Shown: piece after piece, positions 1 to 64,000 of the stretch
Layout: each line of letters starts with the position of its first letter
How positions within the stretch are numbered: position 1 is the first letter of the stretch
NCBI RefSeq assembly: GCF_013177635.1
Contig: NZ_CP030944.1
Span: 2,356,001-2,420,000 of the forward strand
Origin: Arcobacter aquimarinus
GTDB taxonomy: Bacteria; Campylobacterota; Campylobacteria; Campylobacterales; Arcobacteraceae
Length of the DNA: 64,000 nucleotides
Direction of reading: 5' to 3'
Made by a program: the position numbers and the translations under genes
Notes under the pieces: generated by a model
The model's input: the letters and a program-made list of their open reading frames with translations, nothing else
The model's database searches: none
Told to the model about the DNA's origin: nothing

Positions 1-894
1 TCAAATATAAACCAGATATCTTATAGAGATATTGAAATTCCTTTTTATCAATCTAATATAGATATGCCTGATGAAAATGAGATTTTAAATATTTTATCAA
101 TAGTACAAGAATATAAACCTTATTTTATACTCAACATTGGTTCAGGTAACTTAACAGCTGATTTATGCTCAAACTTAGTCACAACCGTATCTTTTCCAAC
201 AACTTCTAATCTTGCAATCAGTGAATCTCAAATCCACATACATAGGTCTGAACTTACAAAAAAAGATTTTGATTTACTTAAAAAAATAAATATTGATCCA
301 ACTTCAATAATAATATCACATCCAAGAGGTGAGATAATATCAAAAGTATCTTATACAAGGAAAGATTTTGATTTACCTGAAGATAAATTTATTTTGGGTG
401 TTGTAGGAAATAGATTGACTCAAGAAATTACAGAAGAGTTTATCTCTATGTTAAATGAAACACTAGAATATAATACTTATGTAGTTTTTATTGGTACTTT
501 TGACAACTATGAAAAATACTGTAAAGAATTTCCTAAGTTAAGAAAGAACTCGACTCTTTTAGAATATCAGGAACATTTATATGATGTGATGAAACTTTTT
601 GATTTATTTGTAAATCCAGGAAGAGTGGGTGGAGGTTCTGGCTTATATTTTTTGATGCATTCAAAACCAATTATAACACTTAATTATGGAGATATACATA
701 ATGGAAGTAAAGGGTTATTTAGTGTAAATAACTATAAAGAAATGAAAGAAAGGATAACAAAAAATGTATTAGATGAAATTTATTATCTGAATCAATGTGA
801 GCTTGCAAAAAAAATATTCAAAGATTTGTTAGATATAAATGAAGAAGTAGATAAATTTTTAAATAATATTAAAATAAATCCTTATTTTAAATAA
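1..894 (+). CDS. Glycosyltransferase-like protein, C-terminal part (5' end outside window)
   Basis: The frame is open from base 1 without a stop, so the ATG at 64 is probably internal and the gene begins before the window. About 297 residues are visible. The second half looks like the C-terminal Rossmann domain of a GT-B glycosyltransferase: a GVVGNRL strand-loop near residue 112 (counted from the ATG at 64), a VVFIG strand near 140, and a glycine-rich NPGRVGGGSG segment near 184-193 where such enzymes bind the nucleotide-sugar phosphates. It probably transfers a sugar during surface polysaccharide or glycoprotein assembly, in line with the sugar-modifying genes that follow on the other strand. 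It converges on the FkbM gene with one base between stops. Substrate and family number cannot be given. Glycosyltransferase is an inference from fold-like motifs. Confidence 0.55.
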   Translation, partial: SNINQISYRDIEIPFYQSNIDMPDENEILNILSIVQEYKPYFILNIGSGNLTADLCSNLVTTVSFPTTSNLAISESQIHIHRSELTKKDFDLLKKINIDPTSIIISHPRGEIISKVSYTRKDFDLPEDKFILGVVGNRLTQEITEEFISMLNETLEYNTYVVFIGTFDNYEKYCKEFPKLRKNSTLLEYQEHLYDVMKLFDLFVNPGRVGGGSGLYFLMHSKPIITLNYGDIHNGSKGLFSVNNYKEMKERITKNVLDEIYYLNQCELAKKIFKDLLDINEEVDKFLNNIKINPYFK

Positions 895-895
895 A

Positions 896-1963
896 TTATT
901 TTTTAGGTATAAAAAACATAATTGTTTCATCTGTACCTTCTGTATAGTGTCTCATATAAATATCATAATCATTTCTAATGTTCAGAATTTGTTCAGTAAT
1001 TTTCCAAAAATCATCTGCTTTATGATAAACACTTATTGCCATTTTAGGATAATCATTTAATATATGATTTTTCATTCCTTCTATCGCTAATCCTTCTGCT
1101 CCTTCTATATCCATCTTTATAAATGTAATTTTTTCTTTCACAAGATTATCTAGAGTATCAACTTCTATAGTTATAGCCCCTATTTCAGATATTTTACTTG
1201 CACTTCCTGAACCCATATCAAATTTTAAAGTATCCTTATGATTAGATAAACCTTTTGAAATAAAATTTACATTTTTATAATTATGTAAATTTTTTTTTGC
1301 TATTTCTAAATTTTCATTATCTGGTTCAAATATATAAATAGATTTATAATTTGGAGAATGCTTAATAAACTCTATACTAGTTTGCCCATCAAATCCCCCA
1401 GCATCAATAAAAACTTCTCCATCTTTTAAATTTAGAAATTCTTCAAAATATTGTCTTTTATTATCAACTTTATAATTTCTCATATATTTCAAATCAAAAT
1501 TTTTTCTAAAATTCAAAATGTTTCTAAAAATATTTTGAGATTCAACTTCATTAATACGATTATAAATTTTTTCATAGTTAGAAAAATTTATTTCTAAATC
1601 TATTTTAGCATCAGTTATAAATGTATCTTCAAATTTTAAAGTAGAATATTTTAAAACATCTAAAACAGTTACAATATTATAAAACCCTGATTTATTAAGA
1701 TTTCGAATAGCACTCAAAGGATACATAGATAAAGAACAACTTATTATATATATTTTTTTATCTAAATCTTGACTATTTAAAATTGGTAAATTTAAATAAC
1801 TTTTTTCATTTGTGAAATCATTTATAAATCCTTTAATTTTTATCATTTGTGATAATTTTTTTGAAATATTATTTGTACCATAAATATAAATATTATTAGA
1901 ATTTAAAGTTTCTTCAACTAAAGATTTCTGTTTTATATCAATTAATAATTCATCCAATATCAT
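896..1963 (-). CDS. FkbM family methyltransferase
   Basis: 355 aa. The C-terminal half is an FkbM-type SAM-dependent methyltransferase: the SAM-binding loop is VFIDAGGFDGQTS near residues 184-196, followed by IYIFEPDNEN (acidic residue for the SAM ribose), and a conserved MDIEGAEG motif near 284-291 typical of the family. The first 110 residues have a separate Rossmann-like pattern (IYGTNNISKKL at about 27-37), a layout often seen in FkbM proteins of glycan clusters. Members O-methylate sugars or small molecules. It is the last gene of the leftward glycan operon, 14 bases after the desaturase, so a role in capping or decorating a surface glycan is likely but inferred. The acceptor is unknown. 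Confidence 0.8.
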   Translation of the reverse strand: MILDELLIDIKQKSLVEETLNSNNIYIYGTNNISKKLSQMIKIKGFINDFTNEKSYLNLPILNSQDLDKKIYIISCSLSMYPLSAIRNLNKSGFYNIVTVLDVLKYSTLKFEDTFITDAKIDLEINFSNYEKIYNRINEVESQNIFRNILNFRKNFDLKYMRNYKVDNKRQYFEEFLNLKDGEVFIDAGGFDGQTSIEFIKHSPNYKSIYIFEPDNENLEIAKKNLHNYKNVNFISKGLSNHKDTLKFDMGSGSASKISEIGAITIEVDTLDNLVKEKITFIKMDIEGAEGLAIEGMKNHILNDYPKMAISVYHKADDFWKITEQILNIRNDYDIYMRHYTEGTDETIMFFIPKK

Positions 1964-1977
1964 ATTTAAGCCTTTTA

Positions 1978-2904
1978 TTATTTAAAGATGTGTTTCATTA
2001 AATCAGAAAAGCCTACTATAGGTGTAGGCAAGAAATGATTTATTTCTTTACTTAATATTGGTAAATTATAAAATGGAACATTAGGGTATAAATGATGTTC
2101 TATGTGATAATTCATATTACTATAAAGCATAGATAAAAACCAATTTAATCTTATTGATGTCGAATTCTTTCGAAAATCATTAATATTCTTTTGCATATTT
2201 ATATGCTGAGAAATTGCCATCATTCTATTTAGCCAATTCCCAATAAATGGAGCGAATGTAATTATTAATAAGCATTCATAATTTTTAGTAAAAATAAAAA
2301 TCAGAGCTAAAAAAATATGCCCAAAAAGTATTATTCTTGCAAAATTAAATAATTTTTGTCTTTTGTTTAAATCTTCTTTTGGAAATAATTCATTTCCCCA
2401 AACTCCAGAAATCTTTCCAAAACTGTTATACACTATAGATTTTAAATTTCTTAAAAAAAAGGGAATGTTAAATGTAAATAGATATATCCATTGATTATAC
2501 TCTGGAGAAAGAGGTAATATTACTTCTCTATCCAAATTATCATGAAGTGTATATAAATGATGTCTTTTATGACTTTCTTCAAAATAAATATAATTATTCC
2601 AAGTTAAAAATGAAAATAATTTTAAAAAAAACTCATTAAGCCATGTAGTTTTAAATACTGTTCTATGTACTAATTCATGACCTATTCCAGACCAGCCTAA
2701 AAAGGAAAAAAATGTTCCATGAATTATTAATAGAACAAAAGCTAAATAATAACTATTATTTAAAAAGAAATAATGAGTTAAATAACCTGTTGAACCCAAT
2801 AAAGTAAAATAAAATATAATATGAAAACTACCTTTTATATCACTTTTTAATTTAAATTTATCAAAATTATCAAGTTCTGGTTTAATCCATTGGATTTTAT
2901 TCAT
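1978..2904 (-). CDS. Membrane fatty acid desaturase
   Basis: About 308 aa from the preferred start at 2904, which has an AAAGG ribosome site eight bases upstream; an ATG at 2922 would add six residues. The three histidine boxes that hold the di-iron centre are present: HELVH (about 76-80), HKRHH (about 112-116) and HIEHH (about 267-271). Between them are hydrophobic pairs of membrane helices. Family members use oxygen to place double bonds in acyl chains of lipids. The start overlaps the stop of the upstream methyltransferase by 8 bases, so the gene is translationally coupled to the sugar operon. That is an odd place for a desaturase and suggests it acts on an acyl group attached to a glycan or its lipid carrier, which is inference. 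Confidence 0.85.
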   Translation of the reverse strand: MNKIQWIKPELDNFDKFKLKSDIKGSFHIIFYFTLLGSTGYLTHYFFLNNSYYLAFVLLIIHGTFFSFLGWSGIGHELVHRTVFKTTWLNEFFLKLFSFLTWNNYIYFEESHKRHHLYTLHDNLDREVILPLSPEYNQWIYLFTFNIPFFLRNLKSIVYNSFGKISGVWGNELFPKEDLNKRQKLFNFARIILFGHIFLALIFIFTKNYECLLIITFAPFIGNWLNRMMAISQHINMQKNINDFRKNSTSIRLNWFLSMLYSNMNYHIEHHLYPNVPFYNLPILSKEINHFLPTPIVGFSDLMKHIFK

Positions 2905-3634
2905 TATTGATACCTTTCTCATTTACTAAATTATCATAACTTCCAACCAACATAAATGCAATCATAGTATTTTCAACATGATAAATTTTGTTATTTTTTG
3001 AATATTCATCAAGAAATTTTGTTACATCATCATGAATATTTGAATTATAATCATGCCAAAAAATGATACCATTTTCTTTTAACATCATTAATGCATTTTC
3101 TGTATCTTTTTTTACAATATGATATTCATGTCCACCATCAATAAATATAAAATCAAATTTTCCTAAAAATTTTTTCTTTTTGGGGTCTAAATCTAGACTA
3201 TTTTGCAGAATTGTTTTTATTTTATTCTGAATTTTTTTACTACTATTCTTAATATATTTAGCTCCATCTGAAACAAAAGTATTTCGAAGGAAATTATCAT
3301 TTTCTTTATCATCAATTAATATTTTTGTCATATCAACAGAAGATTCGTTTTTCTCAAATTCTTTAGGATCTATATCTAGAGTATAAATTTTTGAAGATTT
3401 ATGAGTATTTGAAGCAAGTAATACAGAAGTTGCTCCCATATATGTACCAAATTCAAATAAATATTTTGGATTAATTAATTTTATGAAAGAAACTAATATT
3501 GAACTCTCTAATAATGTTAATCCACCTATTTGTGAAGTTGGTATATTAACTATAAAATTTACATTTTCTTTAGGGAATCTATTTTCAATCTCAATAAACA
3601 CCTTTTTTGGTCTTATTTTTATTATTTTACTCAT
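2897..3634 (-). CDS. Class I SAM-dependent methyltransferase
   Basis: 245 aa. The pattern LFEFGTYMGATSVLLA near residues 59-74 is a SAM-binding motif I, and FDFIFIDGGHEYHIV near 158-172 is the strand 4 acidic motif seen in the small Methyltransf_24-type enzymes, which include sugar and antibiotic O-methyltransferases. It starts 11 bases after the Gfo/Idh gene and overlaps the desaturase start, so it is part of one leftward operon. The target is not recognisable. An O-methyltransferase acting on a polysaccharide or amino sugar is a fair guess from context only. Confidence 0.7.
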   Translation of the reverse strand: MSKIIKIRPKKVFIEIENRFPKENVNFIVNIPTSQIGGLTLLESSILVSFIKLINPKYLFEFGTYMGATSVLLASNTHKSSKIYTLDIDPKEFEKNESSVDMTKILIDDKENDNFLRNTFVSDGAKYIKNSSKKIQNKIKTILQNSLDLDPKKKKFLGKFDFIFIDGGHEYHIVKKDTENALMMLKENGIIFWHDYNSNIHDDVTKFLDEYSKNNKIYHVENTMIAFMLVGSYDNLVNEKGINNE

Positions 3635-3645
3635 TATTTTTCCTT

Positions 3646-4785
3646 TTAAATTAATTTAACCCATCTATTTTCTTTTGAAGAAGTCTTAATCGCTTCAAAT
3701 ACTTCTAATCCAATTGTTGCTTGTTCCACGTCATATGACCAATCAATTTTATGATTACCATCTAATTTATATTGAGTCAATTTTTCTGCTATATCAAAAT
3801 ATAAATTCCCAAATGCTTCAACAAATCCAGCTGGATGACCTGCTTTGAATCGATTATATCTATACTGATTTGATACTTTTACATTTGAAGAAACCCTATC
3901 AATAATAATTCTATCGCCATCTATAGTGTGGAATAAAAACTCTTCAGGATTCATTTGAAACCATTCAGCGCTTGCTTTTGTACCATAGACTCTTACTCTT
4001 AATCCATTTCTATGTCCAATAGCAGATTTTCCATACCACATTTGGCATCTCATACCACTTTTAAATCTAGCAATACAAGAAATATTATCTACTACTTGAG
4101 GGAACCATCCAAAACTAGTTTCATCTGCCACAAGTTCAAAAGGATTCTCATTTGTTAAAAAATAAACAATATGTTGTAAATGAGCTCCTAAATCAAGTGA
4201 AATGCCAGGTATTTTACCATCATCTAACCTCCAATTTTGAGGCTTTGGTTTTTCACCATTTATTAATCTTGCAAAACTTTCTTGTGGCATTTCTATATTT
4301 ATATTTGTGATTTTACCTAGCTTATTATCCTGAATCATATTTTGTAATTCACGAAGCATAGGATAACCTGTATAATTATGTGTAACTGCAAAAAAAGCTT
4401 TCTTTTCTTCTACTTTTTTACTAATTTCCAAACCCTCTTCATGTGTAGAAGCAAGAGCTTTTTCTGAAATAATTGAATAACCAAAATCTAAAGCTTTCAT
4501 TATCATTTCATAATGATTTGGAGTAGGTGTCAAGATTACTAATGCATCAATTTCATTAATTTCTTTTTCTAAAAGTTCTTTCCAATTAGAATAAAGATGC
4601 TTTTCATCTATACCCCAAGTTAAAGCAGTTTTTTTATTTATTTCATTATTTTTACTAAAGCATCCTGCACTTACTACAAATAAATGATCCATTTGAGAAG
4701 CAATATAATGAGTATAACCTATTGCTGAATTAATACTACCCCCAATAAAAGCTAATTTCAAAGTTTTTTTATACTTTTGCATCAT
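3646..4785 (-). CDS. Gfo/Idh/MocA family oxidoreductase
   Basis: 379 aa. The N-terminal LAFIGGSINSAIGYTHY is a dinucleotide-binding turn, and an EKALAS motif lies near residues 103-108, the usual place of the EKP/EKA active-site lysine in Gfo/Idh/MocA dehydrogenases. The C-terminal half carries the expected mixed beta domain with a conserved DLGAHLQH (about 196-203). Such enzymes oxidise or reduce sugars or their nucleotide-linked forms with NAD(P). Two ATGs in tandem follow an AAAGG site; the second, at 4782, has the better spacing. The start overlaps the ATP-grasp gene stop by 17 bases. With the neighbouring aminotransferase it probably builds an unusual amino or keto sugar; the exact substrate is unknown. 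Confidence 0.82.
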   Translation of the reverse strand: MMQKYKKTLKLAFIGGSINSAIGYTHYIASQMDHLFVVSAGCFSKNNEINKKTALTWGIDEKHLYSNWKELLEKEINEIDALVILTPTPNHYEMIMKALDFGYSIISEKALASTHEEGLEISKKVEEKKAFFAVTHNYTGYPMLRELQNMIQDNKLGKITNINIEMPQESFARLINGEKPKPQNWRLDDGKIPGISLDLGAHLQHIVYFLTNENPFELVADETSFGWFPQVVDNISCIARFKSGMRCQMWYGKSAIGHRNGLRVRVYGTKASAEWFQMNPEEFLFHTIDGDRIIIDRVSSNVKVSNQYRYNRFKAGHPAGFVEAFGNLYFDIAEKLTQYKLDGNHKIDWSYDVEQATIGLEVFEAIKTSSKENRWVKLI

Positions 4786-5953
4786 TATCCTTTGGTAAAA
4801 TATCTAAAGTTTCCATTACGATGTAATCTTTTAACTTTTCTGTTTTTTCTTCCATCTCTTTGGCACTATCATGTTCAATAAAATATATCCCTGATTTATC
4901 AAATGGTGCTGGTTTCATTTTTTGTCCACTATATTTCAATTGTACATTTTGAATATTTTTATTTTCAAGATTTACTCCTGAACTTATAAAAATACACTCT
5001 TTTTCTACACTTACTGTGTGTCTTGAAATAAATTTATTTTCTTTTTTTTCTATCTTATCAGGAAGTTCTTTTCCAAGAAAAGGTGTCATATAAAGTTCGG
5101 CATAATCTATACCTGTACTTTTCTCAATAAGTTGACTATATAAATCGCCAGGACATCTTCTTGCTATTTCTATTAGAAAGAACATTTTGTTATCTGATAT
5201 AAATTGAGTGTGTATTAATCCATCTACTAAATTCAAATCATTAGCAAATTGTTCTGTCCAGACTCTTAATTTATTTTGAATTGTTTCACAAAGTTCTGTA
5301 GTAATATTTGAACTATTAACTTGATATGGATATACAGTACAATACTCATTTACAAAAAAATCTACTATTATTTTTTTATTCTTAATAAATGCAGAGTGAC
5401 TATAAAGTTTTCCTTCTATAAATTCCTCAGCAATTACATTATCATTTTTTGAATATTTTCTTGCTTCATTCCAGTATTTTTTAACATCAGATATATTATC
5501 TACTTTATAAATACCTTTTCCACTAAAAGAATCAATAGGTTTTATCATAATAGGAAATTTTAATAAACCAATCTTTTCAATATTGTAAACTGATTTAGGA
5601 ACAGGATAGAAATGATTTTGAGCAAAAATTCGAAATTTATCTTTATGATGAATAGTTAAAGCTGTTTCATATTTATCAAAACCTACATAATTTAGTTTTT
5701 CTGCTATTTCTGACAAAGAAAGATATGATCTATCGTTACAACCAGGAACTATAAAATTATATTTTTCTTTTTGAATATGTTTATATAAAATTTCAACTTG
5801 TGAATAATCTATTAAAAATGAATTATGTGCAATTTGATGTGCAGGATCATCAACTAATGAACCTACTACACTTAGATTGTAATTTTTAGACATAATAGAT
5901 TTAAGAATTGGTAAAACACAAAAATTTGCATCGCATAAAAGTACTTTTTTCAT
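4769..5953 (-). CDS. ATP-grasp domain carboxylate-amine ligase-like protein
   Basis: 394 aa. It has the ATP-grasp layout: an N-terminal Rossmann-like domain, then FPIMIKPIDSFSGKGIYKV near residues 132-150 (the ATP-gripping lysine and glycine loop), VIAEEFIEGKLYS near 173-185 (hinge and adenine-binding region) and FFLIEIARRCPGDLYS near 258-273 (metal-binding Glu and the following Arg). ATP-grasp enzymes activate a carboxylate with ATP and join it to an amine or thiol. Here the neighbours suggest it links an amino acid or other acid to an amino sugar made by the adjacent aminotransferase. That is inference. The start overlaps the aminotransferase stop in an ATGA, so the two are coupled. Confidence 0.8.
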   Translation of the reverse strand: MKKVLLCDANFCVLPILKSIMSKNYNLSVVGSLVDDPAHQIAHNSFLIDYSQVEILYKHIQKEKYNFIVPGCNDRSYLSLSEIAEKLNYVGFDKYETALTIHHKDKFRIFAQNHFYPVPKSVYNIEKIGLLKFPIMIKPIDSFSGKGIYKVDNISDVKKYWNEARKYSKNDNVIAEEFIEGKLYSHSAFIKNKKIIVDFFVNEYCTVYPYQVNSSNITTELCETIQNKLRVWTEQFANDLNLVDGLIHTQFISDNKMFFLIEIARRCPGDLYSQLIEKSTGIDYAELYMTPFLGKELPDKIEKKENKFISRHTVSVEKECIFISSGVNLENKNIQNVQLKYSGQKMKPAPFDKSGIYFIEHDSAKEMEEKTEKLKDYIVMETLDILPKDNDAKV

Positions 5954-7023
5954 AAATTATCCTTTATTATATCAATTATTTTTTCTTGCTCTTTTAAAGA
6001 TAATTCTACAAAAACAGGTAGACAAAGTATTCTTTTAGAGATATCTCTTGATATTTTACACTCTTGTTTAGGCTCTATATATTCTAAAGTATCTAGTGAT
6101 GGATAAAAATATCTTCTTGGAAATATTTGTTCAGAATTTAAAGCTTTTTGTATCTTTAAAAGCTCTTTTTCACTTTTAAATAATATTGGAAAATAACTAT
6201 AATTTTCCGTTGCATTATTATTCTGTTCCTGAAATTGAACTAATCCTTTTAATTCTTTTTTATAGTTTTCTATCAAAGATTTTCGTTTATTTTTTATCTT
6301 TTCAATATCATCTAAAACACATAATCCCATTGCAGCTTCAAATTCATTCATTTTAGCATTTGTACCAAGATGAGGAATTTCTTCTTCATTTTTAATACCA
6401 AAATTTATAAGATATCTTGCCTTTTGAACAAGTTCATCATCATTAATAATCAATGCTCCTCCTTCTATAGTATGAAAAAGTTTTGTCGCATGAAAACTAA
6501 GAGTTGAAATATCTCCATAATTTAATATACTTTGTTCTTTATATTTTACATCAAAAGCATGAGCAGCATCATAAATAACTTTTAAATTATATTTACTAGC
6601 TATTTTATTTATTTTTTCAACGTTACAAGCATTTCCAAATACATGTACAGAAAGAATCGCTGAAGTATTTAAAGTGATAAGTTTCTCTATTTTTTTTGGA
6701 TTTATATTAAATGTATTTTTTTCTATATCTGCAAATATAGGTAATAATTGATTAGTTACAAGAGAACTTGTAGTAGCAACAAAACTAAAAGGTGTTGTAA
6801 TTACAAATCCTTTTAATCCAAGAGTTCGATAAGCTATTTCAAGAGCAACTGTACCATTTGAAACTAAAACTATATTTTTAACTCCAAGATATTCAGCAAG
6901 TCTTTTTTCAAGTTTCTGCACAAGTGTACCATTGTTTGTAACCCAACAATTTTCATAAATCTCATCTATATATTTTTTGTATTTTTCTTTATCCGGAAGA
7001 TATGTTTTTGTTATATTTATCAT
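5950..7023 (-). CDS. DegT/DnrJ/EryC1/StrS family sugar aminotransferase
   Basis: 357 aa, PLP-dependent. Motifs in order: SNGTVALEIA near 65-74 (phosphate-binding loop), HVFGNACN near 127-134, YDAAHAFD at 151-158 (the Asp that holds the pyridine nitrogen plus the conserved His) and SFHATKLFHTIEGG with the PLP lysine at about K181. The family transfers an amino group, usually from glutamate, to a keto sugar nucleotide. The rfbB gene immediately upstream (4-base overlap) makes dTDP-4-keto-6-deoxyglucose, the classic type of substrate for such enzymes, so a dTDP-amino-deoxy sugar is the likely product. Position of amination cannot be read from sequence. Confidence 0.88.
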   Translation of the reverse strand: MINITKTYLPDKEKYKKYIDEIYENCWVTNNGTLVQKLEKRLAEYLGVKNIVLVSNGTVALEIAYRTLGLKGFVITTPFSFVATTSSLVTNQLLPIFADIEKNTFNINPKKIEKLITLNTSAILSVHVFGNACNVEKINKIASKYNLKVIYDAAHAFDVKYKEQSILNYGDISTLSFHATKLFHTIEGGALIINDDELVQKARYLINFGIKNEEEIPHLGTNAKMNEFEAAMGLCVLDDIEKIKNKRKSLIENYKKELKGLVQFQEQNNNATENYSYFPILFKSEKELLKIQKALNSEQIFPRRYFYPSLDTLEYIEPKQECKISRDISKRILCLPVFVELSLKEQEKIIDIIKDNL

Positions 7024-8060
7024 TTACAAATCCCATATTTATTTAAATACCACTCAATAGTCTTAATTATTCCACTATCAAAGTTCTCATCTGCTTTCCA
7101 ACCTAGTTCATTTTCTAGTTTACTCGCATCTATTGCATATCTTCTATCATGTCCGGCTCTATCTTCTACGAAAGTAATAAGACTTTTATATGAAAAATTA
7201 GGTTGTGGAACTTGTTGGTCTAATATAGTACAAATTCTATCAACTATTTGAAGATTTGTTCTTTCATTTCTTCCACCGATGTTATAAGTTTCTCCTTTTT
7301 TACCTTTATGGTAAACAAGGTCTATTCCTTTACAGTGATCTAATACATACAACCAATCTCTTATATTTTTCCCATCACCATAGATTGGAATAGGATTATT
7401 ATTTAATGCATTTCTTATAATTGTTGGAATTAGTTTTTCATCATGTTGTTTTGGTCCATAGTTATTTGAGCAGTTTGTTATAACTGCGTTTAATCCAAAT
7501 GTTTCTACATATGCTCTTATTATCATATCACTTGAAGCTTTACTAGCTGAGTATGGAGAGTTTGGAGCGTATGGAGTTTTTTCTGTAAATAGTTCATTTG
7601 GGTCTAGGCTTAATGTTCCATATACTTCATCTGTAGATATATGATGAAATCTACAGTCTTGATATTCTATTTTATAAGTAAATGGTTTTTCCATCCAATA
7701 TTTTTTTGCTACATCTACAAGGGTATATGTTCCATTTACATTTGTTTGTACAAACACACCTGGATTTTTAATAGAGTTATCTACATGTGATTCTGCTGCA
7801 AAGTGAATAACACCTTTTATATCATATTCACTAAATATAAATTCAACTAATTCTCTATTACAGATATCACCTTTTATAAATTTATAGTTAGGATTTAGTT
7901 CACACTCTTTTAGATTTTCCAAATCACCTGCATAAGTTAAAAGGTCTAGATTTACTAAGTTATAATTTGGGTATTTTTCTAGAAAGTATGGCACAAAGTT
8001 TGAACCTATAAATCCTGCTGTTCCTGTTAGTAGTATTGTCTTATTTTTATTATTGAACAT
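7020..8060 (-). CDS. rfbB: dTDP-glucose 4,6-dehydratase
   Basis: 346 aa from the ATG at 8060, preferred over an ATG at 8087 because AAGGA lies eight bases before it and the protein then begins just ahead of the NAD-binding loop. Extended SDR features: TGTAGFIGSNF near 12-22, STDEVYG at 142-148 with the catalytic Asp-Glu pair, and YSASK at 170-174 with the Tyr and Lys. It converts dTDP-glucose to dTDP-4-keto-6-deoxyglucose in the cytoplasm, the branch point to rhamnose and amino sugars. It is the first gene of the leftward operon; rfbA, rfbC and rfbD are not in the window. No terminator was noted before the next gene. Confidence 0.92.
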   Translation of the reverse strand: MFNNKNKTILLTGTAGFIGSNFVPYFLEKYPNYNLVNLDLLTYAGDLENLKECELNPNYKFIKGDICNRELVEFIFSEYDIKGVIHFAAESHVDNSIKNPGVFVQTNVNGTYTLVDVAKKYWMEKPFTYKIEYQDCRFHHISTDEVYGTLSLDPNELFTEKTPYAPNSPYSASKASSDMIIRAYVETFGLNAVITNCSNNYGPKQHDEKLIPTIIRNALNNNPIPIYGDGKNIRDWLYVLDHCKGIDLVYHKGKKGETYNIGGRNERTNLQIVDRICTILDQQVPQPNFSYKSLITFVEDRAGHDRRYAIDASKLENELGWKADENFDSGIIKTIEWYLNKYGICK

Positions 8061-8083
8061 TTTATTTTCCTTGACTAAAATAT

Positions 8084-8095
8084 ACAAATATTTGT
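8084..8095. promoter_or_regulatory. Perfect 12-bp palindrome upstream of rfbB
   Basis: ACAAATATTTGT is a perfect palindrome 24 bases upstream of the preferred rfbB start. On the minus strand a TATAGA (8095-8100), a possible -10 box, abuts it. It could be an operator controlling the glycan operon or simply AT-rich coincidence. The 8061-8355 spacer (295 bases) otherwise shows only AT-rich sequence, plus the -10 box listed for the rightward gene. Confidence 0.3.
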
Positions 8096-8261
8096 CTATA
8101 CTATTTTTGGAAAGTTATTTTCTCTTCTCTTTATTTAGCTGTCATTATATGCAATTTCTTCTAAACATACTATTTTATTATCTTTTTTAATTTATACGAA
8201 TTATTTAACTTTTATAAAACTATAACAAAATATTAATACCTAAGCATAAAAATCTTTTCGC

Positions 8262-8267
8262 TAAAAT
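8262..8267 (+). promoter_or_regulatory. Probable -10 box for the 8356 gene
   Basis: TAAAAT in the context TTTTCGCTAAAATTC, about 90 bases before the start codon. It matches the recurring pattern of this window, a -10 box behind a T-rich stretch with no clear -35, as known for sigma70 promoters of Campylobacterota. Confidence 0.4.
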
Positions 8268-8355
8268 TCTTATCCTAAATTCTTTATTTTCTAATATTTT
8301 TATATTTTTAATAAATTATATGTAATAATCTGTTAATAAATTAAAAGGTTTTTAT

Positions 8356-8565
8356 ATGCAAAACACAATCCCAGAAGACATAATAAAAATACAAAAAAAA
8401 CTTGCTACTTTTGAAAAAGATTCTAGAAATTATAAGAAGTATACAAAAATTTTAGCAAAACATATCAAATCTCATACTATGAAAAAAAGAGTTAATGCAC
8501 ATATTAAAACTATTGAAAATGTAGAGAAGATTGAAAAAACAGCCTTCGAGGATATTTTAAAATAA
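8356..8565 (+). CDS. Small basic hypothetical protein
   Basis: 69 aa, lysine-rich and predicted almost entirely helical, with no signal peptide or membrane segment. An AAAAGG ribosome site lies about nine bases before the ATG. Repeated K-K/I-x-K patterns (KIQKKL, KIEKTAF) give it an amphipathic coiled-coil look. It stands alone between the divergent glycan operon and recA, with a possible promoter at 8262. No family was recognised and no function is proposed. Length and a clear ribosome site make it a likely real gene. Confidence 0.55.
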   Translation: MQNTIPEDIIKIQKKLATFEKDSRNYKKYTKILAKHIKSHTMKKRVNAHIKTIENVEKIEKTAFEDILK

Positions 8566-8569
8566 AAAC

Positions 8570-8584
8570 ATTACAATTTGTAAT
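8570..8584. promoter_or_regulatory. Inverted repeat ATTACAATTTGTAAT ahead of recA
   Basis: Seven-base arms around a single central T, five bases after the stop of the small gene and about 30 bases before the recA -10 box. There is no T-run after it, so it is a poor intrinsic terminator; a protein-binding site is possible. Campylobacterota generally lack LexA, so if this regulates recA the binding protein would be something else. Confidence 0.3.
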
Positions 8585-8612
8585 AAAAATTAAGGCTTCA
8601 AAAAAAATCTGC

Positions 8613-8618
8613 TAAAAT
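8613..8618 (+). promoter_or_regulatory. Probable recA -10 box
   Basis: TAAAAT in CTGCTAAAATCCC, about 44 bases upstream of the recA start and following an A-rich run. It is the best promoter candidate between 8566 and 8661. Confidence 0.5.
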
Positions 8619-8661
8619 CCCAACATAAAATATAACAAAACAAATCAACATAGGAAATATT

Positions 8662-9711
8662 ATGGATGAGAATCAAAAAAAATCACTTGAATTAGCTATC
8701 AAACAAATTGATAAAACTTTTGGAAAAGGTACACTTATTAGACTAGGAGATAAAGTAGTAGTTCCTACTGAAACTGTTAGTACAGGCTCTTTAGGACTTG
8801 ATTTAGCTCTAGGAGTTGGTGGACTTCCAAAGGGAAGAGTTATTGAAATCTATGGACCTGAAAGTTCAGGGAAAACAACTCTTACACTTCATGCAATTGC
8901 AGAATGCCAAAAAGCTGGTGGAGTTTGTGCATTCATAGATGCAGAACATGCTCTTGATGTAAAATATGCTAAAGATATTGGTGTTGATACTGATAATCTA
9001 TTGGTTTCACAACCAGATTTTGGAGAGCAAGCTCTTGAAATTTTAGAAACAGTTATTAGAAGTGGTGCAGTTGATTTAGTTGTCGTAGATTCAGTTGCAG
9101 CACTAACTCCTAAAGTTGAAATTGATGGAGATATGGACGATCAACAAGTTGGTGTTCAAGCAAGACTTATGTCTAAAGCTCTTAGAAAAATTACTGGTTT
9201 ATTAAATAAAATGAATTGTACAGTAATCTTTATTAACCAAATAAGAATGAAAATTGGAATGACAGGATACGGAAGTCCAGAAACAACAACAGGTGGAAAT
9301 GCACTTAAATTTTACTCATCAGTTAGACTTGATATTAGAAGAATTGCAACACTAAAACAAGGTGAAAATTCTATAGGTAATAGAGTAAAAGTAAAAGTTG
9401 TAAAAAATAAAGTAGCAGCACCATTTAAACAAGCTGAATTTGATATTATGTTTGGAGAAGGAATCTCTAAAATAGGAGAACTTATAGATTATGGTGTAAA
9501 ACTTGATATTATTGATAAAGCAGGAGCTTGGTTCTCTTATGGGGATTCAAAAATTGGTCAAGGAAGAGAAAACTCAAAAGTATTCCTAAAAGATAATCCA
9601 GAAATAGCCAAAGAAATAGAAAATAAAATTCTTGAATCTATGGGTGTAAATGATTCTATTATTGCAAGTAGTTCTGAAGATATGGATGATATGGCAGACT
9701 TAGATGACTAA
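8662..9711 (+). CDS. recA: Recombinase RecA
   Basis: 349 aa, normal length. Walker A is GPESSGKT at residues 65-72; Walker B is [11 protein letters not shown] near 140-150; the conserved [18 protein letters not shown] segment (about 197-214) is the DNA-binding L2 loop. The acidic C-terminal tail ([13 protein letters not shown]) is typical. RecA forms filaments on single-stranded DNA with ATP, performs strand exchange in homologous repair and supports replication restart. An AGGAAA ribosome site precedes the ATG. It has its own promoter and is closed by the hairpin at 9717-9742, so it is probably a single-gene transcript. Confidence 0.98.
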
Positions 9712-9716
9712 AATAT

Positions 9717-9742
9717 AATCAAAGGAAGTAGTTCCTTTGATT
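9717..9742 (+). terminator. Hairpin after recA
   Basis: AATCAAAGGAA (9717-9727) pairs perfectly with TTCCTTTGATT (9732-9742) around a GTAG loop, an 11-bp stem starting six bases after the recA stop. The following bases are AT-rich without a clean T-run, so termination may be partial. Confidence 0.6.
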
Positions 9743-9800
9743 ACAAATTAAAAAATTTCTCTCAAAAAATCACAAAAGCAAATCACAAATTTTTTTTAGC

Positions 9801-9806
9801 TATAAT
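9801..9806 (+). promoter_or_regulatory. Probable eno -10 box
   Basis: TATAAT following TTTTTTTAGC, 30 bases before the eno start codon. It is a perfect -10 hexamer with the T-rich upstream element seen throughout the window. Confidence 0.6.
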
Positions 9807-9826
9807 ATCTCAAATTATGAAAATAG

Positions 9827-11113
<1,287 letters not shown>

Positions 11114-11119
11114 TTAAAT

Positions 11120-11362
11120 ATGAAAAAACAATCAACTGGGTTTAAGAGCTTTATTTTTGTAGCGATAATTTCACTTATTGCTACAATATATCTTTCTTAT
11201 CACTCAGTTATAGTTTTATTTGGGGATAACTCTTTACAAGTTTATAACTCTTTAAAACATAAAAAAGAGTATCTTGAAAGTGAAATATCAAGATTACAAA
11301 GAGAAAATGCCTATTTACAAAAAGAGTATTTTGAATTAAAAAACTTGGAGCCAGAAGAATGA
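11120..11362 (+). CDS. FtsB/DivIC-like septum formation protein
   Basis: 80 aa. A single membrane helix near residues 10-31 is followed by a coiled coil rich in E/L heptads (YLESEISRLQRENAYLQKEYFELKNL). This short cytoplasm-helix-coil layout is that of FtsB/DivIC, which bridge FtsQ and FtsL in the division complex on the periplasmic side. Placement directly after eno matches the eno-ftsB gene order seen in many Proteobacteria. Sequence identity is too low over such a short protein to be certain. Its stop overlaps the start of the next gene by four bases. Confidence 0.7.
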   Translation: MKKQSTGFKSFIFVAIISLIATIYLSYHSVIVLFGDNSLQVYNSLKHKKEYLESEISRLQRENAYLQKEYFELKNLEPEE

Positions 11363-12099
11363 AAACTTTATTTTTATTTACATTAGCAAGCTTATTAGCA
11401 TTAAATTTAAATGCAAGAGAAAATCCTTTTTCTATGATTGACACTTTTGAAGAAGAGTCTGGAAAAATGCTTGAATTAAATGAAACACCTAACACAGTAG
11501 AAGGAATACAAGAAGCTCAGTATATAAAACAAATGCAACAGCAAATGGGAAATAATACAAATGCAAATAAAAATAGTGTTGAACAAAAAAGTGTAACTCC
11601 AAAAGAAAAACCTGCACCAAAAACTTATTCAAAGCAAGAAGTAGACTCTTTAATTCAAAAAACAAAATCACAAACAGAACAAAAAACAAAAGAAATTGTG
11701 AAAAAAGAGTTAGCAAATACTAAAATAGCAGAACCTGAACAAGTTGTGTATGTAAAACCAAGACCTGATGTAAGTGTAGATGATGCATTAGTTGCAAAAA
11801 ACATTCTTCCTTTTTTAAAAATTGAATACAATGATAATAAACTATTAATCCACACAGAATATAAAGTATCAAAAAAATTTTCTGTTATAAAAGAGAATAA
11901 ACTAGTAATAGATTATAAAGCAAAAGTAAATTTTAATACAAAAAAAGATGAGATTGACTCAAAAACTTTCAAGAAAATAGCAGTTGGAAATCATAAAACA
12001 GAAGGATTTTTTAGAGTTGCAGTTGAACTTGTAAATAAACCTTCAAATTATGATGTTACTTATAACGACAATATAATAACTATCACAAAAAAGAACTAA
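11359..12099 (+). CDS. Secreted AMIN-domain protein
   Basis: 246 aa. A signal peptide (residues 1-19, cleavage after LNLNA) is followed by a long polar Gln/Lys-rich linker (about 45-125) with low-complexity stretches. The C-terminal 100 residues (PFLKIEYNDNKLLIHTE onward) show the alternating beta pattern and the FFRVAVELVN element of AMIN domains. AMIN domains bind peptidoglycan and target cell wall amidases or secretins in the periplasm. No catalytic domain is present, so this is a localisation or scaffold protein. Coupling to the FtsB-like gene suggests a division or envelope role, which is inference. Confidence 0.7.
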   Translation: MKTLFLFTLASLLALNLNARENPFSMIDTFEEESGKMLELNETPNTVEGIQEAQYIKQMQQQMGNNTNANKNSVEQKSVTPKEKPAPKTYSKQEVDSLIQKTKSQTEQKTKEIVKKELANTKIAEPEQVVYVKPRPDVSVDDALVAKNILPFLKIEYNDNKLLIHTEYKVSKKFSVIKENKLVIDYKAKVNFNTKKDEIDSKTFKKIAVGNHKTEGFFRVAVELVNKPSNYDVTYNDNIITITKKN

Positions 12100-12104
12100 T
12101 AAAA

Positions 12105-12134
12105 AAGGAATAAATATTTAAATATTTACTCCTT
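12105..12134. terminator. Bidirectional terminator between AMIN gene and bioB
   Basis: AAGGAATAAATATTT (12105-12119) and AAATATTTACTCCTT (12120-12134) are inverted repeats with one mismatch, at the convergent junction. An A-run precedes and T-rich sequence follows, so it can stop transcription from both sides. Confidence 0.65.
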
Positions 12135-12147
12135 CTATAAAATATCT

Positions 12148-13017
12148 CTATTTTTCGTCCGGCATTACATGAAAGTTTTTAGCTATTTTAAATCCTAACG
12201 CTTCTAATGCTTCAACATCATCTTTTGGAGATTTCCCAGCTGTAGTTAAATAATCTCCAATAACAAATGCATTAGCACCTCTATTAAAAATCTCATATTG
12301 GTCATCACCAAACATAACTTCTCTACCACCTGCAACCATTATTTTATGAGCATTTGGTATCATTTTTCTAGCAAGAGTGATTAATTCAAAAGCTTCCTCT
12401 TTGTTTATTGTATTTTTTACAATTGGTAAAGCTTCATTTGGATGGAAAAAGTTTAAAGGAACATTCATAGGATCTAAAGAATTTATAGCTTCTAGCATAG
12501 AAATTCTATCTTCTTGTGTTTCTCCCATTCCAAAAATACCACCACAAACAAGTTTTAATCCAGCTTCTTTTACATTTAAACAAGTTTGATATCTTTCATC
12601 CCAAGTATGCGTTGTACAAATTGTTGGATAGAAATCTCTTGATGTTTCTAAATTATGATTATAGTTACTAATACCCGCTGCTTTTAACTCTTTTAATTGC
12701 TCAACTGTAGCTGTTCCATTACATGCAATTAATCTAAGTCCTAAATTTTCTTTATTTATAGCTCGTGCTGCTTCAGCTATAAATTTTGTTTTTTTATCAG
12801 TTAATCCAAGACCTGCTGTAACTAAACAAAATCCAACTGCACCATTTGCTCTTGCTTGTTTTGCTTCTGATATTATTTGTTCTATACTTTTCAATTTGTA
12901 TCTTTGAATATCTGCTTTATATCTTACACTTTGTGTACAGAATTTACAATCTTCATTACAAGTACCACTCTCAACATTACAAATAGCACATAAAAATATC
13001 TCTTCATTATTGTTCAT
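12148..13017 (-). CDS. bioB: Biotin synthase
   Basis: 289 aa from the preferred ATG at 13017; an upstream ATG at 13050 would add 11 residues that related short BioB proteins lack. The radical SAM motif CNEDCKFCTQS lies near residues 17-27, followed by NGAVGFCLVTAGLG. Further conserved cysteines in ICTTHTW and LVCGG, and the MVAGGREV segment, fit the second iron-sulphur site of biotin synthase. The enzyme inserts sulphur into dethiobiotin to make biotin, with radical SAM chemistry. It is the last gene of the leftward cluster, and its start region overlaps the end of the phosphodiesterase gene by 11 bases. No other bio genes are in the window. Confidence 0.92.
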   Translation of the reverse strand: MNNNEEIFLCAICNVESGTCNEDCKFCTQSVRYKADIQRYKLKSIEQIISEAKQARANGAVGFCLVTAGLGLTDKKTKFIAEAARAINKENLGLRLIACNGTATVEQLKELKAAGISNYNHNLETSRDFYPTICTTHTWDERYQTCLNVKEAGLKLVCGGIFGMGETQEDRISMLEAINSLDPMNVPLNFFHPNEALPIVKNTINKEEAFELITLARKMIPNAHKIMVAGGREVMFGDDQYEIFNRGANAFVIGDYLTTAGKSPKDDVEALEALGFKIAKNFHVMPDEK

Positions 13018-13519
13018 ATTTATACTCTTCTTTTTTAAAATTTTTTTCATTTATATCTCTAAAATATCGCGTGATTATATACTCATTTTCTTTAATCTCA
13101 AGTTTCACACACTCAATTAAAGGTTTTTCCCTAGCACAAACTTCACCTGGATTTATAAATAGAGTTTTATTTTTATAATCTTTTTCAAAAATATGAGTAT
13201 GACCAAAAATAACTATATCAACATCAGGAGTTAAATGATAAGGAAGGTGCATTAATTTGAATCTTTTATTTTTTATTTTAAAATAATAAGGTTCAGATTT
13301 TATATTATATTTTGAAGACAATTCTAATAAAGCTCTATCGTTATTACCAAATACAGCAATATATTTAAGATTTGATTCTTCTAAAAGCTGAAGATTTTTT
13401 TCTATACATAAATCACCAGCATGAATAAGATATTCACAACCTTGTGATTTCAGATAATCAATAACTTCTTTAGTATAGTCACTTTTTAGGTGACTATCTG
13501 ATAAAATGCCAATAATCAT
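13007..13519 (-). CDS. Metallophosphoesterase, YfcE/MJ0936 type
   Basis: 170 aa. The metal-binding motifs of calcineurin-like phosphoesterases appear in order: GILSDSHL (4-11), HAGDL (37-41), FGNNDR (57-62), VIFGHTHIFEK (about 104-114) and INPGEV. The short length matches the YfcE family, which hydrolyses phosphodiesters in vitro with Mn or other divalent metals; natural substrates are poorly known. It starts three bases after the topA stop on the same strand and ends over the bioB start, so it is co-transcribed with both. Confidence 0.82.
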   Translation of the reverse strand: MIIGILSDSHLKSDYTKEVIDYLKSQGCEYLIHAGDLCIEKNLQLLEESNLKYIAVFGNNDRALLELSSKYNIKSEPYYFKIKNKRFKLMHLPYHLTPDVDIVIFGHTHIFEKDYKNKTLFINPGEVCAREKPLIECVKLEIKENEYIITRYFRDINEKNFKKEEYKYEQ

Positions 13520-13522
13520 ACT

Positions 13523-15880
13523 CTATTTATCGGCACTTTTTTTTGTAGTTTTCTTAGCAACTGTTTTTTTTGTTGTTGTTTTTTTCTCAACAGAAGCTTT
13601 TTTTGTTGCTGTTTTTTTTGTAGTAGATTTTGAATCTTTTTCTATTATTTCAAGGCAATCTTCTAAAGTTAAATCTTTTGCTTCAATACCTTTAGGAATT
13701 TTATAATTTTTTCTACCTTGTTTAATATAAGGACCATATTGTCCTATTAAAATCTGTATCTTTTCTTTATCAAATGATTTTATTGTAGATTTTTCTTTTG
13801 CTTCATCTAACTCTTTAATAATCTCTTCTGCTCTAGCTAAATCAACAATATATGGGTCATCTGTTTTTAAAGAATAATATTTTGATTTAACTTGTAAATA
13901 CGGTCCAAATCTTCCAATATTTGCTTTAATTTCATCTCCATTCTTATCAACACCAACAACTCTTGGAAGAGTAAATAAAAATAATGCTTCATCTAATGTA
14001 ATAGTATCCATATTTAAATGCTCAGGAATTGCTACAAATTTTGGTTTTTCTTCATCATCTTTTGTTCCAATTTGAACAAAAGGACCAAATCTTCCCACAC
14101 GTGCACTTACTGGTTTCCCACTTTTTGGGTCAATTCCTATTTCTCTAACTTGTAAATAATCCTCTTTTTGAACACTACTTTCTTTTTCATCAATTGTTTT
14201 TTTGAAATTTCCATAGAAATCTTTCATTACTTGTTCCCAAGCAATTTTCCCTTCAGCAATTTCATCAAACTCTTCTTCAATTTTAGCTGTAAATCCTAAA
14301 TCTACAATATCTGAAAAATGGTCAACTAAAAAGCTATTTACAATCTCACCTGTTGGCGTTGGAATCAATTTTTTATCTTCTGTTTTCGTTACATATTCTC
14401 TTGCTTGAATAGTAGAAATTGTTGGAGCGTAAGTTGATGGACGTCCAATTCCTTCACTCTCTAACTTTTTAACTAAAGAAGCTTCTGTATATCGTGCAGG
14501 TGGTTTTGTAAAATTTTGTTCACTTTCAAGTTTTTCTAACTCTAAAACTGTTCCAATTTTAATATTTGGTAGAATTTTTTCAGTGCTATCAAGTGCAGCT
14601 TCTGGATTATCACTACCTTCTGTATAAGCTTTCATAAATCCAGCAAAAATAATCCTTTGACCTTTTACTTGAAATTCAAACTCTTTATTACTTCCTGCCT
14701 CAATTTTATATGTTGTATTTGCAATTTTTGCTTGTGCCATTTGAGTTGCAAGTGTTCTTTTCCAAATTAAACTATAAAGTTTATATTGAGAAGGGTCTAC
14801 ATATGCTTTAATCATACTTGGTTTTAATGCAAGATTTACTGGACGTATTGCCTCGTGAGCCTCTTGAGCTCCTTTTGATTTTGATTTATAAACTCTTGGT
14901 TTACTTAAAGCATACTCTTTTCCATACTCTTCTTCAATAACAGCTTTTGCAGCAGTTGTGGCAACTGTTGAAAGATTCAAAGAATCAGTTCTCATATAAG
15001 TAATCAAACCACCCGTATGATTTGGAATATTACCAACATTTCCTTCATAAAGTTGTTGAGCAATAACCATTGTTTGTTTTACTGAAAGTCCAAGTTTTCT
15101 ACTTGCTTCTTGCTGTAAAGTAGAAGTTGTAAATGGAGCTGCAGGATTTCTTGTGCTATCTTTTTCTTCAATATCAACAAGTTTGTAAATACCTTGATTC
15201 AAACTTGCTTCTATTTTTAAAGCTTCTTGTTCATTTTCTACTTTTGCTGTTTTTCCATTAATCTTTGCTAATTCTGTTTTTAATTCAGGATTTATAAAAT
15301 CAGCTTTTACTCTCCAATACTCTTCTGGAATAAATGCTCTTATTTCATTTTCCCTATCAACTATAATTCTTACTGCAACTGATTGAACTCTTCCTGCACT
15401 TAAACCATATCTTACTTTTTTCCATAAAAGTGGTGAAAGTTCATATCCAACTGCTCTATCTAAAATACGTCTTGCTTGTTGAGCGTCAACTAAGTGTTGG
15501 TCAACATCTCTTGGATGTGCTAAAGCTTCTAAGATTGCGTCTTTTGTAATCTCATGAAAAACTATTCTTTTTATTGGATTATTTTCTATTTTTAATGCAG
15601 GGATCAAATGCCAAGCTATGGCTTCTCCCTCTCTATCTTCATCGGCTGCTAGGTAAATTGTGGTATCTTTAGAAATGTGTTTTTTTAAATCACTTATAAC
15701 TTTTTTCTTATCAGCAGTAACCATATATTTTGGTTTAAAATTATCATCTGGGTCAAACCCTAAACTTGATTTTGGTAAATCTCTTACATGCCCCATCGAA
15801 GCCATAACCGTAAAATCACTACCTAAAAATTTCGATATTGTTTTCGCTTTTGCTGGGGACTCCACTATTACTAAATTCTT
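13523..15880 (-). CDS. topA: DNA topoisomerase I
   Basis: 785 aa from a GTG at 15880 with AAGG eight bases upstream; an ATG at 15916 would add 12 residues ahead of the conserved NLVIVESPAKAKTI. Order of parts: TOPRIM domain (about 1-115, with DEDREGEAIAWH), the cleavage core with TGGLITYMRTDS and the active-site tyrosine near 295, GIGRPSTYAPTI near 480, and three C-terminal repeats of the IGRFGPY/IGQYGPYIKQG type. The enzyme relaxes negative supercoils by single-strand passage. The last 30 residues are a lysine/threonine-rich tail (TTKKTATKKASVEKK and so on), which probably binds DNA non-specifically. No zinc cysteines are present. Confidence 0.97.
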   Translation of the reverse strand, partial: KNLVIVESPAKAKTISKFLGSDFTVMASMGHVRDLPKSSLGFDPDDNFKPKYMVTADKKKVISDLKKHISKDTTIYLAADEDREGEAIAWHLIPALKIENNPIKRIVFHEITKDAILEALAHPRDVDQHLVDAQQARRILDRAVGYELSPLLWKKVRYGLSAGRVQSVAVRIIVDRENEIRAFIPEEYWRVKADFINPELKTELAKINGKTAKVENEQEALKIEASLNQGIYKLVDIEEKDSTRNPAAPFTTSTLQQEASRKLGLSVKQTMVIAQQLYEGNVGNIPNHTGGLITYMRTDSLNLSTVATTAAKAVIEEEYGKEYALSKPRVYKSKSKGAQEAHEAIRPVNLALKPSMIKAYVDPSQYKLYSLIWKRTLATQMAQAKIANTTYKIEAGSNKEFEFQVKGQRIIFAGFMKAYTEGSDNPEAALDSTEKILPNIKIGTVLELEKLESEQNFTKPPARYTEASLVKKLESEGIGRPSTYAPTISTIQAREYVTKTEDKKLIPTPTGEIVNSFLVDHFSDIVDLGFTAKIEEEFDEIAEGKIAWEQVMKDFYGNFKKTIDEKESSVQKEDYLQVREIGIDPKSGKPVSARVGRFGPFVQIGTKDDEEKPKFVAIPEHLNMDTITLDEALFLFTLPRVVGVDKNGDEIKANIGRFGPYLQVKSKYYSLKTDDPYIVDLARAEEIIKELDEAKEKSTIKSFDKEKIQILIGQYGPYIKQGRKNYKIPKGIEAKDLTLEDCLEIIEKDSKSTTKKTATKKASVEKKTTTKKTVAKKTTKKSADK

Positions 15881-15937
15881 CACTAAAAGTACCTTAACAT
15901 TTTTTTGAGTTTGCATTCTAACATAAATAAATTAATT

Positions 15938-16726
15938 TTAGTTGTAAATTATAATCTCTTCCTCTATATCTATCTCAAACTTATCTTTTATTTTTTGTTT
16001 TGCTAAATTTATTAAATAAATTGCATCATCAAAAGTTCCATTGCCATAATTTACTAAAAAATTTGCATGAAGTTCAGAAAAACTCATATCACCTTTTTTG
16101 ATTCCTTTTAAACCAACAGATTCTATTAATCTTCCTGCAAAATCACCCTTTGGATTTTTAAAACAACTTCCTGCGCTTGCAATATGAGGTTGATTATCTC
16201 TCATTTTAGTAAACTCTTTTAACATCTCATTTGAAAAACCATATTCAATATTAAAAACCACTTCATAAACTATTGTATCGATTTTAGTTTCTCTATATGA
16301 GAAATCAACATCTTCTTTTTTTATATAACCATCTTTTGTTTTTATACTATCTATATAATTAAAAACTTCCCAAGATTTTAATCCTGCATTCATTTTTACC
16401 AAACCACCCAAATTTCCTGGAAGTTTTGCTAAAAATTCTAAGTTTTTAATATCATGTTTTCTTGTATATGTTAAAAGTTTTCCACTTGTTGTTGCACAAC
16501 CAACATATAGTTTATTTCCCTCTTGTCTTATATAATCAAACGCTTCACCTAAAATTGCAAATTTTTTATCTGTATTTTGTGAAACTAATAAATTATTAGC
16601 TCGTCCTATAATTTGATAATCACTATAATCACCTATTTCATTAATTACTAAAACATCTAATGTAGGTCCAATTCTTATTGATGAATATCTTGTAAAATCT
16701 ATTGTTCTAATACTATTTTGCATCAA
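15938..16726 (-). CDS. murB: UDP-N-acetylenolpyruvoylglucosamine reductase
   Basis: 262 aa, short MurB type. FAD-binding elements: SIRIGPT near 16-22, ANNLLVS near 43-49 and LAKLPGNLGGLVKMNAG near 99-115. The catalytic serine is in the ASAGSCFKNPKG block near 184-195. SFSELHANFLVNYGNGT near 219-235 supplies the last conserved region. It reduces the enolpyruvyl group with NADPH to give UDP-MurNAc for peptidoglycan. It abuts mqnD, with one start-stop base between them, on the same strand. The E. coli-type C-terminal extension is absent, as usual for short MurB forms. Confidence 0.93.
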   Translation of the reverse strand: MMQNSIRTIDFTRYSSIRIGPTLDVLVINEIGDYSDYQIIGRANNLLVSQNTDKKFAILGEAFDYIRQEGNKLYVGCATTSGKLLTYTRKHDIKNLEFLAKLPGNLGGLVKMNAGLKSWEVFNYIDSIKTKDGYIKKEDVDFSYRETKIDTIVYEVVFNIEYGFSNEMLKEFTKMRDNQPHIASAGSCFKNPKGDFAGRLIESVGLKGIKKGDMSFSELHANFLVNYGNGTFDDAIYLINLAKQKIKDKFEIDIEEEIIIYN

Positions 16727-17590
16727 TTATCTTGCTCTTAACTCTTCATATTCACTTGGTATTAAAAAATCTTCTGCTTTAATCAAATTTTGATAAAAAC
16801 CATTTTTATATCCCAGTTCAAATAATTTATCAAGTGCTTTATATTGTATTTCACTCATTTTAACTGAATTATCATTTGCATATAAATCTAAATATTTATC
16901 AAGCGTTGGCGCATCAACTCTAATTAAACCTTTTTCTAAAAGCATAGGAGCTAAAACTTTTCTATTTTTATTTGCAACTTCAACAGCTTTTATAAGTGTA
17001 TTTTCATAATTAATTGCATTATTAAGAGGAATTGAACGACGTAAGCACATTCCGCCAAGAGGTAAAGGTAATCCACCACCACTTAATTCCAACCAAACAT
17101 CCCACATTTCACGTTCAACTTCTAATTCATTGTCATAAGTTAATATTGATTCATGAATTAATACACCTGCATCTACTGTTCCATCAAGAACTGCTTTTTC
17201 AATATCTAAGAAATTCATATATGTAATTCTTGCATTTGGATAAGCAATTTTAAACAAAAGTGCATTTGTTGTAAATTCTCCACTAAGAGCTACTTTAAAA
17301 TTCTTTTTAAGAACAGTTCCTTTTTTCTTTATAAGTTTTGGTCCGTAACCTTCACCAAAAGAGACAGCTGTTTTTAAAAGTGCGTAATCATCTTTAACAA
17401 AAGGATATAAAGCAAAAGAGATTGCACAAATATCATATACACCTTTTAATGTAGCCTGATTTAATGTCTCTATATCTAAAGCTATATTATCAAATTTTGC
17501 ATCATCTGGAGTCACCCAACCAAATTTAATTGCATAATACATAAAAATATCATCTGCATCAGGTGAATGTCCTACACTAATATTTTTCAA
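16727..17590 (-). CDS. mqnD: 1,4-dihydroxy-6-naphthoate synthase
   Basis: 287 aa. The N-terminal SVGHSPDADDIFMYYA (5-20) and the later LSGEFTTNALLF (about 108-119), LIHESILTYDNE and LSGGGLPLPLGGMCLRR (about 169-185) are the marks of MqnD, a periplasmic-binding-protein-like fold enzyme. It acts in the futalosine route to menaquinone and forms 1,4-dihydroxy-6-naphthoate from cyclic de-hypoxanthine futalosine. This route is the one used by Campylobacterota, where menaquinone serves complex I and anaerobic respiration; the nuo operon is nearby. Start ATG at 17590 follows an AAAAAGGA site. Confidence 0.93.
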   Translation of the reverse strand: MKNISVGHSPDADDIFMYYAIKFGWVTPDDAKFDNIALDIETLNQATLKGVYDICAISFALYPFVKDDYALLKTAVSFGEGYGPKLIKKKGTVLKKNFKVALSGEFTTNALLFKIAYPNARITYMNFLDIEKAVLDGTVDAGVLIHESILTYDNELEVEREMWDVWLELSGGGLPLPLGGMCLRRSIPLNNAINYENTLIKAVEVANKNRKVLAPMLLEKGLIRVDAPTLDKYLDLYANDNSVKMSEIQYKALDKLFELGYKNGFYQNLIKAEDFLIPSEYEELRAR

Positions 17591-17606
17591 AATCGTTCCT
17601 TTTTAT

Positions 17607-18095
17607 TTATAAATCATATTCAAATTTTAATTTCTTGATTATATCAAAGATAGAACTTGCATATAAAACACCCGTATTGCTATTAAATCTCCAGCCTGTA
17701 TTATAACTTGCCCAAATTCTAACCCAATTTTCTTTATGAATTTCTCGCCAATAATCAATCTCAACAATAGCATTTGCTGTTGCAAATCCCACATCTGTTA
17801 AAAGTTTTTTTGCAAAATAATTTCTATTTTGTATATTATCTTCAACTTTTTGTCTTCTAATAACACTTTTTATATTTGATTGAAAAAGTCCATAATCATT
17901 ACTTACACTATTTATTTGTTTTTTGCCAACTGAAGACTCTTTTATTGCAATTGCCATTAAAGTATATTTCATCATGGTATCATCAGTTAATGTTTTTATT
18001 TTCTTTAAAATTATTAAATCTGTATTTGTTAATCCCAAAGAGTTTGAATAACTAAAACTAAAAACTAAAAAAATTAAAAGTAAGATTTTTTTCAT
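17607..18095 (-). CDS. Secreted lysozyme-like lytic transglycosylase
   Basis: 162 aa. A cleavable signal peptide (about 1-18) is followed by a compact SLT-type fold: MAIAIKESSVGK near 47-58 holds the catalytic Glu-Ser pair, NDYGLFQSN near 65-73 and WVRIWASYNTGW near 127-138 are the other two family motifs. It would cleave peptidoglycan glycan strands in the periplasm. It resembles the short SLT proteins that assist conjugation or secretion, but nothing here points to such a machine. It starts the leftward housekeeping cluster, just after the nuo terminator. Confidence 0.75.
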   Translation of the reverse strand: MKKILLLIFLVFSFSYSNSLGLTNTDLIILKKIKTLTDDTMMKYTLMAIAIKESSVGKKQINSVSNDYGLFQSNIKSVIRRQKVEDNIQNRNYFAKKLLTDVGFATANAIVEIDYWREIHKENWVRIWASYNTGWRFNSNTGVLYASSIFDIIKKLKFEYDL

Positions 18096-18104
18096 AGATG
18101 AAGT

Positions 18105-18149
18105 TTACAATAATTCTAATCATTTTTCCAAATGATTAGAACTTGTAAA
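18105..18149 (-). terminator. Terminator of the nuo operon
   Basis: TTCTAATCATTT (18114-18125) pairs perfectly with AAATGATTAGAA (18130-18141) around a four-base loop. An outer TTACAA/TTGTAA pair (18105-18110 and 18144-18149) extends the stem after a small internal loop. It sits between the nuoN stop and the lytic transglycosylase start, both leftward. Confidence 0.75.
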
Positions 18150-18154
18150 TAGGA

Positions 18155-19660
18155 TTAAAATCCTGAATTAGTAACATATGTACCAATAATATTCAATAAA
18201 GGCTCAACCAATAAAATAGAGATTATTGCTAAAAGAACTGCCAAACCAACTACTGATTTCATTGGTGTTGTTGCATTTTGCATAAACTTTGTATTACTAA
18301 TTCCTACTTCTGGATCTCTTAAAAACATATAAGAAACAGGTCTTAAATAGTAGTATGCTGCAATTGCTGAATTTAATACTATAATCACAGCTAAAGCAAT
18401 ATGCCCTGCATTTACAGCACTTGCTATTAAATACATTTTACCCCAAAATAGTGCAAAAGGTGGAAGTCCAGCTAATGCAAATAAAAATAATCCTAAAATC
18501 GATGCTGTAAATGGAGAAATTTGAGCAAGTCCTGAGAACTTCTTAAATGTATATGGAGATTCATAATCGTTATACTCTTTTCCTCTATTTAACCAAAGCA
18601 TACCAAATGCTCCAAAGTTTGTAATTGTGAATAAAATCCAATATAAAAATAGTGCTGTTGTTGCTTGATGTGTTCCAATTACAATAGCAGCCATTGCCAT
18701 ACCTGCATTTGAAATTGAAGAGTAAGCTAACATTCTTTTTATATCTTTTTGTTGTAAAGCAATTAAATTTGGAATAGTCATTGTTAAAATAACTGTTACA
18801 TAAAGCATAGTTTGAATAATTGCATCATTTGCATGAATAAATATCTCAAAAAATCTTAAAGCAACAACAAATCCTGCCATTTTTGGAACAACCGATAAAA
18901 ATCCTGCCATTGCTGAAGTTGAACCTTGATAAACATCTGGAACCCAAGTATGATATGGGAATAAAGATAGTTTAAATCCAAGAGCAGCAAACATAAATAC
19001 AAATCCAACTAAAACTAATACATAATTAGCATAATTCTCTTTTGATAAGAATCCATCTTGAGTAACCACTTGTGCTATTTGAGATAGTTCTACACTTCCT
19101 GTAATTGCATAAAATATCATAGATCCAAATACAAAAAATCCAGCCGTTAAAGCACCCATTGTAAAATACTTAATAGCAGCTTCAATAGATACCATTCTAT
19201 TATGCATAGCAATCATTGTATATAAAGCAAGAGATGATGTTTCAAGTCCAACAAAAATCATAATCAAAGAGTCAGAACTAACCATAAACTGTAATCCTGC
19301 AATTGCTAAAAGATAAAGTGCAAAATATTCGGCATATCTAAACTCTTGAAATCTTAATTTTGATAAACCTAAAAGAACAAAAAGTATTCCTCCACCTATA
19401 ATTATACATTGAGATAAAACTGCTATCCCATCTAAAAGCATAATATCAAATACTCCTCTTTCATCACCACTAAATGCTAAAAGAGTAAATAAATCAAATA
19501 CTAAAAATAGAACTACCAAAATTACATAAAGAGATTTATGTTTATTAGTGTTAAATATATCAGTTAATATAATAGCTAAAGCACCAATAATGGCAACAGA
19601 CATAGGTACTATTGTTCCTAGATTTAAACTCTCTAGGCTTACGTTAATAGGCTCAATCAT
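18155..19660 (-). CDS. nuoN: NADH-quinone oxidoreductase subunit N
   Basis: 501 aa, very hydrophobic, about 14 membrane helices. It is an antiporter-like proton channel subunit of complex I: conserved features include the charged MIFVGLETSSLALY helix near 130-143 with the key glutamate, the lysine-bearing AAIKYFTMGAL near 160-170 and the LPPFALFWGKMYL stretch near 398-410. The start overlaps the nuoM stop by one base (shared A). It is the last gene of the operon, before the hairpin at 18105-18149. Confidence 0.95.
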   Translation of the reverse strand: MIEPINVSLESLNLGTIVPMSVAIIGALAIILTDIFNTNKHKSLYVILVVLFLVFDLFTLLAFSGDERGVFDIMLLDGIAVLSQCIIIGGGILFVLLGLSKLRFQEFRYAEYFALYLLAIAGLQFMVSSDSLIMIFVGLETSSLALYTMIAMHNRMVSIEAAIKYFTMGALTAGFFVFGSMIFYAITGSVELSQIAQVVTQDGFLSKENYANYVLVLVGFVFMFAALGFKLSLFPYHTWVPDVYQGSTSAMAGFLSVVPKMAGFVVALRFFEIFIHANDAIIQTMLYVTVILTMTIPNLIALQQKDIKRMLAYSSISNAGMAMAAIVIGTHQATTALFLYWILFTITNFGAFGMLWLNRGKEYNDYESPYTFKKFSGLAQISPFTASILGLFLFALAGLPPFALFWGKMYLIASAVNAGHIALAVIIVLNSAIAAYYYLRPVSYMFLRDPEVGISNTKFMQNATTPMKSVVGLAVLLAIISILLVEPLLNIIGTYVTNSGF

Positions 19661-21186
19661 TATTTAACCTCCCCAATAGAGTTTAAAGCTCTTAGTTTTT
19701 CTTTTGTATCTTCATTAACTGCTTTTATTTCCATAACTTTTGTAAGATGAGTAACAGAAGTATTCAATGGGTCTAAAATCACTTTTGGATATATTCCAAG
19801 AGCAATGATTAAAACTACTAAAGACCCAAGAGCAACTAATTCTCTTCCAAAAATATCTTTCATAGATTTATTTTCTTCTTTTACTAATTTTCCAAAAAAT
19901 ACTTTTTTATACATTGCTAACATATAAATTGCACTTAAAACAATCGTTAAAGCTCCTATAAATGCCATTATAGGAGAGTATTTAAAGAATCCTAATAAAG
20001 ATAAAAATTCACCAATAAATCCAATAGTTAAAGGAAGTCCAATAGATGCCATTAAAACAACTATATAAACCACTGCAAAAACAGGCATATTATGTGCTAA
20101 TCCACCAAAATCTTTTATCATTTTTGTATGTCGTCTATCATATAAAACCCCAACACACATAAATAAAGCTCCTGAAACAATTGCATGTCCAATCATTAAA
20201 TAAACAGCCCCCGAAATACCCTCAACATTTAAAGCAAAAACTCCAAGAGTAATAACTCCCATATGAGAAATAGAAGAGTAAGCTATCATTTGTTTCATAT
20301 CTTCTTGAGCATAAGCTAACATTGCAGTATAAATAATAGCTATAAGTCCTAATGTTGCCATAAATCCTACAAAATAAACACTCGCATCAGGAAATAGTGG
20401 AAGCGAAAATCTAATAAATCCATAAGTTTCCATTTTTAGTAAAACAGCTGCTAAAATAATAGAACCTATTGTTGGTGCTTGACCATGTGCAATTGGTAAC
20501 CAAGTATGAAAAGGAAACATTGGAACTTTTACTGCAAATCCTAAAAAGAATGCTATAAATAACCAAAGTTGTAAATCAAATGGTAATACAACACTATTCC
20601 AGTCAAGTAAACTAAAGCTCCAAACACCTGTTGTTTGATTATAAACATATCCAAAATATAAGATACCAATTAACATAATTAAAGAACCTATAAATGTATA
20701 TAGGAAAAATTTAATTGCTGCGTAAAATCTTTTTTCTGCTCCCCAAAATCCAATAATATAAAACATTGGAATTAGTGTTAATTCCCAGAAAATATAAAAT
20801 AAAACAACATCTAAAGAACTAAATACTCCAACCATTGTCATTTCTAAAAACAACATCGTAATAATAAGGTTTTTTACATCTTTTTTTTCTGTTAATCCAA
20901 TAATTGCAATCATTGTCATAAATGTAATCATTATGATTAAAAATATAGAAACCCCATCTACTCCAACTATATAATTTATTCCATAAGAACTTATAAGAGG
21001 TAGTGTTTGAACAAACTGCATTCCTGCAACATTTGTATCGAAGTAGTACCACATTAATAGTGCTAAAACAAACTCAACAACCGTAACTACAACTCCAAAT
21101 TGTCTCATTGAATCCTTATGAATCAAAAATCCAACAACTGCTGCAGCTGCAGGAAAAAATATCAACATCGATAAAATATTTTCCAT
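19660..21186 (-). CDS. nuoM: NADH-quinone oxidoreductase subunit M
   Basis: 508 aa with about 14 membrane helices. The antiporter-like core is clear: FYIFWELTLIPMFYIIG near 131-147 contains the proton-path glutamate, FLGFAVKVPMFPFHTWLPIAH near 214-234 contains the channel lysine and the conserved HTWLP, and MIAYSSISHMG near 306-316 precedes the second half. It is the middle proton channel in the membrane arm. It lies 12 bases after nuoL. Confidence 0.96.
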   Translation of the reverse strand: MENILSMLIFFPAAAAVVGFLIHKDSMRQFGVVVTVVEFVLALLMWYYFDTNVAGMQFVQTLPLISSYGINYIVGVDGVSIFLIIMITFMTMIAIIGLTEKKDVKNLIITMLFLEMTMVGVFSSLDVVLFYIFWELTLIPMFYIIGFWGAEKRFYAAIKFFLYTFIGSLIMLIGILYFGYVYNQTTGVWSFSLLDWNSVVLPFDLQLWLFIAFFLGFAVKVPMFPFHTWLPIAHGQAPTIGSIILAAVLLKMETYGFIRFSLPLFPDASVYFVGFMATLGLIAIIYTAMLAYAQEDMKQMIAYSSISHMGVITLGVFALNVEGISGAVYLMIGHAIVSGALFMCVGVLYDRRHTKMIKDFGGLAHNMPVFAVVYIVVLMASIGLPLTIGFIGEFLSLLGFFKYSPIMAFIGALTIVLSAIYMLAMYKKVFFGKLVKEENKSMKDIFGRELVALGSLVVLIIALGIYPKVILDPLNTSVTHLTKVMEIKAVNEDTKEKLRALNSIGEVK

Positions 21187-21198
21187 TTACATAACCCC

Positions 21199-23058
21199 TT
21201 AAAGTACCGATAAAACTAAGGCAAGAACTAATCCTAAAATTAATCCAAATACCATAAGTCTTAATGATGATGATAAATTACCAGACTGAATTATTCTAGC
21301 TTTTACCCCTAATTTATTTACAAAATGTGCTAATCCATCAATAGAAGCATCAATTAATTTAACTTCTATAACTTTAAATATCCAAACTGAAATCGCATAG
21401 TATGGTTTTGAAATACAAACTTCATAAATTTTTGGAATATAATATTGATTACTCAATAATCTATAAATAAATGTATCTTCCCATGATTTACTAAATCCAC
21501 CATTTCTATATTTAAACACAGCAACTAAAATACCTAAAATAGCTACACCACTTGTAACTAAAATCAAAATCCAAATAGTTGCATTATTAAGATTTGAAGC
21601 TTCCCATGTTGGTAATATTTTTGTTACAAACTCTACAAACTGATGTTCAAACATTCCAGCAACTACAGCTAAAACTGCAAGTGGTATCATAGAAGCTATT
21701 ACAAAACCTTTTGCTTCATGAGGATGGAATTCATCATTTGAATAGTTTTGTTCACCAAAGAATATTTTCATAACAAGTCTAAATGAATAAAATGCTGTTA
21801 ATCCAGCTGTTATCCATAAAGTTCCCCATAAAATAATTGCATCAGCATTAAATGCAGCTTCTAAAATTTTATCTTTTGAGAAGAATCCAGCAAGTGGGAA
21901 GATTCCAGCAAGTGCAAGTGATGCTACAATCATAATAATTGAAGTAGCTTTCATCTTCTTATGTAAACCACCCATTTTTCTAATATCAAGTTCATCACTC
22001 ATAGCATGCATAACATTTCCTGCACCTAAAAATAATACTGATTTAAAAAATGCATGTGTAGCTAAGTGAAATAATGCAACCCAATAAGCACCTAAACCAG
22101 CCGCAACAAACATATACCCAAGTTGTGAAAGCGTTGAATATGCAATGATTCTTTTCATATCATTATTTACTAAAGCCATAGTTGCTGCAAATATTGCAAC
22201 AAATGCTCCTAAACAAGCAATTGCATAACCAACCTCTGGAATTAAAGTATAAAGTTCATTTGCTCTTACAACTAAATAAACTCCTGCTGTTACCATCGTT
22301 GCAGCATGAATCAATGCCGAAACTGGTGTTGGTCCTTCCATCGCATCTGCAAGCCAAGTATGAAGTGGAAATTGAGCTGATTTTCCCATTGCTCCTACAA
22401 ATAATAAAACACCTATCCAAATTAGTGTACTTGTTTCAAGAGTTGATACTTGAGCAAACACAATATCATATTGTAAACTTCCAATATTCCAATAAATAAT
22501 AAACATTCCAAGTAAAAGACCTAAATCTCCAACTCTATTCATTATAAATGCTTCATTAGCTGCCCAAGTAGCTGATTCTTTGTGGTACCAAAAACCAATT
22601 AGTAACCATGAACAAACTCCAACACCTTCCCATCCTATAAATAAAACAGCAAAGTTATCAGCCATCACAAGAACTAACATTGAAAAAACGAAAGCTGAAA
22701 GATAAGAGAAATATCTATTAAATCCCTTATCATGTTCCATATATCCAATAGAGTGAATATGAACCATTGTAGAAACAACTGTTACCACACTCATCATAAC
22801 AACTGAAACATGATCAACCACAAAACCAAAAGGAATATCTAAGTTACCTATTACTATCCAATCAAATAGATTTACATGTAAAGAGATATCTGTTGTATAA
22901 ACATAATGCAACAAATTTAATGAAGCATACATTGATACAGCTAACATAAAAGAAGTAAACCATCCTGTAAAGGCTGTTTTTGGTTGAGTTGAAAATAGTG
23001 CAGCAACCAAAGAACCTATTAAAGGAGCAAAAAGAGCTATATATACAAATTTTTCCAT
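21199..23058 (-). CDS. nuoL: NADH-quinone oxidoreductase subunit L
   Basis: 619 aa, with about 16 membrane helices and the long C-terminal amphipathic helix that runs along the membrane arm. Key motifs: FIGWEGVGVCSWLLIG near 140-155 (proton-path glutamate), GKSAQFPLHTWLADAMEGPTP (about 225-245, channel lysine and HTWL), and HLATHAFFKSVLFLGAG near 331-347. It is the distal proton-pumping subunit. It lies two bases after nuoK. Confidence 0.97.
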   Translation of the reverse strand: MEKFVYIALFAPLIGSLVAALFSTQPKTAFTGWFTSFMLAVSMYASLNLLHYVYTTDISLHVNLFDWIVIGNLDIPFGFVVDHVSVVMMSVVTVVSTMVHIHSIGYMEHDKGFNRYFSYLSAFVFSMLVLVMADNFAVLFIGWEGVGVCSWLLIGFWYHKESATWAANEAFIMNRVGDLGLLLGMFIIYWNIGSLQYDIVFAQVSTLETSTLIWIGVLLFVGAMGKSAQFPLHTWLADAMEGPTPVSALIHAATMVTAGVYLVVRANELYTLIPEVGYAIACLGAFVAIFAATMALVNNDMKRIIAYSTLSQLGYMFVAAGLGAYWVALFHLATHAFFKSVLFLGAGNVMHAMSDELDIRKMGGLHKKMKATSIIMIVASLALAGIFPLAGFFSKDKILEAAFNADAIILWGTLWITAGLTAFYSFRLVMKIFFGEQNYSNDEFHPHEAKGFVIASMIPLAVLAVVAGMFEHQFVEFVTKILPTWEASNLNNATIWILILVTSGVAILGILVAVFKYRNGGFSKSWEDTFIYRLLSNQYYIPKIYEVCISKPYYAISVWIFKVIEVKLIDASIDGLAHFVNKLGVKARIIQSGNLSSSLRLMVFGLILGLVLALVLSVL

Positions 23059-23060
23059 AA

Positions 23061-23360
23061 TTACCCCTTCATCCCAGCTATATCATCTAAATTAATAGAA
23101 CCTGTTCTTTTATACCAAAGAATCAACAATCCAAGTCCAATAGCAACTTCACTTGCAGCAACTGCAATAATAAAAAATGCAAACATTTGACCTGTTAAAT
23201 CTCCATGAAATTTAGAAATTGCAGCAAAACCAACATTTACAGCATTTAACATAATTTCAGTTGAGAAAAAAAGCATCAAAACATTTTTTCTTCTAATTAC
23301 ACCAATTAATCCTATACAAAATAGGAGCGTTGAAAGTATTAAATAGGCATTAAGTGTCAT
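23061..23360 (-). CDS. nuoK: NADH-quinone oxidoreductase subunit K
   Basis: 99 aa, three membrane helices. The two conserved intramembrane glutamates are seen in FFSTEIMLNAVNVGF (about 31-45) and in AASEVAIGLGLLI (about 68-80). NuoK forms part of the proton path next to NuoJ and NuoN. Its start overlaps the nuoJ stop by four bases (ATGA). Confidence 0.96.
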   Translation of the reverse strand: MTLNAYLILSTLLFCIGLIGVIRRKNVLMLFFSTEIMLNAVNVGFAAISKFHGDLTGQMFAFFIIAVAASEVAIGLGLLILWYKRTGSINLDDIAGMKG

Positions 23361-23938
23361 TTAACATCCTTTTGTGATGCTTCATCTTGTTTGATTTTTT
23401 CATCAATTTCTTCTTCTTTCATCTCTGAATAAGAGTAATCCATTTTTTTTCCTGCAAGTACAATTCCACCAATCATTGCAACCAAAAGCATAATGGCTGC
23501 TAATTCAAATGGAAGTAAATATTTTGTAAATAATACAAGTCCTACATCCACACTATTTCCATATTCAGGATGAACAGGATAATTTGCTTCAATATTTTGA
23601 CCTATAATTGGTGCAATTAAAACAACAACTACAATTAATGCTACCATTCCAGAAAGTAAAAATACCAATCTTGGATTTTTGATTTTTTCTTTTACTTCTG
23701 ATAAAGAGTCAAAAAACATCATACCAAAAGCATAAAGAGCCATAACAGCTCCTGTATAAACAACTATTTGAACAGCTCCTAAAAAGTCTGCATTTAATAA
23801 AAAGAAAAATCCTGAAATAAATATCATTCCAGCAGCCAAAGAACTTAAAGCATATAAAGCATTGTTAGTTAAAACAGTAATACCAAACATACCAATAGTT
23901 AAAACCGAAAAAATTATAAAAGCTACAACTTCAAACAT
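23357..23938 (-). CDS. nuoJ: NADH-quinone oxidoreductase subunit J
   Basis: 193 aa, five membrane helices, with the conserved LLNADFLGAVQIVVYTGAVMALYAF region near 47-71 that lines the quinone-proximal proton path. The C-terminal tail (about 165-193) is polar and charged, longer than needed for the fold. It starts nine bases after nuoI. Confidence 0.94.
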   Translation of the reverse strand: MFEVVAFIIFSVLTIGMFGITVLTNNALYALSSLAAGMIFISGFFFLLNADFLGAVQIVVYTGAVMALYAFGMMFFDSLSEVKEKIKNPRLVFLLSGMVALIVVVVLIAPIIGQNIEANYPVHPEYGNSVDVGLVLFTKYLLPFELAAIMLLVAMIGGIVLAGKKMDYSYSEMKEEEIDEKIKQDEASQKDVK

Positions 23939-23947
23939 TCAAACTCC

Positions 23948-24568
23948 TTAGTATGATAATGGTGTTTTTTTGATTTTTTTATCTGCATCAGGAGATACTG
24001 AACCATAACCATCAAATTCAAGTTGTGCACCTAAACCATTTGCCGAAGTTAAAATATCTTCTTTAAGTGAAAAATGTGCTCTTTGTTCACTTGAATTTTC
24101 ATATCTTCCACCATGAACAATAGCAAGTTCTGGACAAACCTCAGCACAATATCCACAGAAGATACATCTTCCCATATTAATTGTATATTGCATAACTTCT
24201 TTTCTTGAATTTTCATCAATTCTTGTTTCCATTCTTATACAGTTTGAAATACAAATCTTTTCACAAAGTCCACATCCAATACATCTTTCTTCACCTGATT
24301 CTAAAAGTCTTAGAAGCTTGTGTACAGCTCTATATCTAGGGCCAATAGGTAATTTTTCTTTTGGATATTGAACTGTTGCCATTTCACCTTTAAATAATGC
24401 TCTATACATTATTCCAAAAGTGATTTTTAAACCTGTAAATAACTCACCTTTAACAGATCGAACCATTACTTGTTTGAACATATCCCAAGAAGTTTTAGGA
24501 TAATTATCTTCTTGAACTGTAATATAATCTTCGCTTATATTTCTATTTTTAAACTTATTTAGTTCCAT
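23948..24568 (-). CDS. nuoI: NADH-quinone oxidoreductase subunit I
   Basis: 206 aa. Two 4Fe-4S ferredoxin motifs, CIGCGLCEKICISNC near 97-111 and CIFCGYCAEVCPE near 136-148, carry clusters N6a and N6b, which pass electrons from NuoG to NuoB. N- and C-terminal extensions flank them; the C-terminal 50 residues are polar. The 9-base gaps on both sides keep it inside the operon. Confidence 0.96.
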   Translation of the reverse strand: MELNKFKNRNISEDYITVQEDNYPKTSWDMFKQVMVRSVKGELFTGLKITFGIMYRALFKGEMATVQYPKEKLPIGPRYRAVHKLLRLLESGEERCIGCGLCEKICISNCIRMETRIDENSRKEVMQYTINMGRCIFCGYCAEVCPELAIVHGGRYENSSEQRAHFSLKEDILTSANGLGAQLEFDGYGSVSPDADKKIKKTPLSY

Positions 24569-24577
24569 AATTAACTC

Positions 24578-25570
24578 CTAAAACATTAGTACAAAACCAG
24601 TAACTAAAATATTTAGTACTGCAAGAGGCATTAAAATTTTCCAACATAACCACATCAATTGGTCAGGTCTAATATGTGGCCAAGATGCTCTTGTCCATAA
24701 GAAAAGGAAAATCAAAAACATAACTTTTAAAACAATTGCTAAACCACCTGGAATAAACCATAATGGCTCAAATCCACCCAAGAAAATTAATGCAACTAAA
24801 AAAGAGATTGTAAAAAGGTTTGCATACTCTCCAATAAAAAACATCCCCCATCTCATACCTGAATACTCTGTTGCATAACCAGCAACTAATTCAGCTTCAT
24901 GCTCAAGCAAGTCAAAAGGTGTTCTATTAGTTTCAGCAAATCCAGCAATTACAAATAAAACAAAAGCAACTGGTTGAGACCAAATTATCCAGTTTGAAAC
25001 ACCACCTGCTTGATAATTATTTATATCAATTAAAGAAAGACTTCCTATCATCATAAGTGGAGCTAAAAGAGCAAGTCCTGATACAACTTCATAAGATAAA
25101 AGCTGAATTGCAGTTCTTGCACCTCCAAGTAATGCCCATTTATTAGCACTACTCATACCAGCTAAAAGTGGTCCATAAAGCCCAACTGCTCCGACAGACA
25201 TTACAAATAAAACCCCAACATTAATATCACTAATTATTGGTTTTACTGTATATCCAAACATTTCAAATTCAGGGAAAAAAGGAATGGCACTCATTGCTAT
25301 AAATGCTGTTGCAGCTGTTATAATTGGTGCAACCATAAAAATAGGTCTATTTACATTTGCAGGAATAATATCCTCTTTTGTGAAAAGTTTAATTCCATCA
25401 GCTGCAATTTGTAACAATCCATAAGGTCCAACATTTGTAGGTCCTAATCTTCTTTGCATAAATGCTAAAACTTTTCTTTCAATATAAGTTGTAAATCCAG
25501 CGAGTGCTGAAAACACAGCAAGTACAACTATAACTTTTACAATAGTTTCTATTATGATACTTGATTCCAT
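24578..25570 (-). CDS. nuoH: NADH-quinone oxidoreductase subunit H
   Basis: 330 aa, eight or nine membrane helices. The FTTYIERKVLAFMQRRLGPTN stretch (about 26-46) and ETNRTPFDLLEHEAELVAGY (about 214-233) are the strongly conserved loops that build the quinone tunnel and contain the charged residues linking quinone chemistry to proton movement. It is one base from the end of nuoG. Confidence 0.97.
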   Translation of the reverse strand: MESSIIIETIVKVIVVLAVFSALAGFTTYIERKVLAFMQRRLGPTNVGPYGLLQIAADGIKLFTKEDIIPANVNRPIFMVAPIITAATAFIAMSAIPFFPEFEMFGYTVKPIISDINVGVLFVMSVGAVGLYGPLLAGMSSANKWALLGGARTAIQLLSYEVVSGLALLAPLMMIGSLSLIDINNYQAGGVSNWIIWSQPVAFVLFVIAGFAETNRTPFDLLEHEAELVAGYATEYSGMRWGMFFIGEYANLFTISFLVALIFLGGFEPLWFIPGGLAIVLKVMFLIFLFLWTRASWPHIRPDQLMWLCWKILMPLAVLNILVTGFVLMF

Positions 25571-25571
25571 A

Positions 25572-28046
25572 TTATGCCTTTACTACTTTTGCTTTATTAA
25601 ATCTATATGTATTAAATAAAGCATTTGAAGAACTATTTTTCATAAATGTTGAAATATAAGGAATATTTCCCTCTATTTGAATATCAATATAAGCTGATAA
25701 AATCAACTCTTGATTATTTGCTATGACTTTTACCTTATCACCTTCATTTAACTCCAATTTTTCAAATAAAAATTTTGAGAAAAAGATACCATCCTGAAGT
25801 TTATCTTTAAACTCATGGGCAATTGCTGTAAATTCATTAAATTGATTTATTGGATTTGCTCTATAAATAATAAGTTCATTATCTTGTAATGTTATTCTTT
25901 CATCAATTATTGGTTTAAAATCATCTTGAATTGAAACCTCAAATGATTCTAAATCATAACCTCTATATTCAACTTGATCATTACCAAATTTGTTTGGTAA
26001 ATCATCGAATTGTTCTGATTTATAACCTTTTTGAATTGGAAGTTTTACTGTATACTCAATTGTATATTCAACATCTGTTCCTAAAACTTCATTTGCAACT
26101 TCATTTAATGTATATCCTTTAAATTCTAAAGCTGCATTTGTTGGAATTACTTTTTTATCAATATTGGTAAAAGTTCCCTCTTGTTGGTTAAGAGCTGGAA
26201 TATCTAAATTAGCATCACCTAAAGCAGATAGTTCAAAATCTGCTTTCATGTTATAACCAACACTAAATCCTTCAACTTCTTTTGATAAAGTACAGATTTG
26301 TGCAACTCCTAAAGTGTTAGTTTGTGTTGGAATAATAACCACATCAAAAGCTGTGCATCTATCTATTAAACCACAAAGTTTTGCTAAATTTACACTATTT
26401 GGATGAGTTATTAAATCTTCTGCAACAATTAAAGAAAATTTATCTTTTTTAGCTAACATATCTTCTAATAAATCAAGGAATTTTTCATCTTTTCCAAAAA
26501 GTTCCACTAAAGTTGAATATTCAAATTCTACTTCTTTTGAAACTTTATTTGTTACAACTTTTTTAACCTCTTTTTCTTCACCTGTTTCTTCATCTTTTAC
26601 AATTTCAACAACAGTTTCTTTAACCTCTTCAACAACAGTTTTTGTTTTTGTTTGTTTAAATGAATCGATATACTCTTGAACCTGTGATGGTAACTCTTTT
26701 CCAAATTTATATAAAATAAAATATAAAATAGCCTCTTCAGCTAATGGTGCATGATAAATAAACTCTGTTGTTTTACCTTTTTTACCAATTTTTTCCATAA
26801 TTGGATCAGCTACTGGGTGAAAATATAATCCAGCACCTTTGTTCATAATAACAGAGTTATTAAACGCATATCTAGCATTTGGTAAATCAGATTTTAAGTA
26901 TCCACCAACTGAAATTACAAAATTTGAACTATGAACATCAGCAAGAGTAGAACTATAAAGTGATTTTCCAGAAGTTTTAGAGTAATTATTTAAAAACTCT
27001 TGATATCTTCTTGCATCTTCATTTACAAGTTTTGCACCAGTTTTTGAAGCAATTTCTTGTAAAATTAAAGCCTCTTCATTTGTAATATAAGAGTTAAATT
27101 TAATATTTTTTGCATTTTTAAATGCCTCAACAGCTTTTTTAAATGCAACTTTGTCTTTTGATGAAACTTTGTTTTCAAAATCATAAGCAAATCTTCCAGC
27201 ACCATTTACAGTTGAATAATGAGGTTCACTATTTACTCTATAAATCTTTTTTGTTGCATGATTATCTATTGATTCATGTTTTATATCATAATATAAAAAG
27301 GCACAATCACTTGAATGAGGATTTGCTGCTGGTATTTTTTTAAGTTCCCAAGCATTTGAAGTATATTGGAAATCATGGCTTACTAATGCTCCAACTGGAC
27401 AGGCACTAATACACTCTCCACAATTTGTACATGCATCAGCATCATAACCAATAAGTGATTTATTTAACTTATTCCACATAGCATAAGCATCTTTTGGCAT
27501 CTCTGATTTAAATGTAGCATCAATTGCATCACTTGGTCTCTTTACTGTACTTAATGCATTTGAACCAACCATATCTTGACAAACTGTAACACATCTTTCA
27601 CAAACTATACATAAAGCTGGGTCATAATTCATAACTCCCCAATGCTGAGTTGGTCGGTGTATATCTTTGATACTATAAGATTGAGAATCAACTTTCATAT
27701 ACAAAGAGTAGTTCTGTAGTTCACACTCTCCACTTTGGTCACAAACACCACATTGTAATGGATGGTTTACATCATAAACTTCCATAATTGCTCTTCTTTC
27801 AATTGCAATATTAGGAGTTGTAGTAGATATATCCATCCCTGCTTTTACTTTTGTATTACAGCCATATACTTGTTTTCCATCTGCTTCAACTAAACACAAT
27901 CTACAGGCTAATGTAGGGGAACATCTAGTTAAATAACAAACTGCTGGAACAAAAACATCGTTTGCTCTAGCTACATTTAATATTGACTCACCATCTTTTG
28001 CTTCAATTGTTTTACCATCAATTGTAAGTGTAATCATATCACTCAT
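25572..28046 (-). CDS. nuoG: NADH-quinone oxidoreductase subunit G
   Basis: 824 aa. N-terminal 2Fe-2S domain with CYLTRCSPTLACRLCLVE near 37-54 and CNTK; the HPLQCGVCDQSGECELQ segment (cluster N5 type, His plus three Cys) near 95-111; 4Fe-4S motifs CIVCERCVTVCQD near 146-158 and CTNCGECISACPVG near 211-224. The rest is a degenerate molybdopterin-oxidoreductase domain. A highly charged low-complexity insertion (about 466-510, rich in VEE, KET and EVKK) has no counterpart I recognise. Without NuoE and NuoF this subunit is the presumed electron entry point. The start overlaps the upstream gene by four bases. Confidence 0.95.
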   Translation of the reverse strand: MSDMITLTIDGKTIEAKDGESILNVARANDVFVPAVCYLTRCSPTLACRLCLVEADGKQVYGCNTKVKAGMDISTTTPNIAIERRAIMEVYDVNHPLQCGVCDQSGECELQNYSLYMKVDSQSYSIKDIHRPTQHWGVMNYDPALCIVCERCVTVCQDMVGSNALSTVKRPSDAIDATFKSEMPKDAYAMWNKLNKSLIGYDADACTNCGECISACPVGALVSHDFQYTSNAWELKKIPAANPHSSDCAFLYYDIKHESIDNHATKKIYRVNSEPHYSTVNGAGRFAYDFENKVSSKDKVAFKKAVEAFKNAKNIKFNSYITNEEALILQEIASKTGAKLVNEDARRYQEFLNNYSKTSGKSLYSSTLADVHSSNFVISVGGYLKSDLPNARYAFNNSVIMNKGAGLYFHPVADPIMEKIGKKGKTTEFIYHAPLAEEAILYFILYKFGKELPSQVQEYIDSFKQTKTKTVVEEVKETVVEIVKDEETGEEKEVKKVVTNKVSKEVEFEYSTLVELFGKDEKFLDLLEDMLAKKDKFSLIVAEDLITHPNSVNLAKLCGLIDRCTAFDVVIIPTQTNTLGVAQICTLSKEVEGFSVGYNMKADFELSALGDANLDIPALNQQEGTFTNIDKKVIPTNAALEFKGYTLNEVANEVLGTDVEYTIEYTVKLPIQKGYKSEQFDDLPNKFGNDQVEYRGYDLESFEVSIQDDFKPIIDERITLQDNELIIYRANPINQFNEFTAIAHEFKDKLQDGIFFSKFLFEKLELNEGDKVKVIANNQELILSAYIDIQIEGNIPYISTFMKNSSSNALFNTYRFNKAKVVKA

Positions 28047-28849
28047 ACTTCTACCTTTTCAATTTTCACTTGCTTATATGAATAACCATTAAAAATATCT
28101 TTACTATTTTTTGTCTTTAAAATTGCTATAGTTCCATGTAAATTTTCATCTACTTTTAAAATTTTTTTAATTTTTTCATTTTTAAAGATTACAAAAACCT
28201 CATTATTATCAGCTACCTTTGCAATATTTGCAAAAGTTTGGCTAACAATTAACTCTTTACTATCTTGACCTATTAATTTATAAATCAATGTTCCATTAAA
28301 TGATTTTAATTCTTCAAGCTCTTCTAAATCAAAATTTATACAACTATTTATTTTTTGCTCTAAATCTTCATTTAAAACAACCAAATTAAAATCTGAATAT
28401 TTTTTTATTAATGCAACTATTTTGATGATATTTTCAACTCTTTGATGCTTTAAAATATCATCTCCAATAATTAAAGTTTTTATTTTTGAATTTGATGAAC
28501 TTTCAAAAGCTTCTTCAAACTCCTCTTCACCTGCACTACTTTCAGCACTAATATAACCTAAATCTAAATCTTCTATAAATTCTTTAGTTTTTTCATCACA
28601 ATTAGAACTAAAACTATTTAATAATAGAGCAACTATTCCCTCTTCACTTCCAACTTCGTATTTTATTAACTGCGAATAAAAAGATTTTAAATTAGAATTG
28701 TCAATTGGATGCATATAAACAAATTTTGCATCATTATTTTTCACTGCTTGTTCAATAGAATTTTTTAATTCTTCATTTTCTAAAAAAGTAGCAAATGATA
28801 TTATAAAATCACTCTTTAAAATCTGTTCTACTTTATTCATCTTTTGCAC
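28043..28849 (-). CDS. Complex I accessory protein in the NuoF position (Cj1574-like)
   Basis: 268 aa. It lies where nuoF should be but has none of the NuoF features: no NADH- or FMN-binding glycine motif and no C-terminal 4Fe-4S cysteines. It contains only scattered cysteines (FSSNCDEKT, NSCINF) and a helical, acidic sequence; parts (TLIIGDDILKHQRV) look like a weak echo of the molybdopterin-like domain of NuoG. In Campylobacter and Helicobacter the same slot is filled by proteins replacing NuoF, and flavodoxin rather than NADH is thought to donate electrons. This gene fits that pattern by position; sequence relationship was not tested. It overlaps both neighbours. Confidence 0.7.
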   Translation of the reverse strand: MQKMNKVEQILKSDFIISFATFLENEELKNSIEQAVKNNDAKFVYMHPIDNSNLKSFYSQLIKYEVGSEEGIVALLLNSFSSNCDEKTKEFIEDLDLGYISAESSAGEEEFEEAFESSSNSKIKTLIIGDDILKHQRVENIIKIVALIKKYSDFNLVVLNEDLEQKINSCINFDLEELEELKSFNGTLIYKLIGQDSKELIVSQTFANIAKVADNNEVFVIFKNEKIKKILKVDENLHGTIAILKTKNSKDIFNGYSYKQVKIEKVEV

Positions 28850-29105
28850 TTTCTTCTGCTACAGGTCTTGGTTCTGGTTTTACTTTTTTTACTACCAATG
28901 TCCAATCAACCTCATTAAATTTAATCGAATTCATTAATGTATATCCAGCTTCATAAATCACATCTGCACTTTTTTGAATATTTGAAAAATCCCCTATTTC
29001 AAACATAATAATTGCAACCTCTTGGGGTGCTATTTGTTTATCTAATAATTCCAACATTCTTTCATAAAAATCATTTTTTAAGTGTCTTAAATCAAATCTT
29101 TTCAT
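28833..29105 (-). CDS. Complex I accessory protein in the NuoE position (Cj1575-like)
   Basis: 90 aa. Located at the nuoE position, between nuoD and the NuoF-position gene, it lacks the four cysteines of the NuoE 2Fe-2S cluster (no cysteine at all is visible). The beginning [22 protein letters not shown] and the [12 protein letters not shown] segment suggest a small alpha/beta fold. It corresponds by size and place to the small ORF that replaces NuoE in Campylobacter-type complex I and may help dock the alternative electron donor, which is inference. It overlaps nuoD by four bases and the next gene by 17. Confidence 0.72.
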
Positions 29106-30328
29106 CTGTCAATCTCACCAAAAACTATATTAAGATTACCAATAATAGTAACCACGTCTGCCAATTGGCAACCAATTAAAAGCTCTTCTAAAATAGCTGT
29201 ATGCTGGAAACTTGGTGTTCTTATTTTCATCCTGTAAGCATAAGGACTTCCATCACTTACTACAAAATATCCAAGTTCTCCTTTTGGTGATTCAGTAGCC
29301 ACATAAACTTCACCAACAGGTGGTCTCATACCTTGTGTCACTAAAACAAAATGTTGCATTAAAGAGTAATTTTGAGTCATAACTTGCTCTTTAGGAGCTG
29401 AAATATAATTTGGTGCATGAGCCATAAGTTGAGAATCTGTATCTTTATACATAGAAAATAATTGTTTTAAAATTTTTGAAGATTCTCTCATTTCAGCAAT
29501 ACAAATTTTATATCTTCCATAAGAGTCATTTGTATATGAAACAGGAACATCAAAATCAAGTTCAGGATAAATTCCATAAGGCATCTCTTTTCTTAAATCC
29601 CATTTAATACCACTTCCTCTTAAAGCAATTCCAGAACATCCCCAATCTTTTGCCATAGAAGGAGTTATAACACCAACATTTTCAAGTCTCATTTTCCAAA
29701 TTCTATTTTCTGTTAATAAACCTTCATAAGTCTTAAGTTCTTGTTCTAGTACATCTAAAAAACTAGCACAATCATCAATCCAATTACTTGGTAAATCCAA
29801 AGGTACTCCACCAATTCTAACTGCACTATGAGTAAGTCTAGCACCACAATAGTCTTCTATTAAGTCCATTGCATATTCTCTTTCCCTAAAACAGTATAAA
29901 AACATAGACATAGCTCCAACATCAAGTGCATGAGTTGCAAGCCAAAATAGATGAGAAGTAATTCTATTTAACTCTAAAAGCATTGTTCTGATAATCTCAG
30001 CTCGCCTTGGAGCTTCAATTCCTAATAGTTTTTCAATAGCTAAGGCATATCCATAATTATTTGAAGTTGCAGCTATATAATCCATTCTATCTGTTGTTGG
30101 CAAAAATTCATTATAAATCATATTTTCAGCCATTTTTTCCATACCTCTATGAAGGTATCCAATCATTGGTCTTGATTTTACAACTTCCTCACCTTGAAGC
30201 TCTAAAATAAGTCTCAATTGACCATGAGCAGATGGATGTTGAGGACCAAAGTTTACCATCATAGTATTATCTTCACGCTCAAAGTGAATATTTTCAAAAA
30301 AAGGTTTTAATCTATTTGGTTGTTGCAT
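29102..30328 (-). CDS. nuoD: NADH-quinone oxidoreductase subunit D
   Basis: 408 aa. The N-terminal [19 protein letters not shown] (about 24-42) holds the quinone-site histidine region; [12 protein letters not shown] near 57-68 and the FGEIDR terminus are both conserved. NuoD is the 49-kDa-type subunit related to NiFe hydrogenase large subunits and forms the quinone pocket with NuoB. It is three bases after nuoC and is separate from it, unlike the fused NuoCD of E. coli. Confidence 0.97.
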
Positions 30329-30331
30329 TTT

Positions 30332-31135
30332 CTACCTTCTTCTTTTTAAAACAACTGATTCTTCAGGTTTTAATTTTTTAACTAAAGTATTTCCATCTTT
30401 CTCTTCATAAGAAATAGGAGTTTCTGGCTCAAATTGAGAAATATCCATTCCAAATGGAACTTCATGTCCAAGTCTTGCAAATCTAGTTGTATCATATCTA
30501 TCAATAGCAGCTGGATCTCTTTGTTCAGGTCCTATAATATCACGTGCTTCTTTTCCAAAAATTTTATCAACTTCATACCATGAAGCCGCCTCATCACCTT
30601 GAAGTGGATATGTTTTTTTAAGAGGATGGTCATACCAATCATCAGGCATAATAAGTCTTTTTAAATTTGGATGATTTACTATTTTTACACCTAACATATC
30701 ATACATTTCTCGCTCAGACCAATTTGCTGATTTAAAAAATGGAGTTAATGATTCAATAGCTTTATCTTTTGGTAAAAAACATTTAACTCTTAATCTTTTG
30801 TGTTTTGTTAAAGATAAAAATTCATAAAAAATTTCATAACCACCTTTTGAAGCTAAATAATCAATTGCTGATAATTCAATCAACATATCATATTCTAATT
30901 TTTCCTTTAAAAGTTTTACACATGAAATTAAAAAATTTCTATCAATTACAACTACTAAATGCCCAAGTTCAATATATGCTTCTTTTACATTGATAGAATA
31001 ATTAATCTCTTCAAAATCTTTAGCAAAAACTTCATCTTCACTAGGATTTAATCTTGGAACTGGAGGACTTACAAAAAATCTATCTGAAAAGTATGCTTGT
31101 TTTTGAACACTATCTTTTGGAGTATATTTTCTCAT
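30332..31135 (-). CDS. nuoC: NADH-quinone oxidoreductase subunit C
   Basis: 267 aa. The 30-kDa subunit signature is visible in SANWSEREMYDMLGVKIVNHPNLKRLIMPDDW (roughly 152-183), followed by HPLKKTYPLQGDE. The N-terminal 40 residues and the C-terminal 45 (after GPEQRDPAAIDRYD) extend beyond the core. It stabilises the NuoB-NuoD module. Its start shares a base with the nuoB stop. Confidence 0.95.
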   Translation of the reverse strand: MRKYTPKDSVQKQAYFSDRFFVSPPVPRLNPSEDEVFAKDFEEINYSINVKEAYIELGHLVVVIDRNFLISCVKLLKEKLEYDMLIELSAIDYLASKGGYEIFYEFLSLTKHKRLRVKCFLPKDKAIESLTPFFKSANWSEREMYDMLGVKIVNHPNLKRLIMPDDWYDHPLKKTYPLQGDEAASWYEVDKIFGKEARDIIGPEQRDPAAIDRYDTTRFARLGHEVPFGMDISQFEPETPISYEEKDGNTLVKKLKPEESVVLKRRR

Positions 31136-31644
31136 TATACTAACCTCTTCTTTTTATGAGCTCTAAAAATTGATTCTTTTCTAATTTTTTGTTGAAGTGT
31201 CATAAGAGCATATTGTAGTGTTTCAGGTCGTGGAGCACAACCAGGAAGATAAATATCAACAGGGATAATTCTATCTGCACCTTGAACTGTTGCATAAGTG
31301 TTAAACATTCCACCCGTGTTTGCACATGAGCCCATAGAAATTACCCATTTTGGATCAGGCATTTGATCATATAATCTTCTCATAAACTCAGCATGTTTTT
31401 TTGTTAATGTTCCAGCAATTATCAACACATCAGATTGTCTTGGACTTGCTCTAAAAATAGTTCCAAATCTATCAAAATCATATCTTGAAGCTCCAGTTGC
31501 CATCATCTCAATAGCACAACAGGCTAATCCATAAGTCATAGGCCATAAAGAATTAGACCTACCAAAATTTACTATTTTATCAATAGTTGTTAACTTAACA
31601 GCTGCTCCACTATCTTGTAGATAATTTATTTTATGCTGTGCCAC
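31135..31644 (-). CDS. nuoB: NADH-quinone oxidoreductase subunit B
   Basis: 169 aa. Cysteines for the N2 4Fe-4S cluster: the adjacent pair in [12 protein letters not shown] near 40-51, [11 protein letters not shown] near 101-111 and LPGCAPRPE near 133-141. N2 is the last cluster before quinone. The gene overlaps the end of nuoA by 19 bases, so the two are tightly coupled. Confidence 0.97.
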
Positions 31645-32015
31645 TCAAGACCTCCTTTTTTCCATTCATAAAGAAAACCAATAGCTAAAATTAATAAGAA
31701 AAATAACATAGCTACAAATCCAAACCATCCAAGTATTTTAAAATTTATAGCCCATGGAAACATAAATATTATTTCTACGTCAAATAATATAAATAATAAA
31801 GCTGTTAAATAAAACTGTGCTGAGATTCTGTTAGGTTGTTTTGTAACTTCAGGTCCACACTCATAAAGTGTAGTTTTTAGTTTTTCTGTATCTAGTCTTG
31901 CAATCTTTCTACTTATATATCTTGAAAGCCATACCGTTGCACCAAATGCGGTAAACGTTACAATAAACATTACGAACGCACCAAAATAGGGATGGGCAAA
32001 TTCCATGTGTGTCAT
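31626..32015 (-). CDS. nuoA: NADH-quinone oxidoreductase subunit A
   Basis: 129 aa, three membrane helices, with the conserved LYECGPEV near 49-56 and [22 protein letters not shown] (roughly 67-88), which contains the acidic DVE of the family. First gene of the nuo operon. The ATG at 32015 has AAAGGA eight bases upstream, which favours it over an ATG three codons later. Confidence 0.96.
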
Positions 32016-32056
32016 TTAATTTATCCTTTGAAAGCTAAATATACTCTTTTACTTTA

Positions 32057-32089
32057 TAAATAGTTTTAATAACTTAACATAACTATTTA
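32057..32089. promoter_or_regulatory. Inverted repeat in the nuo leader
   Basis: TAAATAGTT (32057-32065) and AACTATTTA (32081-32089) are perfect 9-base inverted repeats 15 bases apart, about 45-75 bases upstream of the nuoA start. It may be a leader hairpin or an operator for the respiratory operon. The 32016-32294 spacer (279 bases) has no ORF of note. Confidence 0.35.
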
Positions 32090-32197
32090 CAATAATTTAT
32101 GAGAATAATATTCTAACCTTATATAAATGCGCTTTAAAATTAATGTTTTTCTAAGGATTAAGTGTAAACTGGTACAAAAAGAAACACTAAATATAAT

Positions 32198-32211
32198 CAT
32201 AAAGCTTTATG
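32198..32211. promoter_or_regulatory. Perfect 14-bp palindrome between AAA gene and nuo
   Basis: CATAAAGCTTTATG is perfectly self-complementary, followed on the minus strand by ATTATATTT. It could be a weak terminator after the AAA ATPase gene or a dimeric regulator site upstream of nuo; position alone cannot decide. Confidence 0.35.
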
Positions 32212-32294
32212 GCTATTTTACTATATTTTTTATTGTTTCTTAATTAGAGATAAAATTTATTAATTAATATTCTAGTTTAATAATTAGATTTTAT

Positions 32295-34028
32295 TTAAAA
32301 AAATCCAACTTTTGTTTCTGAATCAAATTGACCTTTTTGCTCTTTTGTAATTTGCTCTTTAAAATTTTCTACTTTAAAAATAGGCTCATCACTAACTGCA
32401 ATTTTATAAGCTGTGTTTTTAATAACTAATTCTATTTGACCACCTGTTAATTCGTATTTTGCTAATTCTTCAATATCAAAATTTTCTTCTAATGGCAAGT
32501 TTGCGGGAAGTAATTTTTTCCAAAGCTTAACTCTTTGGTCTTTATTTGGTTTAATAAATTCAATTTTATAATTAAATCTTCTTGAAAATGCCTTATCAAG
32601 ATTTTCAAGTAAATTTGTTGTTGCAATCAATATTCCATCAAATCTCTCTATTTGTTCTAAAAAGATATTTTGCATCTGATTATGCATCTTATCACTACTA
32701 CTCATTCCACCTAAAGCCCTTGAACTTAAAAACTGATCTGCTTCATTTAGTAACAATACAGGTTCTGATTTTGTTTGAGTTCGAAGTTCATAATATTTAT
32801 CAAAAATATTTCTAACATTTTTTTCACTCTCACCAATGTACATAGATAAAATTTTTGAACAATCAAAACTTAATACATCTTTTTTAAGTGATTTTGCTAA
32901 AGCTAAAGCAGTCAAAGTTTTTCCTGTTCCAGCAACTCCATAAAAAATGATTTTTGCTTCAATTCCTCTTTTTTTATCTTTTATTCCCCATTGTTTTAGT
33001 CTATTTATTACATTTTTATCAACTTGTTTTAAAAGAGCATCTAATGTCTCTTTTGTTTTATCGTTTAAAATTACATCATCTAATGTTTTAGTTGTAGAAA
33101 TTAACTCAAACATATCTTGTTCTTTTATTACTGTATCTAATTTTATTTTTCCAACACCTGCACTTTTTTTAGTTGGATGAGAAATCTTATATAAAACATC
33201 ATCAGGAATATAAAAATTTCTATTGATTCCACCAAAAGGTGTTAAAACCTCATCATAATCAATGAGTGCTTTTGAAACTAATGTAGAGCTTTCCTCAAGT
33301 AAACTTCTATATTTGATTTTTTCATAATCATCACTTGAAATTAACTCTATTAAAGAATTCATATCTCTTAATGTTCCATCACCACCTGAATATTCCTCTT
33401 TTAACAAAGCCAAAAATAGAGTTTGTTCTTGTTCATTTAAACTATTTTCTTTAAAAAAATCTTCAAGCATTATAGAATTTGATGTTACTTTTATTCTCTC
33501 TTTAATTCTATTTTCTAATAAAATCAATTTTGATTTTAATCTATTAGAACTAGGACTATTTACATCAAAATTTTTTCTAACTACATTTAATTGTTGAGCT
33601 AAATCAATTCTGAAAAACTGGTCTTGTAAATATTCTAAATGATCACTATAATTTTTAATTTCAGGAAGAACAAAATCATTACTTCCATTTTCCAACATTT
33701 TTAAATAAGCACTAGAAAGAGAAACACTTGAATTTATAAGTTCAAGTTTTGAAACTTCACTAAGTTTTACTTGATCAAAAGATACTTGAACAAGCCAACC
33801 AAACTCTAAAAGAGATTTTATTAAATCGAGTTTTTCCAAATGTTTGTATGTTTTTAAATCATAAAATTCACCTAAAATATCAATAACACCTAAAGTATCT
33901 CTACCATTTACATACTCTTTTGACATAAATTGTAATATTTTTGCCTCTTCAACTGAACATTTTAATTGATTAAAAAAATTTGTTTTCTCTACATCTTGAG
34001 CTTTTATAAAATTAATTACTTCTTTCAT
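32295..34028 (-). CDS. AAA family ATPase with uncharacterised N-terminal half
   Basis: 577 aa. The N-terminal 320 residues are helical and unrecognised. The C-terminal half is a classical AAA module: FYGVAGTGKT near 360-369 (Walker A), VLLLNEADQFLSSR near 420-433 (Walker B with Asn where most AAA proteins have Asp, before the catalytic Glu), ATTNLLENLDKAFSRRFN near 465-482 (sensor 1 and arginine finger region) and TGGQIELVIKNTA near 527-539 (sensor 2). It should remodel or unfold a protein partner using ATP. The partner is unknown. The small gene 34044 is 15 bases upstream, in the same direction. Confidence 0.75.
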   Translation of the reverse strand: MKEVINFIKAQDVEKTNFFNQLKCSVEEAKILQFMSKEYVNGRDTLGVIDILGEFYDLKTYKHLEKLDLIKSLLEFGWLVQVSFDQVKLSEVSKLELINSSVSLSSAYLKMLENGSNDFVLPEIKNYSDHLEYLQDQFFRIDLAQQLNVVRKNFDVNSPSSNRLKSKLILLENRIKERIKVTSNSIMLEDFFKENSLNEQEQTLFLALLKEEYSGGDGTLRDMNSLIELISSDDYEKIKYRSLLEESSTLVSKALIDYDEVLTPFGGINRNFYIPDDVLYKISHPTKKSAGVGKIKLDTVIKEQDMFELISTTKTLDDVILNDKTKETLDALLKQVDKNVINRLKQWGIKDKKRGIEAKIIFYGVAGTGKTLTALALAKSLKKDVLSFDCSKILSMYIGESEKNVRNIFDKYYELRTQTKSEPVLLLNEADQFLSSRALGGMSSSDKMHNQMQNIFLEQIERFDGILIATTNLLENLDKAFSRRFNYKIEFIKPNKDQRVKLWKKLLPANLPLEENFDIEELAKYELTGGQIELVIKNTAYKIAVSDEPIFKVENFKEQITKEQKGQFDSETKVGFF

Positions 34029-34043
34029 TCTATTCTTTTAATC

Positions 34044-34397
34044 CTACTTATTTAATTTTTCTTCTAAATTTTTATTAAATGTACTAATATCTTCATTATG
34101 TTTAAATTCTAAAACATACTCATCATTAATTACTATTTTTAAATCTTTAATTTTTATATCTTTTATATCTTCGTATTTTGTGATTTTAGAATTTTTTTCC
34201 ACATCTACAGTGAAACTATTGCTTATTTCTATTAAATTATCTTCACATAATGCTTTATACGAACCTTTTGAATAAGTATAGTTTAAACAATTAGATTTTT
34301 TTAAATAATCTTCAATTTTATCTAAGTTTGCATGATTATGTAAGTTTAAAGATATAACTACTAAGGCTATCAATAAAAAAAAACCAATAAAAATCAT
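34044..34397 (-). CDS. Small membrane-anchored hypothetical protein
   Basis: 117 aa. A single N-terminal membrane helix (MIFIGFFLLIALVVISLNL) is followed by a soluble, charged region with two cysteines (NCLNY and LCEDN) and alternating strand-like segments. No family recognised. It is immediately upstream of the AAA ATPase gene, so the two probably share a transcript; any functional link is inference. Confidence 0.55.
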   Translation of the reverse strand: MIFIGFFLLIALVVISLNLHNHANLDKIEDYLKKSNCLNYTYSKGSYKALCEDNLIEISNSFTVDVEKNSKITKYEDIKDIKIKDLKIVINDEYVLEFKHNEDISTFNKNLEEKLNK

Positions 34398-34464
34398 TTT
34401 TAATTCCTTTAAAAATAATATGATACATCAATATCTCTTAACTACATATGAATAAAAAAATTGC

Positions 34465-34470
34465 TAGAAT
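34465..34470 (+). promoter_or_regulatory. Probable -10 box for the Sel1 lipoprotein pair
   Basis: TAGAAT in TTGCTAGAATGCAAC, 36 bases before the preferred start at 34506. It has the same GC-TAnAAT context as the recA promoter. Confidence 0.45.
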
Positions 34471-34505
34471 GCAACAATTTATATGAAAATTTAAAAAGGA
34501 CACTT

Positions 34506-35120
34506 ATGTTTAGGCTTGTTAAAAATTCTACAAAGTTACTTCTACTATTTTTTTTGCTCAATGGTTGTTCTAATCATGAGGAAGCAATGAAAGTTTTACC
34601 AAATGAATTAGCAATTGCAGATGAGTGTAGAAATCTTAAAAAACAGTTTGAGATAGATTGTTATGATTTAATTGCTTATAAAAATAGTTTTGCTCAAATA
34701 AGACTAGGATTAACAGCACAATATAGAGGTAATTTTGAGGAAGCCTTCCAAAGATATAATTTAGCAAAACAAAAAGGAAATTTTTATGCAAATTCTTTAT
34801 TAGCTAATTTATATATCAATGGTTTTGGTGTTGCTAAAAATGAAAAAACTGCAATAAATCTTCTTGAAGATACAAAATCTGTAGATCCAATTGCTGCATA
34901 TAAACTTGCAAATTTTTATTTAATTGATAACAAAGTAAAAAATGCAATTGAACTTCTTACATACGCAGGTGAAAATGAAGTTAAAGATGCTCAATATCAA
35001 CTACATCTTTTATACTCAAATGAACAATATATACCTGTTGATTTAGAAAAAAGTGAATATTGGGACTTAAAACACAAAGAAGATACACAATCTTTTACAA
35101 ATAAAATATATGGAATATAA
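34506..35120 (+). CDS. Sel1-repeat lipoprotein (first of a tandem pair)
   Basis: 204 aa from the ATG at 34506, which is preceded by AAGGA at the right distance; an upstream ATG at 34461 lies before the likely promoter and is rejected. The signal peptide ends in a lipobox FLLNGC with Cys21. After it come helical Sel1/TPR-like repeats: SFAQIRLGLTAQYRGNFEEA, NSLLANLYINGFGVAKNEKTA and a third weaker copy. Sel1 repeat proteins are scaffolds for protein contacts, here probably anchored in an outer or inner membrane leaflet facing the periplasm. It is followed directly by a paralogue. Confidence 0.75.
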   Translation: MFRLVKNSTKLLLLFFLLNGCSNHEEAMKVLPNELAIADECRNLKKQFEIDCYDLIAYKNSFAQIRLGLTAQYRGNFEEAFQRYNLAKQKGNFYANSLLANLYINGFGVAKNEKTAINLLEDTKSVDPIAAYKLANFYLIDNKVKNAIELLTYAGENEVKDAQYQLHLLYSNEQYIPVDLEKSEYWDLKHKEDTQSFTNKIYGI

Positions 35121-35765
35121 ATGTATAAACAACTAATATTATCAATTGGAACAATTTTTTTATTCACAGCTTGTTCTTTAAAAATGCCTTCTTGGCCATC
35201 TTTTTTAAGTTTTGGAGATAACTATGAATCTATATTAGAAGAAGCTAATAGTTGTCAAGTTATTGAAGATGAAAATCAGAAATTAAGTTGTTATAAAAAT
35301 ATCGAAAAAACAAATAGTTTTGCTCAAATTAGATTGGGAACTTATTATGCTGATAAAAAAGTTTATAAACAGGCTATTAAATATTTAGAAATGGCAAAAG
35401 AGAATGATAATATCTATGCAAATTTACCTTTAGCGTTTTTATATTACAAAGGTGAAGGTGTTACTAAAGATGTAAATAAATCTTTTGAACTTTTAGAAGA
35501 ATCAAGTACAAAAGACCCAACAGCTGCATATCAATTATCAAGATTTTATATTCAAGGAATAAACACAAAAGTTGATAATGAAAAAGGTGTAGAACTATTA
35601 GAGTTTGCTGCATCAAAAGGTGTTTTAAGTGCTATGGAAATGCTTATAAATATAAGTAAAAATGGATTATTTGAACAACCTAAAGATCAGAAAAAAGTAG
35701 ATTATTGGCAAAAGAAAATCAAAGAAACTAAAGAGGATATAAATCATAAGATATATAGGTTATAA
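35121..35765 (+). CDS. Sel1-repeat lipoprotein (second of a tandem pair)
   Basis: 214 aa. The lipobox FLFTAC gives a lipidated Cys18. The body is close in plan to the preceding gene: both share an NSFAQIRLG segment, a YANLPLAFLYYKGEGVTKDVNKS repeat (YANSLLANLYINGFGVAKN in the first), a DPxAAYxLxxFY block and a C-terminal WQKKIKETKED / WDLKHKEDTQS region ending in KIYRL or KIYGI. The ATG follows the previous stop with no gap, so the pair is a tandem duplication that has since diverged. Function unknown beyond protein interaction scaffold. Confidence 0.75.
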   Translation: MYKQLILSIGTIFLFTACSLKMPSWPSFLSFGDNYESILEEANSCQVIEDENQKLSCYKNIEKTNSFAQIRLGTYYADKKVYKQAIKYLEMAKENDNIYANLPLAFLYYKGEGVTKDVNKSFELLEESSTKDPTAAYQLSRFYIQGINTKVDNEKGVELLEFAASKGVLSAMEMLINISKNGLFEQPKDQKKVDYWQKKIKETKEDINHKIYRL

Positions 35766-35776
35766 AAAACCTATAT
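35753..35776. terminator. Terminator between the Sel1 pair and the TetR gene
   Basis: ATATAGGTT (35753-35761) pairs with AACCTATAT (35768-35776), followed by CTTATTTTTTATC. The hairpin lies at the convergent junction and probably serves the rightward transcript best. Confidence 0.65.
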
Positions 35777-35777
35777 C

Positions 35778-36359
35778 TTATTTTTTATCTTCTAAACCTT
35801 TAAAAAATAGACTCATTGTATCACTTATAACATCTTTAGTATCATATTTTACTAACAAATAACTCTCAATAAATCCATCTGATAATTTTTTAAAAAGTAT
35901 AGCTATATGTTTATAATTCATATTGCTATTTGGATATATCTTTTTAAACTGTCTAATTAAAAAATTGTATATTTCATCTACTATTTTATGATTCGAAATA
36001 TCTAATTTATGAAAAAAATATGGATCAGTTATAATAGTAATATCCCTATTTTTATCAATCTGCATAAATATTTCATATTTACAGGAAAGATATAACTCCA
36101 AATTAGCATAAGCATTATTCGTTTCTTTTTCATTTAAGCTATTCATAAAATTCTGAAGTTTTAAAATCAAATACTCTAAATATAAATCATCTTTTGAATT
36201 AAAAAGATTATAAATTGTTCCGACAGAAGTTTCAAGTTCTTTTGCTAATTGAGAAATTTTAAAATTTTTATATCCATATTTATCAAAATACTCTGATGCT
36301 TGTTTTAAATATAAATCTCTTTTTATTCTATTTATCTCATTATTTATTTTACTTTTCAT
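35778..36359 (-). CDS. TetR family transcriptional regulator
   Basis: 193 aa. The N-terminal helix-turn-helix reads FKISQLAKELETSVGTIYNLFNSKDDLY (about residues 33-60), a standard TetR DNA-binding domain. The rest is helical and would bind a ligand and dimerise. It is divergent from the SulP transporter with 140 bases between starts, and this spacer holds two inverted repeats. By the usual TetR logic it represses itself and perhaps the transporter; the ligand is not known. Confidence 0.82.
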   Translation of the reverse strand: MKSKINNEINRIKRDLYLKQASEYFDKYGYKNFKISQLAKELETSVGTIYNLFNSKDDLYLEYLILKLQNFMNSLNEKETNNAYANLELYLSCKYEIFMQIDKNRDITIITDPYFFHKLDISNHKIVDEIYNFLIRQFKKIYPNSNMNYKHIAILFKKLSDGFIESYLLVKYDTKDVISDTMSLFFKGLEDKK

Positions 36360-36410
36360 ATTAATCCAAAAAAATTTTGTGATTATAATTGATTTATTAT
36401 TAAAAGATTA

Positions 36411-36446
36411 AATGAATATAAATTCATTATTTTGAACTTAATTCAA
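36411..36446. promoter_or_regulatory. Candidate TetR operators
   Basis: AATGAAT-ATAA-ATTCATT (36411-36428) is a perfect inverted repeat of 7-base arms. Close by, TTGAA-CTTAA-TTCAA (36432-36446) is a second one. Both lie in the TetR/SulP divergent spacer, where an autoregulating TetR protein would bind. Confidence 0.45.
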
Positions 36447-36499
36447 TATTAAGTAAGTTTGATTTAGAATCTACAAATTTTCCATTTTTTAGGAATATA

Positions 36500-38128
36500 A
36501 TGAAAAATAATCTATTATCAGGTTTAACTGTTGGAATTATAGCTCTTCCTTTATCAATGGCTTTAGCAATTGCAACAGGAGTTCCTCCACAACTTGGACT
36601 TTACACAGCAATAATAGCTGGAATATTTGCAGCAATTTTTGGAAGTAGTAAAATAAATATTTCAGGTCCAACTGCGGCTTTTGTTGTAATCTTAATTCCT
36701 ATTGTTCAAGAATTTGGAGTAACAGGATTGTTACTTTGTGGTTTACTTTCAGGAATTATATTAATATTTATTGGTGCTTTAAAACTTGGAACATTAATAG
36801 AATTAATTCCCTACCCCGTAACTGTTGGTTTTACTTCTGGAATTGCTGTGGTAATAGCAACTTTTCAAATAAAAGATTTTTTTGGTTTAAGTATTGAAGA
36901 TTTTAATGGTAGCTATCTTGATAAAATTTATTTAATATTTACTTCATTTCATACTATTAATTTTAGTGAATTTTCAATAGGTTTATTAACTCTATTCTTA
37001 CTAATATTATGGCAAAAAACAAAAAGTAAAATTCCATCTGCACTTATTGCTTTAACTATCACAACTATTGTCGTTGCTTTTTTAAATATTTATGTTCCAA
37101 CAGCAAATATTTCAACTATTGCCTCAACTTTTAGTTATCAAATAGGAGATTTACAAGGAAATGGAATTCCTCCTATTCCTTTACAATTTTCACTTCCTTG
37201 GGCTCATTTAGAACTTCAAGAGATTAATTTAGAGCTAATTTACAGACTTCTCCCACACGCTATTGCTATTGCAATTTTAGGAGCTTTAGAATCTTTATTA
37301 TGCGCTGTTATTAGTGATGGAATGACAGGAAATAAAACAAATCCAAATAAAGAGTTAATAGGTCAAGGAATAACTAATATAATCGTTCCATTTTTTGGAG
37401 GAATTCCAGCAACTGCTGCAATTGCAAGAACTGTTGTAAATATAAAATCAGGAGCAACTTCAAAACTCTCTTCTATTATTCATGCTTTATTTGTTTTAGT
37501 TTCGATTACATTTTTATCAACTTATCTTTCATACTTACCAATGGCTTCATTATCAGCTTTATTATTAGTTGTAGCGTGGAATATGTCTGAAGTTAAACAC
37601 TTTAGAAATATCATTCAAGTAGCACCAAAAGACGATGTTTATGTATTATTAACTTGTTTTTCTCTAACTGTTTTATTTGATATGCAAATTGCTGTTGCTG
37701 TTGGAATTGGACTTGCTTCAATTTTATTTATTAAAAGAACTATTGATTTATACTCTATAGAACTAATCAATACAAAAAATCTAACTGCTCATCCTGATAT
37801 TCCTCAAAATATCTCTATTTATGACATAAATGGTCCTATGTTTTTTGGTGCTGCTCAAAATGCGTTAAAAACTCTTTTAAATACAAACGAAGATACAAAT
37901 ACTGTTATTTTAAATATGCAAAATGTTTCTATGATTGATATGACAGCAATTGTAGCTTTAAAATCAATCGTTGAAAATTTTGAGAGTAAAGAGAAAAAAC
38001 TTATATTTTGTGGCTTAAATGAAAGAATTATAAAAAAACTTGAAAAGGCAAATTTTAATCTAAATAAAGAAAATCTAAACTCTTTTAAAAGTTTAGAAGA
38101 ATCAATTTTTTATGCAAAAAAACTTTAG
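36500..38128 (+). CDS. SulP family inorganic anion transporter with STAS domain
   Basis: 542 aa. About 12 membrane helices are followed by a cytoplasmic STAS domain (about 435-542). Family marks: LSGLTVGIIALPLSMALAIA near 5-24, PPQLGLYTAIIAGIFAAIFGSS near 29-50 and SGPTAAF near 55-61. The STAS part has VILNMQNVSMIDMTAIVAL. SulP proteins carry sulphate, bicarbonate or other anions, some with sodium or proton coupling. The ion is not readable from sequence; marine and aquatic bacteria often use such genes for bicarbonate. It is divergent from a TetR gene and converges with nfo. Confidence 0.88.
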   Translation: MKNNLLSGLTVGIIALPLSMALAIATGVPPQLGLYTAIIAGIFAAIFGSSKINISGPTAAFVVILIPIVQEFGVTGLLLCGLLSGIILIFIGALKLGTLIELIPYPVTVGFTSGIAVVIATFQIKDFFGLSIEDFNGSYLDKIYLIFTSFHTINFSEFSIGLLTLFLLILWQKTKSKIPSALIALTITTIVVAFLNIYVPTANISTIASTFSYQIGDLQGNGIPPIPLQFSLPWAHLELQEINLELIYRLLPHAIAIAILGALESLLCAVISDGMTGNKTNPNKELIGQGITNIIVPFFGGIPATAAIARTVVNIKSGATSKLSSIIHALFVLVSITFLSTYLSYLPMASLSALLLVVAWNMSEVKHFRNIIQVAPKDDVYVLLTCFSLTVLFDMQIAVAVGIGLASILFIKRTIDLYSIELINTKNLTAHPDIPQNISIYDINGPMFFGAAQNALKTLLNTNEDTNTVILNMQNVSMIDMTAIVALKSIVENFESKEKKLIFCGLNERIIKKLEKANFNLNKENLNSFKSLEESIFYAKKL

Positions 38129-38153
38129 TGAAAAATCTTAATTTTTCACTAAA
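38124..38153. terminator. Bidirectional terminator between sulP-type gene and nfo
   Basis: TTTAGTGAAAAAT (38124-38136) and ATTTTTCACTAAA (38141-38153) form a perfect 13-bp stem with a CTTA loop, overlapping the stop codons of both convergent genes. Confidence 0.75.
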
Positions 38154-38983
38154 TCATATAAAGCTTTTATCTCTTGCTCCCAAATCTCTTCATTGATAGT
38201 TTCTAAAACAAGTGGAATATCATCCATTCTTTCATCATTCATAATAAAAGAAAAAGCATCCCAACCAATTTTTCCAAGACCTAAAGAATCATGTCTATCA
38301 ACCCTACTTCCTAAGTCAGGCTTTGAATCATTTATATGCATTCCCATTAGATATTCTCTTCCAACAATTGAATCAAACTCATTCCAAGTTTTATCATAAG
38401 CTTCCCTTGTTCTTATGTCATAACCAGCTGTGAACATATGACAGGTATCGATACAAACACCAACTCTACTTTTATCTTCTATTTTATCAATTATATAAGC
38501 TAAGTGTTCAAACTTATATCCAAGATTACTTCCTTGACCTGCTGTGTTTTCAATCACTAGTTTTACATCTTTTGTAGCATCTATCGCTCTATTCATAGAT
38601 TCTGCAATATTATTTAAACACTCTTCTTCAGAAATTTTTCTAAGATGGCTTCCTGGATGAAAATTCAATCTATCAAGTTTTAATATTTCACATCTTTTTA
38701 ATTCATGAATAAAACTATCTAAAGATTTTTGTCTTGCTTCAATTTCTGGATGACCAAGATTTATTAAATAACTATCATGTGGTAAGATATGTTTTGTTTG
38801 AATCCCACTTTTTTCTAACTCTGTAAACCATTTATCAATCGTTTTTGTATCTAACTCTTTTGCTGTCCATTGTCTTTGATTCTTAGTAAAAAGTGCAAAT
38901 GCCTTAGCACCTATTTGCATTGCATTTATTGGTGCATTATAAACACCTCCACTTGCACTTACATGAGCTCCTACATATTTCAT
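38138..38983 (-). CDS. nfo: Endonuclease IV (AP endonuclease)
   Basis: 281 aa, usual length. Zinc-binding and active-site motifs: GAHVSASGG at 5-13, LNFHPGSHL near 101-109, VIENTAGQG near 142-150, [15 protein letters not shown] near 174-188 and [20 protein letters not shown] near 216-235. It cuts DNA 5' to abasic sites and removes blocked 3' ends in base excision repair, with three zinc ions. It stands alone in the leftward direction, divergent from the NDH-2-like gene. Confidence 0.96.
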
Positions 38984-39156
38984 TTTTAATTCCTATTTTT
39001 TTATTTTTAAACTATATTTTTTGATGAATATTTATTCATAAGTTTTTATAATTTTATTTAAAAGTAACATTTATAAACATCAACAAATAAATTTCTTAAC
39101 TTTTTTAGATTTTTATATTATCCTAAAATGGCTAAGTATAGAATTACTAATAATTT

Positions 39157-39183
39157 ACTATATACTTCAAAAAAGTATATAGT
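39157..39183. terminator. Perfect 11-bp hairpin in the nfo/NDH-2 spacer
   Basis: ACTATATACTT (39157-39167) pairs with AAGTATATAGT (39173-39183) around CAAAA, followed by TTT. It is isolated: no annotated gene ends here. It could end a short transcript starting near 39120 or act as an attenuator, or be an operator for the gene downstream. Confidence 0.5.
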
Positions 39184-39209
39184 TTTAAATATTCCAGAAG
39201 AATTTAGGC

Positions 39210-39215
39210 TACAAT
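39210..39215 (+). promoter_or_regulatory. Probable -10 box of the NDH-2-like gene
   Basis: TACAAT in TTTAGGCTACAATGCC, about 60 bases before the ATG at 39276, with the T-rich upstream pattern common to promoters here. Confidence 0.45.
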
Positions 39216-39275
39216 GCCATAAAATAGGAATAAAAATCTAAGTTAAATCTAAATATTGTTAAAGGGTGAGTCTTT

Positions 39276-40478
39276 ATGGAGAGAATTGTTATTATTGGTG
39301 GTGGATATGCTGGAATTTACGCATTAAGAGAGTTAGTTAAAAATAAAAATATAAAAATTACGTTAATAGATAAACATACTTATCACAATCTACAACCCGA
39401 AGTTTATGATTTAATTGCAAATAAATCAAACTTTGCAGATGTAACTATAGATTTAACTACATTATGTAGAGGTTTTAACCACAATCATTTAGAATTTAAA
39501 AACTTAAAAGTACGAAAAATTGACCAACATGCAAAAAAGATTTTTACAGAAGAGCAAGAAATAGTTGAATATGATTATTTAATCATGGCAGCAGGAACTA
39601 GAACATTCTTCCCTTCTAGTATTCCAGGATTAAATAATGCAGATGATATCAAAAAACTTCATAGAGCAATTACTTTTAAACAAAGTTTTGAAAGACAACT
39701 TTTTGAAAAAATAAAAAATGAAGCTAAACAGTGTGCTGATACGCATATTGTTGTAGTTGGAGCGGGTCTTTCTGGAGTTGAAATAGCTGCAGAAATGGCA
39801 TATTATGCAAACAAATTCTTTCAAAGAGGAAATTTCTCTTGTGATAATCTAAAAATCTCTTTAATTAGTAGCTCTTCTTCTATTCTTCCTGGTTTAAAGC
39901 AAGATTTAATCAATATTTCTCAACAAAGATTAAAATCTTTAGGCATCAACATAATCACAAACACAAAACTTCAAAAAGTTGAAGATGGTTACTGTTATTT
40001 ATCAAATGGGACAAAAATAAACCACTCTTTCGTAGTATTTACAGGAGGAGTTGAATCTTCTACAATAACAGCAGAACTTGATGATGTAGCAAAAAATAAT
40101 AGAGGTCAAATTATAGTAAATGAATTCATGCAAACAGATAGATATGAAAATATTTTTGCAGTTGGAGATATAGCAGAAATTAGAAATCTAAAAGGTGAAA
40201 TTATGCCTCCAAATGTAACTATTGCAAGAATTAGTGGAACAAATGCAGGAAAAAATGTATTAAATATGATTGCTCAACGTCCTTTAGAAAAATGTAATCC
40301 AAAACTTGATGGAATTTTAATAGCCCTTGGAGGAGAATATGCAGCAGGAGATATTTATGGAATTCTTACAGTAAAAGGAAGATTAGCTTACGAAATTAAA
40401 AAATATGTTTTCCATTCATATAGAAAACCTTTAATTAAATTGATAAAAAAAGGTTATGCAAAACTAAAAAGATTTTAA
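39276..40478 (+). CDS. Type II NADH dehydrogenase-like FAD oxidoreductase
   Basis: 400 aa. Two Rossmann dinucleotide-binding sites: RIVIIGGGYAGIYALREL (3-20) for FAD and IVVVGAGLSGVEIAAEM near 158-174 for NAD(P)H. NIFAVGDIAEI near 292-302 is the second FAD motif. The plan is that of NDH-2, sulphide:quinone reductase-like and related monotopic flavoenzymes; the cysteines diagnostic of sulphide:quinone reductase are not evident. It would reduce quinone from NAD(P)H without pumping protons, a useful complement if complex I is not NADH-fed. The exact donor is uncertain. Confidence 0.75.
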   Translation: MERIVIIGGGYAGIYALRELVKNKNIKITLIDKHTYHNLQPEVYDLIANKSNFADVTIDLTTLCRGFNHNHLEFKNLKVRKIDQHAKKIFTEEQEIVEYDYLIMAAGTRTFFPSSIPGLNNADDIKKLHRAITFKQSFERQLFEKIKNEAKQCADTHIVVVGAGLSGVEIAAEMAYYANKFFQRGNFSCDNLKISLISSSSSILPGLKQDLINISQQRLKSLGINIITNTKLQKVEDGYCYLSNGTKINHSFVVFTGGVESSTITAELDDVAKNNRGQIIVNEFMQTDRYENIFAVGDIAEIRNLKGEIMPPNVTIARISGTNAGKNVLNMIAQRPLEKCNPKLDGILIALGGEYAAGDIYGILTVKGRLAYEIKKYVFHSYRKPLIKLIKKGYAKLKRF

Positions 40479-40529
40479 AATTATCTATTAATTATACTTT
40501 TTATTACAGAAAATTAAAAATATTAGTGT

Positions 40530-40535
40530 TAAAAT
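40530..40535 (+). promoter_or_regulatory. Probable -10 box of the symporter gene
   Basis: TAAAAT in TAGTGTTAAAATGG, about 30 bases before the ATG at 40566. Confidence 0.4.
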
Positions 40536-40565
40536 GGTTACCTTATTTAAAAATAAAGAGTTTTA

Positions 40566-41906
40566 ATGCATAAAAATAGATTTACTAGAATTGGTTTTAT
40601 TCTAGCAGCAGCAGGAAGTGCTGTTGGTCTTGGAAATATATGGAAATTCCCATATATTGCGGGTGAAAATGGTGGTGGCGTTTTTGTACTTGTTTACCTA
40701 GCTACAGTATTTTTTATAGGAATGTCTATATTTATAGCAGAAGTTTTAATAGGAAGTAATTCAAATAAAGATGCAGTAACTGCTTTTGAAACCCTAGCTC
40801 CTAAAGAAAAAAAATATTGGAAATATGGTGGTTTCTCCTTTTTAACAGGTCTTCTAATTCTAACTTTTTATTCAGTTGTTATTGGATGGATTTTTCACTA
40901 CATTGTTTTATCTATCTCATCACTACCTGCAAATTTTAAAGAATCTGAAGAGGTTTTTTCAAATTTCGTAAAAAATGATATTTTAAATCAATTTATCTAC
41001 TATACTTTAACTTTTATAATTATTGCTTATACAATTTCAAAAGGTGTAAAAAAAGGAATTGAAAAGTTAAATAACATATTAATGCCATCTTTAATAGGTA
41101 TTTTAATTTTCTTACTTATTTACTCTATTCAACTTGATGGATTTTATAAAGCAGTTGAATTTATGTTTTACCCAAATTTTGCAAAATTTAATACAAATTC
41201 AATTATTGTTGCTGTGGGACATGCCTTTTTTACTCTTTCTATTGGAATGGCAACAATTTTGACATACTCTGCTTCTTTAGACAAAAATGTAAATATTGTA
41301 AAAGCATCAACTTATATTGTAATTATGGATACATTAATTGCCCTTGTTGCTGGACTTATTATATTTTCTATTACATTTACAGCTGCTCAAGAACCAAGTA
41401 AGGGAGCTGGATTAGTATTTATCACTCTTCCTGCAATTTTTTATGAAATGGGAACAATTGGTATATTTTTAGCACTTTTATTTTTTATAGCACTTGCTTT
41501 TGCTGCTATTACTTCAGCTGTTTCTATATTAGAACCAACTGTTATGTATTTAGTTGAAAGAAAAAATATTTCAAGAAAAAAAGCAACTTATAGTATTGCA
41601 TTTTTTGCTTATTTAGTTGGAATTTTTGTATTACTTTCAAATACTGGCGCATATTCACAAACTTTAACATTTGGAAGTAAAAATCTTTTTGACTGGTTTG
41701 ATTTTATAAGTTCAGCTATTCTAATGCCTATTGGTGGAATCTTAATTGCTATATTTGTAGGATATATTTTAGATAAAGAAGTATCAAAAAAAGCAATTGT
41801 TCCATATACAGGAGAAAATTTCTATAAAATTTGGTTATTTACAATCAAATATGTAGCTCCTATTTCAATAATTGCTATTATGCTAAAAGAGATAGGTATT
41901 ATTTAA
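40566..41906 (+). CDS. Sodium-dependent transporter, NSS/SNF family
   Basis: 446 aa with about 11 membrane helices. The first helix has the family signature GSAVGLGNIWKFPYIAGENGG (about 17-37), with its unwound sodium- and substrate-binding segment. The GHAFFTLSIGMATILTYSA region near 218-236 is helix 6. NSS proteins, such as LeuT and TnaT, import amino acids with sodium. Prokaryotic members with 11 rather than 12 helices are common. Which amino acid is carried cannot be told. It ends in a strong bidirectional terminator. Confidence 0.9.
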   Translation: MHKNRFTRIGFILAAAGSAVGLGNIWKFPYIAGENGGGVFVLVYLATVFFIGMSIFIAEVLIGSNSNKDAVTAFETLAPKEKKYWKYGGFSFLTGLLILTFYSVVIGWIFHYIVLSISSLPANFKESEEVFSNFVKNDILNQFIYYTLTFIIIAYTISKGVKKGIEKLNNILMPSLIGILIFLLIYSIQLDGFYKAVEFMFYPNFAKFNTNSIIVAVGHAFFTLSIGMATILTYSASLDKNVNIVKASTYIVIMDTLIALVAGLIIFSITFTAAQEPSKGAGLVFITLPAIFYEMGTIGIFLALLFFIALAFAAITSAVSILEPTVMYLVERKNISRKKATYSIAFFAYLVGIFVLLSNTGAYSQTLTFGSKNLFDWFDFISSAILMPIGGILIAIFVGYILDKEVSKKAIVPYTGENFYKIWLFTIKYVAPISIIAIMLKEIGII

Positions 41907-41938
41907 TTATAAGAGATTAAAATCAATCTCTTATAATT
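41905..41938. terminator. Bidirectional terminator after the symporter
   Basis: AATTATAAGAGATT (41905-41918) and AATCTCTTATAATT (41925-41938) are perfect 14-base inverted repeats with a six-base loop and T-rich flanks. The stop codons of both convergent genes fall inside or beside it. Confidence 0.8.
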
Positions 41939-42312
41939 TTTATTAAAATATCATTTTGTTTATCTCTGTGAATAACCTCTTTTTGTTCTTTTTCAAATAA
42001 CTCTTTTAAAAAATTATCAGGATAAGAAGATGAAAGATTCTCTTTATTAAAAGTTTTTAAGTCTTGACATTTAAATGTTGTTCTACAAATCCTATCATTG
42101 TATATTTTCATATCAAGAATAGCTGTTCCTGCAGAAAAAATCTGAACTTGTGTAAACTCTTTATACTTATAAATAAAACCTTTATCATAAAACTTCATTT
42201 GTGGAGTTTTTATCAATATAGTTGCACTTGAAGAGTTTAATTGCGGTTGTGTTGTATTAAAACAACCTGTAAAAATAAATAGTGAAAATATCACTAAAAC
42301 TAAATTTTTTAT
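41923..42312 (-). CDS. Small lipoprotein with apparent AUA start
   Basis: About 129 aa if translation begins at an ATA codon at 42312; 123 aa from a GTG at 42294. The ATA start gives a textbook lipoprotein signal (KNLVLVIFSLFIFTGC, Cys17) with CAAAGGA six bases upstream. The GTG start leaves only nine residues before the lipobox Cys and has no ribosome site at the usual distance. The mature part has two cysteines (IC..FKC) near 75-85 of the longer form and a basic end. No family recognised. It may be a protein of the cell envelope; function unknown. The gene ends in the shared terminator. Confidence 0.6.
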   Translation of the reverse strand: MKNLVLVIFSLFIFTGCFNTTQPQLNSSSATILIKTPQMKFYDKGFIYKYKEFTQVQIFSAGTAILDMKIYNDRICRTTFKCQDLKTFNKENLSSSYPDNFLKELFEKEQKEVIHRDKQNDILIKIIRD

Positions 42313-42378
42313 ACCTAATCCTTTGTTTTGTAAAGTTTTAATATAATTATATCAAATTATATAATTAAAGGTTTTATA

Positions 42379-43452
42379 TTGTTAGTTCATATTTGTTGTG
42401 CAGTTGATAGTCACTATTTTTTAGAAAAAATACAAGAAGAATTTCCCGATGAAAAATTAGTTGGTTACTTTTATGACCCTAATATTCATCCATATAGTGA
42501 ATATAGACTTAGATATTTAGATGTAGAATACTCGTGTAAAAAATTAGGAATTCCATTACTTGAAGGTCCTTATAACCTTGAAGAGTGGCTAAAAAAAGTA
42601 AAAGGTATGGAGCATTTACCTGAAAAAGGAGATAGATGTACTGTTTGTTATGATGATAGACTTGATGTATCAGTTCAAAAAGCACAAGAATTAGGTCATG
42701 ATAAATTTACAACTTCTTTATTAATTTCTCCAAAAAAATCTCAAGAAAAACTTGAAATTATTGGTGAAAAACTTACAAAACAAACAGGTGTTGAGTTTAT
42801 TTTTAGAGATTATAGAAGTGGAAATGGTGGAGTAATTCAAGGTGAAAAAGTAAAAGAAAATTCTTTATATAGACAAAATTATTGTGGTTGTTTATTTGGA
42901 TTATCTGCTCAAAGAGAGATTCAAAAAAAGATAATGGATGAAATGTTTAATCCTATTTCAAATCAAATACTTCCTGAATCAATAGAAGAAAGACTTGAAC
43001 TTTATCAAAAAAGAAATGATTATGAAGATTTACAAAAAAAATACAAAATCATTAAACAAAGATTTTTGAATTATCGGCTATTAAGTGGAAAAGTTAAAAT
43101 TGCAAAAAAAATTGTCCCTTCATATATCATGTGTTATTCAACTATAAACAGAAATAATACAAATGGAAGAATCGAATACTCAAAAGATGGAATAAATTAT
43201 CTTAATCGTGATGAAGTAAAAATCATAGATCTAACAACTTTCAATTTATTTGCAAACAGTTCATATAAAAATGTAAAAGAACTTATGTATAACTCTTTAG
43301 ATTTTTATAAAGAGTTAGAGATTCGAAATATGATTTTAAAAAATCCTTATGATTTAAGTGCATTAATAATAATAGATGAAATTATTGATGAAAAATATGA
43401 AATAGAAATAAACTCTATTACTTATGAAGATACAAAAGAAGAATTAATATGA
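42379..43452 (+). CDS. queH: Epoxyqueuosine reductase QueH
   Basis: 357 aa, starting with TTG at 42379 preceded by AAAGG; no ATG is available before the conserved LVHICCAVDS. The adjacent cysteine pair CC near 6-7, GYFYDPNIHPYSEY near 29-42, DRCTVCYDDRL near 89-99 and NYCGCLFGL near 168-176 provide the cysteines that bind the 4Fe-4S cluster and nearby metal in QueH. It performs the last step of queuosine synthesis in tRNA, reduction of epoxyqueuosine, and replaces QueG. The C-terminal 150 residues go beyond the usual core of about 200 residues and are not recognised. It overlaps lpxB by four bases. Confidence 0.88.
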   Translation: MLVHICCAVDSHYFLEKIQEEFPDEKLVGYFYDPNIHPYSEYRLRYLDVEYSCKKLGIPLLEGPYNLEEWLKKVKGMEHLPEKGDRCTVCYDDRLDVSVQKAQELGHDKFTTSLLISPKKSQEKLEIIGEKLTKQTGVEFIFRDYRSGNGGVIQGEKVKENSLYRQNYCGCLFGLSAQREIQKKIMDEMFNPISNQILPESIEERLELYQKRNDYEDLQKKYKIIKQRFLNYRLLSGKVKIAKKIVPSYIMCYSTINRNNTNGRIEYSKDGINYLNRDEVKIIDLTTFNLFANSSYKNVKELMYNSLDFYKELEIRNMILKNPYDLSALIIIDEIIDEKYEIEINSITYEDTKEELI

Positions 43453-44492
43453 AATTACTTGTATGTGCTATGGAAGCCTCATCAAATATCCATTTAAAAG
43501 AGTTGAAAAAACACTTACCAAATAGTGTAGAATTATATGGAGTTTTTGATAAAGAGTTAGGTAATCCTCTTTATGATTTAACTTCCTTAGCTATTATGGG
43601 AATAGTTGATGCTTTGAAAAAAATCAGGTTCTTTTTTAAACTTCGGGATGAATTAGTGCAATTAGCAAAAGATTGTGACAAAGTACTATTAATGGATAGT
43701 TCTGGTTTTAATCTTCCATTAGCGAAAAAATTACGAGAAACCTATCCAAATAAAGAAATTATTTACTATATTTTACCTCAAGCTTGGGCATGGAAAAAAG
43801 GAAGGGTTAAGAAACTTGAAGCATATTGTTCAAAACTTTGCTCAATTATTCCTTTTGAAAGTGAAATGTATAGTGATAAAAATAAGATTTCTTATGTGGG
43901 ACATCCCTTATTAGATGAAATAACTGTTTTCAAAGATGAGATAAAACAGACTAATAAAATAGCTTTTATGCCAGGAAGCAGAAAAACAGAAATTACAAAT
44001 TTAATGCCAATTTTTAAAGAATTAATCAAAAAAATTCCAAATAAAGAATATATTCTCATAATTCCAGCAAAATTTGATAATGAATATATAAACAAAATTT
44101 ATGGAGATATTTCTGATTTTACTATTTCAAGAAATGCTCATAAAAGTTTAACTGAAGCTGAATATGCTTTTGTTTGTTCTGGAACAGCAACTCTTGAAGC
44201 AGCACTAATTGGAACTCCTTTTACTCTATCTTATATAGCTAAAAAAATAGATTTTTTTATTGGAAATCTATTTGTAAAATTAAATTATGTGGGTTTAGCA
44301 AACATATTTTTTGAAAAAATGGGAAGGGAATCTCTTCATAGTGAATTTTTACAAGAAAATGTTACTGTTGAAAATCTTTTCAATGATTATATAAACTTAG
44401 ATAAAAAATTATTTTTTGAAAATTCGAAAATTTTGAGAGACTATCTACAAAATGGAAGTTCACAAAATGTAGCACAGATTATAATAAACTAA
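43449..44492 (+). CDS. lpxB: Lipid-A-disaccharide synthase
   Basis: 347 aa, a little short for LpxB (about 380 in E. coli). N-terminal LLVCAMEASSNIHLKEL corresponds to the usual GExSGDxHG loop, with divergence typical of Campylobacterota. IMGIVDALKKIRFF, YYILPQAWAWKKGRVKK near 103-119, SYVGHPLLDE near 146-155, FMPGSRKTEI near 172-181 and VCSGTATLEAAL near 239-250 match the GT-B fold of family 19. It joins UDP-diacylglucosamine and lipid X to make the lipid A disaccharide. It is translationally coupled to queH (ATGA). Confidence 0.93.
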   Translation: MKLLVCAMEASSNIHLKELKKHLPNSVELYGVFDKELGNPLYDLTSLAIMGIVDALKKIRFFFKLRDELVQLAKDCDKVLLMDSSGFNLPLAKKLRETYPNKEIIYYILPQAWAWKKGRVKKLEAYCSKLCSIIPFESEMYSDKNKISYVGHPLLDEITVFKDEIKQTNKIAFMPGSRKTEITNLMPIFKELIKKIPNKEYILIIPAKFDNEYINKIYGDISDFTISRNAHKSLTEAEYAFVCSGTATLEAALIGTPFTLSYIAKKIDFFIGNLFVKLNYVGLANIFFEKMGRESLHSEFLQENVTVENLFNDYINLDKKLFFENSKILRDYLQNGSSQNVAQIIIN

Positions 44493-44504
44493 TTTTTTTT
44501 TAGA

Positions 44505-44510
44505 TATAAT
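44505..44510 (+). promoter_or_regulatory. Probable -10 box ahead of fabZ
   Basis: TATAAT after AATTTTTTTTTAGA, 34 bases before the fabZ ATG. A strong -10 box with a T-run upstream; probably drives fabZ-lpxA-clpX-mreB-mreC. Confidence 0.6.
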
Positions 44511-44543
44511 ATTTCTCATTCAATAAAAAAATCAGGATATTAA

Positions 44544-44987
44544 ATGTTAGATATTATGCAAATTCAAGAAATCCTTCCTCATAGATACCCTTTATTACTT
44601 GTGGATAGAATTACAGATATGGAATTAAAAAAATCTATTAAAGGTTTTAAAAACATCTCTATTTCAGAACCAGCTTTCCAAGGACATTTTCCAGGTCATC
44701 CAATTTATCCAGGTGTATTAATTTTAGAAGGTATGGCTCAATGTGGTGGTGTTTTAGCTTTAAAAAGCTCTGATATGACAGAAGAAGAGATGAAACAAAA
44801 AGTAATCTATTTTATGAGTATTGATAAAGCAAAATTTAGAAATCCAGTACGTCCAGGTGATAGATTAGATTACGAATTAGAAGTTGTTAGAATGAAAAGT
44901 TCTTTAATGACTTTAGTTGGAAAAGCTTATGTTGATGGAAAACTTACAGCAGAAGCAGAACTTAAAGCTATGATAGTTGATAAATAA
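44544..44987 (+). CDS. fabZ: 3-hydroxyacyl-ACP dehydratase FabZ
   Basis: 147 aa, normal size. Hot-dog fold motifs: [13 protein letters not shown] near 10-22, [20 protein letters not shown] near 47-66, which contains the catalytic His and Glu, and [12 protein letters not shown] near 99-110. It removes water from 3-hydroxyacyl-ACP in fatty acid synthesis. The fabZ-lpxA order is widely conserved, because 3-hydroxymyristoyl-ACP is shared by the two pathways. Confidence 0.96.
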
Positions 44988-45002
44988 CAAATAGGCAAAT
45001 AA

Positions 45003-45785
45003 ATGAATAATATTCACAAAACAGCAATAATAGAAGAAGGTGCTATTCTTGGTGATAATATCACAATAGGTGCATTCACAATTATTGGAAAAGATGTAAA
45101 AATAGGTGATGGAACAATAATCGATTCTCATACCCTAATAGATGGGAAAACTACTATTGGAAAAAATAATCATATTTTTTCACATGCAAGTATTGGTACT
45201 ATCCCTCAAGATTTAAAATTCAATGGTGAAGATGTTGAGTTAATCATTGGAGACAATAATAAAATAAGAGAATTTACACTATTTAATCCAGGAACTATTG
45301 GTGGTGGAAGTGTAACTAAAATAGGAAACAACAACTTATTTATGGGTTATGTTCACGTAGCTCATGATTGTATTATTGGAGATAATTGTATTTTTGCAAA
45401 TGGAGCAACACTTGCTGGTCATGTTGAATGTGATGATTTTGTAGTTGTTGGAGGATTAACTCCTGTTCATCAATTTTGTAAAATAGGAACACAAGTTATG
45501 ATTGGTGGTGCTTCAGCTGTTGCTCAAGATATTCCTCCTTTTTGTTTGGCAGAAGGTAACAAAGCAATTCTTAGAGGATTGAATTTAACAGGTTTAAGAA
45601 GAAGATTTGATAATAGAGAAGATATAGATGCTATAAAACATGCATATAGAGAACTTTTTGAATCAGGTAAACCTTTACAAGAAGTAGCTCATGAGCTATT
45701 TGAAAATGATGAAAATAAATATGTAAAAGAATTAGCTAGTTTTGTTATAAATACAAAACGAGGTATTCCTTTTAACAGAAAGTAA
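45003..45785 (+). CDS. lpxA: UDP-N-acetylglucosamine acyltransferase LpxA
   Basis: 260 aa. The N-terminal two thirds is a left-handed beta helix of hexapeptide repeats ([20 protein letters not shown] and so on). [12 protein letters not shown] near 118-129 holds the catalytic histidine, and the [12 protein letters not shown] stretch near 191-202 begins the C-terminal helical domain. It places the first 3-hydroxyacyl chain on UDP-GlcNAc for lipid A. It lies 15 bases after fabZ. Confidence 0.96.
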
Positions 45786-45796
45786 ATAGGTATAAA

Positions 45797-47011
45797 ATGA
45801 GTAAGATTATATGTGATTTTTGTGGTGCAACTGATACAAGAGAGAATCCAGTAATTGCTGGAGATAATGCTTGCATTTGTAAAGCTTGTGTAAATGCAGC
45901 ACATGAAATAATGAATGGAAATCTTCCAATTGAAGAAATAAATAAAGATTCAGCTGAATTAAAAGAGATAAAAATCAAAACTCCAGCTGAATTAAAAAAA
46001 ATATTAGATGAATATGTGATAGGTCAAGAAAGAGCAAAAAAAGTTCTTTCTGTTGCTGTTTATAATCATTATAAGAGAATTTTCAGACACAATGAAATAA
46101 ATGATGATACAGAATTAAATAAATCAAACGTTTTATTAATTGGTCCAACAGGTTCTGGAAAAACTCTTTTAGCACAAACTATTTCTAAATATTTAGATGT
46201 TCCTTTAGCAATTGCTGATGCAACTAGTCTAACAGAAGCTGGTTATGTTGGTGATGATGTTGAAAATGTTGTAACAAGACTTGTTCAAGCAGCTGATGGT
46301 GATATCAAAAAAGCAGAAAGAGGAATTATTTTCATCGACGAAGTTGACAAAGTTGCAAGAATGAGTGAAAATAGAAGTATCACAAGAGATGTTTCAGGAG
46401 AAGGAGTTCAACAAGCTTTATTAAAAATTGTTGAAGGAAGTGTTGTAAATGTTCCACCAAAAGGTGGAAGAAAACATCCAGGACAAGACGCACTTCAAGT
46501 TGATACTACAAATATTTTATTTATTTGTGGTGGAGCATTTGATGGACTTGAAGATATCATTAAGAAAAAACAAGGTTCAAATGTACTTGGATTTAATCAA
46601 GATAAAAAATCAAAAAATGACCATGATAAAGTAATTGCAAAAGTAGAAACTGATGATTTAGTAAAATATGGTTTAATTCCTGAATTAATAGGAAGACTTC
46701 ATATGGTTGCTACTTTAAATGAAATAACTGAAGATGATATGGTACATATTTTAACTGAACCAAAAAATGCTTTAATTAAACAATATATTAAGCTTTTTGA
46801 GATGGATGATGTTAAATTAGAGTTTGAAAAAGATGCATTAAAAGAGTTAGCACGACTTGCAATTGCTAGAAAAACAGGTGCAAGAGGATTACGTTCAATT
46901 TTAGAAGATATTATGCTAGATATTATGTTTGATCTTCCTAAATACAAAAATAAAACTATAACTATTACAAAAGAAGTTGTTCAAAAAACAAAAGAACCAA
47001 AAGTTGCATAA
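45797..47011 (+). CDS. clpX: ATP-dependent Clp protease ATP-binding subunit ClpX
   Basis: 404 aa. The zinc-binding domain has CDFCGATD near 6-13 and CICKAC near 26-31. AAA+ features: [14 protein letters not shown] near 114-127 (Walker A), [11 protein letters not shown] near 178-188 (Walker B), the [18 protein letters not shown] block and [12 protein letters not shown] near 358-369 (sensor 2). ClpX unfolds tagged proteins for Clp[10 protein letters not shown] pore loop is present near 150-157. It follows lpxA by 11 bases. Confidence 0.98.
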
Positions 47012-47026
47012 AAAAAGGATAAAGAA

Positions 47027-48058
47027 GTGTTTTTAGATAAATTAATAGGTCTATTTTCAAATGATATGGCGATTGACTTAGGAACTGCTAATACAATCGT
47101 TTCGGTTAGAGGAAAAGGTATTATAATAAATGAACCATCTGTTGTCGCTGTTCAAAGCGATAAAAATGGAAGAGATAGAATTTTAGCTGTTGGGCAAGAA
47201 GCAAAGCAGATGATAGGAAAAACTCCTTTAAATATTCAAGCTGTTCGTCCAATGCAAGATGGTGTTATTGCAGATTTTGAAATGACTGAAAGAATGATTA
47301 GATACTTTATCGAAAAAGCACACTCAAGAAAATCTTTTGTAAGACCTAGAATTATTATTTGTATCCCTTATGGAATTACTCAAGTTGAAAAAAAAGCAGT
47401 TGAAGAATCAGCTATGAGTGCAGGTGCAAGAGAAGTATTCTTAGTTGAAGAACCAATGGCAGCTGCTATTGGTGCAGGAATTCCTGTATCAGATCCAGAT
47501 GGATATGTAGTTGTTGATATAGGAGGAGGAACTACTGAAATTGGTGTTACTTCACTTGGAGGACTTGTTTTATGTAAATCTATCAAAGTTGCAGGTGATA
47601 AATTTGATAAATCAATTATTGAACATGTAAGACAAAATTATAATTTATTCATTGGTGAAAGAACTGCTGAAAATATTAAAATTGAAATAGGAACAGCAGT
47701 AAAACTTGATACTGAATTAAAAATGAAAGTAAAAGGAAGAGATAACTCAGGACTTTTATCTACTATTGAATTAGGTAGTGAAGGAGTAAGAGTAGCTATA
47801 AAAGAACCTCTAAAAGAGATTGTTTCTGCTATAAAAAGTGTTTTAGAAAATATGCCACCAGATTTAGCAAGTGACATTGTAGATAATGGAGTTATTATCA
47901 CAGGTGGTGGTGCATTAATTAGAGGATTAGATACTTATTTATCTGATATTATAAAACTTCCTGTAAAAGTTGCTAATGAACCTTTATTGTCAGTAGCTTA
48001 TGGAACAAGTCAAGTTCTTGACGAGCCGGAATTACTAAAACTAATTACTAATGCGTAA
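47027..48058 (+). CDS. mreB: Rod shape-determining protein MreB
   Basis: 343 aa with a GTG start at 47027 and AAGGAT upstream. Actin-like features: MAIDLGTANTIVSV near 14-27 (phosphate 1), VVVDIGGGTTEIGV near 162-175 (phosphate 2) and GVIITGGGALIRGL near 287-300 (adenosine motif). MreB filaments guide peptidoglycan synthesis along the side wall. The N-terminal MFLDKLIGLFS is the amphipathic membrane-binding helix. Its end overlaps mreC by eight bases. Confidence 0.98.
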   Translation: MFLDKLIGLFSNDMAIDLGTANTIVSVRGKGIIINEPSVVAVQSDKNGRDRILAVGQEAKQMIGKTPLNIQAVRPMQDGVIADFEMTERMIRYFIEKAHSRKSFVRPRIIICIPYGITQVEKKAVEESAMSAGAREVFLVEEPMAAAIGAGIPVSDPDGYVVVDIGGGTTEIGVTSLGGLVLCKSIKVAGDKFDKSIIEHVRQNYNLFIGERTAENIKIEIGTAVKLDTELKMKVKGRDNSGLLSTIELGSEGVRVAIKEPLKEIVSAIKSVLENMPPDLASDIVDNGVIITGGGALIRGLDTYLSDIIKLPVKVANEPLLSVAYGTSQVLDEPELLKLITNA

Positions 48059-48860
48059 ACTTCTTTTTTTATTTCTATTTATAATAGCAAGCTTATCTTA
48101 CCTCTTTGAGGTAGATGAGATTCTTGTAAAAAAATTCTCTTTTTTTAATGATTTAAAAATATCATATATCAACAAAGCAATAAGTATTTCTACATCAATT
48201 GAAAAGTATTTTAATCAAGCTGAAACAATAGAAAGATTAAGAGATGAAAATAAAGAGTTAAAAGAGTATAAAATTCTTTATTCTGCAACAAAAAAACAAT
48301 TAGATTCAATAAAAGAATTTTTAATTCATGTTGAAATTCCAGAGATTAGACCTGAAATTGAACTTGTAAAAGTTTTATCATATATAAATTTTAATGATTT
48401 TACAAAAGTTTGGTTAGATAAAATTCCTCAAGATGATAGAATTTTAGGTTTAATTACTGAAAACAGTGCAGCTGGTATTATCGTAAATAAAAATGGTAGA
48501 AGTGTTGGTTTACTAAATGGCAATAAAGATTGTTCTTATGCTGTTTTTATTGGTGGAAATAAAAGTCCGGGAATTATAACTTCAGGTGAAAATGGTAGTG
48601 AATTAGAAATAAAATATATACCTATTTGGTCTGAAATAAATAAAGGTGATGAAGTTATAACTTCAGGTATGGATAACATATTTTTTGAAGGACTTAAAGT
48701 AGGAATTGTAACAGAAGTTATAAATTCAGCAGAAATGAAAATAGCAAAAGTTAAACCTTATGTAAATGTTTTAAAAAAGAAATACTTCTATACTTACAAA
48801 AATACCAATGATGATACTATTCAACAAGAGAATACTCTTGAAGAAAAGACTAATAATTAG
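48051..48860 (+). CDS. mreC: Rod shape-determining protein MreC
   Basis: 269 aa. A short cytoplasmic start and one membrane helix (about 3-17) lead into a coiled coil (about 58-85) and then the beta-barrel pair of the MreC core, with the VLSYINFNDFTKVWLDK segment near 108-124, GIIVNKNGRSVGLL near 143-156 and GDEVITSGMDNIFFEGLKVG near 201-220. It links MreB to the synthesis enzymes in the periplasm. No mreD follows; the next gene, ribE, is convergent and overlaps by 11 bases. Confidence 0.93.
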   Translation: MRKLLFLFLFIIASLSYLFEVDEILVKKFSFFNDLKISYINKAISISTSIEKYFNQAETIERLRDENKELKEYKILYSATKKQLDSIKEFLIHVEIPEIRPEIELVKVLSYINFNDFTKVWLDKIPQDDRILGLITENSAAGIIVNKNGRSVGLLNGNKDCSYAVFIGGNKSPGIITSGENGSELEIKYIPIWSEINKGDEVITSGMDNIFFEGLKVGIVTEVINSAEMKIAKVKPYVNVLKKKYFYTYKNTNDDTIQQENTLEEKTNN

Positions 48861-49470
48861 CCATTATCTTTTCTACATCTGCCCAAGTTAATTTATCTTT
48901 TTTCTCATCTTTTGGTTTGAACATATTATAAATATATCTAGCAAACATATCAGTTTCAAGATTTACTTTTGTTCCTATTTTATATCTTTTAAATAGTGTA
49001 TTTTCAATCGTATGAGGAATAATTGTTAATCTAAATGAATCTTTTAAAACTTCATTTACAGTTAAAGAGACACCATCTATTGTAACACTTCCTTTTGGAA
49101 TAATATATTTTAAATATTCACTTGGTAATGTGACAAAAAAATCTGTTGAGTTACCATTCTGTTTTATAATTTTAATAGTTCCTAAACAATCAACATGACC
49201 TTGAACAATATGCCCTTCAAACCTATCTCCCATCATCATCGCAGGTTCCATATGAACCTCATCTTTATAGTTTTCCATTGCAAGGATTTTTTGTGATTCT
49301 GGTGAAAGTTCAACACTAAAAGTACCACTCGCTACTTTTACAACGGTTAAACAAGCTCCATTTATAGCTATAGAATCCCCTATTTTAGGCTGATATTTAG
49401 CTTTTAGAGTTAAATAGTTATTTTGAAAACTAACTACCTTTGCCATTTCTCTTATAAGTCCTGTGAACAC
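48850..49470 (-). CDS. ribE: Riboflavin synthase, alpha subunit
   Basis: 206 aa, with a GTG start at 49470 and an AAAAGG site eight bases upstream. It begins MFTGLI like almost all family members and has the two lumazine-binding repeats: GDSIAINGACLTVV near 32-45 and KGSVTIDGVSLTVNEV near 126-141. IVQGHVDCLGTI near 89-100 ends the first repeat. It converts two 6,7-dimethyl-8-ribityllumazine to riboflavin. Alone in its direction; no FMN riboswitch is apparent upstream. Confidence 0.94.
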   Translation of the reverse strand: MFTGLIREMAKVVSFQNNYLTLKAKYQPKIGDSIAINGACLTVVKVASGTFSVELSPESQKILAMENYKDEVHMEPAMMMGDRFEGHIVQGHVDCLGTIKIIKQNGNSTDFFVTLPSEYLKYIIPKGSVTIDGVSLTVNEVLKDSFRLTIIPHTIENTLFKRYKIGTKVNLETDMFARYIYNMFKPKDEKKDKLTWADVEKIMANY

Positions 49471-49497
49471 TTAAAAAACCTTTTGATAAATTTTAGG

Positions 49498-49503
49498 TAT
49501 AAT
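49498..49503 (+). promoter_or_regulatory. Probable mnmG -10 box
   Basis: TATAAT in TTTTAGGTATAATATC, 127 bases before the mnmG start; this puts the hairpin at 49545-49588 in the leader RNA. Confidence 0.55.
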
Positions 49504-49544
49504 ATCTAAAAATTGTTAAGAAGCTAATTTTAACTACTTTATGT

Positions 49545-49588
49545 AAATTTCTTAGATAAGTGGAAGAAAACATTTATCTAAGAAATTT
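49545..49588 (+). promoter_or_regulatory. Perfect 15-bp hairpin in the mnmG leader
   Basis: AAATTTCTTAGATAA (49545-49559) pairs without mismatch to TTATCTAAGAAATTT (49574-49588), with a 14-base purine-rich loop (GTGGAAGAAAACAT). It ends about 40 bases before the mnmG ATG. No T-run follows, so it does not look like a simple terminator; a leader control element or RNA-stabilising hairpin is possible. Confidence 0.5.
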
Positions 49589-49629
49589 CCCAAATATAAA
49601 AATCATGAAAAAAGTATATAAGGAATAAT

Positions 49630-51507
49630 ATGAATTATGATGTAATCGTTGTTGGTGGTGGTCACGCAGGAATTGAAGCCTCACTTGCAAGTGCTAGAAT
49701 GGGGAAAAAAACCCTTTTAATAACAATGTTAGTTGAACAAATAGGAGCTGCTAGTTGTAACCCCGCAATTGGTGGATTAGCAAAAGGACACTTAGTTCGA
49801 GAGCTTGATGCACTTGGTGGAGAAATGGGACTTTGCACTGATGCAACTGGTATTCAATTTAGAATATTAAATGCTTCAAAAGGTGCAGCAGTTCAAGGAA
49901 GTCGTGCTCAAATTGATATGGATAAATACAGAGAGTATATGAGAAAAGTTTGTCATAACACTCCAAATCTTGAAGTTTATCAAGATGAAGTTACAGAACT
50001 TCTAGTAAAAAATACAAATGAAGTTTATGGAGTAAAAACAAAATTAACAGAAGAGTTTACTTCAAAAAAAGTTATTTTAACAACTGGTACATTTATGCGA
50101 GGTTTAGTTCACATTGGTGAAAATAAATATGACGCCGGACGTGCTTGGGAATTACCTTCAACTACTCTATCTTTACAATTAAAAGAGTTAGGTTTAAATG
50201 TTGGTAGATTAAAAACAGGAACTCCAGCAAGACTTGATGGGAACTCTATTGATTTTTCATCAATGGATATGCACGGAGGAGATGTAAATCCTGTTCCTTT
50301 TTCATTTAGAACAAATAAATTAGAATTTAAACCAACTCAATATCCTTGTTATATCACATATACAAATGAAAAAACTCATGAAATAATCTCATCAAACTTC
50401 TATAGAGCACCTCTTTTCACAGGGCAAATAGAAGGTTTAGGTCCAAGATATTGTCCTAGTATTGAAGATAAAGTAAATAGATTCGCAGAACGTGATAGAC
50501 ATCAATTATTTTTAGAACCACAAACAGCAATGTGTACAGAATATTATATAAATGGTATGTCAAGTTCTCTTCCTATTGATGTTCAAAAACAGATGATTCA
50601 TTCAGTTGCTGGTTTAGAAAATGCAAAAATTATAAGATATGGATATGCAATAGAGTATGATTATGTAGACCCTACAGAATTACAACACACTTTAGAAACT
50701 AAAAAGGTAAAAAATCTATATCACGCTGGACAAATAAATGCAACAACAGGATATGAAGAAGCTGCTGCTCAAGGATTGATGGCTGGAATAAATGCTTGTT
50801 TAGCCATTGATGAAAAAGAACCATTTATTTTAAGACGAGATGAAGCTTATATTGGAGTATTAATAGATGATTTAGTAACTAAAGGAACGAATGAACCATA
50901 TAGAATGTTCACTTCTCGTGCTGAATACAGACTTTTATTAAGAGAAGAAAATGCTGATTTAAGACTTTCATCTTATGGTCATGCTTTAGGATTAATTGAT
51001 TCAGAAACAATAGCAAAAGTAGAAAATAAAAGAAAAACTCTAAGTGATGCAATTGAATTTATGGCAAATGAGTGGATTACTTCTAAAAAAGAGAATTTAG
51101 AACTTCTTGAATCAATTGGAGAAGAAAAAATCAATGATAAGGTATTGCTTGTAGATTTAATAGGAAGAAATAGTATTGATGCTGCTAAATTTGACAAACT
51201 AGTACCAAGTTATTCTTCAATGGATGATTATATAAAAGAACAAATAATTATTGAAGCAAAATACTACAGATATATTCAAAAACAACAAAAACAAATAGAA
51301 AAAATGAAAAAAATGCTAAAAGCATCTATTCCAGATGATTTTAGTTATAGAGGATTACCTGGATTATCAAATGAAGTTATTGAAAAGCTAGAAAAGCACA
51401 GACCACCTACACTTTTTAATGCAAGTCTAATTTCGGGAATCACACCAGCTGCTTTAGATATTATACATCTAAATCTAAATATGTTTGTCAAAAACACTAA
51501 AAAATGA
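49630..51507 (+). CDS. mnmG: tRNA uridine-5-carboxymethylaminomethyl modification enzyme MnmG
   Basis: 625 aa, normal length. FAD site [21 protein letters not shown] near 5-25; [22 protein letters not shown] near 42-63 with the conserved catalytic cysteine; [14 protein letters not shown] near 155-168; [19 protein letters not shown] near 365-383; and the helical C-terminal domain with [10 protein letters not shown] near 573-582. With MnmE it modifies the wobble uridine of tRNAs. The last six or seven codons and the stop overlap the first of three repeats that look like a transposon end, so the native C-terminus may have been replaced. Confidence 0.97.
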
Positions 51508-51512
51508 GAATA
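51494..51512 (+). repeat. TnsB-site-like direct repeat 1
   Basis: ACACTAAAAAATGAGAATA, overlapping the last four mnmG codons, the TGA stop and the five bases after it. It matches repeat 2 at 15 of 19 positions. First of three direct copies; the shared core is ACA-T followed by TGA-AAT, comparable to the GACA...TA pattern of Tn7 end repeats. Confidence 0.55.
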
Positions 51513-51513
51513 G

Positions 51514-51532
51514 ACATTAAAAATTGATAATG
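51514..51532 (+). repeat. TnsB-site-like direct repeat 2
   Basis: ACATTAAAAATTGATAATG, starting 20 bases after repeat 1. With the G just before it, it reads GACATTAAAA, close to GACAATAAAG of the Tn7 right end. Confidence 0.6.
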
Positions 51533-51535
51533 TGT

Positions 51536-51554
51536 ACATTAGAATTTGAGAATG
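51536..51554 (+). repeat. TnsB-site-like direct repeat 3
   Basis: ACATTAGAATTTGAGAATG, 22 bases after repeat 2 and 16 of 19 identical to it. The 20-22 base spacing equals the 22-bp size of TnsB sites in Tn7, where those of the right end are contiguous. It ends 15 bases before the tnsE ATG and its last G begins the likely ribosome site. Confidence 0.6.
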
Positions 51555-51569
51555 GAGTTTTAAAATAAC

Positions 51570-53285
51570 ATGGCACGAGGTAAAAATATCATTCCAGATT
51601 TTATGGCTGAAAACCCATATGATACATTTAAACTACTTTTACCTCTTAAACTTAACTTGGATGAGGATAAGTATGGGAATAGCCATTTTAAAGTCATTAT
51701 TAAAAATATGACTCAAAATGAGCTATTTACATATGATTTATCTCCAGAATTATTATTTACTCATTTCCCTTTAGAAAAATCTTTTAGTAATGGTCAACAA
51801 AATGACTACTATCAAAATAAAACAATCTTTGAAAAAGATTTTATAATCGATACTACAAATATCTCTAAAAATAATTCGTATAAACTTCATGAACTGCTTG
51901 ATGAAAAAAGTATTGTTTCTATTAGTGGTTGGAAAAGAAAATTCTTAAATGAATCAAAATACATTAACTGTTATCTAATAGAACAAAATGGGAATAAAAT
52001 CATTATCCCTGATTTTGTAATTGCTATATATTACTACTTTAGATTTTCAGAGATGAGAGAAGCCGCATTAGACTGTAATCTTGAAGACCTATATGTGATG
52101 TGTACTCCCGATAGGAATGATGCAAAAATTGTATTACCAATACCTAGAAATGATGAAGATGCAGCTTTTATACATAGATATGCTTGTAATGAAATTGCCC
52201 AAAAAGAGTTTGATAATATAGGTAAATATATTAACAACTATTTAAGCTATATGAGAAATCTTGATATAGATAAAGAGATCGAAAGTATCCCAATAAAAGC
52301 AAATTTCCCTATAAAAGAGAAGTTTAAAATAGAAACTAGATGTAGTATTTTAACAAATGAAGAAAATAATGAAAAATACTATTTTATACATGAAATACTA
52401 AATGACTATTCTGATATTGGTTTTGATAAATTTACTAAAATTATTGAACAAAATAAAACAATAACTACAATAGATGAATTTGAAAATCTTCCTAAAGTAG
52501 ATAAAGAAATACCTGGAAATATTACTGAAATACTTAAAGGTAAACCTGCAAATAAAAAGTATACTCAAACTCATCATAGAAAAGATAAAAAGAAAAGTTG
52601 TGGTAGTTTAAATGGAATTGAAATTGAGCATGAAACTATTACAAAAGATACTTTAATTGATATCCTAAAAATATATAAAGAACAACAAAATAATGAATCT
52701 ATAGATCAGAGCTTAACAGAATCATCTAATAAAGGTGAAAAAAATATCAGTAAAATTGTAATATCAAGTGAGTTTGAAAAAGAAAATGCAGAAAGAAATC
52801 CTTTAAATGAGATTGATAACTTTACAGTATTTAGACAATATATGGAGTTTTTAGAACAACAATCTTCTATTAAAAATTTTATATTAAGTGAAGTAAAAGA
52901 TTTACCTGAATTTCTGATTGAAAAAGATGGAGATAAAAAAGTAAATTCTAAATGTAAAATAAAAAAGAGACAAAAACAATATCTTACTGCCACATTTCAA
53001 TATGAAGAAATATATATAGGACTATTAGAGCTTGAGAACAAGCCTTCATCAGCAGCTGCTACTTGGGTAATAATTTCAAGAGAAAATTACATTTCCGAAC
53101 ATATATTTAATAGTTTTATTTCATTTTTTTTAGAAGACAATTTATCAACCAAAGAATTAAAAGCTATATATACTAAATCTCCCATAAAATTCATTACAAA
53201 AAATCACGAAAGGGATGAGAACTTAACAATAGAACAACTTAGCAAATGGCTAGCTGCATTAATAGGAAAACTATCCATCAATTGA
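51570..53285 (+). CDS. tnsE: TnsE-like transposition target selector
   Basis: 571 aa, compared with 538 for Tn7 TnsE. Three points support the call: an IPDFVIAIYYYFRFSEMREAAL stretch (about 144-165) parallel to IPQLELARSLFLINSYFCRS of Tn7 TnsE; a C-terminal block ending GLLELENKPSSAA...TWVIISRE...LAALIGKL that matches the TnsE C-terminal domain pattern; and HFKVIIKNMTQNELFTYDL (39-57) at the position of the Tn7 clamp-binding segment, here with a classical QxxLF motif (Q49-F53). TnsE directs insertion to the lagging strand of replicating DNA, favouring conjugative plasmids, by binding the sliding clamp. A linker around 305-420 is polar and lysine-rich. GGAG lies 12 bases before the ATG, a long gap. 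Unlike in Tn7 the gene is far from tnsABCD and faces the other way. Confidence 0.75.
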   Translation: MARGKNIIPDFMAENPYDTFKLLLPLKLNLDEDKYGNSHFKVIIKNMTQNELFTYDLSPELLFTHFPLEKSFSNGQQNDYYQNKTIFEKDFIIDTTNISKNNSYKLHELLDEKSIVSISGWKRKFLNESKYINCYLIEQNGNKIIIPDFVIAIYYYFRFSEMREAALDCNLEDLYVMCTPDRNDAKIVLPIPRNDEDAAFIHRYACNEIAQKEFDNIGKYINNYLSYMRNLDIDKEIESIPIKANFPIKEKFKIETRCSILTNEENNEKYYFIHEILNDYSDIGFDKFTKIIEQNKTITTIDEFENLPKVDKEIPGNITEILKGKPANKKYTQTHHRKDKKKSCGSLNGIEIEHETITKDTLIDILKIYKEQQNNESIDQSLTESSNKGEKNISKIVISSEFEKENAERNPLNEIDNFTVFRQYMEFLEQQSSIKNFILSEVKDLPEFLIEKDGDKKVNSKCKIKKRQKQYLTATFQYEEIYIGLLELENKPSSAAATWVIISRENYISEHIFNSFISFFLEDNLSTKELKAIYTKSPIKFITKNHERDENLTIEQLSKWLAALIGKLSIN

Positions 53286-53293
53286 AAGTTAAG

Positions 53294-54082
53294 CTAAAAA
53301 TATTCACTTAAATCAATTTCTATTCCAATGGGACAATGGTCTGAACCTAAGACATCTTTTAAAATAAAGGCATCTCTTAGTTTTGATTTTAAATCTTCTG
53401 AAATCAATATATAATCTATTCTCCAACCTTCATTTTTTTCTCTAGCTTTTGAACGGTAAGGAAACAAAGTATAAGCATTGAGTACATTCCCATTTATATA
53501 TCTAAAAGAATCCACAAATCCATTATTAAGAAAAAACTCAAAATGTTCTCTTTCTATATCTGTGAAACCTGCATTTGAATATATTTTTCCAGGCTTTAAA
53601 TCTAAGTCAGAATAAGCAGTATTAAAATCACCACATATAATTATTGAAAAACCTCTATTCTTTAAATTATTACAATAATTAAAAAATTCTTTATAAAAAT
53701 TAAGTTTTCGAAGAAGTCTACTCTTATTTAATTTTCCATTAGGAAAATATACATTAAATATAGCCAACCCTTCATATATATATTCAATCACTCTTCCATC
53801 ATTTTCTATATCCACTTCATTACAAAAAGATTTACTTTTAGGCATATATTTAGAAAAAGACAATGTTCCTGAAAATCCTTTTGAAAATTCACTTGGATTA
53901 TTAGTATATATCTCAAACTTTGTTTTAAATAAGCTTATAAAATTATGTATATCTTCAGATAGTTTTGTTTCTTGTAAAAATAAAAAATCTGTTTTTTTCT
54001 CATCTATCCAACTTAGAGCTTTTTTCTTTTCAATTGCTTTAAGACCATTGACATTCCAACTTATTATATTTATATTTTTCAT
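53294..54082 (-). CDS. Exonuclease III family AP endonuclease/exonuclease
   Basis: 262 aa. The endonuclease/exonuclease/phosphatase fold motifs appear in order: ISWNVNGLKA at 6-15, LFLQETKL near 33-40 (metal-binding Glu), VYFPNGK near 113-119, IICGDFNTAYSDLDL near 148-162 (catalytic Asp and Asn), and RIDYILIS near 222-229 plus GSDHCPIGIEI near 246-256 (catalytic Asp-His). ExoIII-type enzymes cut at abasic sites and remove nucleotides from 3' ends. Within the transposon it is convergent with tnsE, eight bases apart. It may be a cargo repair gene, perhaps helping at insertion gaps, but this could also be a host gene if the boundary is wrong. Confidence 0.85.
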   Translation of the reverse strand: MKNINIISWNVNGLKAIEKKKALSWIDEKKTDFLFLQETKLSEDIHNFISLFKTKFEIYTNNPSEFSKGFSGTLSFSKYMPKSKSFCNEVDIENDGRVIEYIYEGLAIFNVYFPNGKLNKSRLLRKLNFYKEFFNYCNNLKNRGFSIIICGDFNTAYSDLDLKPGKIYSNAGFTDIEREHFEFFLNNGFVDSFRYINGNVLNAYTLFPYRSKAREKNEGWRIDYILISEDLKSKLRDAFILKDVLGSDHCPIGIEIDLSEYF

Positions 54083-54143
54083 ATTAAATTCTATAAATTT
54101 TTCTTTAAATTTATACTAAAGTTAATGATTCTTTTTATGTACC

Positions 54144-54149
54144 AGGAGG
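54144..54149 (+). other. Strong AGGAGG sequence without a following start
   Basis: A perfect ribosome-binding hexamer lies 56 bases before the methyltransferase start; the next 20 bases hold no ATG or GTG in a useful reading frame (a TTG begins a two-codon frame). A short GATTGA/TCAATC hairpin follows at 54160-54178. The region may be a control leader for the methyltransferase. Confidence 0.3.
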
Positions 54150-54204
54150 TATTTAGTTTGGATTGAGTAAAATTCAATCATAATAAGATTTATTTTGGGG
54201 AAAA

Positions 54205-55578
54205 ATGAATAAACAACAAAAACCAATTCATACTAATATTGATTTATTACAAACTAGATTTACTTATTTAAAAAGTTTAGGTGATGAATTTTGGTCATTT
54301 AAAAATGATTATAAAAGAGATCATTCTCACTCATATTTTAGATATCCTGCAATGATGGTTCCTCAAATGATAAGAAAGATATTAGATGAAATATGCAGAA
54401 CAGACCCAAATATAAAACATATTCATGATCCATTTGTTGGATCTGGTACAATATTGACTGAAAGTATGTTACGAGGTTTAGAATTTACAGGGAGAGATAT
54501 AAATCCTCTTTCAATTTTATTATGTAAAGTAAAGTCTGGCCCCTTTTATCAAAAAGCACTAGAGAATAAAATCAATAATTTATATAATGTGATTAGCGAT
54601 GATACTTTATCAATTATAGATTTGAATTTTAAAAATATTGATAAATGGTTTAGAAAAGATATTCAAATAGAACTTTGTAGAATAAGGAGATCTATAAAAA
54701 AAGAAAAAACTCCATGGATTAGAAGATTTTTTTGGGTTGCTTTTGCAGAGACTGTTAGATTAGTTAGTAATTCAAGAACAACCACTTATAAACTTCATAT
54801 CCGAGAAAAAGAACAAATTGAATCTAGAAACTTAGATGTTAAAAAGATATTCAAAAAGAATTTAGAGGATAATTTCTTTCAATTTAAAGAAACAAGAACT
54901 TATCTAAAAAAAAATGGATTACTTAATAAAGATACTTATAAAAAAGATATACGACTTATACTTGGAGATGCAAAAAAAAAGTTAAAAATCAAAAATAAAT
55001 TCGACTTAATCCTAACCTCTCCACCATATGGCGATAATCATACTACGGTTACATATGGTCAATATTCCTATTTACCTTTGAGTTGGATTGATTTAGAAGA
55101 TATAGATAAAAGAATTACTCCTAAATGTTTAGAAAACTTTTCTATGATTGATTCTATGAGTCTAGGTGGTAGAAGTTTTAGTAATCTCAAAAAAGAAAAA
55201 TATTTAAAAAATCTTTCTCCAACTTACGCTCAATATATTAGAATATTTGCAGATAAGCCTAAAGAATTAATAAATAAATTAACTTCTTTTTTTTATGATT
55301 TAGACCAAACATTAAGTCCTCTATGTGAAAACTTAAATGATAATGGCTATTTAATTTGGACTTTAGGGAATAGAACTGTTGGAGGAATAAATATAGAATT
55401 AGATAAAGTTCTTATTGAACTTTTCAAGGCAAAAAATATAAGATTAATTGACATATTTTATAGACCTATACCCAATAAAAGAATGGCTTCAAAAAATAAA
55501 TCTGCAAAAACTATGACAAGAGAAAGTATAGTAATCTTCAAAAAACATAATGAAGAAATATTTCTAACAAAAAAATAA
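54205..55578 (+). CDS. DNA amino-methyltransferase (SPPY type)
   Basis: 457 aa. The SAM-binding motif HDPFVGSGTILTES starts at D75 near the N-terminus and is followed by FTGRDINPLS; the catalytic motif TSPPYGD is at about 271-277. The motif order (SAM loop, long middle region, SPPY) fits a DNA base-methylating enzyme of the alpha-like order, and SPPY points to N4-cytosine, though N6-adenine cannot be excluded. About 190 residues between the motifs, rich in Arg/Lys, could be the target recognition region. A GGGG ribosome site precedes the ATG. The helicase-nuclease gene follows after 64 bases, same direction, which suggests a two-gene modification/restriction unit. Confidence 0.85.
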   Translation: MNKQQKPIHTNIDLLQTRFTYLKSLGDEFWSFKNDYKRDHSHSYFRYPAMMVPQMIRKILDEICRTDPNIKHIHDPFVGSGTILTESMLRGLEFTGRDINPLSILLCKVKSGPFYQKALENKINNLYNVISDDTLSIIDLNFKNIDKWFRKDIQIELCRIRRSIKKEKTPWIRRFFWVAFAETVRLVSNSRTTTYKLHIREKEQIESRNLDVKKIFKKNLEDNFFQFKETRTYLKKNGLLNKDTYKKDIRLILGDAKKKLKIKNKFDLILTSPPYGDNHTTVTYGQYSYLPLSWIDLEDIDKRITPKCLENFSMIDSMSLGGRSFSNLKKEKYLKNLSPTYAQYIRIFADKPKELINKLTSFFYDLDQTLSPLCENLNDNGYLIWTLGNRTVGGINIELDKVLIELFKAKNIRLIDIFYRPIPNKRMASKNKSAKTMTRESIVIFKKHNEEIFLTKK

Positions 55579-55642
55579 TTTTTCTAATCTAAATAAAATA
55601 ATTTTTTCTATATTATTAAGTACTAATAAAAGGAGAATTATT

Positions 55643-58600
55643 ATGAATTCATTTGAAGAAAAAGATTTAGAACAATATACAAATGAGCAGAAAGAAGCAA
55701 TTACTTCAGATAACAATCTTAGGATAATTGCTTGTGCAGGATCAGGAAAAACGAAAACATTAGTTGGAAAAATTAAATATTTATTAGAGAATTCAAAAAA
55801 CCCTAAAATTGAACCAGAAAATATCATAGCCTTTACATATACTGAAAAAGCTGCAAATGAATTAAAAAGTAGAGTTGTAAGTAAAATAGATTCTAAACAT
55901 GGAATTGCACAAATGTTTGTAGGAACAATTCATGGATGGTGTTTAAAAGTGCTTCAAGATTATTTATTTACTAAATATCAAAATTATTCAGTTTTAAGTG
56001 AAATTAAACTTAAGTTATTTGTCGATAAATATTATTATACTAATGGAATGGTAGATTTAAAACATATGAAACATGGTAGTGATTTATGGAGATTTAAACA
56101 TACGAACATTTTTCTTAATATCATTGATATTATCAGAGAACAAGGTTTAATTAAAATTACTCCGGAGTATATTAAGGATGCAATAGTTAAATATGAAAAA
56201 AGTTTAACAGATAAAAAATATCTTGATTTTACAATGTTACTGACGAAAACACTGGATGCATTAAATGAAGATAATGAATTAACTAAATACATTGCAAAAA
56301 AAATAAAATATTTAATTGTTGATGAATATCAAGATGTAAATAATATTCAGAATAAATTAATTAAAAGAATATGTGATATAAGTCAGTGCAAAATTATTGT
56401 TGTAGGAGATGATGATCAAAATATATATAAGTGGAGAGGAAGTAATAATACTTACATTAGAAATTTTTTTAAAAAAGATTTTAAAGATATTTATTTAACA
56501 AAAAATTTCCGTAGTTCTGAGGGAATTGTAGTATTAGCAAGCACGTTAATAGAAAATAATGAAAAAAGACTTCCAAAAAATATGGAGTCTGCAGGGAACC
56601 AAGAATATAAAAGAAAAGATATTTTATTTAATCAATATGCTAATGTTGATGATGAAGATAAAGGTATTGCAAAATATATTAAAGATGAAGTTTTAGGAAT
56701 GCCATTTTATGATGAAGGTTTAAAGTCTAAAAATAAAAAAGAACCAAGGGGTATAACCTATTCTGATATATGTATTCTAGTGAGATATAAAAAAAGAATA
56801 AATTCATTAACAAAAGTATTTGATGAATGTGGAATCGATTATATAACAGCTGGAGTTACAAATTTGTTTGAACAGAAAGAAATAATTGCATCTGTTGGAA
56901 TATTTGAATATTTAAATAAATTATCTAAAACTGCAGAAAAATATATAGATCAAATATCTTCAGAAATTAACACTGAATATAAAGATATTTTACAAAAAAT
57001 AATTAATAATACAAAAAAAAGACAAAATAAAGAAAAAGTTAATATTGAAGAAGGAGATTATTCTAAAGAAAGTATATTAAAAATTTTACAAGAAAAGTTA
57101 TTATCTAAATTAAATGATAATGAAAATGAATTATTAAAATTTTGTGAAAATGAATTGTTTAGTAAATGGGAGTTTATAAATTCAAAAGATTTTTTAATAA
57201 ATAAATTATTTGAAGGGGAAAAGAGACTAATTACTATGCTGCCTTTTAAAGGACTTTTTCATGGAAAAATTGGGTTAGATAATGAATTCTTAAATTTTGA
57301 TTGGGAATATAATCTTCAAGAAATATTTCAAAACTTTTTTGAAGTAACAAATTTTAATGAAGATTCTATTCAACAAAATAAAACTAAATCTCAAGTAGAA
57401 ATAATATTTTTTAATTTAGGAAAATTTAGTCAGGTAATAAATGATTATGAAGAAGTTAATTTTACAACTACTTGTCCAGATAAATACTTAGAATATTTTT
57501 TAAAATTTCTAGAACATGGTGCTAAAGATTATTATGAAGAAGGATGGGTAAATAATACATTTAGAACGGTTAATGCTGTTCAAATAATGACTATCCATCA
57601 AGCAAAGGGACTAGAATTTCCTGTTGTAGTTATTCCTGGCTTAAATGAAAACTTTCTTCCCGGTTCAAATATGGGAGGAACAAGTGAAATACATTTTTTA
57701 CCAGATGATTTCAAAAAGCCTCTAGAGGAATTAAAAATTGATGCTAAAAAAGAAGATGAACGAAGGTTATTTTATGTTGCTATAACTAGAAGTCAAAAAT
57801 ATTTATTTTTATCCCAGGCTCCAGTAAATAAAATGGCAAAAAAGGTTTCAAGATTTATAAAAGAAATGGAATCTCCAAATATCTTAATTGATTCAAATAA
57901 TACAAAAATTTTTCCAGATGATATAAAAATTAAACAACAGGCTAAAAATGATAGAAATAATCTGCAATTAGATTTTACAACATTAAGTGATTATTTTTAC
58001 TGTCCATATAAGTTTAAATTAGTTTCACTTTATGGGTTTTGTACACCATTAAATAGAAGAATGGGTTATGGAAAATCTTTTCATAGTGCATTAATGGAAT
58101 ACCATATTCGTAGAGGGAAAGAAGAAGTTTTAACTGACGTAGAAATCAATGATATAGTTGATAGACAAACTTATTTCCCTTATCAATCAGACTTATTAGC
58201 AGGTGATTTAAAAAATAAGTTAACTAAAAATTTAAAATCTTATCATTCTGATATTAAGGATAGTTTAAGAGTAGAATATGTTGAACAAGACATTCAATAT
58301 AAAATTAATGATGATATATTAATAGTAGGTAAAGTAGATCTAATAAAAAATGAAAAAAATTATAATGATTTTGAAACAGTAATTGTTGATTTTAAAACAA
58401 AAGTACCAAAGAATAATGATGACAAAGAAATAACAGATGAATTAACTAATAATCAGTTAAATCTTTATGCAATTGGATATAAAGAATTAACAGGAGAAAA
58501 TGCAACTTCAACGCAAATTTTTAATTTAGATTATGATAATAAGGACAGAAATCATAATAATCCTAAATTAATTAATAATACTCAATTGGAAGATTTAAAA

Positions 58601-58705
58601 ATAAAAATAAGAGATTCAGTTGATTCAATAAAAACTTCTAATTTCTTAAAATGTAATAAACCAAAATATTGTGATTTATGTAAATATAAGTCTCTATGTA
58701 TATAA
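55643..58705 (+). CDS. UvrD-like helicase fused to an AddB/Cas4-type iron-sulphur nuclease
   Basis: 1020 aa. Superfamily 1A helicase motifs: Q motif TNEQKEAI (13-20), Walker A ACAGSGKT (30-37), LIVDEYQDVN near 222-231, VVGDDDQNIYKWRG near 252-265, TIHQAKGLEFPVV near 649-661 and EDERRLFYVAITRS near 702-715. The C-terminal 240 residues are a PD-(D/E)XK nuclease: DYFYCPYKFKLV near 781-792, a GKSFHSAL His motif, VGKVDLI and VIVDFKTK (Asp...Asp-x-Lys), then CDLCKYKSLC at the end; with the cysteine near 785 these would bind a 4Fe-4S cluster as in AddB and Cas4. It would unwind and degrade DNA from ends. The GGAG ribosome site is good. It looks more AT-rich than the host genes. Confidence 0.85.
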   Translation: MNSFEEKDLEQYTNEQKEAITSDNNLRIIACAGSGKTKTLVGKIKYLLENSKNPKIEPENIIAFTYTEKAANELKSRVVSKIDSKHGIAQMFVGTIHGWCLKVLQDYLFTKYQNYSVLSEIKLKLFVDKYYYTNGMVDLKHMKHGSDLWRFKHTNIFLNIIDIIREQGLIKITPEYIKDAIVKYEKSLTDKKYLDFTMLLTKTLDALNEDNELTKYIAKKIKYLIVDEYQDVNNIQNKLIKRICDISQCKIIVVGDDDQNIYKWRGSNNTYIRNFFKKDFKDIYLTKNFRSSEGIVVLASTLIENNEKRLPKNMESAGNQEYKRKDILFNQYANVDDEDKGIAKYIKDEVLGMPFYDEGLKSKNKKEPRGITYSDICILVRYKKRINSLTKVFDECGIDYITAGVTNLFEQKEIIASVGIFEYLNKLSKTAEKYIDQISSEINTEYKDILQKIINNTKKRQNKEKVNIEEGDYSKESILKILQEKLLSKLNDNENELLKFCENELFSKWEFINSKDFLINKLFEGEKRLITMLPFKGLFHGKIGLDNEFLNFDWEYNLQEIFQNFFEVTNFNEDSIQQNKTKSQVEIIFFNLGKFSQVINDYEEVNFTTTCPDKYLEYFLKFLEHGAKDYYEEGWVNNTFRTVNAVQIMTIHQAKGLEFPVVVIPGLNENFLPGSNMGGTSEIHFLPDDFKKPLEELKIDAKKEDERRLFYVAITRSQKYLFLSQAPVNKMAKKVSRFIKEMESPNILIDSNNTKIFPDDIKIKQQAKNDRNNLQLDFTTLSDYFYCPYKFKLVSLYGFCTPLNRRMGYGKSFHSALMEYHIRRGKEEVLTDVEINDIVDRQTYFPYQSDLLAGDLKNKLTKNLKSYHSDIKDSLRVEYVEQDIQYKINDDILIVGKVDLIKNEKNYNDFETVIVDFKTKVPKNNDDKEITDELTNNQLNLYAIGYKELTGENATSTQIFNLDYDNKDRNHNNPKLINNTQLEDLKIKIRDSVDSIKTSNFLKCNKPKYCDLCKYKSLCI

Positions 58706-58714
58706 AAAAAGTAC

Positions 58715-58750
58715 ATCAATATAGATATTAGAAATAATTACTATATTGAT
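58715..58750. terminator. Convergent terminator inside the transposon
   Basis: ATCAATATAG (58715-58724) and CTATATTGAT (58741-58750) form a 10-bp stem with a 16-base loop between the helicase stop and the end of the leftward tns operon. Confidence 0.5.
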
Positions 58751-59199
58751 ATCTTCTCTTTTATATTTTTTGATAAATCTTGCTTTTCTAAAAGATACTT
58801 TTTACACAAATATGTAGCTTTAAGAAGAATTCTTTCAATTTGGCTATTATTCAATTTCTGATATCGAGATAAATTAATTAAAATATCTTTATTTCCATCT
58901 TCAATTAATTTATCAATATCTTCCATACTCAAATCATTTCTTTGTGCAATAATAATCTTATAATTCTGAGCAATTAAAGCTGTTGTATTTATAGCAGAAA
59001 TAAACTCATCACTATTTTTGTCAACAGTTAAATAATCTACAGACTTCATATCCTTTAATTTTTCAAACTCTTGTTGTCTATATTCTTCTAAAACTTCTTT
59101 TTCAGCTCTAACCCAGTCATTACCACCCTCTGAAGATAAACTTCCAAACTCTAAACCAAGTCTTTCATAAATTTTAATTCTTAATTCTTTACTGTCCAT
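58741..59199 (-). CDS. Unknown protein in the tns operon (DUF2934-like start)
   Basis: 152 aa, soluble and mainly helical. The first 40 residues (RIKIYERLG...GGNDWVRAEKEVLEEYR) resemble the short DUF2934 motif (an R-x-x-A/I-Y-E start followed by G-x-x-D-W-x-x-A-E), whose role is unknown. The last third has an ILINLSRYQKLNNSQIERILL repeat-like segment. It starts three bases after the tniQ stop, so it is the fifth gene of a tightly packed tns operon, suggesting a role in transposition, target choice or element maintenance. That is inference from position. Confidence 0.6.
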   Translation of the reverse strand: MDSKELRIKIYERLGLEFGSLSSEGGNDWVRAEKEVLEEYRQQEFEKLKDMKSVDYLTVDKNSDEFISAINTTALIAQNYKIIIAQRNDLSMEDIDKLIEDGNKDILINLSRYQKLNNSQIERILLKATYLCKKYLLEKQDLSKNIKEKISI

Positions 59200-59202
59200 A
59201 TT

Positions 59203-60399
59203 TTACTTTTTTACATAATTATAACTTATTTTAAATATCTTTCTATAAATTTTATTAAACCCTTTATGAATACTAGGATGACAACAAACTATTTCAGCAA
59301 CATTTATAATATTTACTCGTTCGCCTATGCTTTTTAAATATTTTATTGCTCCAATAACTTCACTTTCAACTATTTCTCTGCCTTTTTTATTTTCTATTGG
59401 CACTAAATCAAGTATCAAATTTTTATACCAAAAAGAAGCATCTTTAAATCCATGTAAAAAATCTCTATAAGTAATATGATTTTCTTTTACAAATTTTTGG
59501 AAATTAACTGGAAGATTTTGGAATAAAAAATAAATCATTGCAGTTAGGAAGAAATCTTTATAAATCATACTTGCCTTTTTAGAATTGTAATTTTCAAGTT
59601 TTTTACAAAGATTTTTATATTCATTTATCAAAGGAAAATCATCTAAAATCAGATTTTCTTTTCTATCGAGTAAATAAACAAATCTTTTAAAACTATCAAA
59701 TACAAAAACTGAATGAACTTTTTGATTATGGATTATAAAATAACCTCTATCCAATCCTTTTTCAAACCATTTCACAGCTTTTAGTCCATATTTATAGTTT
59801 GATTGAATTTTTATAAAAAGTGTAGTGCCTAAATCTTTTTCACACTTACTGCAAACCGCTAAATTTTTATTATGTTTTATTTTTGAAAAATTAATCTTTT
59901 CATAACAAACCCAACATCTATCAGTTAAAAATATTTCATGTTTAGTACAAACATTATAGAATTGATATCTCCATTTTTTTCTAAAATATGGGATTTCATC
60001 CTCAGCTAAACATTTTGGACAATACATCAAACCATAGTGGTTTCTTTTATCTAGTAATTTTCTTATTTGATTTGGAGGATATAAATTATTGGCACTACAT
60101 GAATAAAGATAACCTTCTTCACTACGAAGAGACATTTTAAAAATATCTTCTTTACTCAAATTACTTTTATTTACTATAGCTTCATATAATTTTTCATCAT
60201 ACAAAAAATCTATATCTGTTCTAGATATAGAACTACCCTCTTTTTTTACAAAAAGAGTCAAAAAAGTAGAAAGTTGTCTTTTATGTTCAAGGGCAACTCT
60301 TGTAAGCCAAGAGCTTAAAAGTTCATCTTCCAAAGGTTGTGGTACTATTAAAAAGAAATAGTCTTGAACCCAAGCATTATTTCTTTTTTTCTTTGCCAT
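59203..60399 (-). CDS. tniQ: TniQ family protein (TnsD-type target selector)
   Basis: 398 aa. The N-terminal QPLEDELLSSWLTRVALEHKR (about 21-41) is the TniQ opening. A zinc-binding series follows: YCPKC near 130-134, CTKH near 151-154, CWVC near 164-167 and CSKC near 183-186. The C-terminal half, about 190 residues, is helical and basic, with an HPSIHKGFNKIYRKIF end; it would bind target DNA. It is shorter than Tn7 TnsD (508 aa) and similar in length to TniQ proteins. It would bring the TnsC complex to a fixed chromosomal site. It follows tnsC by one base. Confidence 0.85.
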   Translation of the reverse strand: MAKKKRNNAWVQDYFFLIVPQPLEDELLSSWLTRVALEHKRQLSTFLTLFVKKEGSSISRTDIDFLYDEKLYEAIVNKSNLSKEDIFKMSLRSEEGYLYSCSANNLYPPNQIRKLLDKRNHYGLMYCPKCLAEDEIPYFRKKWRYQFYNVCTKHEIFLTDRCWVCYEKINFSKIKHNKNLAVCSKCEKDLGTTLFIKIQSNYKYGLKAVKWFEKGLDRGYFIIHNQKVHSVFVFDSFKRFVYLLDRKENLILDDFPLINEYKNLCKKLENYNSKKASMIYKDFFLTAMIYFLFQNLPVNFQKFVKENHITYRDFLHGFKDASFWYKNLILDLVPIENKKGREIVESEVIGAIKYLKSIGERVNIINVAEIVCCHPSIHKGFNKIYRKIFKISYNYVKK

Positions 60400-60400
60400 G

Positions 60401-61270
60401 TTACAACTTTGGTAAATACTCTATATCATCAACTGTAATATATTCTCTTTTTGATTTTATAGCTTTTATAGCTGCTTTTTTTAGTAAATTAACCGCTTTA
60501 CCTATCAATCCCTCTGATTGATAAAATAAAGCATTTAATAATTCAACATTATCAGCCATATTTGAAGCTTTTTTAAGAGGTAGACATTTTTCATAAGTTG
60601 CCACAAATGACCTAAATTTTCTATCATTATTCCATCTAGGAAGTTCAAGTGCTGGAAATCTTGTACTTGTTTCATTTCCTATTGATAAAGCTGAATATGC
60701 TTCTCTTGTACCTGCTAAAACAATTGTTAGAGATAAACTATTACTTAACTGTTTTAAATCATCTATAAAAGTTCTTTGTTTATTTAGATTTCCTCTTAAT
60801 GCACTATGTATTTCATCAATTAAAATCATTCTTGTACCAAGTTTATTCAAAAAATGTTTTGCAAGATTAGCTTTTACAACAACCTTATCTGTTCTTTTTT
60901 GAGGAACACATAACTCATCTAAAATAAGGCTATATAATCTACTTTCATCAGGAACTGTTGGTGCTTGGAAATATATAATAGGTATTTCATAAATTGCTTC
61001 ACCATCTTTTGTAGCATAATCAAGTTTTGTCTTATGCAATTCATACATTCTTTTTAAAATCGCTGTTTTACCATTATTTGAATCACCATAAATAAGTAAT
61101 CCCTCATGCCTCATTTGAGGTGGGTCTAAAAATTTATCTTCTAAAATCTCTACTAACTTTACAGCTGAACCATATCCAATCCAATGATCTTTTTTACAAT
61201 ATATAATTCTTTCTTCATCACTTTTACTTAAATATTCAAAAGCTTCATTTGTTAAATTTCTTTCATTCAT
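60401..61270 (-). CDS. tnsC: TnsC/TniB-type AAA+ transposition regulator
   Basis: 289 aa. Walker A GDSNNGKT near 62-69, Walker B MILIDEIHSALRG near 146-158, then TIVLAGTREAYSAL near 180-193 (sensor 1) and ETSTRFPALELPRW near 198-211 (arginine finger region). TnsC forms ATP-dependent filaments on target DNA and links the selector (TniQ or TnsE) to TnsAB. The length is that of TniB proteins, about half that of Tn7 TnsC (555 aa), so the C-terminal TnsA-contact region of Tn7 is lacking. It follows tnsB by three bases. Confidence 0.88.
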   Translation of the reverse strand: MNERNLTNEAFEYLSKSDEERIIYCKKDHWIGYGSAVKLVEILEDKFLDPPQMRHEGLLIYGDSNNGKTAILKRMYELHKTKLDYATKDGEAIYEIPIIYFQAPTVPDESRLYSLILDELCVPQKRTDKVVVKANLAKHFLNKLGTRMILIDEIHSALRGNLNKQRTFIDDLKQLSNSLSLTIVLAGTREAYSALSIGNETSTRFPALELPRWNNDRKFRSFVATYEKCLPLKKASNMADNVELLNALFYQSEGLIGKAVNLLKKAAIKAIKSKREYITVDDIEYLPKL

Positions 61271-61273
61271 AAA

Positions 61274-63160
61274 TTAGCCTATTGGATAGATTTCATAATC
61301 ACTATCATCTTCTTCATTAAATTGTTTTCCTAAATTTAATTTAGATTGAGATTTAGGAGTAACATCTAATACTTTTGATTCATATTCCATTGTTTTCTCT
61401 TGATGTTTTTTCGTACTTTTTTGTCTTCTAACAGACTTAGTTTCTTTTTTAGCATCCAAAATATATTGATTTAATCTTTCGTGAGCTTCAAAAATATCAT
61501 GAGGTTCAAGTTCCCTTCCTGTAATAGCTTTTTTTGCTTCACTTATAGATCTTCTTAATTCTGTTAAATCCATAGCTGGTCTTCGTATATCTGCATATGG
61601 TACTATTATATAATCTTTAATATCTTCATCATAAACATAGATTTTACTAATATCTCTTGGATCTCTTCTACACTCAACTTCATTTATCAAATCAGGTTTT
61701 AATTTTTTATATTGAGATGGAATTATATATTTTCTAAGAGTTTCAGAAAAATAAGTAATATAATCAATAGTTATCCCATTTTTTTGGACACTTCTTTTTA
61801 TTTTTGGTAGTAAGGACATTCTAAATTTTATAGTATCAGCAGGTACTATTGGTAAAAATGGTATTTCTTTCTCATCTCCAACTCCAAGTAAACCTTGATA
61901 AAATTTTTCTTCAGGTGTCATACCTAAAGAACTATGTACAGTTTTATGATATACATTTACTATAAAATCAACATACCACTTCTCTAATTCAGAAACAGTT
62001 ACTGCTGCTTTTTTACCCGATTTATATTTCCCTCTTTCAAATATATTTGAAAAAGTACTTCCTGGTAATTGATGTGTTTTTTTCATAAAAGTACCGATAA
62101 CACGCTCGACTGCCCCACCAAATTCAGGACGTGCAACTGGACGATAGATATCTTCTATACCAAATTCACTACAAAAACCATGTAAACTTATTGACCTAAA
62201 ATCTTTTCCATTGTCCATATGAATTTTGCGAGGCAATCCATATACAGGCCATTCTCCTGTAATACCATGTTGATTCAGAAAATCATCTTTTGGTAATACT
62301 GCATTTAAAAAACATTGCCCTACACTAAAATAGCTTGGTGCATTTAATGAAATATAAAATCCATAAATCATTCTACTATACATATCAATAGCAACAGTGA
62401 TAAATGGTCTTCCTATTTCTTCTCTTGTTTCCTCATCAACTAAAATTACATCAACTTTAGTATGATCAATTTGTATAATATCTAGAGGTAGTTTTACTTC
62501 AGGAAATTTCCCAGGCATTCCTCTAGTTTCTCTTACACTAAGATTTTTTCTATGTTTTGCAATTAATTTAGGATTAATGTTATTAAGCCGATTCCTTATA
62601 GCTCCTCTTTTAGGAATCTGAACATTAAATTTTTTACATTCATTTGCAATTACATTATAAATATTTGAAAATGGCAATTGCTGGTCATCTAAATAAACTT
62701 CATTGATTATTGTATTTATAATTGCCTCTGTTTCTTGAGGAAATCTAGATTTTCCTTTACCTCCACAATTTTCTCTATTTCCAGCTAAGGAACTAACTGT
62801 GCCAAACTTCTCAAAAGTTTCAATCCATCTATAAAGAGTTGCCATACCTTTTTTAAATTTTTTAGCTCGTTTTTCTACATCTTTAGCTGTTCTCTTCTCC
62901 ATTTCAAGTAAAGGTTTAATTATTTCATACTTTTCATTTGCTTTATCTAGAGCTTTATCTCCATATTCAACTTGTGATTTTTCAGGTTCATTTGCATTTT
63001 TAGAATTTTTTATTAAATCATTTACTTTTACAATTATTTCTTCATAGGGACTAATACTCTTTTTTAATAAAACTTTATCAGCAGAAGGATAACTTTTTAT
63101 AATATATTCATTATCTTCATAAAATATTTTTGAGTTTATATTAAATTTAATTACTCCCAT
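61274..63160 (-). CDS. tnsB: TnsB transposase (DDE/Mu-type integrase core)
   Basis: 628 aa from the ATG at 63160, which has GGAG seven bases upstream; the ATG at 63175 is less likely. Winged or helix-turn-helix segments (about 80-200, with ATLYRWIETFEKFG) bind the end repeats. Catalytic triad: IQIDHTKVD (Asp near 231), HMDNGKDF (Asp near 316) and GGAVERVIG (Glu near 351), spaced as in a DD-35-E core. SLGMTPEEKF follows. The C-terminal 100 residues are polar and probably contact TnsC. It joins 3' ends to the target. The start overlaps the tnsA stop by 14 bases, so the two are translated together. Confidence 0.92.
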   Translation of the reverse strand: MGVIKFNINSKIFYEDNEYIIKSYPSADKVLLKKSISPYEEIIVKVNDLIKNSKNANEPEKSQVEYGDKALDKANEKYEIIKPLLEMEKRTAKDVEKRAKKFKKGMATLYRWIETFEKFGTVSSLAGNRENCGGKGKSRFPQETEAIINTIINEVYLDDQQLPFSNIYNVIANECKKFNVQIPKRGAIRNRLNNINPKLIAKHRKNLSVRETRGMPGKFPEVKLPLDIIQIDHTKVDVILVDEETREEIGRPFITVAIDMYSRMIYGFYISLNAPSYFSVGQCFLNAVLPKDDFLNQHGITGEWPVYGLPRKIHMDNGKDFRSISLHGFCSEFGIEDIYRPVARPEFGGAVERVIGTFMKKTHQLPGSTFSNIFERGKYKSGKKAAVTVSELEKWYVDFIVNVYHKTVHSSLGMTPEEKFYQGLLGVGDEKEIPFLPIVPADTIKFRMSLLPKIKRSVQKNGITIDYITYFSETLRKYIIPSQYKKLKPDLINEVECRRDPRDISKIYVYDEDIKDYIIVPYADIRRPAMDLTELRRSISEAKKAITGRELEPHDIFEAHERLNQYILDAKKETKSVRRQKSTKKHQEKTMEYESKVLDVTPKSQSKLNLGKQFNEEDDSDYEIYPIG

Positions 63161-63818
63161 TATTTTTCTCCACAATAGATTTCATCGTGACTTTTTCATT
63201 TTCTAAATCAGTTTTTAAAATATTTTGAGCCACAAGTTTCCAAATATTATTTGAAACTATTTGATACTCACTTTGAGATTTCATAATTAAATTCGCAATT
63301 TCAAGTGCTGTCATTTTTTTGTCTTTTAAGACATCTAATATAATATCATCATACTTATCTTCAGAAGGATGAAGAATAAATCTGTACAAAAAATCAATAT
63401 TTGATATATAAATTTCATTAAAATTTAGTTCTGTTAGAAATTTAAAATCTACACCTATTTCATCAGATCTTATTTTTGCAGCATTAAATTTCTTTTCATA
63501 AATATCTTTATTTTTTTCAAATTCACTTAAGTATTTAACTTCAATAAGTGCATCTTTTAGATTTGATTTTTTACATCTTTTAACAAAACAATCTAGGTCA
63601 TACTTTTGTGGTTTACCATTTTTAATTATCATAATTCTTGGTTGTTCTCGGTAAGTTTCTACAGTATTATCAAATTCTAAAGAAAGGAAAAGTGTTTTTT
63701 CAAGTGAAGAGTCAAACCCAATAGATCTATTGTTTTTAACACTTGGGAAATGTCCCGTTACAGAACGATAGCTTTTTTTAATTTGTCTTTGTCCAAAAGT
63801 TATTGCATCATCATACAT
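63147..63818 (-). CDS. tnsA: TnsA endonuclease
   Basis: 223 aa. The restriction-enzyme-like active site is visible: FDSSLEKTLF (E40), YDLDCFV (D76) and ALIEVKY (E93, K95), in the order of the E-D-(Q/E)-x-K set of Tn7 TnsA. The C-terminal 90 residues form the winged-helix domain for TnsB/TnsC contact (MTALEIANLIMKS near 169-181). TnsA cuts the 5' ends of the element, making the move cut-and-paste. A minus-strand TATAAT at 63844-63849 is a likely promoter; GGAT before the ATG is a weak ribosome site. Confidence 0.9.
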   Translation of the reverse strand: MYDDAITFGQRQIKKSYRSVTGHFPSVKNNRSIGFDSSLEKTLFLSLEFDNTVETYREQPRIMIIKNGKPQKYDLDCFVKRCKKSNLKDALIEVKYLSEFEKNKDIYEKKFNAAKIRSDEIGVDFKFLTELNFNEIYISNIDFLYRFILHPSEDKYDDIILDVLKDKKMTALEIANLIMKSQSEYQIVSNNIWKLVAQNILKTDLENEKVTMKSIVEKNNGSN

Positions 63819-64000
63819 AATTTATCCAAAGTAATTTTAATAAATTATAGTATAAATATTCTTTTATTAAAATATTAAAATTTTTCTTCGTATTATTAAT
63901 ATTTAATATGATTATATATCATTAATTTAAATTTAGCTATTATAATTGAAATTAAATATTGGTTAAAAAAATATGCATATTCAATCAACATTCATTCATT
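63819..64000. other. Non-coding tail upstream of tnsA
   Basis: 182 bases, about 85% A+T. The only firm item is the minus-strand TATAAT at 63844-63849 (probable tnsA promoter). The element's right end should lie here or just past the edge, but no clear copies of the 19-bp repeats were found; the sequence near 63977-64000 (CAATCAACATTCATTCATT) is at best a weak match. Confidence 0.4.

What the first reader, a model, noticed from the sequence alone, without database searches (positions are those of the whole stretch)
54205..58705. Methyltransferase plus helicase-nuclease pair: candidate two-gene restriction-like defence system
A SPPY-type DNA methyltransferase is followed, 64 bases later, by a single protein joining a complete UvrD-type helicase to an AddB/Cas4-like PD-(D/E)XK nuclease with four cysteines for an iron-sulphur cluster. 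No classical restriction enzyme or specificity subunit is nearby. One marks DNA, the other could unwind and destroy unmarked DNA. I do not recognise this exact pair as a named system, and its place as transposon cargo fits defence.
Basis: partly seen in the sequence, partly recalled or inferred. Interest (0 to 1): 0.8.

Follow-up and report, generated by a model that had tools for sequence, protein, structure and literature searches.

The report
Methyltransferase paired with helicase-nuclease
A mobile DNA element carries two neighbouring genes, one that probably marks DNA and one that probably unwinds and cuts DNA; the cutter belongs to a known but untested family linked to bacterial defence, and here it stands alone beside a marking enzyme it is not usually found with.

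Summary
At 54205-55578 lies an intact SPPY-type DNA methyltransferase; 64 bases on, at 55643-58705, an intact UvrD helicase fused to a PD-(D/E)XK nuclease with four conserved cysteines. Both are cargo of a Tn7-like transposon inserted after mnmG. Ten sibling elements at that site carry other cargo; seven of ten cargo proteins tested match defence models.

The helicase-nuclease is not a host AddB/RecB: the other 103 family genomes searched lack it. It is a UvrD-Cas4 fusion, a family described in 2017 beside type III Mod/Res or Dcm methylases. My count agrees: a DNA methylase within 5 kb in 18 of 34 loci, against 2 of 88 plain UvrD loci. The methyltransferase's nearest relatives neighbour a GHKL ATPase; a sister set goes with MvaI/BcnI restriction enzymes. 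In none of 41 relatives' loci was UvrD-Cas4 next door. The exact pair is rare, apparently a partner swap, but methylase plus UvrD-Cas4 recurs.

Best reading: an RM-like defence module; the methyltransferase protects self, UvrD-Cas4 destroys unmarked DNA. No activity is shown, and how unmarked DNA would be recognised without a restriction enzyme is unknown. New variant of a known kind.

The parts
54205..55578 (+). DNA methyltransferase, 457 aa, N6_N4_Mtase; lies in the clade whose relatives neighbour a GHKL ATPase
54427..54450 (+). MTase motif I (DPFVGSGT, residues 75-82), SAM binding
   Evidence: motif name recalled
55015..55038 (+). MTase motif IV (TSPPYGDN, residues 271-278), catalytic
   Evidence: motif name recalled
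55579..55642 (+). 64-base gap between the two genes; ribosome-binding-site-like AAGGAG at 55630-55635
55643..58705 (+). UvrD-Cas4 type helicase-nuclease, 1020 aa
55727..55753 (+). Walker A region of the helicase (IACAGSGKT, residues 29-37)
56321..56335 (+). Walker B region of the helicase (DEYQD, residues 227-231)
58001..58003 (+). Cys787, first of four conserved cysteines (predicted iron-sulphur cluster)
58337..58396 (+). PD-(D/E)XK core, D899 to D916-x-K918
58670..58699 (+). Cys1010, Cys1013, Cys1019, remaining predicted cluster ligands
51486..51562 (.). Left end of the Tn7-like element: TGTCA followed by three T(G/T)A(G/T)AAT-type repeats (51505, 51525, 51547), overlapping the 3' end of mnmG; similar repeats in sibling elements
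   Evidence: end assignment is inference
51570..53285 (+). 571 aa protein of unknown family, first gene inside the left end in all ten siblings opened (split in L045); element gene, not part of the pair
53294..54082 (-). exodeoxyribonuclease III (xth), extra copy; the host has another at 858888 (45%)
58741..59199 (-). 152 aa ORF, no match above a curated cut-off, convergent with the helicase-nuclease
59203..60399 (-). tniQ
60401..61270 (-). tniB/tnsC
61274..63175 (-). tnsB
63147..63818 (-). tnsA
63881..63900 (.). Conserved stretch at the right end, after which sibling sequences diverge
   Evidence: end assignment is inference

Best explanation
A restriction-modification-like defence module carried as cargo by a Tn7-like transposon. 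The methyltransferase marks the host's own sites (inferred). The UvrD-Cas4 protein unwinds DNA with its UvrD-type helicase and cuts strands with its Cas4/AddB-like nuclease (domains shown, activity inferred), destroying DNA that lacks the mark. Because no Res subunit or recognisable type II enzyme is encoded in the element, the likeliest way to direct it is that the methyltransferase, bound at an unmodified site, loads or licenses the helicase-nuclease, as Mod does for Res in type III systems; or else the protein enters at DNA ends or breaks made by other enzymes. The step that recognises unmarked DNA is not shown.
For: Two intact co-directional genes 64 bases apart with the catalytic residues kept. 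UvrD-Cas4 loci have a protein with DNA methylase motifs within 5 kb in 18 of 34 cases against 2 of 88 plain UvrD loci from the same scans, and within 1.5 kb in 15 of 34 against 0 of 88 (Fisher p about 2e-10 and 3e-10). With homology searches 32 of 42 (window included) against 4 of 88, 23 of the 42 being Mod plus Res. A methylase next to UvrD-Cas4 with no Res found recurs in L142 (C5 methylase overlapping it by 23 bases), in L140 (C5 methylase, divergent, 826 bases away) and, with a 462 aa unknown after it, in Haloferax L272. Ten sibling transposons carry other cargo at the same place; of ten cargo proteins tested from six of them, seven match PADLOC models: type II MTase, REase_II, type IIG, IetS, HerA, PDC-M30A twice. 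A part in defence is also the published prediction for the family (PMC5704561).
Against: The exact pairing was found only once: none of 41 relatives of the methyltransferase has it within 1.5 kb, and no plasmid record of 72,556 covers 80% of it. Relatives of the methyltransferase have other neighbours (GHKL ATPase or MvaI/BcnI enzyme). 23 of 42 UvrD-Cas4 genes sit with a Mod-Res set and 10 of 42 have no methylase within 5 kb, so the protein may be an accessory, as the 2017 authors suggest. Nothing here shows activity, the methylated base, or protection.
Confidence: 0.58

Rival explanations
1. Two independent cargo genes: the methyltransferase is a leftover of a GHKL-type restriction system whose other genes were lost, and the helicase-nuclease is a separate accessory or stand-alone defence nuclease placed beside it by recombination.
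For: The methyltransferase nests in a clade whose recognised partners are all GHKL ATPases (19 rows: GHKL 11, none 6, edge 1, window; support 100/100); its relatives L234-L237 are followed directly by a GHKL ATPase. The pair occurs once among 42 loci. UvrD-Cas4 genes without a methylase exist: 10 of 42 loci (some of these near contig ends).
Against: Operon-like spacing with a ribosome-binding-site-like sequence, both genes intact; the helicase-nuclease family is strongly linked to methylases in general.
Confidence: 0.22
2. The helicase-nuclease only clears ends made by other nucleases (host enzymes or other defence systems), like RecBCD, and the methyltransferase protects the element's host against a separate restriction enzyme.
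For: The 2017 authors call the UvrD-Cas4 role ancillary (PMC5704561); in plasmids L005 and L006 it sits near type II systems with annotated MspI or MvaI/BcnI-family enzymes; its fold matches UvrD, AddA, AdnB and RecB.
Against: No partner restriction enzyme is recognisable in the element; L142 shows a C5 methylase and UvrD-Cas4 with no enzyme recognised beside them.
Confidence: 0.14
3. A DNA repair helicase-nuclease of the host (AddB/RecB/AdnB orthologue), not a defence protein.
For: Same domain order as AdnB; structure and profile matches to UvrD, AddAB, AdnAB.
Against: Matched in 1 of 104 family genomes (E 1e-60) and 1 of 397 phylum genomes (E 1e-50), each time only the window's own; it lies inside a transposon; the host has its own helicase gene 33% identical over residues 14-425.
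Confidence: 0.03
4. Transposon function: the helicase-nuclease helps this Tn7-like element to move or be repaired.
For: It lies near tniQ, with one small ORF between.
Against: 0 of 10 sibling elements with the same tnsABC-tniQ set and site carry it.
Confidence: 0.03

Closest known systems
UvrD-Cas4 fusions (pfam12705 branch) beside type III Mod-Res or Dcm/Vsr, Hudaiberdiev et al. 2017, PMC5704561
   Same: UvrD helicase fused to a Cas4-like nuclease with cysteine cluster; neighbour of a DNA methylase; predicted defence
   Different: Here no Res and no Dcm; the methyltransferase is of another family and lies upstream
Methyltransferase-GHKL ATPase systems (compare the MORC and other GHKL restriction operons of Iyer et al. 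2008, PMC2292703; that this exact set is in that paper was not checked)
   Same: The methyltransferase belongs to this partner clade
   Different: GHKL ATPase is absent; UvrD-Cas4 stands in its place
MvaI/BcnI type II restriction-modification
   Same: Methyltransferase of the same wider family
   Different: No MvaI/BcnI endonuclease; separate clade
Type III restriction-modification (Mod-Res)
   Same: One methylase plus one ATP-dependent motor-nuclease protein
   Different: Motor is UvrD (superfamily 1) not ResIII (superfamily 2); no Res gene
AdnAB / AddAB / RecBCD
   Same: UvrD-type helicase with C-terminal RecB-like nuclease
   Different: Single chain, no partner subunit beside it, on a transposon
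Gabija (GajAB)
   Same: UvrD-type helicase in a two-gene system; GajB models match the helicase part
   Different: No GajA recognised; the helicase carries its own nuclease

Membership tests
UvrD-Cas4 fusion family (PMC5704561) | UvrD N- and C-terminal domains and PDDEXK_1 (pfam12705) in one chain | tested here: met
UvrD-Cas4 fusion family (PMC5704561) | Nuclease residues and four cysteines conserved | tested here: met
   a cluster itself is not shown
UvrD-Cas4 fusion family (PMC5704561) | Groups with fusions that neighbour Mod-Res or Dcm | tested here: met
   5-row set with L005 (C5), L052/L053 (type III) and L138 (none), SH-aLRT 99; quick tree without bootstrap. The paper's own clade was not rebuilt
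UvrD-Cas4 fusion family (PMC5704561) | Neighbouring Mod-Res or Dcm genes | tested here: not met
   these are the conserved contexts in the paper, which also reports stand-alone genes
Type III restriction-modification | Res subunit (ResIII helicase with RE_endonuc) | tested here: not met
   no ResIII match in the nine element genes scanned
MvaI/BcnI type II restriction-modification | MvaI/BcnI endonuclease beside the methyltransferase | tested here: not met
   12 of 41 relatives have it
Methyltransferase-GHKL systems | GHKL ATPase beside the methyltransferase | tested here: not met
   11 of 41 relatives have it
Methyltransferase-GHKL systems | Methyltransferase of the GHKL-partnered clade | tested here: met
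   100/100
Gabija | GajA (OLD-family ATPase/TOPRIM nuclease) | tested here: not met
   no such match among the genes scanned
AddAB/AdnAB | Obligate partner subunit | tested here: inconclusive
   none beside it; the other host matches lie in open frames of 690 and 685 aa; a diverged partner elsewhere was not sought by profile
Tn7-like transposon | TnsA, TnsB, TnsC/TniB, TniQ together | tested here: met
Tn7-like transposon | Constant insertion site and repeated end sequences | tested here: met
   mnmG in 10 of 10 siblings opened; left repeats and right conserved stretch. Target duplication was not tested
Restriction-modification | Methylation of a defined motif and restriction of unmodified DNA | not testable with these tools
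   needs methylome and phage or plasmid assays

The most novel reading that the evidence does not exclude
A minimal two-gene, ATP-dependent restriction type: a type II-like methyltransferase serves as both marking and recognition subunit and directs a RecB/AdnB-like UvrD-Cas4 motor-nuclease, which is the only restriction engine, with no Res, GHKL ATPase or site-cutting enzyme. The same logic would explain C5 methylase plus UvrD-Cas4 (L142) and show that effectors are exchangeable behind methyltransferases.
Probability: 0.27. Interest if true: 0.7.

Novelty: new variant of a known kind. Interest (0 to 1): 0.45.

Why it matters
The UvrD-Cas4 family was predicted in 2017 to serve several defence systems, and the searches I made of the held papers listed no experimental study of it (mostly listings). 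It is usually part of a larger operon. Here it stands with one methyltransferase, on a short element with recognisable ends. That makes a direct test possible: is this helicase-nuclease an effector in its own right or only an accessory? If an effector, it would add a RecB-like engine to the known kinds of restriction and suggest that methyltransferases swap effectors (type II enzyme, GHKL ATPase, UvrD-Cas4).

Tried and rejected
Host AddB/RecB orthologue: rejected, no match in the other 103 family genomes at E 1e-60 or the other 396 phylum genomes at E 1e-50. Gabija: only the helicase part matches. Pair conserved in near relatives: none in ten sibling elements; G080's element has a 28% methyltransferase followed by PRTase-CE and ORC-CDC6-like proteins instead. 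Pair in plasmids: no place in 72,556 records covers 80% of the joined query. Pair in Campylobacterota-type relatives (phylum search): 15 distant methyltransferase loci (L219-L233, about 4 kb each), none with UvrD-Cas4; one (L220) has an MvaI/BcnI-like enzyme. Inverted-repeat search for transposon ends was uninformative at about 25% G+C; comparison of siblings worked better. Fold search of the methyltransferase model (pLDDT 85.7) gave only general SAM-methyltransferases. The helicase-nuclease model has pLDDT 74.1; its structural matches covered mainly residues 3-756, so the nuclease part rests on sequence, with one structural row for human Exonuclease 5 (Z 15.6, rmsd 2.8, 161 aligned). Sequence search found no solved close relative of the methyltransferase.

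Caveats on counts. One search used sequence motifs; it missed true Mod genes (L050, L051, L139, L055, L057; compare) and left out 14 loci with helicase ORFs of ambiguous length; 40 cases and 96 controls were thinned to 34 and 88 by likeness. One 'control' (L141) is really a UvrD-Cas4 gene cut by its contig end. One search drew many methylase queries from the case loci (L272's own among them), so it leans towards cases; 15 loci were left out, among them the Enterococcus locus L269, whose helicase is split. Of the 5 loci that labels methylase without Res, L204 ends 1.9 kb after the gene and in L157 and L169 the methylase found is 4.5-4.7 kb away; only the window and L272 are clear. Several of the 10 without methylase lie near contig ends. 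In one search, 14 relatives are labelled 'none' and 4 are at contig edges; one search shows weak GHKL matches beside three of the 'none' rows (L242, L243, L249). Of 29 plasmid hits of the methyltransferase I opened 11 and used 10 (L134 left out, gene incomplete); of 32 viral loci I used 31 (L265 left out); 39 of the 42 were long enough for the tree. The 15 loci L219-L233 were not in that tree.

Full report
What is there. Two intact genes lie as described: a 457 aa methyltransferase (54205-55578) and a 1020 aa helicase-nuclease (55643-58705), 64 bases apart on the + strand, with a ribosome-binding-site-like sequence before the second. Pfam and PADLOC agree on the domains. Key residues are invariant among the relatives aligned.

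Where it sits. The genes are cargo of a Tn7-like element with tnsA, tnsB, tniB/tnsC and tniQ on the right. TnsB relatives occur in 24 of 104 family genomes at E 1e-30, the window's own included. I opened the ten best besides the window's own: in 10 of 10 the element lies after mnmG, a 571 aa protein of unknown family (split in L045) is the first gene inside the left end, and tnsABC-tniQ close the other side. The left end shows three short repeats just after mnmG; at the right a conserved stretch is followed by divergence. Cargo differs. Of ten cargo proteins tested, from six of the siblings (L039, L041, L042, L045, L046, L048), seven match PADLOC defence models (type II MTase, REase_II, type IIG, IetS, HerA, PDC-M30A twice) and three match none. 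None of the ten siblings has the helicase-nuclease; one has a 28% methyltransferase.

The helicase-nuclease. It is matched in no other family or phylum genome searched (1 of 104 at E 1e-60; 1 of 397 at E 1e-50, the one being the window's genome). Relatives at about 34-39% identity come from plasmids, genomes and viral contigs of several phyla. Their neighbours are telling. L050, L051, L052, L053, L139, L055, L057 and L007 have Mod-like and Res-like genes of type III systems beside them. L005 has a C5 methylase and an MspI-family enzyme nearby, L006 a Dcm and an MvaI/BcnI-family enzyme. Of ten further plasmid loci that I opened, six show the order helicase-nuclease, methylase, large third gene (L266, L267, L270, L271, L273, L275); L269 shows it with a split helicase; L274 with two genes between; L272 differs (below); L268 has no methylase annotated. 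L142 has only a C5 methylase, overlapping the gene; Haloferax L272 has an N6_N4 methylase 13 bases upstream and a 462 aa protein without Pfam match downstream. L138 and L054, close relatives, have no methylase within 5 kb.

Counting. From the two scans plus three plasmid loci, I compared UvrD-Cas4 genes with plain UvrD genes. A methylase, recognised by motif, lies within 5 kb of 18 of 34 against 2 of 88, and within 1.5 kb of 15 of 34 against 0 of 88 (Fisher p 2e-10 and 3e-10). By homology, with more plasmid loci and the window, it is 32 of 42 against 4 of 88; 23 of the 42 are labelled type III-like, 4 C5, 5 methylase without Res, 10 without methylase. Limits of these counts are under Tried and rejected.

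Prior knowledge. Hudaiberdiev et al. 2017 (PMC5704561; passages, and section 8 in full) describe this protein family, UvrD-Cas4 fusions, with type III Mod-Res as the commonest context and Dcm, sometimes with Vsr, as the other; they predict a part in several defence systems, probably ancillary. It is the only paper in the held library with the term 'UvrD-Cas4'. Wider searches (listings, apart from passages of PMC12839542) listed no experimental study of it. Benler et al. 2021 (PMC8649781, passages) find restriction-modification to be the commonest defence cargo of Tn7-like elements.

The methyltransferase. Its family splits mainly in two (39 rows). One set neighbours MvaI/BcnI restriction enzymes, the other a GHKL ATPase. 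In L234, L236, L237, L238 and L240 the ATPase (828-841 aa) follows the methyltransferase and is itself followed by a 505-646 aa companion; in L246, L247 and L252 a shorter ATPase precedes it. The window's gene lies inside the GHKL set (100/100), nearest by path to L234, L236 and L235. Over 42 loci the partners within 1.5 kb are: MvaI/BcnI 12, GHKL 11, none recognised 14, contig edge 4, UvrD-Cas4 1 (the window). So the effector behind this methyltransferase appears to have been exchanged. MORC and other GHKL ATPases in restriction operons, and displacement of genes in such operons, were described by Iyer et al. 2008 (PMC2292703, passages). The motif TSPPY suggests N4-cytosine or N6-adenine methylation; which one is not known (motif meaning recalled).

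How it may work. Shown: domains, residues, gene order, transposon setting, family link with methylases. Inferred: the methyltransferase protects host sites; the helicase-nuclease unwinds and cuts unprotected DNA. Structure comparison places the motor with UvrD, AddA, AdnB and RecB, engines that run along DNA from an end or a gap (recalled). With no site-cutting enzyme recognised in the element, either the methyltransferase directs it, as Mod directs Res, or it feeds on ends made elsewhere. I put the first idea at about one in four overall (the section on the most novel reading) and the general defence reading at 0.58.

Verdict. The claim of an unrecognised conserved pair is only partly right: the helicase-nuclease family and its tie to methylases are known, while this pairing, lacking Res, Dcm, GHKL and any recognisable restriction enzyme, was seen once. 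It is a new variant of a known kind, useful because it is small enough to test.

Noticed in passing
51570-53285: A 571 aa protein without Pfam, NCBIfam or PADLOC match is the first gene inside the left end in 10 of 10 sibling Tn7-like elements at mnmG; it could be a target-site or transposition factor. It matches in 8 of 31 genus genomes, the window's own included. mnmG is not mentioned in the main text of the two Tn7 papers searched for it.
   Followed up: partly
53294-54082: An extra exonuclease III gene in the cargo; the element of G080 has a 64% copy at the same place, also next to a methyltransferase gene.
   Followed up: partly
L004:13973-18521 (just right of the element, mostly beyond the window): Four genes: RNase H-like/kinase-like protein, short adenylosuccinate synthetase-like protein (321 aa), dCTP deaminase-like protein, deoxynucleoside kinase. 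The set recalls phage nucleotide-remodelling genes (recalled).
   Followed up: no
L234:5938-11574, L237:5932-11600, L131:5950-11580: Recurrent three-gene set: methyltransferase, GHKL-like ATPase, and a ~600 aa protein; in L234 the ATPase has two HATPase matches and the third protein none in Pfam.
   Followed up: partly
L138:7992-13865 and L050:13378-16299: Two UvrD-Cas4 loci have a sacsin-like GHKL protein beside or near them (SACS and NOV_C in L138; L050 judged by eye).
   Followed up: no
L006:5752-8847: The Vibrio UvrD-Cas4 protein carries an N-terminal helix-turn-helix-like extension, by eye.
   Followed up: no
L269:9621-12227, L270:9618-12278, L271:9663-12374: The third gene of three distant UvrD-Cas4/methylase sets is annotated as carrying a TnsA endonuclease N-terminal domain.
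   Followed up: no
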